Part shown: piece by piece, positions 1 to 43,630 of the stretch
Position numbering within the stretch: position 1 is the stretch's first letter
How the letters are laid out: every line of letters starts with the position of its first letter
Origin: Eubacterium sp.
Lineage (GTDB): Bacteria > Bacillota > Clostridia > Oscillospirales > Acutalibacteraceae
DNA length: 43,630 nt
Assembly: GCA_017458975.1 (NCBI GenBank)
Contig: JAFSZK010000018.1
Coordinates: forward strand, 1 to 43,630
Direction of reading: 5' to 3'
Translations under genes and position numbers: made by a program
The notes under the pieces: generated by a model
What the model was told of the DNA's origin: nothing
The model's input: the letters and a program-made list of their open reading frames with translations, nothing else
Database searches by the model: none

Positions 1-5
1 AGCTT

Positions 6-139
6 CTGTTTTTACCGTGCAGCTTGCTGCTGGGTAAAAACAGGAAGAAGGTCCGGTGGACCTTCTGTCCGCGAGAGGAAATTCCCGTCCGGGTCACATC
101 GGCGCAAGCCGATAGAACAGGAAATTCCCGTCCGGGTCA
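6..139. repeat. cluster of hairpins with a 20-bp direct repeat
   Basis: Three perfect hairpins follow one another: 6-16 pairs with 33-43, 47-54 with 58-65, and 98-103 with 108-113 around a GCAA loop. The 20-mer GGAAATTCCCGTCCGGGTCA occurs at 77-96 and again at 120-139. The first frame is open from the window edge to beyond 200, so a weak coding possibility exists, but the hairpin density favours structured RNA or a dispersed intergenic repeat. The upstream side is not visible. Confidence 0.55.
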
Positions 140-152
140 TGCGGCATAAAAG

Positions 153-182
153 AAAGACCGCTGAATATCAGCGGTCTTTTTG
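153..182 (+). terminator. rho-independent terminator of an upstream unit
   Basis: A perfect 12-bp stem (153-164 with 168-179) has a 3-base loop and runs into a T tract. It would end a transcript entering from the left of the window. Confidence 0.75.
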
Positions 183-212
183 GTGTTGCTGCTTAAATCG
201 TTTAATGATTGG

Positions 213-241
213 TTGACAATGCTCGTTATCTTTGATACCAT
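213..241 (+). promoter_or_regulatory. promoter for the aldo/keto reductase
   Basis: TTGACA at 213-218, a 17-base spacer and TACCAT at 236-241. The -35 is perfect and the -10 weak. Confidence 0.5.
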
Positions 242-288
242 ACAATTATTAAGCTTTGTATATTTCCTTTTGAAGAAAGGGGAGTTTT

Positions 289-1422
289 ATGAATTACCGT
301 GATTTCGGAAAAACGGGCGAAAGGATTTCGGCTCTCGGTTTCGGATGTATGCGCTTTCCCGAATACGAGGAGGGCGACAAGCACTTTGTTAATCAGGATA
401 AGGTTGACGAAATGCTTTTATTTGCCTTTGAAAACGGGGTAAATTATTTTGATACCGCGCCTCATTACTGTAACCACAACAGCGAGGCCGCCGTCGGTCA
501 CGCGGTAAAGGCGTTCAGAGATAAGATACTTATTTCAACCAAGGTTCCCATGGACGCGGACTTAACGCCCGATAAGTACAGAAGGCTGCTTGAAAGAAGT
601 CTTACACGCCTTGACACCGACCATATTGATTTTTATCATTTTTGGGGAATTAACCGCGATAAATTTGACCGTTTGATATTAAAAAACAACCTTCTTGAAA
701 CGGCGGCAAAGGCAAAAGAGGAGGGGCTTATACGCCATATTTCCTTTTCGTTCCACGACGAGGCGAGCGTGATTAAGTACATAGTTGACACCTCTGAAAA
801 AGAAGGAGTAAAAATGGAGTCAATGCTGTGTCAGTATAACCTTCTCGACCGCTCCAACGAGGAAATGATTAAATATGTTCACGAAAAGGGACTCGGTACG
901 ATAGCTATGGGTCCCGTGGGCGGCGGAAGACTCTCCGCGCCGACCGACCTTTACAATAAGTTAACGGGTAAGCCCGCTATTGCTACATATGAGCTGGCGT
1001 TTAAATTCTGTCTCGGCAATCCAAATCTTAACTGCGCGCTTTCGGGTATGCAGAATATTGATATGGTTCGCAAGAATATTAAGGTTGCCTCCGACAATAC
1101 GGCGTTTTCCGAGGAGGAGTGGAAGCAGCTCGGCAGGGCGATTGAGGAAATAAAGAAATTCTCCGAGCTTTACTGCACGGGTTGTAAGTATTGTCAGCCC
1201 TGTCCGGCGGAGATAGATATTCCGAAGCTTTTTGAAATGTATACCTACTACAATGTATACGGCTTAAAGGAGCACGCAAAGCATATGATGAGGGAATACG
1301 TTAAAAAGGACGGCAAGACCTTTGATAAATGTGTCGACTGCGGCGCGTGCGAAGCAAAATGCCCTCAGCAACTCAAAATACGCGAAAATCTGAAAATGGT
1401 TACAAAGCTTCTGAGCGAATAA
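289..1422 (+). CDS. aldo/keto reductase with C-terminal ferredoxin-like domain
   Basis: A 377-residue cytoplasmic oxidoreductase. Residues 1 to about 270 are an aldo/keto reductase barrel: GFGCMRFP near the N-terminus, DTAPHY with the likely catalytic Tyr, then a STKVP strand. The tail carries two 4Fe-4S-type cysteine sets, Cys296/299/302/305 (CTGCKYCQPC) and Cys348/351/354/358 (CVDCGACEAKC). This fused architecture is common in anaerobic Clostridia and suggests electrons can come from ferredoxin as well as NAD(P)H; the substrate is unknown. ATG at 289 follows a GAAAGGGGAG ribosome binding site. It appears monocistronic, with its own promoter and hairpins downstream. Confidence 0.9.
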   Translation: MNYRDFGKTGERISALGFGCMRFPEYEEGDKHFVNQDKVDEMLLFAFENGVNYFDTAPHYCNHNSEAAVGHAVKAFRDKILISTKVPMDADLTPDKYRRLLERSLTRLDTDHIDFYHFWGINRDKFDRLILKNNLLETAAKAKEEGLIRHISFSFHDEASVIKYIVDTSEKEGVKMESMLCQYNLLDRSNEEMIKYVHEKGLGTIAMGPVGGGRLSAPTDLYNKLTGKPAIATYELAFKFCLGNPNLNCALSGMQNIDMVRKNIKVASDNTAFSEEEWKQLGRAIEEIKKFSELYCTGCKYCQPCPAEIDIPKLFEMYTYYNVYGLKEHAKHMMREYVKKDGKTFDKCVDCGACEAKCPQQLKIRENLKMVTKLLSE

Positions 1423-1429
1423 ACAACAA

Positions 1430-1640
1430 AAGCCCCTTGGGGGGCCTTCCGTAAGGAAGGTCTCCCAATTAAACTAATCCTTGCGGATTAGTGAAATATT
1501 CTTAAAGAATATGAAATTGCTTCGCAATGAAATACGCCTGCGGCGTATGTAGGATTAATTTAATTTCACATCGAGCAAAGCGAGATATTTCACAATTTGC
1601 TTTGCAAATTATTTCATATTGCCTGCAATATTTCATTAAT
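1430..1640. repeat. MITE-like composite palindrome made of GAAAT-linked hairpins
   Basis: The region is built of consecutive small hairpins: 1475-1490, 1496-1512, 1516-1528, 1532-1548, 1594-1610 and 1616-1631. In the left half they are separated by TGAAAT, in the right half by its complement ATTTCA. Outer arms 1467-1480 and 1552-1565 are inverted repeats with one mismatch. No convincing gene is present. The design suggests a non-coding mobile repeat or a structured transcript end. Confidence 0.6.
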
Positions 1641-1641
1641 G

Positions 1642-1669
1642 ACAGACCGATTCTCTTTCGGTCTGTTTT
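1642..1669 (+). terminator. terminator hairpin
   Basis: ACAGACCGA (1642-1650) pairs with TCGGTCTGT (1658-1666), followed by TTTT. It closes the hairpin-rich region after the aldo/keto reductase. Confidence 0.7.
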
Positions 1670-1727
1670 CTTTTTCGGATTCGTGGCAGAACAAATCCTA
1701 TGCTCGCTGCAGCCAGCGACATAATTC

Positions 1728-1756
1728 TTGACTTATATTTATAATAATGATAAAAT
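1728..1756 (+). promoter_or_regulatory. promoter driving the 1763-1928 transcript
   Basis: TTGACT at 1728-1733, a 17-base spacer, then TAAAAT at 1751-1756. The start point would fall at about 1763, exactly where the long inverted repeat begins. Confidence 0.65.
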
Positions 1757-1762
1757 ACAATT

Positions 1763-1928
1763 GCGAAACCAATTGAATAATTTTTAACTCGAAGAGGCAC
1801 GCTATTTTTATCTCTTTTGATAAAAATGCATACTCTTTTATTTGACGTGCTTTAACGAGTTATTGTTCAAATTGGTTTCGCAGCTATGAGTTATGCGTTT
1901 TTTGCGCAGCTCTTTGCTGCGCTTTTTT
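1763..1928 (+). ncRNA. candidate small RNA or attenuator leader
   Basis: Between a good promoter and a strong terminator lies an element that folds into one long interrupted hairpin. Pairs are 1762-1774 with 1870-1882 (13 bp, perfect), 1786-1791 with 1856-1861, 1797-1801 with 1846-1850, and 1805-1812 with 1819-1826. It ends with a GCGCAGC/GCTGCGC hairpin (1904-1922) and six T. The unit is about 165 nt. A long hairpin with internal loops recalls 6S RNA in general shape, but I cannot assign a family. It could equally be a leader controlling the secreted protein that starts at 1956. Confidence 0.5.
1904..1928 (+). terminator. terminator or attenuator before the CHAP gene
   Basis: A perfect 7-bp GC-rich stem (1904-1910 with 1916-1922), loop TCTTT, then TTTTTT. 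It sits only 28 bases before the start codon at 1956, so the downstream gene needs readthrough or another promoter. Confidence 0.7.
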
Positions 1929-1955
1929 ATTTGTTATATCAAAGGAGGAAAAGAT

Positions 1956-4736
1956 ATGAAAAAAACACTATCAATCGTTTTATCATTTATTATGCTGTTA
2001 AGCGCAATTCCTTTCAGCTCAATAACAGCAAGCGCAACAAGCGTTACCCGCAGTAACGCGGTAAGCTGGGCTAATTCAAAGGTAGGTCAGTCAATCGACT
2101 GGGACGGCGTTTACGGCGCACAGTGCGTAGATTTAATGGCGGCATACTATAACTATCTCGGCACATCTACTCCCGGCGGCAATGCCTGTGCTTATGCTTA
2201 TAACTCCCTGCCGAGCGGCTGGAAAAGAGTACAGAACGCAGCAGGTGTTGTGCCCGAGCCGGGTGATATAGCTGTATATGACGTTGGCTGGAAGGGCGGA
2301 AAATACGGCCATATCGCTATTGTTATTAACGCCGATTCCTATAATATGACAACTGTTGAACAGTATGGCAGTACAGACCATAAAACGCATAAGGTAACCT
2401 ATCCGTATAACCGCGGAAACGGCTATCACCTGTGGGGCTTTATTAAGCCGAATTTCCCGGGTGGTTCAACAAGCAACGGCAATATGACAACGCCTACAAT
2501 TACGCTTAATAAAACAAACTTCAACTACGGCGATACGGTTAATATCAGCTGGACCAAAACCGTAAGCAATACCGATTTTTATCAGTATTGGGTAATTGTA
2601 ACAAACACAACAACGGGCAAGCAGATTTACGCCGGCGCAACGGGTAGTGCGGGCAACGTTAACGCTAACAGCTATTCCTTTAAAATCAATAGCTACGGCG
2701 CATACAGCGTAACGGTTTATGCCGTTCCATACAACGATAAAAACAGCCGTCAGAAAAGTGCAACCAGAACCTTTACAACGGGCGGATATACTGTCAGCTT
2801 TAACGCAAACGGCGGTAGCGGTGCACCGTCAAGTGTTAAAACCGATATTTACGGAATGGTAAATATGCCCTCAACGAAACCTACATATAACGATTCTCAT
2901 ACAGTTACATTCGATGCGAATGGCGGAACGCTTACAAGCGGTTCAAAGACGGAATACAACAAAGTATTCGACTATTGGTACGACAGTGTGGGAAAAATTT
3001 ACAGTACAAACGGTGCTTTCAAAGCTAACACAACCCTTTATGCTCACTATAAGTATGAAGCGCTCTCGGCAAAAGACCCGACAAAGGATAATGCATATTT
3101 TATAGGTTGGTATGATTCAAGCGAGAGAAATGACTTTGGACCAACAGGAAATTATTATAAAAATATGAGTGCTCCGATTGATAAAAACATCACACTGTAC
3201 GCGATGTGGAGCGAAAGCGCTACAAGGTTATTTGGAGATGTTGACTATAACGGAAAGATTAATGGAACTGACTCAACTACAATAAGACGTTATGTAGACA
3301 ATTATCAATCTATTTCTAATACCCAAAAGTTCTTTGCGGATGTTAATGCTGACGGTATAGTTAATGGACCCATATTTCAGGAAAACACTACAGCTTATAT
3401 TAACAACACAACAGGAAGCCCTAACATTTATGATAGCGATTGTAATATGTTATCTAGTTATTGTGTACAAAGAATTACATATAACGATTTTCAAGCAGTA
3501 AAATACTGTACGGGATTTACATTCAAACAAACGCCGAAAACTGTTTATGAATACGGCGAAGAATTCGACTATGACGGCGTAATTCTTCAGTCAAATTACA
3601 GCCATAATGCTAATGTTCATCACTATGTATCAGATGATATTGTAATCGGCGGTTATGACCCGTATAAAATCGGCAGTCAGACCGTAACGGTTCACTTCTA
3701 TCAGTGGAGCTTAAATCTTAACGTAACGGTTAATTCGCCTGATTACGAGGTCGATTACGACGCAAACGGCGGAGACGTAAGCAGTGAAATTAAAACCGTT
3801 CGCTTAAACAGCACCTACGGCACTCTTGCAACTCCCGAACGCGATGGCTATACCTTCCTCGGCTGGTATACGGAAAAGGACGGCGGCAGCAGGGTGACCT
3901 CCTCAACAATTGTTACAACACAGGGCAACCGCACGCTTTACGCCCACTGGCAGATTAACACCTATTCGCTCGGCTTTAACGCAAACGGCGGAAGCGGAAC
4001 TTTAAATAATATTGATAATATCAGTTACGGTTCAGAGGTACAAATTCCGTCATATGCGCTCACTAAGAGCGGTTTAATCTTCCTTGGCTGGTCAGAGGAA
4101 AAGGATTCCGCCTTTGCGGATTACGAGGCAGGGGACAGCATCTGGATTGATGAAAACACAACGCTTTATGCCGTATGGGGAACAAAAGAGCAGACTGCAC
4201 CCGAAGCGGGACAGCATATTCACCAATATATTTCAAGGGTTGTTGCCCCAACCTGCACCGAAAATGGCTATACCGAAAAGATGTGCTCGATCTGCGGCGA
4301 TACGGTAAAAACCGATTTCACCTTTGCAACAGGACATAAGGCCATTGCTGTTAAGGCTGTTTCTGCAACATTTAAAGCAACCGGTAAAACAGCGGGCAGT
4401 AAATGCTCGGTATGCGGGAAAATTCTGAAAGCTCAAAAATCAGTCGCCAAACTTAAGTCGCCTAAACTCAGCAAGGTGACGAAGGCAAAAAAGGCATTCT
4501 CGGCTAAATGGGTAAAGATAAACGGCATTGACGGTTATCAAATAAGGTATTCGCTTGAAAGCAATATGAAATCCTCAAAGACCGTAAACGTTAAGAAGTC
4601 AGTAACAAGTAAGAAGGTAAGTAAACTTAAAGCTAAAAAGACCTACTATGTACAAATTCGTGCATACAAGACGATTAACGGTAAAAAGATTTACTCCTCG
4701 TGGAGCGCAAAGAAAAAGGTAACAACAAAGAAATAG
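1956..4736 (+). CDS. secreted CHAP-domain protein with InlB repeats and dockerin
   Basis: A 926-residue exported protein. The start at 1956 is chosen over an upstream in-frame ATG (1893) because AAAGGAGG lies 7 bases ahead and a signal peptide (KKTLSIVLSFIMLLSAIP, AxA-type cleavage near 26) follows at once; the longer form would overlap a terminator. Residues about 30-150 form a CHAP amidase/peptidase domain with likely catalytic Cys57 (GAQCVD) and His119 (YGHIA). Several Listeria-Bacteroides InlB-type repeats follow (NANGG ... GWY ... LYAHW). A two-repeat type I dockerin-like segment lies at about 426-475 (GDVDYNGKINGTD, ADVNADGIVNG). Then come an Ig-like domain, two more InlB repeats, CxxC pairs and a Lys-rich fibronectin-III-like end. 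Likely role: wall hydrolysis or attachment at the surface. The second dockerin repeat is degenerate. Confidence 0.85.
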   Translation: MKKTLSIVLSFIMLLSAIPFSSITASATSVTRSNAVSWANSKVGQSIDWDGVYGAQCVDLMAAYYNYLGTSTPGGNACAYAYNSLPSGWKRVQNAAGVVPEPGDIAVYDVGWKGGKYGHIAIVINADSYNMTTVEQYGSTDHKTHKVTYPYNRGNGYHLWGFIKPNFPGGSTSNGNMTTPTITLNKTNFNYGDTVNISWTKTVSNTDFYQYWVIVTNTTTGKQIYAGATGSAGNVNANSYSFKINSYGAYSVTVYAVPYNDKNSRQKSATRTFTTGGYTVSFNANGGSGAPSSVKTDIYGMVNMPSTKPTYNDSHTVTFDANGGTLTSGSKTEYNKVFDYWYDSVGKIYSTNGAFKANTTLYAHYKYEALSAKDPTKDNAYFIGWYDSSERNDFGPTGNYYKNMSAPIDKNITLYAMWSESATRLFGDVDYNGKINGTDSTTIRRYVDNYQSISNTQKFFADVNADGIVNGPIFQENTTAYINNTTGSPNIYDSDCNMLSSYCVQRITYNDFQAVKYCTGFTFKQTPKTVYEYGEEFDYDGVILQSNYSHNANVHHYVSDDIVIGGYDPYKIGSQTVTVHFYQWSLNLNVTVNSPDYEVDYDANGGDVSSEIKTVRLNSTYGTLATPERDGYTFLGWYTEKDGGSRVTSSTIVTTQGNRTLYAHWQINTYSLGFNANGGSGTLNNIDNISYGSEVQIPSYALTKSGLIFLGWSEEKDSAFADYEAGDSIWIDENTTLYAVWGTKEQTAPEAGQHIHQYISRVVAPTCTENGYTEKMCSICGDTVKTDFTFATGHKAIAVKAVSATFKATGKTAGSKCSVCGKILKAQKSVAKLKSPKLSKVTKAKKAFSAKWVKINGIDGYQIRYSLESNMKSSKTVNVKKSVTSKKVSKLKAKKTYYVQIRAYKTINGKKIYSSWSAKKKVTTKK

Positions 4737-4741
4737 TAAAC

Positions 4742-4800
4742 GAGCACGGCATAATTTGCCGTGCTCAAACTTCTTTATAACGGGCGCCCCCAAGGGGCTT
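4742..4800 (+). terminator. double hairpin terminator
   Basis: GAGCACGGCA (4742-4751) pairs perfectly with 4757-4766. A second GCCCC-CAA-GGGGC hairpin at 4786-4798 is followed by TTTTG. Confidence 0.75.
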
Positions 4801-4857
4801 TTGTTGTTTATGTGTTTTTATCAGAATTTGATTTCCTTTTTTTCAAACAGCTTTGTA

Positions 4858-4886
4858 TTGTTATTATCGGCTTTTTGTGGTATTAT
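4858..4886 (+). promoter_or_regulatory. promoter for the YhhN/lipid kinase pair
   Basis: TTGTTA at 4858-4863, 17-base spacer, TATTAT at 4881-4886. Confidence 0.5.
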
Positions 4887-4924
4887 TTAGTTAAAGATTA
4901 ATTGATTCAGGCAGGAGGTGCTTT

Positions 4925-5578
4925 ATGGATTACGCCGGTTATGCATTTTTGGCGGTATTTATTATATCAACCGCAATACATCTTTATGCGTCGCTTAAGA
5001 AAAACGACAAGCTGAGAAACGTTACAAAACCGTTTATACTTTTATCCCTGCTCGGCTTTTATGTTCTTATGGCGAGAAATGTTGTCTTGTTTATCATTTT
5101 AGCCCTGATATTCAGCTGGCTCGGGGACGTTCTTCTTATTCCCAAGGGCGTAAAGTGGTTCACAGCGGGCGGAATCGCCTTTATGGTCAGTCACGCGTTC
5201 TTTATAGCGGGATATTGCAGGGATATTGTTTTCGCCTCAATTCCCGTTTGGCTGATTGCACTTTTGGCGGTATTCTTTATTGTAACGGTCGGCTTTATTT
5301 TCTCAAAGCTCAAGCCCCATCTTCCTAAAGCGCTGTTTTATCCGATGTTTTTATACCTGCTTATCAACGGCGCAATGAACTGCTTTGCTATTTTCAGATG
5401 TGTAAGCAATCCTACGGCGGCAACGATTACTACGGCAATCGGCGCAGCGTTGTTCTTTGTTTCGGATTCGTCGCTTTTCTTTGTTCGCTTTAACAAGGAG
5501 AGCCGGATGAAAACCCATTTTATAGTAATGCTGACATACTCAATCGGAGAGTTTCTGATTGTTTTAGGACTTTTATAA
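4925..5578 (+). CDS. YhhN/TMEM86-type integral membrane protein
   Basis: A 217-residue protein of about seven to eight hydrophobic segments with few loops. The FSWLGDVLLIP and FFVSDSSLFFVRF stretches match the two conserved acidic motifs of the YhhN family, whose eukaryotic members are lysoplasmalogenases. Bacterial plasmalogens occur in anaerobic Clostridia, so a lipid-remodelling role fits, but the substrate is inferred. GCAGGAGGTG lies ahead of ATG 4925. It is 15 bases upstream of a diacylglycerol-kinase-like gene, and the pair probably forms a lipid-related operon. Confidence 0.75.
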   Translation: MDYAGYAFLAVFIISTAIHLYASLKKNDKLRNVTKPFILLSLLGFYVLMARNVVLFIILALIFSWLGDVLLIPKGVKWFTAGGIAFMVSHAFFIAGYCRDIVFASIPVWLIALLAVFFIVTVGFIFSKLKPHLPKALFYPMFLYLLINGAMNCFAIFRCVSNPTAATITTAIGAALFFVSDSSLFFVRFNKESRMKTHFIVMLTYSIGEFLIVLGLL

Positions 5579-5593
5579 AACGGAGGGAAATTT

Positions 5594-6412
5594 ATGAAAT
5601 ACTATCTTTATAATTCAAAAGCAAATAACGGAATCAAACCCGTCGTTCCGGCAGGAACCGAGCTTATCGACGCAGTTGGAATTGATTATCCCGATTATCT
5701 CGGCAAGCTCAAAGCGGAGGACGAGGTCGTTCTTGTCGGCGGCGACGGTACGTTAAATTATTTTATCAACGCAGTAAAGGACGTTGAGATTAAAAACAAT
5801 ATTTACCTTTTCGGGTGCGGAACGGGTAATGATTTTCTTCACGATATTAATAAGGAAGCAGGCCAGGAGGTGCTTATCAACCCCTATCTTGAAAAGCTCC
5901 CGACTGTATACGTTAACGGACTTGAAAAGCTCTTTATAAACAATATGGGCTTCGGAATCGACGGCTACTGCTGTGAGGTTGCGGATGAGATTAAGCAGAC
6001 CAATCCGCAGGAGGAAATTAATTATTCGGGAATTGCGATTAAGGGACTGCTTTTCCACTTTAAGCCCTGTCACGCCGAGGTTACGGTTGACGGAGAGAAG
6101 CACGAATTTGACAACGTGTGGATTGCGCCGACTATGAAAGGCAAGTTTTACGGCGGCGGTATGGACATGGCTCCGAACCAGGACCGCGCCTCCGATAAGC
6201 TGACCCTTGTTGTTTATCACTGCAAGTCGAAAATCAAAGCGCTTATGGCTTTTCCGTCAATTTTCAAGGGCGAGCATCTGGCAAAAACGGATATTGTAAA
6301 GGTATTCACGGGCAACGAGATTAAAGTTAAATTCTCACGCCCCTGCGCAGCGCAGATTGACGGCGAAACCGTTTTAAACGTAACGGAATATACCGCAATA
6401 CAGCCCAAATAA
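5594..6412 (+). CDS. diacylglycerol/lipid kinase family protein
   Basis: A 272-residue protein of the DAGK catalytic family. It shows the nucleotide-binding signature VVLVGGDGTLNYFINAV near residue 50 and the second Gly-rich motif FGCGTGNDFLHDI near residue 75. The C-terminal beta-sandwich half includes a conserved AAQIDGE stretch. Expected chemistry is ATP-dependent phosphorylation of diacylglycerol, a long-chain base or a similar lipid at the inner membrane face; the exact lipid is unknown. The CGGAGGG ribosome binding site lies just after the YhhN stop, so the two are probably cotranscribed. A terminator follows. Confidence 0.85.
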   Translation: MKYYLYNSKANNGIKPVVPAGTELIDAVGIDYPDYLGKLKAEDEVVLVGGDGTLNYFINAVKDVEIKNNIYLFGCGTGNDFLHDINKEAGQEVLINPYLEKLPTVYVNGLEKLFINNMGFGIDGYCCEVADEIKQTNPQEEINYSGIAIKGLLFHFKPCHAEVTVDGEKHEFDNVWIAPTMKGKFYGGGMDMAPNQDRASDKLTLVVYHCKSKIKALMAFPSIFKGEHLAKTDIVKVFTGNEIKVKFSRPCAAQIDGETVLNVTEYTAIQPK

Positions 6413-6420
6413 AAACCGAA

Positions 6421-6446
6421 GGCAACGGAACGCTCCGTTGCCTTTT
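6421..6446. terminator. bidirectional terminator between convergent genes
   Basis: GGCAACGGA (6421-6429) pairs with 6434-6442 around ACGC, with A-rich sequence before and TTTT after. It serves the lipid kinase on the plus strand and the racemase homologue on the minus strand. Confidence 0.75.
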
Positions 6447-6449
6447 AAT

Positions 6450-7733
6450 TTATTCTTCAAATTTTTCGCGGTTAATCCAAAGACCGAGCGCAGGATTCGG
6501 AATATAATAAATTTCCTCGCCGTCAACCTCGTTATAACCGTATTTCAGTTTTTCGGGGTCGTATTTTTTTGCCGTTTCGTCATAGTCCGCCGCGTTGAAA
6601 CCAACCGAGGAAATCTCCTCTTTAGTAATTTCCTTTACGGCGTAGGTAATGGTAAATCTTCCGTCCGACGAGCCGTGAATAAGATGAGCCGCCGCCCCCA
6701 TATTTTCGCGAAGGTCGGTGTTTTCGGGCTTTTTGAACTCTTCGAGAGTTTGAAGCCTGCCGCGGTAGCCGTATTTTCTTATAAGCTCGTCAACCTTGTC
6801 GTCCTCGCCGAAGCGCTCAACGCCGGGAGCAAGGATAATTAACTCTCCGCCGTCAGCCATCGCCATTCTTGTTCGGTAAACCGCCTTGTTGCCGAGCCAG
6901 GTGCTTTTAAATTCAGAGGGGTCAAGATATACTACGCATTTTTTAAGACCGTGTTCAACAAAGTCAATGTTCTTCTTTTGAGCAAGCTTTACCGCGTTTG
7001 TAAGGCAGTCCCTGCCTTCGCCGATAAAGAGCCCGTGGGTATGAATATTTCCGCCGGGAGCTGTTGTTACGGTAAGTACAAACATAATCGGACGCTCGTT
7101 CAGAAAATGCTCCATACCGTAGTCAAACACTCTTCGCACGGGGGTATAATCCTTACCCATCATACGCTCCATACCGTAGACTGCGCCGACCATGTGGGAT
7201 TTATTAATCATCTCGCTTCCGCCGACGCCGACAAAGAGGTTTTTCGAGTGGTTAGCCATACCGATAACCTCGTGGGGCACAACCTGACCGGGGGAGATAA
7301 TAAGGTCGTAGCTTTCGTCCATAACAAGCTTATTAACCTCAGCCGTTACGGACTCGTCCCAAAGTCCTTCGGTAATCTCAGAAAGGAAGCTTTTGGGAAC
7401 TTCGCCGAGCTTAACAACGTCCGTGCGCCAGTTGTGAACGAGCATTTTATCATACGGAATATCGCCGAACATCGCCGTCCACTGCTCCTTCGTTACGGCA
7501 ACGTGGGTGCCGAGAGCGGGAAGAATATCAACCTGTACTCCCTTTTCGCTCAGCGTATGATAATAAACGTTTGTTATATAACCCGCGCCCGAGTGGAAGC
7601 GGGTAAAATCGGGAGGAAGAATAAGAACCTTTTTCAGCGTCCGTCCTTCAAGCGATTTCAAAAGGGCGGTTTTTATTTCCTCCTGCGTTAAGCCGTTATC
7701 CGTTTTTGCAATTAAATAAATATCCTGCATCAT
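6450..7733 (-). CDS. LarA-family nickel-dependent 2-hydroxyacid racemase/epimerase homologue
   Basis: A 427-residue protein of the lactate racemase family. It has the N-terminal substrate motif PPDFTR (residues 40-45), GTH (His77), and an invariant-looking triad His154, Lys164, His180. Their spacing (10 and 26 residues from the first His) equals that of His174, Lys184 and His200 in Lactobacillus plantarum LarA, where Lys tethers the nickel-pincer nucleotide and His200 binds Ni. So it probably uses that cofactor, and LarB/LarC/LarE would have to be encoded elsewhere. It is last in an operon with a PfkB kinase, gnd and a HAD phosphatase, favouring a sugar-acid substrate such as gluconate/mannonate rather than lactate. 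Its ATG overlaps the HAD stop (ATGA), implying translational coupling. A second ATG follows immediately. Confidence 0.8.
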   Translation of the reverse strand: MMQDIYLIAKTDNGLTQEEIKTALLKSLEGRTLKKVLILPPDFTRFHSGAGYITNVYYHTLSEKGVQVDILPALGTHVAVTKEQWTAMFGDIPYDKMLVHNWRTDVVKLGEVPKSFLSEITEGLWDESVTAEVNKLVMDESYDLIISPGQVVPHEVIGMANHSKNLFVGVGGSEMINKSHMVGAVYGMERMMGKDYTPVRRVFDYGMEHFLNERPIMFVLTVTTAPGGNIHTHGLFIGEGRDCLTNAVKLAQKKNIDFVEHGLKKCVVYLDPSEFKSTWLGNKAVYRTRMAMADGGELIILAPGVERFGEDDKVDELIRKYGYRGRLQTLEEFKKPENTDLRENMGAAAHLIHGSSDGRFTITYAVKEITKEEISSVGFNAADYDETAKKYDPEKLKYGYNEVDGEEIYYIPNPALGLWINREKFEE

Positions 7734-8563
7734 TTAATCTCCAAAAAATGCTTTATCGCGTGTGCCACTCCGCCGCTGTTGCAGTCGTCGGTTACGTAGT
7801 CCGCTTCTTTTTTAACCTCGTCGTATGCGTTGCCCATTGCAACGCCGATACCCGCTTGCCTGAGCATGGTAATATCGTTAGTGTCGTCGCCGAAAGCCAT
7901 AGTCTGAGGGGCGGAAATATTAAGATACTGAGCAAGCTTTTTAAGCGCAACGCCTTTTGTTGCCTCACGGCTGTTAATCTCAATATTATTAACTATTGAG
8001 GTTGTAACAACGAGGTCGGGGAACTCTTTTGGTAAAGATTTCAGTATTTCGGCGCGAAGCTCCATATCCTTAAAGAAAACCTGAATTTTTTGCACGCCGA
8101 GAGCACGCTCCCTGAGATACGCCTTAAGCTCAGAAACGGGGGAGCGAAGCTCTTTTATCATTTTAAGGCTGTGGATATTTGCGGCATATTCCTCCGCTTT
8201 ATCGTAAAGCCTTTTCGTCATCCAGCCCCAGCCGTCCTGGTAGCAATCGTAAATTACGTCGATTTCATCAAGTCGCTCCATAACCGAAACGGCGCGCTCC
8301 CACGGAATTTCCGAAGAGCATACGGTTTTATTCTTTGAAACGTCGTAAACCTGAGCGCCGTTAACCGAAATTACGTAGTTTACATACGGGAGCTCCCGTA
8401 TAATTTTCGGCATACCGCGGTAGAAACGCCCCGTTGCGGGGACTATTTCAATTCCCTTAGCGGCTGCCGCTTTAAGAGCAGCTTCGTCCTCTTTTGAGAG
8501 TTGCTTATCGGAGCCGAGAAGCGTACCGTCAAGGTCCAAAGCAATCAGTTTTATATTATGCAT
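7730..8563 (-). CDS. HAD-superfamily Cof-type sugar phosphatase
   Basis: A 277-residue Cof/YidA-type phosphatase. Motif I is DLDGT with nucleophile Asp10 and Asp12; motif IV is GDDTNDITML, and the cap between them is the large C2 type. It probably removes phosphate from sugar phosphates in the cytoplasm. The ATG at 8563 is chosen because it begins just before the DLDGT domain and overlaps the end of gnd by 8 bases (ATGCATAA). A longer frame exists, but it only reads through gnd in another frame. It is cotranscribed with gnd upstream and the LarA homologue downstream, and might trim a phosphorylated sugar acid. Confidence 0.85.
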   Translation of the reverse strand: MHNIKLIALDLDGTLLGSDKQLSKEDEAALKAAAAKGIEIVPATGRFYRGMPKIIRELPYVNYVISVNGAQVYDVSKNKTVCSSEIPWERAVSVMERLDEIDVIYDCYQDGWGWMTKRLYDKAEEYAANIHSLKMIKELRSPVSELKAYLRERALGVQKIQVFFKDMELRAEILKSLPKEFPDLVVTTSIVNNIEINSREATKGVALKKLAQYLNISAPQTMAFGDDTNDITMLRQAGIGVAMGNAYDEVKKEADYVTDDCNSGGVAHAIKHFLEIK

Positions 8564-10007
8564 TGTATGTTGAAGCCGCGGTGTCGCCGCCGTGACCCGT
8601 CCAGTTAGTATGGAAGAACTCGCCTCTCTTAGCGTCAACTCTTTCATAGGTGTGAGCGCCGAAGTAGTCGCGCTGTGCCTGTAAGAGATTAGCGGGAAGG
8701 CGCTCGGTTGTATAACCGTCAAAGTAGCTAAGCGCGGAGGTCATGGCGGGAGCGGGAACTCCGTATTGAACAGCCGCAGCGGCAACCTTGCGCCAAGCGG
8801 GAACAAGCTCTTCGATTGTAGCCTTGAAATACGGGTCAAGAATAAGGTTTTTAAGCTCGGGATTTGCGTCATAAGCTTCCTTAATCTTACCGAGGAATAC
8901 CGAGCGGATGATACATCCGCCGCGCCACATTAGCGCAATTCCGCCGTAGTTGAGATTCCAGCCGTAATGAGCTGCCGCGGTACGCATAAGGGTATAGCCC
9001 TGAGCGTAGGAAATAATCTTTGAAGCAAAGAGAGCCTTGCGGATTGCTTCAACCATTTCAGCCTTGTCGCCCTCAAAAGCGGGAATTTTTCTGCCAAATA
9101 CCTTTGACGCCTCAACGCGCTCTTCTTTCATTGCCGAAAGACATCTTGAGAAAACAGCCTCGCCGATAAGAGTAAGCGGTACGCCTTCGTCAAGAGCGGC
9201 GATACCCGTCCATTTACCTGTACCCTTCTGGCCTGCCGTGTCGAGTATTTTTTCGGCAAGGGGCGAGCCGTCCTCGTCCTTGTATGCAAGAATATCGCGG
9301 GTAATTTCAATAAGGTAGCTGTCAAGCTCGGTTTCGTTCCACTTCTTAAATGTTTCGTGCATTTCATCATAGCTCATACCGAGAAGGTCGCGCATAAGCT
9401 GATATGCTTCGCAAATAAGCTGCATATCGCCGTATTCAATGCCGTTGTGAACCATTTTTACAAAGTGACCCGCACCGTTTTCGCCAACCCAGTCGCAGCA
9501 GGGCTCACCGTTTTCAACCTTTGCGCAAATGCCCTGTAAAATCGGCTTAACGTATTGCCATGCTTCGGGGGAGCCGCCGGGCATCATGCTCGGACCCTTG
9601 AGCGCACCCTCTTCGCCGCCGGAAACGCCGGTACCGATATAGAGCTTGCCCTTTGATTCAACGTATTCGGTTCTTCTTATAGTATCGGGGAAATGGGAGT
9701 TACCGCCGTCAATAATAATGTCTCCGTCCTCAAGAAGAGGAAGAAGTGTATCAATCATTGCGTCAACGGAGGGACCCGCCTTAATCATCATAAACACCTT
9801 GCGGGGCTTTTCAAGATTTTCAACAAGCTCCTCAAGAGAGTGACAGCCGATAATGTTTTTACCTTCGGCGCGACCGTTTATAAAATTATCAACCTTTGAG
9901 GTCGTGCGGTTATAAACCGCAACGGTGAAGCCCTTTGACTCCATATTCATTACGAGATTTTCGCCCATTACGGCGAGACCGATTAATCCGATATCTGCTT
10001 TTTTCAT
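8556..10007 (-). CDS. gnd: 6-phosphogluconate dehydrogenase, decarboxylating
   Basis: A full-length 483-residue enzyme that oxidatively decarboxylates 6-phosphogluconate to ribulose 5-phosphate with NADP+. The N-terminal Rossmann motif is GLIGLAVMGENL; NRTTSK after the second strand is typical of NADP-preferring members. GVSGGEEGALKGPSMMPGG and the catalytic KMVHNGIEYGDMQ region are intact, as is the C-terminal THTNWTG-like tail (FFHTNWTGHGG). AGGAGAA precedes ATG 10007. It lies 12 bases after the PfkB kinase in the same operon, consistent with kinase-made 6-phosphogluconate being its substrate. Confidence 0.95.
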   Translation of the reverse strand: MKKADIGLIGLAVMGENLVMNMESKGFTVAVYNRTTSKVDNFINGRAEGKNIIGCHSLEELVENLEKPRKVFMMIKAGPSVDAMIDTLLPLLEDGDIIIDGGNSHFPDTIRRTEYVESKGKLYIGTGVSGGEEGALKGPSMMPGGSPEAWQYVKPILQGICAKVENGEPCCDWVGENGAGHFVKMVHNGIEYGDMQLICEAYQLMRDLLGMSYDEMHETFKKWNETELDSYLIEITRDILAYKDEDGSPLAEKILDTAGQKGTGKWTGIAALDEGVPLTLIGEAVFSRCLSAMKEERVEASKVFGRKIPAFEGDKAEMVEAIRKALFASKIISYAQGYTLMRTAAAHYGWNLNYGGIALMWRGGCIIRSVFLGKIKEAYDANPELKNLILDPYFKATIEELVPAWRKVAAAAVQYGVPAPAMTSALSYFDGYTTERLPANLLQAQRDYFGAHTYERVDAKRGEFFHTNWTGHGGDTAASTYNA

Positions 10008-10019
10008 ATCCGTTTCTCC

Positions 10020-11078
10020 TTATCTTTGTACTCGGGCGTTGCCCTTATAAATATCCCAGACCTGCTTTTCGTCGGCAGGTTCTGCATAATCGTTTAAGCT
10101 GCTTGCCGCGAGCGCTCCGCTTGCCCAGCCGAACTGAAGCCATTTATCGGGAGTCCAGCCGTTAAGAACGCCGTAAAGGAGACCGCCCGAGAAGCCGTCG
10201 CCGCCGCCGATTCTGTCCATAACCTGAATTTCTCTCGGCTCTTCAACATACCACTCGCCGTCCGCCCAAAGGATTGCGCCCCAAAGGTGCTCGTTAGCGG
10301 AAACAACCTGGCGCAGGGTAGTTGCGTATGCTCTTGCCTGCGGGTATTTTTCTCTTACCTGGTCTATCATTGCCTTAAAGCGTTCAATTTTTGAAGAAAG
10401 CTCCTTGCCGCCCGCCTCGGGACCTTTGAAGCCGAGGCAGAGCTGGAAGTCCTCCTCGTTTCCTACAAGAATATCGGCAACCGACGCGATTTCGTGGAAG
10501 GCGCGGCTTAATTCTTCCTCGCGTCCCTTCCAGAAGGTTGCGCGGTAGTTAAGGTCAAAGCTTACGAGGGTTTCGTATTTCTTGGCAACCCTTGCAACCT
10601 CAAGACAGCATTTTGTAGTTTCCTCACTCATTGCGGCAATTAAGCCCGAAAGGTGAAGAATGCTAACGCCCTCCTCGCCGAAAATTCTTTCAAGGTCAAA
10701 ATCGTCGGCTGAAAGAGTCCTTCCGATTTCTCCGGCGCGGTCGTTCCATACTCTCGGAGCTCTGAGACCGAAGCCCGAATCCGCAATATTGAACTGATGG
10801 CGGTAGCCCCAGGGTCCGCCCTGCGGTACGTCCTTTCCTTCAAAGCGGATGTTCCGTGCGCGAAGCTGGCGTTTAATAAACTCAGCCATCGGCGAGCCCT
10901 CAACGAATTTTGTCATTACGAGGCACTCTCTTCCGAGAGAGGAGGCTACGTTTAAAACGTTACTCTCAGCCGAGGTTGACTGTAAATAAAACAGATTACT
11001 GTTCTGAACAGCCATACGGTCCTGGGGAGTAATCCTCAGACCCATGCTGGTTACTGTTGCAATGGCGTATTTTTTCAT
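10020..11078 (-). CDS. PfkB-family sugar or sugar-acid kinase
   Basis: A 352-residue ribokinase-like kinase, first gene of the sugar-acid operon. The C-terminal PfkB signature DRIGGGDGFSGGLLYG holds the catalytic Asp; the usual GAGD is GGGD here. The N-terminal half contains the sugar-binding region and lid. The nearest named family I can suggest is 2-keto-3-deoxygluconate kinase (KdgK), but its position directly before gnd makes a gluconate-phosphorylating role equally plausible. AAAAGGAGAA precedes ATG 11078, and a promoter at 11127-11155 drives the operon. Confidence 0.8.
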   Translation of the reverse strand: MKKYAIATVTSMGLRITPQDRMAVQNSNLFYLQSTSAESNVLNVASSLGRECLVMTKFVEGSPMAEFIKRQLRARNIRFEGKDVPQGGPWGYRHQFNIADSGFGLRAPRVWNDRAGEIGRTLSADDFDLERIFGEEGVSILHLSGLIAAMSEETTKCCLEVARVAKKYETLVSFDLNYRATFWKGREEELSRAFHEIASVADILVGNEEDFQLCLGFKGPEAGGKELSSKIERFKAMIDQVREKYPQARAYATTLRQVVSANEHLWGAILWADGEWYVEEPREIQVMDRIGGGDGFSGGLLYGVLNGWTPDKWLQFGWASGALAASSLNDYAEPADEKQVWDIYKGNARVQR

Positions 11079-11126
11079 AATAAGTTCTCCTTTTAGAACA
11101 ATCGTTTTTAATAAATTGATTATAAT

Positions 11127-11155
11127 ATTTTATCATATCGGGCGCTGAAAATCAA
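11127..11155 (-). promoter_or_regulatory. promoter of the kinase-gnd-HAD-LarA operon
   Basis: Read on the minus strand: TTGATT (11155-11150), 17-base spacer, TAAAAT (11132-11127). Confidence 0.6.
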
Positions 11156-11185
11156 GGAGCGCAAGGAGTATTTTCCAATAAAGTA

Positions 11186-11214
11186 TTGCAAAAGCTCTGA
11201 TATATGTGTATAGT
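11186..11214 (+). promoter_or_regulatory. promoter of the SemiSWEET-like gene
   Basis: TTGCAA at 11186-11191, 17-base spacer, TATAGT at 11209-11214. Confidence 0.55.
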
Positions 11215-11244
11215 TATTGTAACGATTTTACAAGGGGTGTTATT

Positions 11245-11520
11245 ATGTCAAATATTCTTGAAACGGCTATGCTTATCTGCTTCGGACTTTCATGGCCGAT
11301 TAATTTAGTTAAAAACATAAAAGCGAAAACGGCGAAATCAACGAGCCTCAAATTTCTTCTTTTAATAACCGCAGGCTATATATGCGGAATAGGAGCAAAG
11401 CTCGTAAGCGGTACATATAATTATGTTCTTGCCGTTTACTTTCTCAATCTTGCGGTTGTTCTCGCAAACGTAATTGTATACTTCATTAACCGAAATAACG
11501 ATAAAAAGAGCACTGAATAA
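11245..11520 (+). CDS. small three-helix membrane protein, SemiSWEET/PQ-loop-like
   Basis: A 91-residue protein with three hydrophobic segments (about 6-22, 36-52, 58-80). The first helix ends with a SWPINLVKNIKAKTAKSTS pattern (Pro18), resembling the Pro-(Gln/Asn)...KTKS...S pattern of PQ-loop and SemiSWEET sugar transporters, which act as dimers of three-helix units. Transport function is inferred. ATG 11245 is preferred over upstream starts because CAAGGGGTG lies 6 bases ahead. The gene is divergent from the sugar-acid operon and has its own promoter. Confidence 0.6.
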   Translation: MSNILETAMLICFGLSWPINLVKNIKAKTAKSTSLKFLLLITAGYICGIGAKLVSGTYNYVLAVYFLNLAVVLANVIVYFINRNNDKKSTE

Positions 11521-11534
11521 TCAGTGCTTTTTTA
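11509..11534. terminator. bidirectional terminator overlapping a stop codon
   Basis: AGCACTGA (11509-11516) pairs with TCAGTGCT (11521-11528); a T run follows and an A run precedes. The plus-strand TAA lies in the loop. Confidence 0.8.
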
Positions 11535-12260
11535 TTTCAGTATTTCTTTTAGCCACTCAACGCTGTCATAAGTCCAGTTCGGAGTACGCGAGCACATTTT
11601 CATTTCCCTTGCGTTTACCGTTTCGTCGGCAACGGAAAAGCCGTGCGGCGCGTCGCTGTAAATATGGCACTCGTAGGGAACGCCGTTTTTATTAAGCGCG
11701 TCAATCATCTGAATTGTGTTTTCAACAGGCACTGTTTTGTCGTTCCTGCTTGCAAAAACGAAGCAGGGGCAGGTGCTTTTATCAACGCTCTTTGTAACGT
11801 CGGGCGCTTCGGTGCTGTAAAAGCCCGCGGTCTTTCGGTTTAAGACGGCATAACCGAGGATTGCAGCCGCCGGCTTACAATCTGAAACAGTCGCGGCGCA
11901 GCCCGCAAGATGACCGCCCGCCGAAAAGCCGATAACGGCAATTTTGTTTTTATCAACGCCCCACTCGTCGCTATTTTCGTAAATCAGCTTATATGCTTTT
12001 TCATAGTCGTCAAGAGGGTTTCTCCACGCTTTATGTTCGCCTACGGAATAACGAAGAACAAACGCCTGAAAGCCCGCTTTAAGATAAACGAGCGCAACGG
12101 GGTCAGCCTCTCTGTCCGAGCAGAACTCATACGCTCCTCCGGGAAGAATAATAATTGCAGGGCGCTTTTCAATATTTGAAAACTCGCCGAGAGTTTTTTG
12201 AAGATATGCCGTCATTACGGCGTTCCGTTTTTTATTGATAATAATTTTCTGCGCTTTCAT
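11532..12260 (-). CDS. alpha/beta hydrolase, acetyl-esterase-like
   Basis: A 242-residue cytoplasmic hydrolase. The oxyanion region is LPGGAYEF, the nucleophile elbow GFSAGGH, the acid is probably Asp in SRNDKTVPVEN, and the base is His in DAPHGF. This pattern fits the carbohydrate acetyl esterase-like (BD-FAE/COG0657) group, which removes acetyl groups from sugars or xylan pieces; the substrate is inferred. ATG 12260 is preferred over a longer start because AAAGGAGATGACGGT precedes it. It does not share an operon with its neighbours. Confidence 0.8.
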   Translation of the reverse strand: MKAQKIIINKKRNAVMTAYLQKTLGEFSNIEKRPAIIILPGGAYEFCSDREADPVALVYLKAGFQAFVLRYSVGEHKAWRNPLDDYEKAYKLIYENSDEWGVDKNKIAVIGFSAGGHLAGCAATVSDCKPAAAILGYAVLNRKTAGFYSTEAPDVTKSVDKSTCPCFVFASRNDKTVPVENTIQMIDALNKNGVPYECHIYSDAPHGFSVADETVNAREMKMCSRTPNWTYDSVEWLKEILK

Positions 12261-12280
12261 ACCGTCATCTCCTTTTAAAG

Positions 12281-12309
12281 AGCATATCATAAAACCGCCG
12301 TAAATTCAA
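12281..12309 (-). promoter_or_regulatory. promoter for the esterase
   Basis: Minus strand TTGAAT (12309-12304), 17-base spacer, TATGCT (12286-12281). It is a moderate match. Confidence 0.4.
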
Positions 12310-12352
12310 CAATACGGAAGCTATATCCTGTTTTCTGTCGGGGATTATCACC

Positions 12353-13120
12353 CTAAACTTCTTTAAGCTTAATCGGCTTTCGCGGAGCTATGCGCTTATA
12401 TTCAACATCGGGATAGCCCATTATCATACAGGTTACAACCTTGTGGCCCTTCGGGAGCTTAAGCATAGCTTTCAGCTTCGGGTCAAGCTTTGCAAGTCCG
12501 CAGAAAAAGCCACTGTAAAGAACGCCGAGTCCGAGGCTGTTTGCCATAAGCTCCATATACGCGCTTGCGAGAGTTCCGTTTACGCTGTCGTGCGCTGAAA
12601 CGACTATTACAAGCGGAGCGCCCTTAAAGAAAAAGGTGTCATTAATCTCTGTGTTTTTAAGGAGCTTTGTAAACTTTGAGCCGATATTAACGCCCGCTCT
12701 GAAAAGTTTAACACACTCCTTTTCAATCTCGTCTCTTTTTGAATTAAGAATTGTATATGAAACGTTCTGTGAGTTTGCGCCGGTCGGAGCATATCTTCCC
12801 GCTTCAAGTGTTTTATCAAGCTTTTCCTGCTCAACCGGGATATCCTTAAACTGTCTTACCGTACGCCTGCTTTTCATTGCGGACAGGAAGAAATCGGAAT
12901 CAATTTCACTCATGGATACAACCTCGCCGCAAGAGGCGGTATCGTAGGAGGGCATATCAACCGCGCCGACGGGACATATTGAAAAGCAGTGAGCGCACTC
13001 GATACAACCGTCCCTTACCTTTGCTTTTCCGTTTTCAATATACAATGCCGAGGCAACGCAGTCCTTTACGCATTTTCCGCATCCGATACATTTTGAGCTG
13101 TCAATAATAATCTTTTCCAT
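12353..13120 (-). CDS. ferredoxin-nitroreductase fusion protein
   Basis: A 255-residue oxidoreductase. The N-terminus is a two-cluster ferredoxin: CIGCGKCVKDC (Cys11, 14, 17, 21) and CIECAHCFSIC. Residues from about 75 on are a nitroreductase/FMN domain with KSRRTVRQFKD and the APTGANSQN FMN contact, ending in a GYP motif. Such proteins in anaerobes couple iron-sulfur electron transfer to FMN-dependent reduction; the physiological substrate is unknown. ATG follows ACGGAGGGCGATT, and the gene has its own promoter. Confidence 0.9.
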   Translation of the reverse strand: MEKIIIDSSKCIGCGKCVKDCVASALYIENGKAKVRDGCIECAHCFSICPVGAVDMPSYDTASCGEVVSMSEIDSDFFLSAMKSRRTVRQFKDIPVEQEKLDKTLEAGRYAPTGANSQNVSYTILNSKRDEIEKECVKLFRAGVNIGSKFTKLLKNTEINDTFFFKGAPLVIVVSAHDSVNGTLASAYMELMANSLGLGVLYSGFFCGLAKLDPKLKAMLKLPKGHKVVTCMIMGYPDVEYKRIAPRKPIKLKEV

Positions 13121-13204
13121 AATCGCCCTCCGTATTTATTAGACAAAATATGTTGGTTTTTTCTAATTGTTGTTACATTTCTTCAAATTTGTATAGTCAA
13201 CTTC

Positions 13205-13233
13205 ATAATATTCCAATTTTACGGCGATGTCAA
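13205..13233 (-). promoter_or_regulatory. promoter for the ferredoxin-nitroreductase
   Basis: Minus strand TTGACA (13233-13228), 17-base spacer, TATTAT (13210-13205). It is a near-consensus pair. Confidence 0.65.
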
Positions 13234-13266
13234 TAAAAATAAATAATATCTAAATTAGCTCTTTCC

Positions 13267-13295
13267 TTTACACATTTTGCTTTTTGTGGTAAAAT
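13267..13295 (+). promoter_or_regulatory. promoter for the GH30/transporter operon
   Basis: TTTACA at 13267-13272, 17-base spacer, TAAAAT at 13290-13295. Confidence 0.6.
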
Positions 13296-13327
13296 GAAAA
13301 CAGAATTTCGGAAAGGAATTTTTGCTT

Positions 13328-13438
13328 ATGAAGCTTTCTGTTCATCCTCAGCCGCAGTTTGAAAGAAAACGCAAGTTTGAAAAAGAGATTTACGATAAAA
13401 TTTTAGCTGCAAATACAGAAAAGGCGGCAATTGAGTAA
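13328..13438 (+). CDS. small ORF upstream of GH30
   Basis: A possible 36-residue peptide (MKLSVHPQPQFERKRKFE...), preceded by GGAAAGGA and lying between the operon promoter and the GH30 gene. Its stop is one base before the GH30 ATG at 13440, so it could couple translation. It is very charged, with no signal or membrane segment. The HPQPQ start faintly recalls N-termini of GH2 enzymes, so it may instead be a relic of a lost gene. I do not recognise a family. Confidence 0.4.
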   Translation: MKLSVHPQPQFERKRKFEKEIYDKILAANTEKAAIE

Positions 13439-13439
13439 T

Positions 13440-14798
13440 ATGAGAATTCAGCTTGACTATAACTGTGAATATCAGACCTTCGAGGGCTTCGGCGCAAGCG
13501 GCGCGTGGTGGGCGCAGGAGGTCGGCAGCTGGGAGCAGATGGATGAAAGCTCCGCCGTTTCCGTAAGGGACAGGATATCGCGCCTTCTTTTCAGCAAAAC
13601 CGAGGGCATCGGTCTGCGCACATACAGGTACAACCTCGGAGCAGGCTCAAAGGAATCCGGCAGGGGCAATATTGATAACCCGCTGCGCCGTGCGGAATGC
13701 TTTGAAACGGCAGAAGGCGTTTACGATTTTGATAAGGATAAAAACGCCGTTTACATGCTCAGGCAGGCGGTTAAGGATGGAGCCGACGAGGTGATATTCT
13801 TCGTCAATTCCCCTACTGAACGGCTGACGGAGAACGGACTTTCCCACTGCAGCAAGGCGTTTAAAGAGAACCTCAGCAAAAAGAACTACGCCCCTTTTGC
13901 AAAATACGTTCTTGACGTTACCGAGCATTTTATAAACGAGGGAATACCCGTAAAATACATATCTCCCATTAATGAGCCGCTGTGGGCATGGAAAGGCGGC
14001 CAGGAGGGCTGTCACTACTCGCCGAAAAGCTGCGCGGAGGTGTTAAGGGTGTTTGCCGAAGAAGCCGAAAAACGCAGTGCGCTTGACGGCGTGCTGCTTT
14101 CGGGGCTTGAAAACGGCGACATCCGCTGGTATAACAAAAGCTACACGCGCGCCCTTATGAAATATGAAGGCGTAAGGGAAAGAGTTGACGGAGTTGATTT
14201 ACACTCATATTTTCTTCATCCCGTAAATCTGCCTTTTTTCAAAAGAACCGATTATCTGAAAAGGTACAGAAGGTGGCTTGACAAAAAGTATCCCTTGCTT
14301 CCCGTGAGAATCAGCGAATGGACTCATATGAGGGGAAAAAGGGACAAGGGAATGAACTCCGCGCTTGAAACGGCGAAGATAATATATGAGGATATTTCAA
14401 TTTTAAACGTTACCTCGTGGCAGCACTGGATAGCCGTATCCGAGGTTGATTACTGCGACGGGCTCATATACATAAACCTTGAGGATAAAAGCTATGAGAT
14501 GACGAAAAGGTACTATGTAACGGGCAACTTTTCAAAGTATATTCCTTACGGAGCGATAAGGTTTAAAACGGACTGCGAAGATAAATCGCTTAAAACCCTC
14601 GGCTTTAAAAAGGACGGAAAAACCGTTATAATAGTCATTAATGACGGAAAAAACAGCAAGGCGTTATCCTTCCCCGAAAATACCGTTCAGGTTGTTACGG
14701 ATAAAAAGGATAGCTTAGCCGAATACAAACTTGAAGACGGCAGGGCAGAAATCACGCCGGAATCAGTTAACACCTTTATATTTGAAAAAGGAAAATGA
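13440..14798 (+). CDS. GH30-family glycoside hydrolase
   Basis: A 452-residue retaining glycosidase of clan A. The N-terminus has the FEGFGASGAWWA motif typical of GH30. The acid/base Glu lies in SPINEPLWAW and the nucleophile Glu in RISEWTHM. A beta-domain closes the C-terminus. There is no signal peptide, so it acts inside the cell on oligosaccharides brought in by the transporter one base downstream. GH30 members cleave beta-glucosides, beta-xylans or beta-1,6-galactans; I cannot choose. The start could be TTG 13431 or ATG 13440; ATG is preferred, next to the stop of the small upstream ORF. Confidence 0.85.
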   Translation: MRIQLDYNCEYQTFEGFGASGAWWAQEVGSWEQMDESSAVSVRDRISRLLFSKTEGIGLRTYRYNLGAGSKESGRGNIDNPLRRAECFETAEGVYDFDKDKNAVYMLRQAVKDGADEVIFFVNSPTERLTENGLSHCSKAFKENLSKKNYAPFAKYVLDVTEHFINEGIPVKYISPINEPLWAWKGGQEGCHYSPKSCAEVLRVFAEEAEKRSALDGVLLSGLENGDIRWYNKSYTRALMKYEGVRERVDGVDLHSYFLHPVNLPFFKRTDYLKRYRRWLDKKYPLLPVRISEWTHMRGKRDKGMNSALETAKIIYEDISILNVTSWQHWIAVSEVDYCDGLIYINLEDKSYEMTKRYYVTGNFSKYIPYGAIRFKTDCEDKSLKTLGFKKDGKTVIIVINDGKNSKALSFPENTVQVVTDKKDSLAEYKLEDGRAEITPESVNTFIFEKGK

Positions 14799-14799
14799 T

Positions 14800-17034
14800 A
14801 TGAAAGTTATTAGTAAAGTAAAATCCCTCCTCATAGATTTCAGGCGCTACTGGAAGGTTCCGCCCAAGGGAAGATATATGAGCTTTAAAGAAATTGCCTC
14901 CCTCTCCTTCGGCGGCATGGGTATAAAGTTCATAGTTTACTGTATTTCACAGATGATAATTGCGGTCGGCAATACCCTTATAGGCAACACTATAGGAATT
15001 GACCCCAAGGCGCTTTACGTCATTTACATAATCAGCGTGCTTTCGGGCTTTCCGCTGACCGCCCTCAGGGCAAAAATGATTGACAACACGCGCAGCATGA
15101 AGGGAAAATACCGTCCTTACATTATTTCAATGGGCATTCCCACCGTATTGCTCGGCATACTGTTTATCTGGATGCCATATGAAAATATGAGCCTGTTTAC
15201 AAAATGCGCCGTTGTTCTCGCATTCAACATAGGCTTTCAGTTTTTCTACAATTTTTACATTGACGCGGGCGACAGCCTTATCAACGTACTTTCCCCCAAC
15301 AGCATTGAGCGCTCCGATGTGCTTTCAATAAAATCAATTATTGAAAACTCTTCGCCTTCCGTTGCAAGCATTTTCCTGCCTATTGTTGCAAGGCTGATAA
15401 CAGGCCAGGACACGCTTTACAACTTAAAAATTTACCGTGTGCTTTTCCCTCCTATGCTTATAGTCGGCTTTATGATTTCGCTTCTGGTATATGTCAATAC
15501 AGAGGAAAAAATCGTTCAGGCGAAAACCCACGTTATTCAGGTTAAGTTTACCGACGCGTTCCGCGCCGTTGCAAGGAACAAGTATTTCTGGATTATATCG
15601 CTTGCGGGCTGGCTCGGTTTCCTTGAAGGCTCGTTCAACAGCATACTCGGCTGGATGTATAACTATCAGCACGCCTGCACGGCGGCGCAGTATTCGGTTA
15701 TAGTTGCAATCGCGGGCAACGCATCCTTCTGGAACAACGTCGTCGCCCCCTTCGTTATAAGAAAATACGGCAAGAAAAAGATACTCGTTTTCACCAACGT
15801 CTTAAACGTGTTCTTCATTGCCCTTATGCTTCCCATTGTAAGGATGACGGGCTCGGCGTACATTATCTGGCTGCTGCTCGGATGTACCTTTGTAAACCAG
15901 TTCATAACCTCGCTCGGCCACCTGCTAAACCCCAGTGTCAACGCAGATATACGCGATTACCAGCAGTACATAACGGGCGAAAGAATTGACGGAATGTTCG
16001 CCGCCGTGGGATTAATCGGTAACGTTATAACTCTTTCAACGGGCTTTGTACTGCCCGCGATTTATGAGCGCTCCGGTCTGAATCGGGAGGTTGCAGTGTC
16101 GCTCGGCTACAGTGCGTCAAACGTTTACGACGTGCTGTATAACCAGGAATACTTTATTAAGATAAGCAGCGTTCTTGTAATCGCTTCCTTAGTCGGCGCT
16201 GTTCTTAACGCAATTCCGTTTTTCTTCTACGATTTAACCGAAACAAAGCAGAAGGCTATGGTAAGGGTGCTTAAAATCCGCGCGCTGTTTGAGGATTACG
16301 GAAACGACGTGCTTTCGGACGAGGCGCTTATTGAAGCGGTTGAAATAATCAACGAGGCTAAGGAAGCTGCAGGCAGACAGGTTACCCAAATCCCCGAAAA
16401 AGCCGATAAAAAAGAGAAAAAGCTCCTGCGCGAGGAAAACGAAAAAATAGAAATTGCAAAAATCGTTATGGATGAGCTTAATATATTTGATACCGAATAC
16501 GGAAAAACGCGCGTTGAAAACGCAAAGAAAATCTGCGAAGCGGGGCTTAACGGCTACCTTGACAGCTTTACCCTGACAAAGGCGCAGGCAAAGGCTATGC
16601 CGAAAGGCACCGATACCGAAAAGGAAAGGCGCAGAACGGCGCTTATGCAGGTTTCAAATTTCAAAGCTGCAAAAAAAGCGGTTAAAAAGTATTTCCCAAA
16701 CGGTATTAAGGAATTTGACAGCAGCGTTTTTCACACCCTGTTCGAGCGGGAGGATGAAACGGAGCGCAGAATTGCAGACGCGCTTGACAATCTTAAAGCG
16801 GCAAGGGAAAGCAAGGATTCCGCAGCTGCCGCAAAGCTCAGAAAAGAACTCAAAGCACTGCGCTTTGAGCAGGCAAAAACAAAGGAAAGAATTAAAGAGG
16901 CAACGAATAAAAACTCGGTATACTACCGCGCTTCAAAGCCATATCAGGACGCTAAAAAGCTGCTGATACAAAAGGAAAACTATCAGCACCTTGACGAAAT
17001 TCTTTCCCTTTACGAAAAAACCGTTACGGCATAA
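14800..17034 (+). CDS. GPH-type (MelB-like) sugar symporter with long C-terminal extension
   Basis: A 744-residue transporter. Residues about 35-475 hold roughly twelve hydrophobic segments with the cytoplasmic signature RAKMIDNTRSMKGKYRP, a diagnostic motif of the glycoside-pentoside-hexuronide:cation symporter family. Beyond residue 490 a charged, helical, Lys/Glu-rich tail of about 255 residues replaces the usual short end. Family members are about 450-500 residues, so the tail is unusual; regulation or partner binding is possible. AAGGAAAA precedes ATG 14800, one base after the GH30 stop; the two are cotranscribed, so its cargo is probably the GH30 substrate. Confidence 0.85.
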   Translation: MKVISKVKSLLIDFRRYWKVPPKGRYMSFKEIASLSFGGMGIKFIVYCISQMIIAVGNTLIGNTIGIDPKALYVIYIISVLSGFPLTALRAKMIDNTRSMKGKYRPYIISMGIPTVLLGILFIWMPYENMSLFTKCAVVLAFNIGFQFFYNFYIDAGDSLINVLSPNSIERSDVLSIKSIIENSSPSVASIFLPIVARLITGQDTLYNLKIYRVLFPPMLIVGFMISLLVYVNTEEKIVQAKTHVIQVKFTDAFRAVARNKYFWIISLAGWLGFLEGSFNSILGWMYNYQHACTAAQYSVIVAIAGNASFWNNVVAPFVIRKYGKKKILVFTNVLNVFFIALMLPIVRMTGSAYIIWLLLGCTFVNQFITSLGHLLNPSVNADIRDYQQYITGERIDGMFAAVGLIGNVITLSTGFVLPAIYERSGLNREVAVSLGYSASNVYDVLYNQEYFIKISSVLVIASLVGAVLNAIPFFFYDLTETKQKAMVRVLKIRALFEDYGNDVLSDEALIEAVEIINEAKEAAGRQVTQIPEKADKKEKKLLREENEKIEIAKIVMDELNIFDTEYGKTRVENAKKICEAGLNGYLDSFTLTKAQAKAMPKGTDTEKERRRTALMQVSNFKAAKKAVKKYFPNGIKEFDSSVFHTLFEREDETERRIADALDNLKAARESKDSAAAAKLRKELKALRFEQAKTKERIKEATNKNSVYYRASKPYQDAKKLLIQKENYQHLDEILSLYEKTVTA

Positions 17035-17037
17035 AAA

Positions 17038-17064
17038 AAGAAGGGCGTCGCCCTTCTTTTTTAT
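17038..17064. terminator. bidirectional terminator
   Basis: AAGAAGGG (17038-17045) pairs with CCCTTCTT (17051-17058) around CGTCG, then a T run. It separates the convergent symporter and GH31 genes. Confidence 0.8.
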
Positions 17065-19331
17065 TGTGAAAGTATTTCCTTTATTCTGTCGGAAACAGCG
17101 GTCGGCAGCTTCGCGTTGTAGAGCGCTCTCCAAAGCGAATTTTTATCCTCAAGTCCCTCAAAGGGCTTGTAAGCAATGCTCTTTTTAGCCGTCGTTTCGT
17201 TCCAGCGCGACATAATATTAATTATCCTCTCGCGGTAGCTTTCCTTTTCGGGGGCTTTCGGATTTTCAACGCTTACCGTATTGCCTTTTTTAAGCATCTT
17301 AACCTCCACGTCGGGGGTGTCAATATCCCTGAATACGATTTTGTATTTACGCCTTGAGGGGATAACTCCGAGGTCGCCTTCGGTATGTATTTTAAGAGTA
17401 ACGGTATCTGTTTCTTCATCGTAGATGTTTTCAAAAACGGTTTTTGCCGTGTGCTCCTCAAAGTCGGTTTTGCCGTTATCCTCGAGCATCGTATAGGTAT
17501 TATTTCCCTTAAATACCCATACCTCAAGAAGCTCGGGATTTGCGCTTGAATTACCTTTGTCGCCCGACATCGGAATTACAGCGCCCGCCTTTGCCAGCAC
17601 GGGAATTGTATAAAGCTCGCGGTTAAGAGTAATTCTTTGAGCGCCCGAATACTTTTCAAGCGTAAATATATCGGTGTATTCGCCCTCGGGAAGCCACGCT
17701 TCAACGCTGCCTTTTCCGAGCTCTTTGTTTTGGGGCGAGGTAATCGGGCATACAATAAGCTCGCTTCCGAACTTAAACTGGTTTGGTACATTGTAAGCCT
17801 CCTCTTCTTCGGGATACGAATAATACATCGGCTCACAAAGAGGAATATTCTCGCCGTGACATCTTCGGTCGGCGGTGTAAATATAAGGGATAAGCCTGTG
17901 TCTGAAATTCAGCCACTCCTTTGAGCTTAAATATACGTCCTGACGGTACTTCCACGGCTCCTTGCCGAGAAATTCAATTGCAGTTGAGTGAAGGCGCAGA
18001 ATCGGCGAGAAGGTTGCATACTCTATCCAGCGAAGATATAAATCGTCGTCGCGGTAGCCCTTGTGGTGACCGCCTATATCATGGCTCCACCAGCAGTACG
18101 CCGCGTTTGCCGCGGTATTTGTAAAGCAGGGCTGAAAGTCGAGAACCTCCCACTTAATAGCGGTATCGCCCGAAAAGCCGAGGGGATATCTGTGGGAGCC
18201 GACCCCGCCGTAGCGTGAAAGAATAAGCGGAATATCGCCGTTTTCGGCATTGTCAAGATAATGGTAGTGGTTAAGCGCGGGAAGCGGGTCGAGGCCGGGG
18301 ACGTCGCTGCTTTTACCCTGTTGCCAGTCTATCCACCAGAAGTCAACGCCGTCTTTTTCATATGGCTTATGTAAAATATCAAAATAGCTGTTCCAGAAAT
18401 TACTGTCACCGCATCTGAACTTAACGGGCTCCTTCGTTTTCGGGTCAATACCGTTAGCCCTTGCCATTTCTTCATACATATCGTCAAAATATCTTACTCC
18501 GTCGGCGGGATGAAGATTGAGAGTTATATGAAGATTTTTTTCTTTAAGCTCCTTTAAAAATGCCTTGTAATCGGGGAAGAGATTGGTGTTCCACGAATAA
18601 CCCGTCCAGCCTCTTTCGTTTGTTCTGAACTGTTTTTTGATATCAACCCAGTGCCAGTCCATGTCAACGGTTGCAACGGTGAGCGGAATTTCCTCTTTCT
18701 CGAATCTGTCCATCAGAGAAAGGTATTCCTCCTGGGTATACGCGTGGTATCTGCTCCACCATACGCCGAGCGCAAAGCGCGGAACAATAGGAGTTTTACC
18801 GCTTATGGCATAAAAGGCGTTCATTGCGCCGCGATAGTCCTTACCGTAGGCGAAGGCGTAGTAATCGTTCCCGCCGTCTCTCGGAGTAAATTCTCCGTTT
18901 TCGTCCAAAAGAATACTTTTTCCATCGTCAAAAAGATACGCTCCGCCCTCGGTAATAAATCCGTTTTCAAGGGGGATTCTTCCGCTTGTGTTGTCAAGCG
19001 TTCTGTACGTACCGCCAAGGTTTTTCTGCTTTGAGAAAACCTCGGTTTTTTCAGCGTCTTTAAAGAAAACGCTGTAGGGCTTTTTGTTTTTTACGGTAAG
19101 AATAATATCCTCGGTTTCAGCCGTAATGACCGAGCCCTTTTTAGTTATGTCAAGCCTGCCCGAGGGAAATTTCCGATACCATACCGCATAGCTCGCTTTA
19201 TCGCAGAACGGCGCGCTTTCAACTCTCAGAAGCCTTGAAGTAAGATAGGTAATACGAACATCACCTGTAACCTTAATCTGTTCCTCGTCCGCTTTAGGCT
19301 CACAGGCAAACACTAAAGATTCTTTAAGCAT
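17061..19331 (-). CDS. GH31-family alpha-glycosidase
   Basis: A 756-residue intracellular glycosidase. It has an N-terminal beta-sandwich, then the catalytic barrel with ALGVWWSRYHAYTQEEY. The probable nucleophile Asp is in FWWIDWQQG and the acid/base Asp in GFSGDTAIKW; beta-domains follow. A C-terminal extension of about 60-80 residues is present. Typical substrates are alpha-glucosides or alpha-xylosides; here WWIDWQQG departs from the common WxDMNE, so the substrate is open. ATG 19331 is chosen since GGGAGGG lies just ahead; a codon five residues earlier would use that motif as coding sequence. It is divergent from the GH38-like gene. Confidence 0.9.
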   Translation of the reverse strand: MLKESLVFACEPKADEEQIKVTGDVRITYLTSRLLRVESAPFCDKASYAVWYRKFPSGRLDITKKGSVITAETEDIILTVKNKKPYSVFFKDAEKTEVFSKQKNLGGTYRTLDNTSGRIPLENGFITEGGAYLFDDGKSILLDENGEFTPRDGGNDYYAFAYGKDYRGAMNAFYAISGKTPIVPRFALGVWWSRYHAYTQEEYLSLMDRFEKEEIPLTVATVDMDWHWVDIKKQFRTNERGWTGYSWNTNLFPDYKAFLKELKEKNLHITLNLHPADGVRYFDDMYEEMARANGIDPKTKEPVKFRCGDSNFWNSYFDILHKPYEKDGVDFWWIDWQQGKSSDVPGLDPLPALNHYHYLDNAENGDIPLILSRYGGVGSHRYPLGFSGDTAIKWEVLDFQPCFTNTAANAAYCWWSHDIGGHHKGYRDDDLYLRWIEYATFSPILRLHSTAIEFLGKEPWKYRQDVYLSSKEWLNFRHRLIPYIYTADRRCHGENIPLCEPMYYSYPEEEEAYNVPNQFKFGSELIVCPITSPQNKELGKGSVEAWLPEGEYTDIFTLEKYSGAQRITLNRELYTIPVLAKAGAVIPMSGDKGNSSANPELLEVWVFKGNNTYTMLEDNGKTDFEEHTAKTVFENIYDEETDTVTLKIHTEGDLGVIPSRRKYKIVFRDIDTPDVEVKMLKKGNTVSVENPKAPEKESYRERIINIMSRWNETTAKKSIAYKPFEGLEDKNSLWRALYNAKLPTAVSDRIKEILSQ

Positions 19332-19363
19332 ATTATTCCCTCCCATATAGTTTGTTCTCTTTC

Positions 19364-19392
19364 ATTATATATAATTTATTAAAACATTTCAA
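19364..19392 (-). promoter_or_regulatory. promoter for GH31
   Basis: Minus strand TTGAAA (19392-19387), 17-base spacer, TATAAT (19369-19364). Its -35 ends two bases from the -35 of the divergent promoter. Confidence 0.7.
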
Positions 19393-19394
19393 CA

Positions 19395-19423
19395 TTGCGT
19401 TTGAGGGCTTTTTTTGATAATAT
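19395..19423 (+). promoter_or_regulatory. promoter for the GH38-like gene
   Basis: TTGCGT at 19395-19400, 17-base spacer, TAATAT at 19418-19423. It abuts the opposing promoter. Confidence 0.55.
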
Positions 19424-19451
19424 GTAACTATAACTGATTCGGAGGTAAGCA

Positions 19452-21893
19452 ATGGCTTATAAAATACATATTGCATACGGCTTTCACGTAAACTGCTACC
19501 ACTCCTACAGGGGAGACACTAATGACGCGCATGGCTTCGGCTCGGATATTCGTATTATACGAAAAATCATCTCAACTCTTGACGCGCTCAACAAGGAGGG
19601 CATTCCCGTAAAGGGAACATGGGACAGCGAAAATTTCTTTTCCCTTGAAAAAATCCTGCCCGAATATGCGCCCGATATAATTGAGGGTATGAAGCGCAGG
19701 GTTAAAGAATACGGCGATGAAAACATAATTATGGGCTACACAAACGGAGCTCTCGGAGCAATGGAAAAGGACGAGCTTTGCGCTTCGATTAATCTCGCTG
19801 TAAGTAATCCTCAGGGCTCCGGCCTGAAGGACATTTTCGGCGAGTGCGAAATGATAGTACGACCGCAGGAGGTTATGTTTTCTCCCTCTCAGGTAAATAC
19901 ATATAACAAACTCGGAGTAAAAGCGCTTTGTCTTTATTATTCCTGCGTACCCTTTGACGCGTTCAAAACCCTGATTCCGCTTCTTGACGACGAAAAGGCG
20001 TTTAATCCTCTCACCTTTGAATATAAAGGAGAGGGACTGACCGTTATTCCGACCTATTCAAACGCCGACGTTTGTGATGCAGGTTGTCTGAGAGCATGGG
20101 TAAAGGATTTACATTTAAAGCAGGAAAGCGGTGAAATAAAGCGGGATTTATTCCTCTTTATCAATATGGACGCCGACGCAATTTTCTGGGAAAGTCTTGA
20201 CCTTCCGATAATAGGAAACCGCCTTGCCAATACCGACGGCATACACGGATTGGTAAAAGAGGTGGGCGACCTTGATTACGTTGCTTTTGACACGCCCGGA
20301 GGATATCTTAAAACCCATAAGCCCGTCGGAACAATCGCATTTACGCAGGACACTGCCGACGGTAATTTTACGGGCTACGCGTCCTGGGCGGAAAAGCCGT
20401 ACAACCGAAAAATCTGGACGGCTATTGAACGCAGCCGTACTGCAGGCAGGGTTATGAATAACGGAGATGACTTTCTTAACAGGGTCAAACTCCTTTCGAC
20501 AACCCATTTCGGGCTGGCTACTCCGGTTCTCAACATTCAGCGCGAGGAAGCGGCAAACGCTCTTGCCAAAAGGCTTAATGACTCCGCCTGCATTAAAGAC
20601 GGTGCGCTCACGCTTAAAAATACGGCAAAAAGCAATATCCTCTGCGTGCAGCTTGCGTGCGCTTCGGCTTCAGGGGTTAAAATTGAAGCAAAGGGACTTG
20701 AAGCGCAAACCGTAATACCCGTCGACGATAACAGCGTTTTTGTAATTCTGAAATTCAGTGAAATCAAGGACGAATACAAAATCACAGCCAAGGAAGCCGA
20801 ATATGATAATAAGTCGCTTTCGCTTACTCTTGAAAGCGGAAAAACAAAGCTTTCGTTTTCGGACAATATGAAAATCAAATGGCTTACCCATAACGAAAAA
20901 AATATCGGCGGCGAGGAGTTCATTTCTTCATATCTTACATATAACTCAACGCGGTATGATTTTAAATGCGAAAGCCTTGAAAAGGGCAAAATAATCGGCG
21001 GTGAATGTATTGAGCTCAGCGGAATAATTAACATTCCCGAAGCGCTTAAACAGGGTCGTTTCTCTTATCGCTTTTTTACCTCAGAGGTAATGCGCGGTAT
21101 ATTCGTTATTACCGACGTTGATTATCCTTATACCCCGGAGCGCGACTCAATTTCAACCGAAAATTCAACCCTCGGAAGATATACCGATATGAAATGGCAG
21201 GAAGCTGTACCGTTTGAGCTGAACTTCAACAACAGCAAAGGCGTTTCGGTAATAAAGCGAAACTTTGAGGGGGATATTTCTGTTTTTGACACCGCATCAT
21301 ACGGTGAAGCTGACGAGAAAAACCGAACCCTTGATTCTTTTAACAATCAGCTGTCTGCCGGCTTTATAGGACTTACCGACGGCGAAACGGGTCTTGCCGT
21401 TGCCAATGCGAGGAACGTGCTTTCGTCGATGGCATACTGTCCGATGAGACTCAAAGCAGACGGCAGCGTAAGTATGAACCCGTTTGGTACATATTTCGGA
21501 AAGCAGCGCCATCATCTGAATCGTTCAAACGACAGGATTCCCCGGACATATACTCTTATTGCGCCTCAAGGTAAAAGCCTTGCGCCTTCGTATAACGGAA
21601 GCCGTGAGAGAGCCGTTTTGTGTTTAATGCCGTTTGAGGGCAGTATGATTGAACGCAAAAACCTGTCGGAACTTCTGGCCTTTTCTGACGGAGCATTTGC
21701 GCTTGGCAACGACGGACCTCTTTCGCCGTTTAACGGTGAAAATGTTTTTATTCACTCGGTGGATAACAAACTCGAAAACGTAAAAGTTCGTTCGCCCCTT
21801 ATGAGCGGAATTAAAGGAAATGTCGGTAAATATATAGTTCGCGCAACAAAAGCAATTTCATATATTATCAGACGTCAGAAAAACGCAAAATAA
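19452..21893 (+). CDS. large GH38/GH57-like putative glycoside hydrolase
   Basis: An 813-residue protein without a signal peptide. The N-terminal 370 residues look like the (beta/alpha)7 deacetylase-like fold shared by GH38 and GH57: a HVN motif near residue 17, GTWDSENFFSLEK, VRPQEVMFSPSQ, and an INMDADAIFW strand end carrying acidic residues. The rest is mostly beta-strand, as in GH38 C-terminal regions. I infer a glycosidase, possibly mannosidase-like, but catalytic residues are not assigned. GGAGGT precedes ATG 19452. It is divergent from GH31 and probably part of the same glycan programme. Confidence 0.6.
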   Translation: MAYKIHIAYGFHVNCYHSYRGDTNDAHGFGSDIRIIRKIISTLDALNKEGIPVKGTWDSENFFSLEKILPEYAPDIIEGMKRRVKEYGDENIIMGYTNGALGAMEKDELCASINLAVSNPQGSGLKDIFGECEMIVRPQEVMFSPSQVNTYNKLGVKALCLYYSCVPFDAFKTLIPLLDDEKAFNPLTFEYKGEGLTVIPTYSNADVCDAGCLRAWVKDLHLKQESGEIKRDLFLFINMDADAIFWESLDLPIIGNRLANTDGIHGLVKEVGDLDYVAFDTPGGYLKTHKPVGTIAFTQDTADGNFTGYASWAEKPYNRKIWTAIERSRTAGRVMNNGDDFLNRVKLLSTTHFGLATPVLNIQREEAANALAKRLNDSACIKDGALTLKNTAKSNILCVQLACASASGVKIEAKGLEAQTVIPVDDNSVFVILKFSEIKDEYKITAKEAEYDNKSLSLTLESGKTKLSFSDNMKIKWLTHNEKNIGGEEFISSYLTYNSTRYDFKCESLEKGKIIGGECIELSGIINIPEALKQGRFSYRFFTSEVMRGIFVITDVDYPYTPERDSISTENSTLGRYTDMKWQEAVPFELNFNNSKGVSVIKRNFEGDISVFDTASYGEADEKNRTLDSFNNQLSAGFIGLTDGETGLAVANARNVLSSMAYCPMRLKADGSVSMNPFGTYFGKQRHHLNRSNDRIPRTYTLIAPQGKSLAPSYNGSRERAVLCLMPFEGSMIERKNLSELLAFSDGAFALGNDGPLSPFNGENVFIHSVDNKLENVKVRSPLMSGIKGNVGKYIVRATKAISYIIRRQKNAK

Positions 21894-21905
21894 CAACAAA
21901 TCTTA

Positions 21906-21934
21906 TTGAAAAAACCGTACAAACGTTATATAAT
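21906..21934 (+). promoter_or_regulatory. promoter for the acyltransferase-like gene
   Basis: TTGAAA at 21906-21911, 17-base spacer, TATAAT at 21929-21934. Confidence 0.65.
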
Positions 21935-21969
21935 TATTTTATAACTGTGTGAAAAAGAGGCAAGCATTT

Positions 21970-23265
21970 ATGAAGCAAAATCCCGACAGCTATCTGCTTT
22001 ATGAGTCAGGTAAATTTATTACATATAATATACGCCTTAAATGCGTAATGAAAAACAGGGTTGACGCCGAAGCGCTGAATAAGGCGGCGCAGATTGCCTT
22101 TAAGCGTTTTCCCTACTACGCAAAAGAGGTTAATATTCTTCCTAATGGCGAAATAGAGTTCAGGCATAACAGCCGTCCGCTTTATGTAGGACCCGAGGGC
22201 AACAGACACGTCCGCTTCGCAACAAAGGAAGTTAACTATCATCTTTGCAGCATCAGCTATAAGGAAAATATTATTTATTTTAATATGCACCACGGTCTTT
22301 GCGGAGGCTGTGGAATGATGTTCTGGGTAAAGAGCACGCTGTGGCATTATGTTAAAGAGGCCTTCGGCGTTGAGCTTGAAAAAGGAAACATCAAAACCGC
22401 CGACACTCCTTTAACAGAGGGCGAAACCGCATTTCCCGACCCGGAAGCTCTTGAGGACGCGGAGCCTTTGGGCAAGATTAATACCGATACCGTTTACGTT
22501 CCTGCTCTCGATTATGCAAGACACGCGGTAATCGCCCCCGGAAAAGCGCTTAAATACTATGAGCTTGAAATTGAAGCAAACGACTTTATGAAATATGCAA
22601 GAAGCAACGACGGAAGTCCTAACTCCATTCTTGCTTCTCTGATGTTCAGAGCAGTCTGCAAGGTAACTTCGCCAAAGGTTGCAAAGGCGATAAGAGGAAA
22701 TATCCTTTGTAATTACCGCGCTGACGTAGGATGTCCCGAAACCTATCACGATATGGTTCGGTTAATGTCGGTTTACTATCCGCGCGAGAAGCTTGAAAAC
22801 AAGGATATCGAATATCTGAGCACGGTAACAAGAAGCGTTATGTATATGCAGATGCAGCCCGAATACAGCGTTAAAACCTTTAAGGCTGCATGTGAGTCAA
22901 AAGAGGGTATTGACCGACAAAACGGATTTTTGAACAAGAGAGTTTATGCGATGACTCACTCACCGTATACAAAACCGCCCTTCGGAACGTTTCTTATAAG
23001 TTATGTAGGGCGTGAAGACTGGTACGGACTGGAGAACTATATTGAGCGAACCCACTGTATTACAGACGGTCATTTAATGGTAGAGGTTAACGCTTTGCGG
23101 GATAAGTTTTTCATTACCTTTATGGAGCTTAATTCGCGTCATAAATTTTACGATGCATTCTGTGAAGCAATGAGGGAGGAAAACATCCACTTTACGGAGC
23201 ACGGCGGATATGAGCGCAAGCTTCCGTTTTCAATCTATCCCAAAAAAAGCAAGGGATACTTATAA
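21970..23265 (+). CDS. condensation-domain-like acyltransferase
   Basis: A 431-residue protein resembling the chloramphenicol-acetyltransferase/condensation superfamily, in the branch often labelled alcohol acetyltransferase. The site normally read HHxxxDG is H107-H108-GLC-GG here: the two His are kept and the Asp is Gly. A sheet-rich C-terminal half follows (TFLISYVGR). It may transfer acyl groups from CoA to an alcohol or sugar; the acceptor is unknown. ATG 21970 follows AAAGAGGCAAG; an earlier GTG lies before that site. It has its own promoter. Confidence 0.6.
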   Translation: MKQNPDSYLLYESGKFITYNIRLKCVMKNRVDAEALNKAAQIAFKRFPYYAKEVNILPNGEIEFRHNSRPLYVGPEGNRHVRFATKEVNYHLCSISYKENIIYFNMHHGLCGGCGMMFWVKSTLWHYVKEAFGVELEKGNIKTADTPLTEGETAFPDPEALEDAEPLGKINTDTVYVPALDYARHAVIAPGKALKYYELEIEANDFMKYARSNDGSPNSILASLMFRAVCKVTSPKVAKAIRGNILCNYRADVGCPETYHDMVRLMSVYYPREKLENKDIEYLSTVTRSVMYMQMQPEYSVKTFKAACESKEGIDRQNGFLNKRVYAMTHSPYTKPPFGTFLISYVGREDWYGLENYIERTHCITDGHLMVEVNALRDKFFITFMELNSRHKFYDAFCEAMREENIHFTEHGGYERKLPFSIYPKKSKGYL

Positions 23266-23289
23266 AAAATAAAAACATAAAAAATAAAA

Positions 23290-23315
23290 ACAGCGCCGAA
23301 ACAAGTCGGCGCTGT
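23290..23315. terminator. terminator between convergent genes
   Basis: ACAGCGCCGA (23290-23299) pairs perfectly with 23306-23315. The minus-strand side is followed by a long T-rich stretch and the plus side by TAATTTT. Confidence 0.75.
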
Positions 23316-23320
23316 TAATT

Positions 23321-23473
23321 TTACCAGTCGTGACCGTGGCCTTTCCAGAAAAGCCACTCTTCATCATTGGTTTCGTAGCTGTCGGGTGCGCTCGGCAGCC
23401 ACCAGAAAAGGAGTTTATAAAGAATAATAAAGGGGAAGAAAATAATATAAAACAATGCCTTGATTAAGAACAT
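23321..23473 (-). CDS. 50-residue single-span membrane peptide
   Basis: A 50-residue peptide starting MFLIKALFYIIFFPF. Residues 3-26 are one hydrophobic span ending in WW; the tail is acidic, then ends KGHGHDW with two His. GAGGTGATAAT precedes the ATG, and a terminator follows the stop. I recognise no family. A promoter at 23604-23632 leaves a leader of about 120 nt containing an inverted repeat. Confidence 0.6.
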   Translation of the reverse strand: MFLIKALFYIIFFPFIILYKLLFWWLPSAPDSYETNDEEWLFWKGHGHDW

Positions 23474-23488
23474 ATTATCACCTCGTCA

Positions 23489-23597
23489 GACAGGGAAGCA
23501 AAAAGAGTGTTGAGTTTATAAAGAGTAGAAAGGTAAGTTATGAACAAATCCAAAATGAAAAATATTTTGTCAAAAGAAAGGACTTAGCTTCCCTGTC
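23489..23597 (-). promoter_or_regulatory. leader with 11-bp inverted repeat flanking the ribosome site region
   Basis: GACAGGGAAGC at 23489-23499 is the exact reverse complement of 23587-23597. In the minus-strand transcript the two arms mark the 5' end and the bases just before the GAGGTG ribosome site of the 50-residue peptide. Long-range pairing could loop out the leader. Confidence 0.4.
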
Positions 23598-23603
23598 AAG
23601 ACC

Positions 23604-23632
23604 AATGTACCATATTGCAGTGCGTTTTTCAA
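23604..23632 (-). promoter_or_regulatory. promoter for the 50-residue peptide
   Basis: Minus strand TTGAAA (23632-23627), 17-base spacer, TACATT (23609-23604). Confidence 0.5.
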
Positions 23633-23676
23633 CAACAACCTTTTTACAGTCCCAAAGTTTGGACACAAGCCTGCTC

Positions 23677-23704
23677 TTGCCTTTTGGCGGGAGTTTGATA
23701 TAAT
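23677..23704 (+). promoter_or_regulatory. promoter for the GTPase-NYN fusion
   Basis: TTGCCT at 23677-23682, 16-base spacer, perfect TATAAT at 23699-23704. Confidence 0.6.
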
Positions 23705-23732
23705 AATATAAAAAGAGAAAAGGGGTGAGGAT

Positions 23733-26306
23733 ATGAAGAAAATAACCGTCGGCGTGCTTGCGCATGTTGACTCGGGAAAAACTACGCTTTCGGAAGCGAT
23801 GCTCTATATTTCGGGTAATATTTCAAAGCTCGGGCGTGTTGACCGCGGCGACTCTTTTCTTGATACCTTCTCCCTTGAGCGCGAAAGAGGAATTACTATT
23901 TTCTCAAAACAGGCGGTGCTGAATTACGGCGATACCGAATTTACGCTTCTTGACACGCCGGGGCATGTTGATTTTTCCGCTGAAACCGAGCGCACGCTCC
24001 AGGTGCTTGACTATGCCATTCTTGTTATAAGCGGCGCAAGCGGAATTCAGAGCCATACAAGAACGCTTTGGGAGCTGCTTAAAAAATACCGCGTTCCCTG
24101 TTTTATATTTGTAAACAAAATGGACCTCGATTCGGCGAACAAGGAGCTGATAATGAGCGCTCTAAAAGAAAAGCTCAGCGACGGCTGCGTCGATTTTTCC
24201 TGTGAAAAGGCGGAGCTTGACGAGAGCCTTGCGCTTTGCAGCGAGGAGCTTTTATCAAAGTATACCGAAAACGAAAGGCTTGACAAAAGGGATGTATTAA
24301 AAGCAATTAAGACGCGTGCCGCCTTCCCGTGCTTTTTCGGTTCGGCTTTGAAATTAAAAGGCGTTGAGGAGCTTCTTGAAGGCCTTTGTAAATATACCGA
24401 AGCCCCCGAATATAAAGATACCTTCGGCGCAAGAGTTTATAAGATTTCCGAGGACTATCAGGGCGCTCGTCTTACTCATATGAAGATTACGGGCGGCGCG
24501 CTCAGGGTAAGGGATATCCTTGAAAGTAAAAGGAATATTAACGCAGAAAAGGTAAACCAAATAAGGATTTATTCAGGAGAAAAGTTCACCTCTGAAAACG
24601 AGGTTAAAGCGGGAACAATTTGTGCGGTTACGGGCATTACCTTTGCAAAAACCGGAGACGGTCTCGGCTTTGAAAACGACGGTGAGCTGCCCGTTTTAGA
24701 GCCTGTTTTAACCTATTCGGTTAATATTCTTGACTCTGCTGACGCACATACCGTTTTGAAAAACATGAAAACCCTTGAGGACGAGGACCCGACTTTGAAG
24801 GTTGTATGGAACGAAAGACTCGGCGAAATTCAGCTTCAGCTTATGGGCGAAATACAGCTTGAGGTACTGCGTGCGCTTATGAAGGAGCGCTTCAAAAATG
24901 AGGTCGATTTCGGCAAGGGTAATATAATTTACAAGGAAACTATTGAGAGCACCGCAGAGGGAGTCGGACATTTCGAGCCGCTTCGTCATTATGCCGAGGT
25001 ACACCTCGTATTGAAGCCCGGAAAGCGCGACAGCGGACTTGTCTTTAAAAGCGACTGCAAGGAGGACCTGCTCGATAAGAACTGGCAAAGATTAATACTT
25101 ACCCATCTTTATGAAAAAACGCATATCGGCGTTCTTACGGGTTCGCCGATTACTGATATGGAAATATCGCTCGCCTCGGGCAGGGCACATCCCAAGCACA
25201 CCGAGGGCGGCGATTTCCGCCAGGCAACCTACCGTGCGGTAAGGCACGCCTTACGCTCGGCAAAATGCGTTTTGCTTGAGCCGGTTTACAAATTCACCCT
25301 TGAAATACCAAGCGAGAACACGGGCAGGGCGATTGCCGATATTCAGCGTATGTCGGGCTCCTTTGAGCAACCCGAAACGAGGGGAGAATTTACCGTTTTA
25401 ACGGGTTGCGCCCCCGTATCGGAAATATGTGATTATTCTACCGAGGTTATGCAATATACTCACGGACTCGGCAAGCTTTCCTGTGTTTTAAAGGGCTATG
25501 AAAAATGCCACAATGCCGAGGAGGTTATTCAGAAAATCGGATATAATCCCGACGCGGATATTGAAAACACAGCCGATTCGGTTTTCTGTTCTCACGGTGC
25601 GGGATACAACGTTAGGTGGGACGAGGTTAAAAGCCATATGCATCTTCAAAGCGCGCTTTCAGCGCCTAAGAACAGCTTTGCCCCCAAAGAGAAAAAATCC
25701 GTTTCCTCCTTTAAAAATAAAGACGACCTCTTTGCACTTGACAAGGAGCTTATGCAGATTTTTGAGAACACGTACGGACCGATAAAAAACCGAAGCAATC
25801 CCGCCGAGGCGCATTTCAACCTTACCGAAAAGTCAAAAACGCCGAAAGAAAAAATATACAAGCCGAAATATGACGGGGACGAATACCTACTTGTTGACGG
25901 ATATAACGTTATTTACTCTTGGGAGCATTTAAGAAAGCTCGGCGAGGATAATATTGAGGGCGCAAGAAACACGCTTATCAATATTTTGTGTAACTATCAG
26001 GGCTATAAAAAATGTGAGGTTATTCTTGTGTTTGACGCTTATAAGGTTAAGGGTGAACGCGAGGTTGAAAGAATAGATAATATAAATATTGTATATACAA
26101 AGGAAGCGGAAACGGCGGATATGTATATTGAAAAGACCTCGCATAAGCTTGCAAAAAACAACAAGGTGCGCGTTGTGACCTCGGACGCGCTCGAGCAGCT
26201 TATTATCCTCGGCGGAGGTGCGCTTCGCGTGTCCTCGCGTGAATTTCTTGAAGAGGTAAAACGAGCCGAGGAAGAAATAAGACGATATATTAACGAAATA
26301 AAATAA
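23733..26306 (+). CDS. TetM-like ribosomal GTPase fused to a Rae1/YacP-type NYN nuclease
   Basis: An 857-residue two-part protein. Residues 1 to about 650 form an EF-G/TetM-type translation GTPase: P-loop AHVDSGKTT (10-18), RGITI switch, DTPGH, NKMD, and a SAL motif, followed by EF-G-like domains with SGRAHPKHTEGGDFRQATYRA and a SHGAGYNVRWDEV element. A Lys-rich linker (about 650-715) joins to residues 716-857, an NYN domain like Bacillus Rae1 (YacP): LLVDGYNVIYSW with Asp722, VFDAYK, ETADMY, VVTSDALEQ and GALRVSSREF. Rae1 cuts mRNA in the ribosomal A site and TetM-like proteins bind that site, so the fusion may deliver a nuclease to stalled or drug-bound ribosomes. TetM is about 640 residues, so the extra domain is not part of the usual protein. 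GGGGTGAGG precedes ATG 23733. Confidence 0.85.
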   Translation: MKKITVGVLAHVDSGKTTLSEAMLYISGNISKLGRVDRGDSFLDTFSLERERGITIFSKQAVLNYGDTEFTLLDTPGHVDFSAETERTLQVLDYAILVISGASGIQSHTRTLWELLKKYRVPCFIFVNKMDLDSANKELIMSALKEKLSDGCVDFSCEKAELDESLALCSEELLSKYTENERLDKRDVLKAIKTRAAFPCFFGSALKLKGVEELLEGLCKYTEAPEYKDTFGARVYKISEDYQGARLTHMKITGGALRVRDILESKRNINAEKVNQIRIYSGEKFTSENEVKAGTICAVTGITFAKTGDGLGFENDGELPVLEPVLTYSVNILDSADAHTVLKNMKTLEDEDPTLKVVWNERLGEIQLQLMGEIQLEVLRALMKERFKNEVDFGKGNIIYKETIESTAEGVGHFEPLRHYAEVHLVLKPGKRDSGLVFKSDCKEDLLDKNWQRLILTHLYEKTHIGVLTGSPITDMEISLASGRAHPKHTEGGDFRQATYRAVRHALRSAKCVLLEPVYKFTLEIPSENTGRAIADIQRMSGSFEQPETRGEFTVLTGCAPVSEICDYSTEVMQYTHGLGKLSCVLKGYEKCHNAEEVIQKIGYNPDADIENTADSVFCSHGAGYNVRWDEVKSHMHLQSALSAPKNSFAPKEKKSVSSFKNKDDLFALDKELMQIFENTYGPIKNRSNPAEAHFNLTEKSKTPKEKIYKPKYDGDEYLLVDGYNVIYSWEHLRKLGEDNIEGARNTLINILCNYQGYKKCEVILVFDAYKVKGEREVERIDNINIVYTKEAETADMYIEKTSHKLAKNNKVRVVTSDALEQLIILGGGALRVSSREFLEEVKRAEEEIRRYINEIK

Positions 26307-26312
26307 GAGTTA

Positions 26313-26341
26313 TTGACTACGCCCAAAGCGTTTGATATAAT
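26313..26341 (+). promoter_or_regulatory. promoter for guaA
   Basis: TTGACT at 26313-26318, 17-base spacer, perfect TATAAT at 26336-26341. Confidence 0.7.
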
Positions 26342-26368
26342 ATTAAAAAATGAAAAGGAGATACGATT

Positions 26369-27352
26369 ATGGACCCGAATAAAAGACCCGAAACTATGGA
26401 AAGAATTACAACTCCCGAGCTTGCAAATGCCTTTATTGACGAGCAGATTGCGGCTCTTAAGAATCAGATTGGCGACAAGAAGGTGCTTCTTGCGCTTTCA
26501 GGCGGCGTTGACTCGTCGGTTGTTGCCGCGCTCCTTATCAAAGCTATCGGAAAACAGCTTGTCTGCGTTCACGTAAACCACGGCTTACTCCGTAAGGGAG
26601 AGCCCGAGCAGGTTATTGAGGTGTTCAGAAATCAGATGGACGCCAACCTTGTCTATGTTGACGCCGTTGACCGTTTTCTTGACAAGCTTGCAGGCGTTGC
26701 GGAGCCCGAGAAGAAGAGAAAGATAATAGGCGCGGAATTTATAAGAGTATTTGAAGAGGAAGCAAGAAAGCTTGACGGAATTGAGTTCCTTGCCCAGGGT
26801 ACAATTTATCCCGATATTCTTGAATCCGACGACGGCGTTAAGGCCCACCATAACGTAGGCGGACTTCCCGAGGACTTACAGTTTGAGCTCGTTGAGCCCG
26901 TTAAGCTCCTCTATAAGGACGAGGTAAGAGTTGTCGGCAAGGCGCTCGGACTTCCCGATAATATGGTTTACCGCCAGCCCTTCCCGGGTCCCGGACTCGG
27001 CGTAAGATGCCTTGGCGCTATCACCCGTGACAGACTTGAAGCGGTAAGAGAGAGCGACGCTATTTTAAGAGAAGAATTTGCAAAGAACGGTCTTGAGGGC
27101 AAGGTATGGCAATACTTTACCGCGATTCCCGATTTCAAGGGAGTCGGCATTAAGGACGGAAAGAGAACCTTTGCTTACCCCGTAATTATCAGAGCGGTAA
27201 ATACAAAAGACGCTATTACCGCAACGGTTGAAAACGTACCGTTCGTTCTCCTTGAGCATATAACAAACCGAATCACAAACGAGGTTGAAAACGTAAACCG
27301 CGTCCTCTTTGACCTTACGCCGAAACCGTCTGCCACAATCGAGTGGGAATAA
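26369..27352 (+). CDS. guaA: GMP synthase ATP-pyrophosphatase subunit (no glutaminase domain)
   Basis: A 327-residue protein matching only the C-terminal two thirds of canonical GMP synthase (about 510-520 residues). The PP-loop LALSGGVDSSV adenylates XMP; HVNHGLLRKGE and PFPGPGLGVR are diagnostic, and the dimerisation tail ends ATIEWE. The glutamine amidotransferase domain is absent, so ammonia must come from a separate subunit or free ammonia, as in the archaeal two-subunit type. AAAAGGAGATACGATT precedes ATG 26369. Its last codons contain GAGTGGGA, the integration site of the mobile element that follows; the stop is intact, so the gene remains functional. Confidence 0.9.
   Translation: MDPNKRPETMERITTPELANAFIDEQIAALKNQIGDKKVLLALSGGVDSSVVAALLIKAIGKQLVCVHVNHGLLRKGEPEQVIEVFRNQMDANLVYVDAVDRFLDKLAGVAEPEKKRKIIGAEFIRVFEEEARKLDGIEFLAQGTIYPDILESDDGVKAHHNVGGLPEDLQFELVEPVKLLYKDEVRVVGKALGLPDNMVYRQPFPGPGLGVRCLGAITRDRLEAVRESDAILREEFAKNGLEGKVWQYFTAIPDFKGVGIKDGKRTFAYPVIIRAVNTKDAITATVENVPFVLLEHITNRITNEVENVNRVLFDLTPKPSATIEWE
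27341..27348 (+). other. left attachment core (attL) in the guaA 3' end
   Basis: GAGTGGGA lies in the last codons of guaA. An identical octamer occurs at 33287-33294 after the integrase, mobilisation and cargo genes. The 3' end of guaA is a known genomic-island insertion site. Confidence 0.65.
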
Positions 27353-27410
27353 TTATCCCAAGTCCTGAAAGGCGCATAAACACTCGCTTTTCGCTGTTTT
27401 GAATTTGCTT

Positions 27411-27430
27411 TTGGCAACAAAATGGCAACA
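27411..27430 (+). promoter_or_regulatory. putative integrase arm-type direct repeat, left
   Basis: TTGGCAACAAAATGGCAACA contains TGGCAACA twice, spaced 11 bases, or about one helical turn. It lies 63 bases inside the left core. The counterpart near the right end is 33166-33185. Confidence 0.45.
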
Positions 27431-27458
27431 CGAGTGAATTATCCTAAATAAACACAAC

Positions 27459-27499
27459 AAAAGGCTAATTGATTTTCTGTAATCAATTAGCCTTTTCTC
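27459..27499. terminator. strong bidirectional terminator
   Basis: A 16-bp perfect stem (27459-27474 with 27481-27496), loop TTCTGT. A T-rich stretch follows on the plus side and TTTTG on the minus side. It ends the repressor gene and separates the element from guaA. Confidence 0.85.
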
Positions 27500-27500
27500 T

Positions 27501-28022
27501 TTATTTCTTTTTCTTATGATTCTTATTGTACTCTGCAACAAGCATATCGCTGAGCTCTTGACTCGGTTTGATTTCCACAAAGCGCGTCGGGTAGTTGTAA
27601 CGCCAGTTGTCATATTGGATTTCGTCAATCTTGCCATCCTTCAACTTTTCCTTCATTTCGTTCCATTCATTAAGACGGGAGAAAAGATTGGTAAAGCATT
27701 CCGGTCTGCTTTCGTCTGCTACAAGGCAGAGCTTGCCGCCTATTCTGTCAATCGTTAATCCGTATATATCCTCAATCGCAAATAGGGTATGCATTAAGCG
27801 GTTGTATGTATCAAGATTGGGGTTATCAAGCGCGTCGGTGGATACGCCCAAAATCTTGGCGATTTCCTCAAGGACATCCTCTCTCGGTTCTCTTCTTCCG
27901 TTTTCATATTGCGCAATACGGGAATCGGCGTTCTTCTCGCCGAAGCCGAGCACCGTACCAACATATTTCTGCGTCATATTACGCTTTTTTCTGATAAATC
28001 GTATTCTTTCGCTAATAGCCAT
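27501..28022 (-). CDS. XRE-family repressor of the mobile element
   Basis: A 173-residue DNA-binding protein. Residues 1-60 form an XRE helix-turn-helix (RIRFIRKKRNMTQKYVG ... SRIAQYENGRREP); the rest is an unassigned helical region ending in KKKK. It faces the excisionase/integrase operon across a 295-base divergent region holding a 24-bp palindrome and related half-sites, so it probably represses excision and its own promoter. Translation starts after GAGGTGAACAAAA. Confidence 0.85.
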   Translation of the reverse strand: MAISERIRFIRKKRNMTQKYVGTVLGFGEKNADSRIAQYENGRREPREDVLEEIAKILGVSTDALDNPNLDTYNRLMHTLFAIEDIYGLTIDRIGGKLCLVADESRPECFTNLFSRLNEWNEMKEKLKDGKIDEIQYDNWRYNYPTRFVEIKPSQELSDMLVAEYNKNHKKKK

Positions 28023-28041
28023 TTTTGTTCACCTCGTCATT

Positions 28042-28070
28042 ACTGTATCATATTTGTTACGATATGTCAA
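28042..28070 (-). promoter_or_regulatory. repressor promoter with operator half-site
   Basis: Minus strand TTGACA (28070-28065), 17-base spacer, TACAGT (28047-28042). CGTAACA, the half-site of the large palindrome at 28132, sits in the spacer, suggesting autoregulation. Confidence 0.65.
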
Positions 28071-28099
28071 TAAGTTTATCAAAAATGTTAAGAAAACGC

Positions 28100-28128
28100 T
28101 TGACAAAGAAAATAATGTATGCTAATAT
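28100..28128 (+). promoter_or_regulatory. promoter of the excisionase-integrase-mob operon
   Basis: TTGACA at 28100-28105, 17-base spacer, TAATAT at 28123-28128. The start point lies inside the operator palindrome. Confidence 0.7.
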
Positions 28129-28131
28129 AAA

Positions 28132-28155
28132 AACCGTAACATATATGTTACGGTT
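28132..28155. promoter_or_regulatory. 24-bp perfect palindromic operator
   Basis: Half-site AACCGTAACATA is followed directly by its exact reverse complement. It covers the predicted start of rightward transcription. A related CGTAACA half-site lies in the leftward promoter at 28055-28061. It is the likely binding site of the XRE repressor. Confidence 0.6.
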
Positions 28156-28317
28156 ATAGCGAAACTATAACAAAAAGAGTAAAACTAAATGACCGGCTGG
28201 ATTAACAACTGCGCCACGACCTGTAAAATGCAGCGAGCGAGACAACACCGCTAGAGAGGGGTGGACTTAATTTGGGTAGACCGGCAAACTGAAAAAAACT
28301 TGAAAGGAGGCGATGCG
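28156..28317 (+). other. untranslated leader before the excisionase gene
   Basis: A stretch of about 160 bases between the operator and the excisionase start, with GC-rich blocks (ACCGGCTGG, GCGCCACGACC, AGACCGGC) unlike the AT-rich flanks. There is no convincing ORF and only short hairpins (CACC/GGTG around 28245-28263). It could be a structured leader or carry integrase sites. Confidence 0.3.
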
Positions 28318-28509
28318 ATGGACAATAGCACTATCTTCATGAGAGTTGATGAGGTTGCCGCAGTGCTGGGTGTTTCAGAGTCATATGCGTATAAGATAAT
28401 GAAACAATTAAACAACGAGCTTGCCGAAAAAGGAAAGATTGTTGTAGCCGGCAGAGTGAACCGAAAATACTTTTATGAAAGACTTGACTACGAAGGAGGT
28501 GAAAAATAA
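28318..28509 (+). CDS. excisionase-like helix-turn-helix protein
   Basis: A 63-residue protein of the HTH_17/excisionase type (FMRVDEVAAVLGVSESYAYK, then a wing with GRVNRKYFYERL). It probably directs the integrase toward excision. ATG 28318 is chosen since AAAGGAGG lies nine bases ahead. Its stop overlaps the integrase start by one base (TAATG), so the two are coupled. Confidence 0.8.
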   Translation: MDNSTIFMRVDEVAAVLGVSESYAYKIMKQLNNELAEKGKIVVAGRVNRKYFYERLDYEGGEK

Positions 28510-29585
28510 TGCCTGTGTACAAGGACGCAAAGACAAACACCTGGCGAGCCATATTCCGATACACTGATTGGACGGGCGAACGCAAGCAAACGCAAAAGCG
28601 AGGCTTTCCTACTCAGCGCGACGCAAAGGCGTGGGAACGCGAGCAGTTAATCAAACTGCATGGAGCCTGCAATATGACTATGAATTCCTTTGTGGATTTG
28701 TATTTTGAAGGAATCAGCGGGAGACTGAAACTCAATACCGTTAACAGCAAAAAGCATATCATTAAAACAAAAATCCTGCCTTATTTCGGAGAGAAAAGAA
28801 TCAACGAAATCAAAGCGACTGATATTATCGCTTGGCAGAATGAATTGATGAATATGAAGGACGAGAACGGAAAGCCGTTTTCTCAAACCTATCTGAAAAC
28901 AATCCATAATCAAATCAGCGCGATTCTGAATTACGCTGTGAAGTATTACGGACTGAAAGAGAACCCGGCAAGGAAAGCCGGAGCGATGGGCAAAAAGGAG
29001 AGCGACAGAGAAATGCAAATCTGGACGAAGGAACAGTACAAAAAGTTTTCGGAAGTGATGATGGAATCGCCTATGCACTACTACGCATTTGAAATGCTCT
29101 ACTGGTGCGGAATCCGTGAAGGCGAGCTACTGGCGCTGACTCCCTCTGACTTTGATTTCAAACGGCAGACGGTAAGAATCAACAAGAGTTATCAGCGGAT
29201 TGACGGTAAGGATGTGATTACCGAGCCGAAAACGCAGAAGAGTATCAGAACGATACGGCTGCCAAAGTTTCTCTGCGATGAGATGATGGACTACCTTGCG
29301 ATGCTCTATGGAGTAGAGAGCGACGACAGAATGTTTCCTCTTTCAAAGAGTGCGCTATACCGAGCAATGAGAGAAGGCAGCAGAAAGGCGGGCGTTCCGA
29401 AAATCAGGATTCATGATTTAAGACACTCGCATGTCTCGCTACTCATCAATATGGGTTTCTCCGCAGTAGAGATTGCCGACAGGTTAGGACACGAAAGCAT
29501 AGAGATAACTTACCACTATGCTCACATGTTTCCGTCACGGCAGGACGAGATGGCAGACAAGCTCGAGTTAGAAAGGAGTGCTTAG
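28509..29585 (+). CDS. tyrosine recombinase (integrase)
   Basis: A 358-residue site-specific recombinase. The N-terminus is an arm-binding AP2-like three-strand fold (VYKDAKTNTWRAIFRYTDW). A SAM-like core-binding domain follows, then the catalytic domain with Arg in GIREGELLAL, HDLRHSH, GHESIEITYHYAH and the nucleophile Tyr. All catalytic residues seem present, so it is probably active. It should act at the GAGTGGGA core in guaA. It sits in an operon with the excisionase upstream and mobC one base downstream. Confidence 0.95.
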   Translation: MPVYKDAKTNTWRAIFRYTDWTGERKQTQKRGFPTQRDAKAWEREQLIKLHGACNMTMNSFVDLYFEGISGRLKLNTVNSKKHIIKTKILPYFGEKRINEIKATDIIAWQNELMNMKDENGKPFSQTYLKTIHNQISAILNYAVKYYGLKENPARKAGAMGKKESDREMQIWTKEQYKKFSEVMMESPMHYYAFEMLYWCGIREGELLALTPSDFDFKRQTVRINKSYQRIDGKDVITEPKTQKSIRTIRLPKFLCDEMMDYLAMLYGVESDDRMFPLSKSALYRAMREGSRKAGVPKIRIHDLRHSHVSLLINMGFSAVEIADRLGHESIEITYHYAHMFPSRQDEMADKLELERSA

Positions 29586-29586
29586 T

Positions 29587-29922
29587 ATGTCTGAAAAGAA
29601 TTATGACCGTAAAGGAAGATGGCGAAGCAAAACGGTAGCGTTTCGTATGTCGCCGAAGGAGAATGAAGAGCTGGACGTCCGAGTAAAACTCTCAGGGTTA
29701 ACCAAGCAGGAATACCTCATCAGCCGTGCTCTTGAAAAGGAGATAATTGTACAAGGTAATCCGAGGGTGTATATCGCCCTGAAGCGACAGCTTGAAGAAG
29801 TGCTGCAAGAGTTGAAAGCATTGCAGGGTGAAACACCCTCCGAAGAATTGCTTGACATTATCTGTTTAATTAACCGAACCCTTTACGGAATGAAAGGCGA
29901 AAAAGAAAATGACTGTCCTTGA
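29587..29922 (+). CDS. MobC-like relaxosome accessory protein
   Basis: A 111-residue protein like plasmid mobilisation MobC. It starts with a basic RKGRWRSKTVAFRMSP ribbon and an ENEELDVRVKLSGLTKQEY helix region resembling ribbon-helix-helix DNA binding, then a helical end. It would help the relaxase open oriT. GAAAGGAGTG precedes ATG 29587, just after the integrase stop. A hairpin (29913-29949) overlaps its stop. Confidence 0.8.
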   Translation: MSEKNYDRKGRWRSKTVAFRMSPKENEELDVRVKLSGLTKQEYLISRALEKEIIVQGNPRVYIALKRQLEEVLQELKALQGETPSEELLDIICLINRTLYGMKGEKENDCP

Positions 29923-29949
29923 TGTATCTGTTGGCGCAGATACGGACAG
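29913..29949 (+). other. hairpin overlapping the mobC stop
   Basis: CTGTCC (29913-29918) pairs with 29944-29949 and GTATCTG (29924-29930) with 29937-29943. There is no T run, so it is more likely an oriT-side structure or RNA-stability hairpin than a terminator. Confidence 0.4.
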
Positions 29950-30012
29950 CCATGCTATGTATAGCAATCATAGTATAAACAATCTTTTCGCCGATGTCAA
30001 ATCAATAATACG

Positions 30013-30132
30013 GTTGTCTTTGTAAGTTCGAGTTGTCTTTGCCTCGCCAGAGCGCAATGCACTTTTGATACGTAAGTGTCAAAAGTGCCATTGCGTTACT
30101 CTTGGCAAGAGTAACAGAACCGAGAAATCTCG
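30013..30132 (+). other. putative oriT with direct and inverted repeats
   Basis: Immediately upstream of the relaxase gene lie two GTTGTCTTTG repeats (30013-30022, 30032-30041). A 16/17-bp imperfect inverted repeat follows (30053-30068 with 30079-30095), with loop TACGTAAGTG. Then come a perfect 9-bp hairpin (30095-30115) and a CGAGA/TCTCG hairpin (30121-30132). The position and the repeat-then-hairpin order match origins of transfer of MobV relaxases. The nick site is not identified. Confidence 0.5.
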
Positions 30133-30177
30133 AATTTTACGAAGACAAATTAAAACTATGAAAGACAGGTGAAAAAT

Positions 30178-31047
30178 ATGTATTTATCTAGTATCAGCAT
30201 TGAACTCGGCAAGGGCGTTTTGAAGCATAACAACCGAAAATTTATTGCCGATAATGTTGACAGAGAACGAACAAAAAACAATGTGGAATACAAAAATATT
30301 CCTCTCGAAGAAGCCTATCATATCCTCTTTGATGAAGCATTAGAGAGATACAATAATAAGCAAAAAAGAGCTGATAGGAAGATTAATAATTACCTTGAAC
30401 ACATTCAAAAAAGCAAACAGGAAAAGCCCTTTTACGAGATAATCGTGCAGGTTGGTAACCGTGATGATATGGGTATAGGTACCCCAAACGAAGCCGTTGC
30501 TAAACGAATTTTAGAGGACTATTTACGACGGTTTGAGGAACGAAATCCAAACCTGTTCGTTTTTAATGAAGTACTCCATATGGATGAAGCAACACCCCAT
30601 TTGCACATTGATTTTATCCCGTACACTACCCGAAGCACCCGTGGTTTAGATACCCGTGTATCTATGAAAAAGGCGCTGGAGGAGCAAGGATTTGTCGGTT
30701 CCGGCAGGAGTGATACGGAAACAATGGCATGGCTGCAATCCGAAAAAGAAGCGCTAAGTTATGCTATGCAATGGCATGGCGTTGAGTGGGAGAATCAAGG
30801 AAACAACCGCGAGCACCTTTCCGTGTTGGAGTACAAAAAGGAACAGCGAAGCAAGGAATTAGCCGAGCTCGAAGGCAAGGTTGAGGAACTAAAAGAGACT
30901 GCTGACAACCTTGAAAAAACGATTGAAACGGTAATGGTATTATCAACCGATGAGGAGTTCGAAAAAGAATATACACTCCCCGAACCGCAGAAATTGGAGT
31001 CGGCAAAGAGTTACAAAAATCGTATTATTCTGCGAGAGGAGATATAA
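30178..31047 (+). pseudogene. MobV-type relaxase, C-terminally truncated
   Basis: The remaining 289 residues resemble the Pre/Mob family: an N-terminal YLSSISIEL start and the metal-binding HMDEATPHLHIDFIPY motif near residue 140. Family members are usually 400-500 residues, and this one stops soon after a coiled-coil-like stretch. Its last ten or so codons are the antisense of a response-regulator gene, showing a deletion fusion. The catalytic N-domain is intact, so it may still nick. ATG 30178 follows ACAGGTGAAAA. Confidence 0.75.
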
Positions 31048-31161
31048 TGCTTCAGTGCCTGAATAAGCACGAAGAACGGAATATCCTTCAGTAGTCAGCA
31101 TTTCCGTTAACATATCTCCGATATAAATATCATCATCTATAATTGCAATTGTTTTTTTCAT
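31027..31161 (-). pseudogene. response regulator N-terminal fragment
   Basis: About 45 residues starting MKKTIAIIDDDIYIGDMLTE and continuing to YLLSQN match the receiver domain start of an OmpR-type regulator, including the acidic DDD cluster. The frame then runs into unrelated sequence at the relaxase 3' end. The phosphorylated Asp and the DNA-binding half are gone. It is a remnant of a lost regulatory or resistance module. Confidence 0.7.
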
Positions 31162-31168
31162 AATTGTA

Positions 31169-32107
31169 TTAGAAAGTTCTCCAACAGTTCGTTTTTATAA
31201 AATTATAAATTTCGCCGTTATCTTTATCCTCATAATAAGAAACCAAAAGTCTTTTGAATTCCGGCACATCATCTTCAGGTATAGCAATAAATCCTTCTCC
31301 TTTAGAAATCAGATAATGGTTGGCAAAAATAACTGCTGCACGCTTGTTGCCGTCGTTGAAGATTTGTGTTTTCATTGTATAAAGGCATAACGAAATTGCA
31401 TTATCAATCGGTTCAGCGTTATTGTTGACGATTTCATCAATGTTTTCCATAACAATTGTTTCAATGGGAAGCGGCGGAATATAGCTAGTTCCGCCAATGG
31501 TTACGGGCACACCTCTGATTCTTCCTCCTTCGTTGTAAAAGCCTTCATTCACGAGCTTGGCAATGTGGCAGAGAATATGGTAATTGCTTTCACATTGAAT
31601 TACATCGTTGTCGAGGATAAATTCCCAAGCGTGTTTGAGGTTTAGTATTTTTTGCACATCAGAAGCAGTGACTCCGTTAACTTTTCCGTTGTCAATTATT
31701 TCTTCGGTTTGAGGAAAAGAGGTTGCCACGCCCTCTAAAACCGCCTGCGAGTAAATATTGGCTTTCATATTTGCTCTTGCAAAATCAAGATTGAGAATTA
31801 CTCTTTCGGGAAGTTCATCTGACGAAAAACCTAATTCAGCCAACAATTTGTCAGCTTTGCGTATACTTTTGCGTAATTCCTTTGCCTCTCTGTTACTGCG
31901 GAGCAACAGTTGATACAGCTCATCGGAATATATATCAACATAGGTTGATGTGACTCTGCTGCCAACTCTCTTTCTGACATAAAGGTATTTTTTACCATTG
32001 ACCTCTTTAATCTCCGGTGTACCGTCATAAGCAATTAGTTTTAATCTTGCCTGATAGTCCGCTTTTTCTCTAAGCAATTCCTGAATTGTTTCAAAATTGT
32101 TTTCCAT
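31169..32107 (-). CDS. Fic-domain protein with Gln in place of catalytic His
   Basis: A 312-residue protein. The Fic core motif, normally HxFxDGNKR, reads Q248-IFNDGNKRAA: phosphate-binding residues are kept but the His that activates the target hydroxyl is Gln (codon CAA, one base from His). An EG pair (Glu125-Gly126, SQAVLEG) resembles the inhibitory helix motif, but the usual Ser four residues before Glu is Gln. So AMP transfer is doubtful; another activity or nucleotide sensing is possible. AAGGAG precedes the ATG. The promoter is covered by a palindrome, suggesting tight or self-regulated expression. It is mobile-element cargo. Confidence 0.85.
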   Translation of the reverse strand: MENNFETIQELLREKADYQARLKLIAYDGTPEIKEVNGKKYLYVRKRVGSRVTSTYVDIYSDELYQLLLRSNREAKELRKSIRKADKLLAELGFSSDELPERVILNLDFARANMKANIYSQAVLEGVATSFPQTEEIIDNGKVNGVTASDVQKILNLKHAWEFILDNDVIQCESNYHILCHIAKLVNEGFYNEGGRIRGVPVTIGGTSYIPPLPIETIVMENIDEIVNNNAEPIDNAISLCLYTMKTQIFNDGNKRAAVIFANHYLISKGEGFIAIPEDDVPEFKRLLVSYYEDKDNGEIYNFIKTNCWRTF

Positions 32108-32117
32108 AATTTACTCC

Positions 32118-32160
32118 TTAGGGAACATTTATAAATGTATTATACATTAATGTTCCCTAA
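32118..32160. promoter_or_regulatory. operator palindrome over the Fic promoter
   Basis: TTAGGGAACATT (32118-32129) and its exact reverse complement (32149-32160) flank the -10 of the Fic promoter. A second palindrome, AATGTAT-T-ATACATT, lies between them. Confidence 0.6.
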
Positions 32161-32167
32161 AAATCAA
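32139..32167 (-). promoter_or_regulatory. Fic gene promoter
   Basis: Minus strand TTGATT (32167-32162), 17-base spacer, perfect TATAAT (32144-32139). One operator arm fills the spacer and the other lies just downstream of the start. Confidence 0.7.
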
Positions 32168-32282
32168 TCCGTTTTTCTATTGAGATTACAAAAAATATTT
32201 GCTATAATAGTTATATATTATTGCATTATTGATAACAATCAGCAGCTTATTTGATAATAGTGTTTTTTGTTTTGGAGATTTT

Positions 32283-33149
32283 ATGAACAAATTAGAATAT
32301 GACAGCTTACATAAGTTTTTTGTTTCAATTGGAATTACATGCATTGTGTTACCGTTTGGTATTATCGCATATTTGTTTAAGAAAGATGTTCAATTAATCA
32401 GTGCAAATGATTATAAAAGCCTGTCCAATTACTCAATGGAAGCATTAACATTTCAATATAGATTTCTAAAAATAGTTAACAATAAAGCATTTATTGTGCT
32501 CTTTTTTATAATTATGGCGGCACTAGTTTTGCTAGGAATCTATCTGACATGTATAGGTTTGAGCGGGTGGAAAAAGGTTCAAAAAGATTATGACAAAATA
32601 GTTGAGACGGAACGAATAGAACGTGAATTTAACATTGAACACCTTGACGAATCAGAAGTTGCTGAGAAAGCAGAAAGAGAAATTAAAGAACTGTCAGAGA
32701 GCACAGACCACATTGTTTCACAAACGGCAACAAATTCAGTTAGTCGATATATGAAACTTGAAACAGCATACTTTAATAAGTATTTGACTGTTCCTTTTAA
32801 AAGACGTCATATTATTGAAAGAAATGTGAGAGCTGATAATTACGAATATGATGCAATTGCCGTATCGCGATATGGTAACAACGACTCTTTGTATGAGATA
32901 AAATGCAACACTACTCCTCTACCGATAGGTGTTTTGAAAATGATAGTTTTTAGGTTTTTTGAATATGGAGAAAAGTATGGAAAAGACCGAAATCGCAATA
33001 TAAATTACTATTTAATATTTATTTCTAACACCCAAACGCTGGAACAAACAAAAATTCAAATGGACGAGATTATAGAAAAATATAAAGATGACAGCAATTT
33101 TAATAAGCTAGAAATACAGTACATAAATGAACAAGAATTGCTTAATTGA
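32283..33149 (+). CDS. membrane-anchored PD-(D/E)XK-like protein
   Basis: A 288-residue protein, noticeably AT-rich compared with the chromosome. Two membrane spans (about 12-32 and 69-93) place the C-terminus in the cytoplasm. A charged helical segment (100-150) leads to a domain at about 170-285 with Asp190 (YEYDAIAVSR) and Glu205-Ile-Lys207 (LYEIKCN). The D-x14-E-x-K spacing is typical of PD-(D/E)XK nucleases such as Mrr-like and RmuC-like enzymes. It could be a defence or DNA-processing effector; no family name is certain. TGGAGA precedes ATG 32283. It is divergent from fic, in the cargo part of the element. Confidence 0.55.
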   Translation: MNKLEYDSLHKFFVSIGITCIVLPFGIIAYLFKKDVQLISANDYKSLSNYSMEALTFQYRFLKIVNNKAFIVLFFIIMAALVLLGIYLTCIGLSGWKKVQKDYDKIVETERIEREFNIEHLDESEVAEKAEREIKELSESTDHIVSQTATNSVSRYMKLETAYFNKYLTVPFKRRHIIERNVRADNYEYDAIAVSRYGNNDSLYEIKCNTTPLPIGVLKMIVFRFFEYGEKYGKDRNRNINYYLIFISNTQTLEQTKIQMDEIIEKYKDDSNFNKLEIQYINEQELLN

Positions 33150-33154
33150 TTTGC

Positions 33155-33174
33155 TGTTATCAAGATTGATAACA
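33155..33174. repeat. perfect inverted repeat at the right end of the element
   Basis: TGTTATCA (33155-33162) and TGATAACA (33167-33174) are exact inverted repeats around AGAT. The right arm is shared with the putative integrase arm site at 33166-33185. Confidence 0.5.
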
Positions 33175-33185
33175 AAATGATAACA
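33166..33185 (+). promoter_or_regulatory. putative integrase arm-type direct repeat, right
   Basis: TTGATAACAAAATGATAACA matches the left-end repeat at 27411-27430 base for base, except that both GC pairs are AT. TGATAACA occurs twice, 11 bases apart. It is 101 bases inside the right core. Confidence 0.45.
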
Positions 33186-33247
33186 GTATATCGGCAACGA
33201 TGAATAATATGGATAAATCAAATAATCAGGAATAAAAAGAGATAAAA

Positions 33248-33271
33248 TTTCTAAACAAAAAAGTTTAGAAA
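33248..33271. terminator. AT-rich hairpin near the right end
   Basis: TTTCTAAAC (33248-33256) pairs perfectly with GTTTAGAAA (33263-33271) around A6. It may end the nuclease-like transcript, although the following T run is short. Confidence 0.4.
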
Positions 33272-33286
33272 CAGAGTTTTATTGCA

Positions 33287-33294
33287 GAGTGGGA
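33287..33294 (+). other. right attachment core (attR)
   Basis: GAGTGGGA is identical to the core in guaA. A second copy at 33467-33474 and a near copy (GAGTTGGGA) around 33345 lie in the following repeat patch, so the exact boundary is uncertain by about 180 bases. Confidence 0.55.
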
Positions 33295-33299
33295 GTGAG

Positions 33300-33479
33300 A
33301 AATTTGCCGAAGGCAAATTTCGAGACCGTTTCTCCAAATCTTTGAGTTGGGAGCAACAGTCCGGGGGACTGTTGCGTAGAAACTTGACACAGACTAAAGC
33401 CGAAGGCAAATTTCGAGACCGTTTCTCAGAAACTTGTAGCAAACGGAGTGAGTTATCCTTTGCTGAGAGTGGGAGCAAT
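33300..33479. repeat. repeat patch with duplicated 29-mer and hairpins
   Basis: A 29-base sequence beginning GCCGAAGGCAAATTTCGAGA occurs at 33306-33334 and 33399-33427. Hairpins AAATTTGCC-GAA-GGCAAATTT (33300-33320) and GCAACAGTCC/GGACTGTTGC (33351-33373) are perfect. GAAACTTG also repeats (33379-33386, 33430-33437). It resembles the hairpin-rich intergenic repeats at the start of the window. Confidence 0.65.
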
Positions 33480-33782
33480 ATGAAAAAGATTAGAATTAAG
33501 GTTATGGCGCGGACGGTGCATACCGACCTGATTGAAGAGTATGAAAACCCGATTGAACACGCATGCGATATGACGCTTGGGGACGAGTTTATTATTGAAA
33601 ACTGTGAAAAGCCCGAGGGCTTTTGCGGCGAAGCGTGGGGGATTGTTTTGCCGTTTGTAAGCGAGCTTGCAAGAGGCGGCGGGAATTTTTACGACGGCTG
33701 GATGAAAAACCCGAAATCTGCTATGATTTCGTGTAACGACGGCTTTCGCCCCGTAAGCTTTCTGATTGAAACAATCGAATAA
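33480..33782 (+). CDS. TIGR04076-family small protein
   Basis: A 100-residue cytoplasmic protein fitting the TIGR04076 pattern: a basic beta N-terminus (KKIRIKVMAR), GDEFIIENCEKPEGFCGEAW, a small helical middle, and CNDGFRPVSFLIE with two conserved Cys. Function is unknown; the family is common in anaerobes. ATG 33480 is preferred, as GGGAG of the second GAGTGGGA copy serves as its ribosome binding site. A longer upstream frame only translates the repeat patch. Confidence 0.75.
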   Translation: MKKIRIKVMARTVHTDLIEEYENPIEHACDMTLGDEFIIENCEKPEGFCGEAWGIVLPFVSELARGGGNFYDGWMKNPKSAMISCNDGFRPVSFLIETIE

Positions 33783-33784
33783 CG

Positions 33785-33867
33785 AAAAGGCTGACTTTTT
33801 AGGCGAGGTGCGATTTTTGGACTAACCTTCGTTATCGCACCTCGCCTTTATCAGCCTTTTCTTGTTT
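33785..33867 (+). terminator. large nested-palindrome terminator
   Basis: Outer arms AAAAGGCTGA/TCAGCCTTTT (33785-33794, 33851-33860) enclose an inner perfect 14-bp stem (33801-33814 with 33834-33847) with a 19-base loop. A T run follows. Confidence 0.7.
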
Positions 33868-33890
33868 TTTGTTCTTAGTTGATATATAAT
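33862..33890 (+). promoter_or_regulatory. promoter for the acetyltransferase/MGMT-like pair
   Basis: TTGTTT at 33862-33867, 17-base spacer, perfect TATAAT at 33885-33890. It begins directly after the preceding terminator. Confidence 0.6.
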
Positions 33891-33930
33891 TTAATAGGCA
33901 GAAAACCCAAAGTACAGAACAGGAGATATT

Positions 33931-34611
33931 ATGAAGAAGAGTGCTAACGAATTTGACAAAATGGTGGCGGGGAAGCTGTATAACGCAGCGAGCAGGGATT
34001 TAATCAAGCCGCACACGAGGGGCATGGTTCTTTGCGATATGTTTAACCGCACACCGCTCTGGCTCTATACGAGAAAACAGAGACTTTTAAAAAAGCTGAT
34101 ACCCTCCTCAAAGGGAAAGGAGCTTACCGTTTTTGCTCCGTTTTACTGTGAATACGGGGTTAATATCAAGGTCGGCTTCGGTTGCTTTGTGAATTATAAC
34201 AGCACCTTCCTTGACGTTTCTCCGATTATACTTGAGGATTTTGTATGGCTCGGCGCAAACGTAATTCTTGCAACGCCGATGCACCCGTATCTTGCCGAGG
34301 AAAGAATATTTAAAGATTATCCGGACGGGTATCACGACCTTGAATATTCAAAGCCGATTACCATTAAAAAGAACAGCTGGATATGTTCGGGCGCAGTAAT
34401 CTCTGGCGGAGTTACAGTCGGCGAAAACTGCATAGTTGCAGCAGGCGCGGTTGTTACCAAGGACGTTCCCGATAACTGTATTGTCGGCGGCGTTCCCGCA
34501 AAGGTTATAAGAAGGATTGACGAAAAGGACCGACTCGACGTATGGGAAACATATGTTAAGGGCGATATTCCGCTTTCTGTCAGGGATAAAGAGAAAAATG
34601 AACAGCTTTGA
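33931..34611 (+). CDS. maltose/galactoside O-acetyltransferase-like hexapeptide protein
   Basis: A 226-residue acyltransferase of the left-handed beta-helix type. The N-terminal helical part (KMVAGKLYNAASRDLI) matches the Maa-type maltose acetyltransferase domain. The coil section has hexapeptide rungs with INYNST-like FVNYNSTFLDV, the catalytic His in TPMHPY, and the AGAVVTKDVPDNCIVGGVPAKVI end. It likely moves acetyl from acetyl-CoA to a sugar. CAGGAGATATT precedes ATG 33931. It overlaps the next gene by 14 bases. Confidence 0.9.
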   Translation: MKKSANEFDKMVAGKLYNAASRDLIKPHTRGMVLCDMFNRTPLWLYTRKQRLLKKLIPSSKGKELTVFAPFYCEYGVNIKVGFGCFVNYNSTFLDVSPIILEDFVWLGANVILATPMHPYLAEERIFKDYPDGYHDLEYSKPITIKKNSWICSGAVISGGVTVGENCIVAAGAVVTKDVPDNCIVGGVPAKVIRRIDEKDRLDVWETYVKGDIPLSVRDKEKNEQL

Positions 34612-34900
34612 GAAAATATATGAAGTGGTAAAGCAAATACCCTACGGCAGGGTTGCAACCTACGGACAGGTTGCCGCTCTGGCAGGCAATCATAAATGGA
34701 GCCGCGTGGTGGGCTATGCGCTTCATAACAACCCCGACCCCGAAGGCATACCCTGTTTTCGGGTTGTAAACCGTTTCGGCGAGCCGTCAAGCGCTTTTGC
34801 ATTCGGCGGAAAAAATGTACAGATTATGCTTCTTGAAAACGAGGGAGTTGAGTTTATCGACGGGCGGGTTGATATGGAAAAATATCAGTGGCGCGCATAA
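34598..34900 (+). CDS. MGMT-family DNA-binding protein with PCFR motif
   Basis: A 100-residue protein equal to the C-terminal DNA-binding domain of O6-methylguanine-DNA methyltransferase. VATYGQVAALAG is the recognition helix and Arg in WSRVVGYALHNNP is the likely finger. The active site PCHR is P-Cys53-Phe-Arg: the Cys is kept but the His is Phe. Alkyltransferase-like proteins usually lose the Cys, so this is an intermediate form; methyl transfer activity is uncertain. ATG 34598 lies inside the end of the acetyltransferase gene, so translation is coupled. Confidence 0.8.
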   Translation: MNSFEKIYEVVKQIPYGRVATYGQVAALAGNHKWSRVVGYALHNNPDPEGIPCFRVVNRFGEPSSAFAFGGKNVQIMLLENEGVEFIDGRVDMEKYQWRA

Positions 34901-34940
34901 ATAAGCGAATAATCAAATAATTGCCTGTATGATTATTAAC

Positions 34941-34969
34941 TTGACTTATTCTTTTAAAAAGTATAAAAT
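34941..34969 (+). promoter_or_regulatory. promoter for the unknown/STAS pair
   Basis: TTGACT at 34941-34946, 17-base spacer, TAAAAT at 34964-34969. Confidence 0.65.
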
Positions 34970-35037
34970 AAAAATGAAATAATTTATAATACCGTAATCT
35001 TGTTTTGCGGTTAAAAAATCTGAAAGAGAGGCAAATT

Positions 35038-35646
35038 ATGAAATCAGATGTAATTCATGTTACCAGTGAAGGCGTTGGTATTGCCGAAGCTTTAAAGCAG
35101 ACCGAGGCGGTAGCAACCTATAAATCACTTTCAAAGCAGGATTCTATTCATCTTCTTCTTTTAACCGAGGAAATGATGGGTATGCTTCAGGCACTTACCG
35201 GCGAGCATGAAGCAGATTTCTGGATTGAGGACGAGGACAAGGAGTTCTGTTTTCACCTTAAAGCGGAAACCTCAATGAATACCAAAATGCGTAAAAAGCT
35301 TTTAGCTACCTCTACAAGCGGCGAAAATATTGCCGCAAAAGGCGTTATGGGTAAAATCCGCGATTTGTTTAACCGTATTATTGAGCCTACCGAGGGCGAG
35401 CTTCCCGCTGAATATGCTTCGGGTTGGGACAGCAAAAACCTTTCAACAGCCGAGGCTGCGGCAGTTGCAAGAAATATGTCAATCGTAGCGGCAAATACAT
35501 GGTCTTTAAACAGATATAAGGCTGTAAGCAAGGGCACGGAGTCCTGGGACGAATTTGAAAAATCAATCTTTGCAAATATAGCCGACGAAATCGAAATCGG
35601 TATTGCCGACAATACGGTTGAAATGGTTGTTTATAAAAAGATTTAA
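35038..35646 (+). CDS. unknown protein paired with a STAS-domain gene
   Basis: A 202-residue soluble protein I do not recognise. It has a short helix-rich N-terminus, HLLLLTEEMMGMLQAL that could be the N-box helix of a GHKL ATPase (as in RsbW or SpoIIAB), and mixed beta-strands ending in EMVVYKKI. No clear Gly-rich ATP lid was found. The STAS gene 14 bases downstream makes an anti-sigma-kinase-like partner a reasonable guess only. AGAGAGGCAAATT precedes ATG 35038. Confidence 0.55.
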   Translation: MKSDVIHVTSEGVGIAEALKQTEAVATYKSLSKQDSIHLLLLTEEMMGMLQALTGEHEADFWIEDEDKEFCFHLKAETSMNTKMRKKLLATSTSGENIAAKGVMGKIRDLFNRIIEPTEGELPAEYASGWDSKNLSTAEAAAVARNMSIVAANTWSLNRYKAVSKGTESWDEFEKSIFANIADEIEIGIADNTVEMVVYKKI

Positions 35647-35660
35647 TTGAGGAGATAAAT

Positions 35661-35957
35661 ATGACTATTGATAAAGTGCAAAACGGTTCTTCCGTTATTT
35701 TAGAAGTTGAAGGCAGACTTGAAACGACTACCGCTCCCGAGCTTGAAACCGTTATAAAAAATGAGCTTGACGGAGTAAGCGAGCTCACATTTGATTTCTC
35801 AAAGCTTGAATACATTTCTTCTGCAGGACTCAGAGTTATTCTTTCTGCTCAGAAGATTATGGGCGGCAAGGGTACTTTAAAGGTAATCGGAGTTAATGAG
35901 ATTGTAAAAGAGGTATTTGATATTACGGGCTTTTCCGATATCATTACAGTTGAATAA
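35661..35957 (+). CDS. STAS-domain anti-anti-sigma-like protein
   Basis: A 98-residue protein filling a single STAS fold, with the phosphorylation loop KLEYISSAGLRVIL (Ser53/Ser54) as in SpoIIAA/RsbV. In that family a partner kinase phosphorylates the Ser and thereby controls sigma factor release. The partner may be the gene just upstream; no sigma factor is in view. GGAGATAAAT precedes the ATG. A terminator follows 6 bases after the stop. Confidence 0.85.
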   Translation: MTIDKVQNGSSVILEVEGRLETTTAPELETVIKNELDGVSELTFDFSKLEYISSAGLRVILSAQKIMGGKGTLKVIGVNEIVKEVFDITGFSDIITVE

Positions 35958-35963
35958 TAAAAC

Positions 35964-36005
35964 AAACCGCAGGTTCAGGGGTGCCCCTTTCCTGCGGTTT
36001 ATTTT
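35964..36005. terminator. bidirectional terminator
   Basis: AAACCGCAGG (35964-35973) pairs with 35991-36000; an inner AGGGG/CCCCT stem extends it. A T run follows. Confidence 0.75.
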
Positions 36006-37886
36006 TTAATAGGGTGATTTAACTTTTGCTTTTTGAGCTTTGCTCCATGAGGAGTAAACTCTTTTTTTATTTACTGTTTTAAAGGTTCTTACCCTTACGT
36101 AATAGGTTTTGTCAACCGAAAGGTCCTTTGCGGTTGTTGAGGTCTTGTTCTTTTTAACGGTATACGTTTTCTTAAATCTTGCCCAGCCCTTGCTGAAATC
36201 AGAATTATCGCAAAACTGTACCTCATAGCCCGAAATGCTTTTAGGCTGTTTCTTCCATTTTGCGGTAAGCTTTGCCGTTCCGGGCTTTAGCTTTGTAATC
36301 TGAGTACCCTTTGGTGCGATACGGTAAGTAAGCTTATATGAGCCCTTAAACCTGCCCTTTAAAGTAATTTTAACCGTGTAGAAATTTATCTTCTTTCTTC
36401 CCTTAGGAAGCTTTACGGTATAGTCCTTTTTCTCTTTTAAAAGATTTCCCGCAGGGTCGTAAACCTTGATTTTCGGGGTTTGCACCTTGCCGTTGTAAGT
36501 GTACTTGGTCTTGGAAAGCTTTGCTTTACAGCATTTTACGGTAATTCTGTCATAATAGTCATAAGGGTTTTTCGGTGGAATATTAATCTTATTAAACTCC
36601 TCTTCCGTTCCGAAATAGTATATCGTTTTTCTTATTCTCTTATAACAGTTTTTAACACTCTTGGGGAACGCTACCGTTTCAAGCTTTCCGTCAAAGGAGG
36701 TGTAAAGCGTAGTTACCGTATTCGGTATACTGTAGTGCTTACCCTCTTTTGCCTTAGGATAGATAATAAGGCTCGTTTTGTTTTTGTTAAACAGTACTCC
36801 GCCTACGGAGCAGTAATTTGCATTGTTCCTGTCAACGCTGATTGCTTTGAGCGGAGCGCCGTCAAACGCGTCGGCGGCTATTCTTGTTATTCCCTTGGGA
36901 ATAGTTACGCCTTCAAGGTCAGTGTTGTAAAAAACCTGTTTTTCAATAACCTTTAAGCTTGAAGGAATATTTACGCGTTTGAGCTTAACTCCGCTGAACG
37001 CGCCTTCGCCGATTGAAACAACACCGTCGGGAATTACTATTTCCGTCGCTCGCGAATACTTGAACGCTTCGGCTCCGATATATCTCAGCGACTGAGGAAG
37101 CGTAATTGTAAAGCCGCTGTCGCTTGCAAAGAGGAAAAGTTTATCAGCGATAAGCTGAGTGCCTTCCTTTATTACAACGTTTTCTGAATGACTTGTACAC
37201 TCAAGGGCATATTTTCCGATATATATTACGCCGCCCTCGGAGTGTGCGATTCCGTTGTCTATTGCATAGCTCACAAATGAGCCGAAAAGCTTCGGTCCGA
37301 TGCGGGTGATGTTTTCGGGAAGCGTCAAATCCGTCAGCGCCCTCGTATAAGAAAACGCATAGCCGCCGAGGTCTTCAAGTCCGTCGGGCAGCTTTATGCT
37401 TTTAAGAGCGTTCATATTTGCAAAAGCTGCTTCACCGATTGACTTGACTCCGTCGGGAACAACAAGCTGAGTTATCTTGCTGCAATTGTTAAAGACGCCT
37501 TGTCCGAGTCTTGTTACGGTTTCGGGAATTGTAATTTCCGAAAGATTAGAGAACCCGTAAAAAACGTACTCGCCTATTGCGGTAATATTTCCGCTCAGTT
37601 CAACATGCTCAACCTTTTTGTAAAAGCCTCCGACATGCCAGGGGTATTCCTTGTAGATGAACATTTTTTGAAGCTCACCCATATCGTAGAATTCTTCGTA
37701 CTTGATATTATACGGAAAATCCAGCTCTCCGTCACAGTTGATTCTGAGCGTTTTGGTGTCTTCGGAATAAGACCAGGTCATCTTATCCTCATAGCTTCCG
37801 CTTTGTTCGCCCTCAGCATATACGTAAAGCGGCGCAAGGGAAGCAAGCATAATTAAACTAAGTATAACACTCAATACTCTTTTCAT
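36006..37886 (-). CDS. secreted BspA-like leucine-rich repeat protein with C-terminal Fn3-like domain
   Basis: A 626-residue exported protein. A signal peptide (KRVLSVILSLIMLASLAPLYVYA) leads to about ten BspA/TpLRR-type repeats (for example ITIPETVTRLGQGVFNNCS). A linker of YNGKVQTPKIKVYD type (MBG/Ig-like) follows, then a Lys-rich fibronectin-III-like end (KTYYVRVRTFKTVNKKRVYSSWS). That end closely resembles the end of the CHAP protein (KTYYVQIRAYKTINGKKIYSSWS). Likely surface adhesion or protein contacts. ATG 37886 is used because GAAGGTG lies just before it; a GTG three codons earlier would be the ribosome site itself. It is last in the glmU-led operon. Confidence 0.85.
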   Translation of the reverse strand: MKRVLSVILSLIMLASLAPLYVYAEGEQSGSYEDKMTWSYSEDTKTLRINCDGELDFPYNIKYEEFYDMGELQKMFIYKEYPWHVGGFYKKVEHVELSGNITAIGEYVFYGFSNLSEITIPETVTRLGQGVFNNCSKITQLVVPDGVKSIGEAAFANMNALKSIKLPDGLEDLGGYAFSYTRALTDLTLPENITRIGPKLFGSFVSYAIDNGIAHSEGGVIYIGKYALECTSHSENVVIKEGTQLIADKLFLFASDSGFTITLPQSLRYIGAEAFKYSRATEIVIPDGVVSIGEGAFSGVKLKRVNIPSSLKVIEKQVFYNTDLEGVTIPKGITRIAADAFDGAPLKAISVDRNNANYCSVGGVLFNKNKTSLIIYPKAKEGKHYSIPNTVTTLYTSFDGKLETVAFPKSVKNCYKRIRKTIYYFGTEEEFNKINIPPKNPYDYYDRITVKCCKAKLSKTKYTYNGKVQTPKIKVYDPAGNLLKEKKDYTVKLPKGRKKINFYTVKITLKGRFKGSYKLTYRIAPKGTQITKLKPGTAKLTAKWKKQPKSISGYEVQFCDNSDFSKGWARFKKTYTVKKNKTSTTAKDLSVDKTYYVRVRTFKTVNKKRVYSSWSKAQKAKVKSPY

Positions 37887-37900
37887 TTTTGTCACCTTCG

Positions 37901-38827
37901 TTAAGTTAATGAAATGTTTGTATAAATCGGGAAGTGGTCGCTCGGATAAACTCCGTCATAGGTGGTATCAACTATTTTATAGCTGTTTACCTTTATTCCC
38001 GTTTTTGAAATCATAAAGTAATCAATATTCTCTCCGTCAAGCTCCTTGCCGAAGCCCTGGTATGTAGAGCCCTTTTGCGGATTGGCGGTTTCATACTTTG
38101 CGTCAAGGAAGCTGTCGGTAGCCGCCTTATATGTTTCGGAGTCCTCCTTGCAGTTGAAATCACCCATGATTATACTCGGGAGGGAGCCGAATTGCTTTAT
38201 TTTATCAAGCACAACGTTAATTCCGTTAATCCTTGCAAGGTCGCTTATATGGTCGAGATGGGTGTTGAAAACAACCAGCTTTTTACCCGTTGAATTCTCC
38301 TTTAAAATAACATAGGAGCATATGCGGTAGCAGGCTGCGCCCCAGTCCTTGCTCATTTTTTCGGGCGTTTCGCTCAGCCAGAAAGAGCCCTTGTCCTCAA
38401 GGGTGAATTTTGAGGTGTTATAGAATACGGGACAACCCTCGGTAAACGCGCTTGTATCACGGTACTCGATAACGTTATCATAGCCCTTGAGACAGGAGGT
38501 AAGATAGTTATAATGCATATGGGTTACTTCCTGAAAGCCGATAATGTCGGGAGCGTTGGCTTCAATGTTTTTAATAACCAAATCCGCTCTGTAAAACCAG
38601 CTTTTTTTGCCCGTGTCGGTCGGGCTCCAGGTTCTTACGTTAACGCTCATAACCGAAATTGAGTCGTCGCTTTGACGGGACGAAATATCAAAGGAGGGGC
38701 GGGACTTTTTATATTTTGGATAATACATAGTATTTAACACTCCGAAAGCAAGAATAACTGCAAGAAGTATACAAATTATTTTACCGATTACGGATAATAC
38801 TTTTTGCTTTTTTGTTTTTTCTTTCAT
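37901..38827 (-). CDS. membrane-anchored endonuclease/exonuclease/phosphatase protein
   Basis: A 308-residue protein. A single N-terminal membrane span (about 14-30) leads to an EEP domain on the outer face: VMSVNVRTW, IIGFQEV, NTHLDHISDLAR, MGDFNCKEDS and PSDHFPIYTN are the metal-binding and catalytic motifs, all intact. It may act on extracellular DNA, phospholipids or phosphoesters. It lies 9 bases after the VanW-like gene in the same operon and 14 bases before the BspA-like gene. Confidence 0.85.
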   Translation of the reverse strand: MKEKTKKQKVLSVIGKIICILLAVILAFGVLNTMYYPKYKKSRPSFDISSRQSDDSISVMSVNVRTWSPTDTGKKSWFYRADLVIKNIEANAPDIIGFQEVTHMHYNYLTSCLKGYDNVIEYRDTSAFTEGCPVFYNTSKFTLEDKGSFWLSETPEKMSKDWGAACYRICSYVILKENSTGKKLVVFNTHLDHISDLARINGINVVLDKIKQFGSLPSIIMGDFNCKEDSETYKAATDSFLDAKYETANPQKGSTYQGFGKELDGENIDYFMISKTGIKVNSYKIVDTTYDGVYPSDHFPIYTNISLT

Positions 38828-38836
38828 ATTAACCTC

Positions 38837-39700
38837 TTAACGCTTTTTTGTTGTTGACGCGGCGGTGGTTTTCTGTTCGTCATAGTGGCTCTTGGTTGAA
38901 TAATTAACCTTGCCGTTTACGCTTCGGGTTAAAACAAAATCCATACCGCCCGCGCCGTCCGGTTTAATACTGATATTTATGTTACCTACGTCAACCTTTT
39001 TTGCCGAATATACAGCGCAGGTAAGCTTACCGCCCGAGCATTTCATTGAAAGCTTTATGTCACAGCCGAGAGTGTTTCTGAATTTTAAATCCTGGCTGCC
39101 GAAGCTTACGGTTGCGTCGCCGCCGAGCGGAACGTAGCCGACCTTAAGCGAGTGGTTGTGCCTCTCGAGGATTTTAACATTTGCTCTTAAAACGGCTTCA
39201 AAGATAGTTGTACTTACCTGGCAAACACCGCCTCCCATACCGTCAACAAGCTCGCCGTCGCGGATAACGTGAGCCTCGTCATAACCCGCAGGGCCCGTGC
39301 GTTTTCCAACGTTCTGGTTAAAGCTGAACGAGCCGCCGCTCGGGATAACAAGACCGTTTATGCTTGCAGCGGCGTGGCGGATATTTGAAGAGCGGGAAAC
39401 GTCGCCCGTATTAAAATAGGTTGAGTATTCCGAAATCTTATGCGAAAACTTACCCGAGGAGTCCTTTTCCAGAGCGGGATATACGTTTTGGGTATACGCC
39501 TCCCTGAACGTCGTTTTCAGATTTTCGGTTGTGGTTTCGGTTGTGCTTGTAGGTACGGTAACGGTTGTGGTTTCGCTCGTTGATACCGTCGTATCCTCTT
39601 TTTTAAATACGCCCTTAATGTTTGAACAGGCGCATAAAGCAGAAAGAATAATTACAAGCGCAAGTACGCTGCAAAGCGCTTTTTTATTAGATTTATTCAT
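38837..39700 (-). CDS. VanW-family lipoprotein
   Basis: A 287-residue exported lipoprotein. The lipobox LCAC (Cys25) ends a signal peptide; a Thr/Ser-rich linker (about 36-60) leads to a VanW domain with SFSFNQNVGKRTGPAGYDEAH, GGGVCQVSTTIFEAVL and ERHNHSLKVGYVPLGGDA. VanW domains are common in clostridial envelope proteins; the precise function is unknown. The ATG begins right after the glmU stop, so the genes are cotranscribed. Confidence 0.85.
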   Translation of the reverse strand: MNKSNKKALCSVLALVIILSALCACSNIKGVFKKEDTTVSTSETTTVTVPTSTTETTTENLKTTFREAYTQNVYPALEKDSSGKFSHKISEYSTYFNTGDVSRSSNIRHAAASINGLVIPSGGSFSFNQNVGKRTGPAGYDEAHVIRDGELVDGMGGGVCQVSTTIFEAVLRANVKILERHNHSLKVGYVPLGGDATVSFGSQDLKFRNTLGCDIKLSMKCSGGKLTCAVYSAKKVDVGNINISIKPDGAGGMDFVLTRSVNGKVNYSTKSHYDEQKTTAASTTKKR

Positions 39701-41092
39701 TTATTTTTTCTTTTCCTTATAGGGCTTTTTAATTTTTACCCAGCCCTCTTTATTAACCTGTTTTGCTCTTGCAACCGAAAGCGCGTCGGTCGGAATATCG
39801 CTTGTAATCGTTGAGCCTGCGGCGATATATGCTCTTTCGCCGACTTCAACGGGCGCAATAAGGTTTGTATTGCATCCGATAAACGCGTCGTTTCCGATTG
39901 AGCAACGGGATTTGGTTTTTCCGTCGTAATTACAAGTAACCGTACCGCATCCGAAATTAACGTTTGAGCCGACGTCGCTGTCGCCGATATAGGTAAGATG
40001 AGCCGACTTGGTTCCTTCGCCGACAATTGAGTTTTTAACCTCAACAAAGTTGCCGATGTGAACGTTCTTTTTAAGTACGGAGTTGGCTCTGATTTTAACA
40101 AAGGGACCGCAGTCAACGCCCTCTTCGATTTCGGAATCGAGAACCTTGCAGTTATCAAGAATAACACCGTCGGCAATTTTTGCATTATTGATAAAGCAGT
40201 TAGGTCCGATTACGCAGTTTTCGCCGATTTCGCTGTCGCCGATAATGATTGTATTAGGTAAAATCTGAGTTGAATTTCCGATTTTTACGTTTTTACCAAT
40301 CATAACGCCGTCGGTACAGGGAATATCAACGCCGTTAATCATATGGGCGTTATTTATATTCCTTCTCATTATCGTATTGAGATTATTGAGCTGAACGCGG
40401 TCGTTTGCGCCGAGAATAACCTCGCTGTTCTGAGCGATATAGGCACCCTTGTTTTCGCCCTTTTTAATAAGAATTTCAAGGGTATCGGTAAGGTAGTATT
40501 CCTTTTGAGCATTGTCGTTTGTGATATTGTCAATCGCGTGAAGAAGAGCGCCGCCCTTGAACCAGTACATACCCGAGCAAACCTCGTCAATCTGTTTTTC
40601 CTCGTCGCTTGCGTCCTTTTCCTCAACAATGCGAAGGAGAGTTCCGTTTTTATCGCGCTTGATACGTCCGAGTCCGAACGGGTCGTCAACCACCGCCGAA
40701 AGAAGGGTGATGGCGTTATTGTTGTTTTTATGATATTTGTACGATTTTGAAATCGTTTCCGCGTCAATCAGCGGACCGTCGCCGTTCATAATTAAAATAT
40801 CGTCGCCGGTGTGGGAGTTAATAAAATGTCTTGCCTGCATAACGGCATGTCCCGTACCGAGCTGGGGCGACTGAAGCGCGGTTTTGATATTCTTATCAAG
40901 CTTGTCAAGATACTCCTCGACAACCCCGTGCTCATAGCCCGTGATTACGCAGATGTCCTCAACGCCCGCTTCCTTTACAGCCGAAATAACGTAATAGAGC
41001 ATGGGCTCAAAAAGCACCTCGCACATTACTTTTGGCTTTTCACTTTTCATACGCGTACCCTTGCCGCCGGCAAGAATTATTGCACATTTCAT
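39701..41092 (-). CDS. glmU: bifunctional GlmU: N-acetylglucosamine-1-phosphate uridyltransferase / glucosamine-1-phosphate acetyltransferase
   Basis: A full-length 463-residue enzyme making UDP-GlcNAc for the cell wall. The N-terminal pyrophosphorylase has ILAGGKGTRMKSEKPKV, TGHAVMQA and GDGPL; the C-terminal left-handed beta-helix holds KIRANSVLKK, HLTYIGDSDVG and GCGTVTCNYDGKTK, the acetyltransferase motifs. TTGGAGAATAGATT precedes the ATG. It is the first gene of an operon ending with surface proteins. Its promoter is divergent from ppdK. Confidence 0.95.
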   Translation of the reverse strand: MKCAIILAGGKGTRMKSEKPKVMCEVLFEPMLYYVISAVKEAGVEDICVITGYEHGVVEEYLDKLDKNIKTALQSPQLGTGHAVMQARHFINSHTGDDILIMNGDGPLIDAETISKSYKYHKNNNNAITLLSAVVDDPFGLGRIKRDKNGTLLRIVEEKDASDEEKQIDEVCSGMYWFKGGALLHAIDNITNDNAQKEYYLTDTLEILIKKGENKGAYIAQNSEVILGANDRVQLNNLNTIMRRNINNAHMINGVDIPCTDGVMIGKNVKIGNSTQILPNTIIIGDSEIGENCVIGPNCFINNAKIADGVILDNCKVLDSEIEEGVDCGPFVKIRANSVLKKNVHIGNFVEVKNSIVGEGTKSAHLTYIGDSDVGSNVNFGCGTVTCNYDGKTKSRCSIGNDAFIGCNTNLIAPVEVGERAYIAAGSTITSDIPTDALSVARAKQVNKEGWVKIKKPYKEKKK

Positions 41093-41138
41093 AATCTATT
41101 CTCCAATCAGTATTAGTTTAAAATGTTTATTTTATATA

Positions 41139-41167
41139 ATTATGCACCAAAATAAAAAATTTTTCAA
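41139..41167 (-). promoter_or_regulatory. promoter of the glmU operon
   Basis: Minus strand TTGAAA (41167-41162), 17-base spacer, CATAAT (41144-41139). Confidence 0.6.
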
Positions 41168-41206
41168 CCTATTTTGATTAACATTACATAAAAAGGCGAA
41201 AAATGT

Positions 41207-41235
41207 TTGATATTTATATATTGCTGTGTTATTAT
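41207..41235 (+). promoter_or_regulatory. promoter of ppdK
   Basis: TTGATA at 41207-41212, 17-base spacer, TATTAT at 41230-41235. It leaves a leader of about 60 bases. Confidence 0.55.
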
Positions 41236-41300
41236 ATAGTCGCATTGAAAAATGTAAAAATTTATTTTGCAAAGTAAATTATTTTAGGAGGTAATTCTCA

Positions 41301-43630
41301 ATGGCGAAGAAGTATTGTTACCTGTTTTCTGAGGGTAATGCCAACATGAGAGAACTTCTCGGCGGTAAGGGTGCAAACCTTGCTGAGATGACAAACATTG
41401 GTCTTCCTGTTCCGCAGGGATTCACAATCACAACAGAGGCTTGTACTCAGTACTATGAGGACGGCAGAGAAATCAACGACAAGATTGTTGCTGAGATTGA
41501 AGAGTACATCGTAAAGATGGAAGAAATCAACGGCAAAAAGTTCGGCGATAAGGAGAACCCGCTTCTCGTATCTGTTCGTTCAGGCGCTCGCGCTTCAATG
41601 CCGGGTATGATGGATACAATCCTCAACCTTGGTCTTAACGAAGAGGTTGTTGAGGTTATGGCTGAAAAGTTAGGCAACCCGCGTTGGGCTTATGACTGCT
41701 ACAGAAGATTCATCCAGATGTATTCCGACGTAGTTATGGAAGTTGGTAAAAAGTATTTTGAACAGCTTATCGACGAAATGAAGGAAGCAAGAGGCGTTAC
41801 TCAGGACGTTGAGCTTACGGCTGAAGACCTTAAAGAGCTTGCTGAACAGTTCAAGGCTGAATATAAGGCTAAAATCGGCGCTGATTTCCCGAGCGACCCG
41901 AAAGAGCAGCTCATGGGCGCAGTTAAGGCTGTATTCCGTTCATGGGATAACCCGCGTGCTAACGTATACCGTCGTGATAACGATATTCCTTATTCATGGG
42001 GTACTGCAGTAAACGTACAGGCAATGGCATTCGGTAATATGGGTGACGATTGCGGTACCGGCGTTGCATTTACCCGTGACCCCGCTACAGGCGCAAAGGG
42101 TCTCTTTGGTGAGTTCCTTACAAACGCACAGGGCGAGGACGTTGTTGCAGGTGTTCGTACACCTATGCACATCAGCGAAATGGAACAGAAATTCCCCGAA
42201 GCTTTCGCTGAGTTCACAAAGGTTTGCTCAATTCTTGAGAACCACTACAGAGATATGCAGGATATGGAATTCACCGTAGAGCACGGTAAACTCTATATGC
42301 TTCAGACAAGAAACGGTAAGAGAACTGCTCAGGCTGCTCTTCAGATTGCCTGCGACCTTGTTGACGAGGGCATGAGAACTGAAGAAGAAGCTGTTGCAAT
42401 GATTGACCCGCGTAACCTTGATACACTTCTCCATCCCCAGTTTGACGCTGCCGCTCTTAAGGCTGCAACTCCTATCGGCAAGGGCCTCGGAGCTTCTCCC
42501 GGCGCTGCTTGCGGTAAGGTTGTATTTACTGCTGAGGACGCAGAGGCTTGGAATAACAACGGCGAAAAGGTAGTTCTTGTTCGTCTTGAGACTTCACCCG
42601 AAGATATTACGGGTATGAAGGCTTCCCAGGGTATTCTTACAGTTCGCGGCGGTATGACTTCACACGCTGCCGTTGTTGCCCGCGGTATGGGTACTTGCTG
42701 TGTATCCGGTTGCTCCGAAATCGTAATGGACGAGGACAACAAGGTATTCACTCTTGCAGGTAAAGAATTCCACGAGGGCGACTATATTTCAATCGACGGT
42801 TCAACCGGTAACATCTACGAAGGCGTTATCGCTACTAAGGACGCTGAGATTGCAGGTACCTTCGGAAGAATTATGGCTTGGGCTGACAAGTTCAGAACTC
42901 TTAAAGTCAGAACTAACGCAGATACTCCTGCTGACGCTAAGAAGGCAAGAGAGCTCGGCGCAGAGGGTATCGGTCTTTGCCGTACAGAGCATATGTTCTT
43001 TGAGGAAGACAGAATTGCTGCTTTCCGTGAAATGATTTGTTCAACAAAGGTTGAGGACAGAGAGGCTGCTCTTGATAAGATTCTTCCTTATCAGCAGAGC
43101 GACTTTGAACAGCTTTACGAAGCTCTTGAAGGCTGCCCCGTAACAATCCGTTTCCTTGACCCGCCGCTCCACGAGTTTGTTCCTACCGAAGAGGCTGATA
43201 TCGAAAAGCTTGCTAAGGCTAAGAACAAGAGCGTTGAAACAATCAAGGCTATTATCGACGGACTTCACGAGTTCAACCCGATGATGGGTCACAGAGGACT
43301 CCGTCTTGCGGTAACATATCCCGAAATCGCTAAGATGCAGACCAAGGCTGTTATCCGCGCTGCAATCAATGTAAAGAAGGCTCATCCCGAATGGGATATG
43401 GTTCCCGAAATCATGATTCCTCTTTCATGCGACGCTAAAGAGTTAAAGTATGTTAAGGATATGGTTGTTGAAACTGCAGACGCTGAAATCGCTGCTGCAG
43501 GCGCTGATATGAAATATGAAGTTGGTACTATGATTGAAATCCCGCGTGCTGCTCTTACAGCTGACGAGATTGCTAAGGAAGCTGACTTCTTCTGCTTCGG
43601 TACCAACGATCTGACCCAGATGACCTTCGG
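41301..43630 (+). CDS. ppdK: pyruvate, phosphate dikinase (3' end beyond the window)
   Basis: The first 776 of about 875 residues are visible. The enzyme interconverts pyruvate, ATP and phosphate with PEP, AMP and pyrophosphate, important in glycolysis of many anaerobic Clostridia. The N-terminal ATP-grasp domain starts ELLGGKGANLAEMTNIGLPVP. The swivelling domain has GGMTSHAAVVARGMG with phospho-His455, the same number as in the Clostridium symbiosum enzyme. The PEP-binding barrel contains GIGLCRTEHMF and ends at FCFGTNDLTQMTFG. TTAGGAGGT precedes ATG 41301. Codon choice is visibly biased to a few codons (GCT, CTT, AAG), as in highly expressed genes. Confidence 0.97.
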   Translation, partial: MAKKYCYLFSEGNANMRELLGGKGANLAEMTNIGLPVPQGFTITTEACTQYYEDGREINDKIVAEIEEYIVKMEEINGKKFGDKENPLLVSVRSGARASMPGMMDTILNLGLNEEVVEVMAEKLGNPRWAYDCYRRFIQMYSDVVMEVGKKYFEQLIDEMKEARGVTQDVELTAEDLKELAEQFKAEYKAKIGADFPSDPKEQLMGAVKAVFRSWDNPRANVYRRDNDIPYSWGTAVNVQAMAFGNMGDDCGTGVAFTRDPATGAKGLFGEFLTNAQGEDVVAGVRTPMHISEMEQKFPEAFAEFTKVCSILENHYRDMQDMEFTVEHGKLYMLQTRNGKRTAQAALQIACDLVDEGMRTEEEAVAMIDPRNLDTLLHPQFDAAALKAATPIGKGLGASPGAACGKVVFTAEDAEAWNNNGEKVVLVRLETSPEDITGMKASQGILTVRGGMTSHAAVVARGMGTCCVSGCSEIVMDEDNKVFTLAGKEFHEGDYISIDGSTGNIYEGVIATKDAEIAGTFGRIMAWADKFRTLKVRTNADTPADAKKARELGAEGIGLCRTEHMFFEEDRIAAFREMICSTKVEDREAALDKILPYQQSDFEQLYEALEGCPVTIRFLDPPLHEFVPTEEADIEKLAKAKNKSVETIKAIIDGLHEFNPMMGHRGLRLAVTYPEIAKMQTKAVIRAAINVKKAHPEWDMVPEIMIPLSCDAKELKYVKDMVVETADAEIAAAGADMKYEVGTMIEIPRAALTADEIAKEADFFCFGTNDLTQMTF

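Follow-up and report, generated by a model that had tools for sequence, protein, structure and literature searches.

A translational GTPase fused to a Rae1-type NYN domain that rarely shares a genome with standalone Rae1 in Clostridia

The window, a stretch of DNA of 43,630 nucleotides, encodes a protein in which a translational GTPase is followed, on a single chain, by an NYN domain of the Rae1/YacP type (Table 1). The fusion is real: we rejected a chimeric assembly as its source, as both halves were present in all of the 120 relatives listed, the window protein included (the best 120 of 7995 scored). Of 31 fused loci compared, 6 at most had a neighbour family in common, which fits a stand-alone gene, as the initial annotation had claimed, and which led us to reject gene order as a functional clue. 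That annotation had also given the gene its own promoter. A promoter-like site does precede the start codon; however, the same consensus scan returned 7 such sites vs 4.5 +/- 2.3 in shuffles, and the site is therefore weak by itself. If it is nevertheless the promoter, the distance of only about 25 nt to the ATG argues against a drug-responsive leader like that of tet(M), which we rejected. To call the gene a self-contained system, as had been done, says too little, since the comparisons described below point to a fusion that replaces a separate rae1 gene.

Table 1. Features of the fusion gene and its upstream region (positions in the window; residues of the window protein; fractions are counts among 61 aligned fused proteins)
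Feature	Position	Strand	Basis
GTPase-NYN fusion gene	23733..26306	+	ATG start; 857 aa + stop
Promoter-like site TTGCCT-16-TATAAT	23677..23704	+	Consensus scan; 10/12 matches; ~25 nt before ATG; weak alone
EF-G/Tet-fold translational GTPase, residues 1-591	23733..25505	+	
Domain IV tip, first loop, residues 413-424 (HFEPLRHYAEVH)	24969..25004	+	Alignment
Domain IV tip, loop III, residues 483-495 (GRAHPKHTEGGDF)	25179..25217	+	Alignment
GTPase C-terminal extension, residues 592-645	25506..25667	+	Alignments; folded in model, block pLDDT 79-84 for 601-640
Disordered linker, residues 646-716	25668..25880	+	pLDDT <50 at 646-672 and 680-712
Conserved linear motif in linker, residues 666-684, ELMQIFENTYGPIK type	25728..25784	+	Predicted helix 666-681, low confidence
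Rae1/YacP-type NYN domain, residues 717-857	25881..26303	+	Pfam; match to Rae1 5mq8/5mq9
Codon of Asp722, invariant acidic residue	25896..25898	+	61/61
Codon of Asp768, invariant acidic residue	26034..26036	+	61/61
Codon of Asp796, invariant acidic residue	26118..26120	+	61/61
Codon of Asp818, nearly invariant acidic residue	26184..26186	+	60/61

Both halves were recognized by Pfam. GTP_EFTU matched residues 4-222 with 171 bits, EF-G domains III, IV and V were matched as well, and NYN_YacP (PF05991) matched residues 719-855 with 168 bits vs a cut-off of 24.6. The NYN half also aligned with YacP/Rae1 of Bacillus subtilis (5mq8/5mq9) at an E value of 4e-28 over 139 residues. These matches bear out the proposal that a GTPase is joined to a Rae1-type NYN domain; a protein end lacking any NYN match, the finding that was to count against that proposal, was looked for and did not materialize. 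Between the two halves lie an extension of the GTPase, present in fused and unfused members of its clade and absent in the 4 Tet and 7 EF-G proteins compared, and a linker containing a motif of the type ELxxIFxxTYG. This motif was recognizable by eye in all 29 fused sequences inspected. All 16 unfused proteins stop short of it, a little beyond the extension, and have no NYN domain. We considered a zinc site in the extension and rejected it: the residue at H621 is a lysine in several unfused members. The AlphaFold model (pTM 0.57) does not fix the placement of the NYN domain on the GTPase, the linker having pLDDT values below 50, and cooperation between the two halves is thus not supported by the structure. 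Structural searches with Foldseek and VIA returned, among the best 50 matches of each, EF-G, EF-2, spliceosomal and other translational GTPase chains (TetM came 45th and 50th with VIA) and contributed nothing new on the extension or the NYN domain.

To ask how well the residues expected of each activity are kept, we aligned 61 fused proteins, comprising the window protein and others 44-73% identical to it. The G motifs of the window protein are AHVDSGKTT (10-18), T55, DTPGH (74-78), NKMD (128-131) and SAL (204-206). Among 18 G-motif positions, 16 were invariant, and the two others were A10 (kept in 59/61) and S204 (58/61); residues D74 to H78, which include the histidine of DTPGH, as well as N128, K129 and D131 were kept in every protein. 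The earlier description of the G motifs as intact therefore stands. The NYN signature, LLVDGYNVIYSW, occupies residues 719-730, and the first acidic residue is Asp722. We found that D722, D768, D796 and D818 align with the same acidic residues of B. subtilis Rae1, and that their loss in homologues, named beforehand as a reason to abandon the nuclease assignment, does not occur: each is kept in 60 or 61 of the 61 proteins.

The GTPase half differs from both Tet proteins and EF-G. Its identity to Tet(M/W/S/O) is 28-30%, and it scored 437.9 bits with the NCBIfam model tet_protect (NF012153), vs a cut-off of 775, and 329.5 bits with the EF-G model (TIGR00484), vs a cut-off of 659.4. All six proteins of the clade that we scored with tet_protect (2 fused, 4 unfused) gave 381-456 bits, likewise below the cut-off. 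A further difference lies at the tip of domain IV, with which Tet proteins and EF-G reach into the A site. Residues H419, E422, H489 and T490 were present in 36/36 fused and 16/16 unfused clade members, but in none of the 4 Tet and none of the 7 EF-G proteins. Loop III reads GRAHxKHTEGGDF in the clade, GLYYSPVSTPADF in Tet(M/O/S/W) and mostly GSYHDVDSSEMAF in EF-G; the first loop of the clade is 2 residues shorter than that of Tet and 4 shorter than that of EF-G. The Tet tip loop YYSPVST was found in 4/4 Tet proteins but in 0/36 fused and 0/16 unfused members. The tip does have positions in common with Tet (E415, P416 and D494) and with EF-G (H486).

A tree of 69 GTPases placed fused and unfused proteins in one clade (SH-aLRT 100), beside Tet(M/O/S/W) and one Paenibacillus protein. 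The trees reported here are quick trees with SH-aLRT support and without bootstrap, and the Tet set in the GTPase tree was Tet(M/O/S/W), with Tet(Q), Tet B(P) and Otr(A) covered at most by NCBIfam scores. The clade divides into a side of 36 fused and 4 unfused proteins (98) and a side of 12 unfused proteins (93), the latter support being 62 in a repeat tree from which two long rows were removed and to which the protein of genome G209 was added. The 4 unfused proteins within the fused side come from Bifidobacterium (2), Collinsella and a Ligilactobacillus plasmid (92), and are best read, from their position in the tree, as copies that would have lost the NYN domain after transfer. Among plasmids, an unfused member used as query matched 38 records at 1e-100, none of them from Clostridium. 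Taken together, these comparisons do not bear out the idea that the GTPase is TetM-like in function, as it forms its own clade beside Tet(M/O/S/W) with a different domain IV tip. They do support the accompanying suggestion that its job is probably other than a tetracycline-type one, given a tip unlike that of Tet and a score below the Tet cut-off.

We next turn to the distribution of the NYN domain, for which we surveyed 393 genomes of the class Clostridia, each at least 90% complete, scoring frames of at least 780 aa as fused-length and frames of at most 230 aa as standalone. A YacP-type NYN domain was found in 250 genomes and no NYN in 143; by the latter count, the job is dispensable. The NYN frames of the 250 genomes were fused-length in 128, standalone in 112 and in between in 9 (7 of which have a GTPase match), and, in one genome (G261), a fragment of 27 aa at the edge of a contig. 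Thus, the survey of domain fusion across Clostridia that had been called for put a fused-length NYN in 128/393 genomes, and all 128 also match the GTPase. Conversely, 124 of the 126 fused-length GTPase matches listed come from genomes that also have a fused-length NYN, and the two others, G062 and G190, have broken frames.

Fusion and standalone gene were almost never found together. Only one genome of the 250, G284, holds an intact fusion and an intact standalone copy, vs about 39 expected if the two kinds (136 fused, 112 standalone) were independent, a yardstick and not a test, because the genomes are related. Second NYN matches occurred in five genomes: intact in G284, decayed pieces in G370, and weak matches under the Pfam cut-off in G120, G174 and G208. 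When 398 genomes were drawn from the phylum, in part the same as before, 219 had the domain and all but two of these (217) gave just one match; the window's own genome (90% complete) has one YacP-type NYN, the fused one. The alternation is visible within families, as four of them (f22, f23, f27 and f47) hold both fusion and standalone genomes. In their 8 standalone-only genomes (G094, G206, G048, G072, G095, G117, G051 and G245), with three candidates scored per genome, we found no GTPase match at E 1e-70. A check with EF-G domain IV, run on 7 of these genomes (all except G245), found only two EF-G-type proteins in each; of 6 fusion genomes, 5 gave three, and the window's genome, which is incomplete, gave two. 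GTPases of unfused length occurred in at least 19 genomes; among the 19 listed, 4 (G068, G288, G178 and G028) are without any NYN. Together with the transferred copies, these NYN-less clade members indicate that the GTPase is of some use by itself.

Standalone rae1 lies mostly in a conserved cluster of cysS, mrnC, rlmB, rae1, sigH and EF-Tu; the RlmB, SigH and CysS labels were confirmed by NCBIfam, and the genes that we take to encode MrnC and EF-Tu were labelled from sequence and order. At 15/16 standalone loci examined rlmB and/or sigH adjoin rae1, and at 10/16 both do; the 16th locus is the fused-type NYN of G209, located elsewhere. This arrangement extends to the standalone genes of f22, f23 and f27, in which rlmB and/or sigH adjoin as in other loci, and we therefore rejected their recent import. 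We then looked up rlmB in 24 genomes, 23 carrying the fusion plus G209. It lies near sigH in 11, all fusion-carrying, and the slot counts refer to these 11; in the other 13, the window's among them, sigH was not within the flank examined (at most 1.5 kb). The slot holds an intact rae1 in 1 genome, relics in 5 and nothing recognizable as rae1 in 5. The intact gene is that of G284, which also has an intact fusion. Among the relics, whose best E values run from 4e-17 to 4e-5, rae1 pieces in different frames occupy the slots of G370 and G022, and single pieces of 39-52 residues (E 4e-8 to 4e-5) those of G097, G116 and G136, the last two being short and weak. In G120, G018, G017, G371 and G085, the slot is a gap of 26-175 bases without a rae1 match at E 0.01. 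Beside rlmB of the window's genome we found no Rae1 match, and the fusion gene is located elsewhere. The slots grade from a redundant rae1 through a decaying one to none at all, the pattern expected if the fusion makes a separate rae1 superfluous.

A tree of 78 NYN domains separated 43 fused domains and 1 standalone domain (95) from 33 standalone domains and B. subtilis Rae1 (95). The two kinds also differ in length: measured from its start, the NYN domain has 141 residues in the window protein, and at most 147 residues in 15/43 fused vs 0/34 standalone proteins. The single standalone domain on the fused side belongs to G209, where the fused-type NYN is encoded separately and its own GTPase half is gone. 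The GTPase present in G209 groups with unfused proteins of family f38 (95). We therefore rejected the simple split of one fused gene as an account of G209: its NYN is fused-type and its GTPase comes from another clade.

Our results suggest that the fusion is probably this lineage's Rae1, in which a GTPase would serve for docking on paused ribosomes and an NYN domain tethered to it would cut the mRNA within or close to the A site. Docking on drug-bound ribosomes, which the initial annotation had also proposed, found no support in these comparisons. The near-exclusive distribution of fusion and standalone gene indicates that the fusion likely does Rae1's job, and the decay or absence of rae1 in 10 of the 11 readable slots points to replacement of the separate gene. 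That the protein docks at the factor site is likely from its fold, its intact G motifs and the conservation of the DTPGH histidine. We infer that the GTPase would bind the ribosomal factor site, its domain IV facing the A site, and that the NYN domain could then reach the mRNA on its disordered linker of about 70 residues, probably once the GTPase has moved or left. Because domain IV and the NYN domain cannot fill the A site at once, the NYN domain would follow when domain IV leaves, and GTP hydrolysis may set the order and timing of docking and cutting. In addition, the GTPase may make up for the C-terminal tail of Rae1, which is missing from the window NYN. Two genomes run counter to this explanation: the NYN domain persists without its GTPase in G209, and G284 keeps both a fusion and a standalone rae1, each intact.

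Could the fusion instead protect against drugs? This was the guess of Atkinson 2015 (PMC4342817), which suggests an RNase-based and possibly new resistance mechanism; here, the GTPase would dislodge tetracycline or another drug and the NYN domain would help by RNA cleavage. The GTPase does share its fold with Tet(M/O/S/W) and form a clade sister to them, the TetM/TetW/TetO/TetS family name has been given to some relatives, and the proposal is a published one. The low identity to Tet proteins, the tet_protect scores far under the cut-off in 6/6 proteins and the replacement of the Tet loop III in every fused (36/36) and unfused (16/16) protein aligned speak against it, however, and resistance leaves unexplained the near-exclusivity with a housekeeping rae1. 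The Tet reading is thus weakened and, in our judgement, improbable; the cutting of mRNA in paused ribosomes is, from these comparisons of sequence, likelier to be the job of the fusion than is tetracycline resistance. A still more doubtful reading, to which we give very little credence, has the NYN half maturing or degrading rRNA or tRNA and not mRNA. Such a role was suggested earlier for the YacP-like NYN domain, in work cited in the same paper, and the position of standalone rae1 beside the rRNA methylase gene rlmB is in keeping with it. Against it stand the rarity with which fused and standalone forms co-occur and what is reported of B. subtilis Rae1 in three papers (PMC6613710, PMC10100781, PMC12320835): a translation-dependent endonuclease that acts in the A site of paused ribosomes and has mRNA as its target.

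A more serious competitor, though one that we consider unlikely, is that one chain carries two jobs: the GTPase would be a translation factor, for example one that clears or rescues paused ribosomes, and would merely tether an NYN domain whose cleavage is GTP-independent. In accord with this idea, unfused clade members occur with and without NYN, the NYN domain is missing from the Actinomycetota and Ligilactobacillus copies nested in the fused clade, G209 keeps its NYN without the matching GTPase, and the linker is predicted to be flexible. Weighing on the other side, the halves are joined in about a third of the sampled genomes (128/393), across many families, and the linker motif is kept in 29/29 fused sequences, which suggests that the linker is more than a tether. 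More boldly and with considerable reserve, we can extend the Rae1 interpretation to a one-chain, GTP-timed mRNA decay machine, possibly the first translational GTPase with its own mRNA nuclease. Domain IV would read the paused A site and, on GTP hydrolysis, yield to the NYN domain, which would cut the codon; such a machine might have displaced the GTP-independent Rae1 repeatedly across Clostridia, with some of its members filed as tetracycline-resistance proteins.

The architecture itself has been in print since 2015; what is new here is its alternation with rae1, the rae1 relics and the distinct domain IV tip. Our literature search on the GTPase-NYN fusion found only Atkinson 2015 (PMC4342817), which reports Tet proteins with a YacP-like NYN domain in ten clostridial species, and turned up neither an experiment on the protein nor a drug assay; papers centred on Rae1 may mention the fusion too. 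The names given to relatives are TetM/TetW/TetO/TetS family, NYN domain-containing protein, small GTP-binding protein and translation factor GTPase family protein, and most of those listed are unnamed. The TetM/TetW/TetO/TetS family name is carried by relative P0003 and, among the matches listed, by 15/16 unfused Ligilactobacillus copies, and such names could inflate resistance counts. If the fusion is indeed Rae1, much of Clostridia would have placed ribosome-coupled mRNA cleavage under a GTPase, and the question of how Rae1-type nucleases find paused ribosomes would become directly testable, with docking half, linker and blade on one chain and naturally separated halves serving as controls.

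Set against known systems, the window protein shares its five-domain EF-G-like GTPase fold with Tet(M), Tet(O), Tet(S) and Tet(W), its sister clade, but has its own domain IV tip, a C-terminal extension and an NYN domain, with the limited identity and sub-threshold Tet score given above. With EF-G it shares the fold and the G motifs, whereas EF-G has the tip GSYHDVDSSEMAF, a longer first loop and no extension. The unfused relatives of about 650 residues, found in Clostridiaceae-like genomes, Bifidobacterium, Collinsella, Ligilactobacillus and Neobacillus, belong to the same clade and have the same tip and extension as the fusion, but are without the linker motif or the NYN domain. One is named translation factor GTPase family protein at NCBI. 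The clostridial Tet-NYN proteins of Atkinson 2015 (PMC4342817) have the same architecture as the window protein; their reading there was resistance, whereas here the fusion alternates with rae1 and is without the Tet domain IV tip. The closest parallel to the NYN half is Rae1/YacP of B. subtilis (5mq8, 5mq9), which has the same NYN_YacP domain and acidic residues, is nearly always present as one copy per genome and almost never occurs together with the fusion. Rae1 is small (about 170 residues) and standalone, mostly beside rlmB and/or sigH, whereas the window NYN lies behind a GTPase at an unrelated locus; it ends near Rae1 residue 142 and thus before the Rae1 C-terminal tail, in which a change, R166P, was recovered among suppressors that behave as loss of function, according to PMC6613710.

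Fusion of the EF-G/Tet-fold GTPase to the Rae1/YacP-type NYN domain is not the only arrangement in which the two halves are found. In the GTPase tree, proteins of Bifidobacterium, Collinsella and Ligilactobacillus that lack the NYN domain (L088, L092, L094, L055) are nested within the fused clade; in these lineages, the gene was probably acquired by transfer, with the nuclease lost afterwards. In one surveyed genome (G209; sequences L167 and L210), our trees indicate that a standalone gene encodes an NYN domain of the fused type, and that the GTPase of the same genome is of the unfused type. Among the proteins compared, a short linker motif is present in fused proteins and absent from unfused ones, and it is possible that this motif forms a docking helix for the NYN domain or the ribosome. 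We also found the fusion on two unverified faecal phage scaffolds, MT835563 and MT835514 (L217 and L218; 55% and 50% identity), although these phage-labelled scaffolds are perhaps bacterial sequence.

Besides the fusion, the sole EF-G domain IV protein detected in the window's assembly was L002 (G000:C103), whose G motifs are degenerate (GHAGKGKTT, DTPGLFDF and TSKMD). A canonical EF-G seems to be absent from this genome, which is 90% complete.

Pfam searches at E 1e-5 returned no match for either of the two ORFs upstream of the fusion. On its 3' side, the product of the guaA-like gene exceeds the NCBIfam GuaA cut-off, and a different contig carries a 509-aa frame that includes the glutaminase domain of GuaA. 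The gene set that follows appears to be an integrative element, situated at the guaA copy's 3' end.

Features in and around the fusion gene
Feature	Window position	Size or residues	Remark
ORF	19452-21893	813 aa	upstream of fusion
ORF	21949-23265	438 aa	upstream of fusion
Conserved short motif	25728-25784	fusion residues 666-684	in otherwise disordered linker
Second GMP synthase PPase domain copy	26369-27352	327 aa	without glutaminase domain
Helix-turn-helix protein, phage-type integrase, Mob_Pre relaxase, Fic protein	27501-32107		immediately after 327-aa guaA copy
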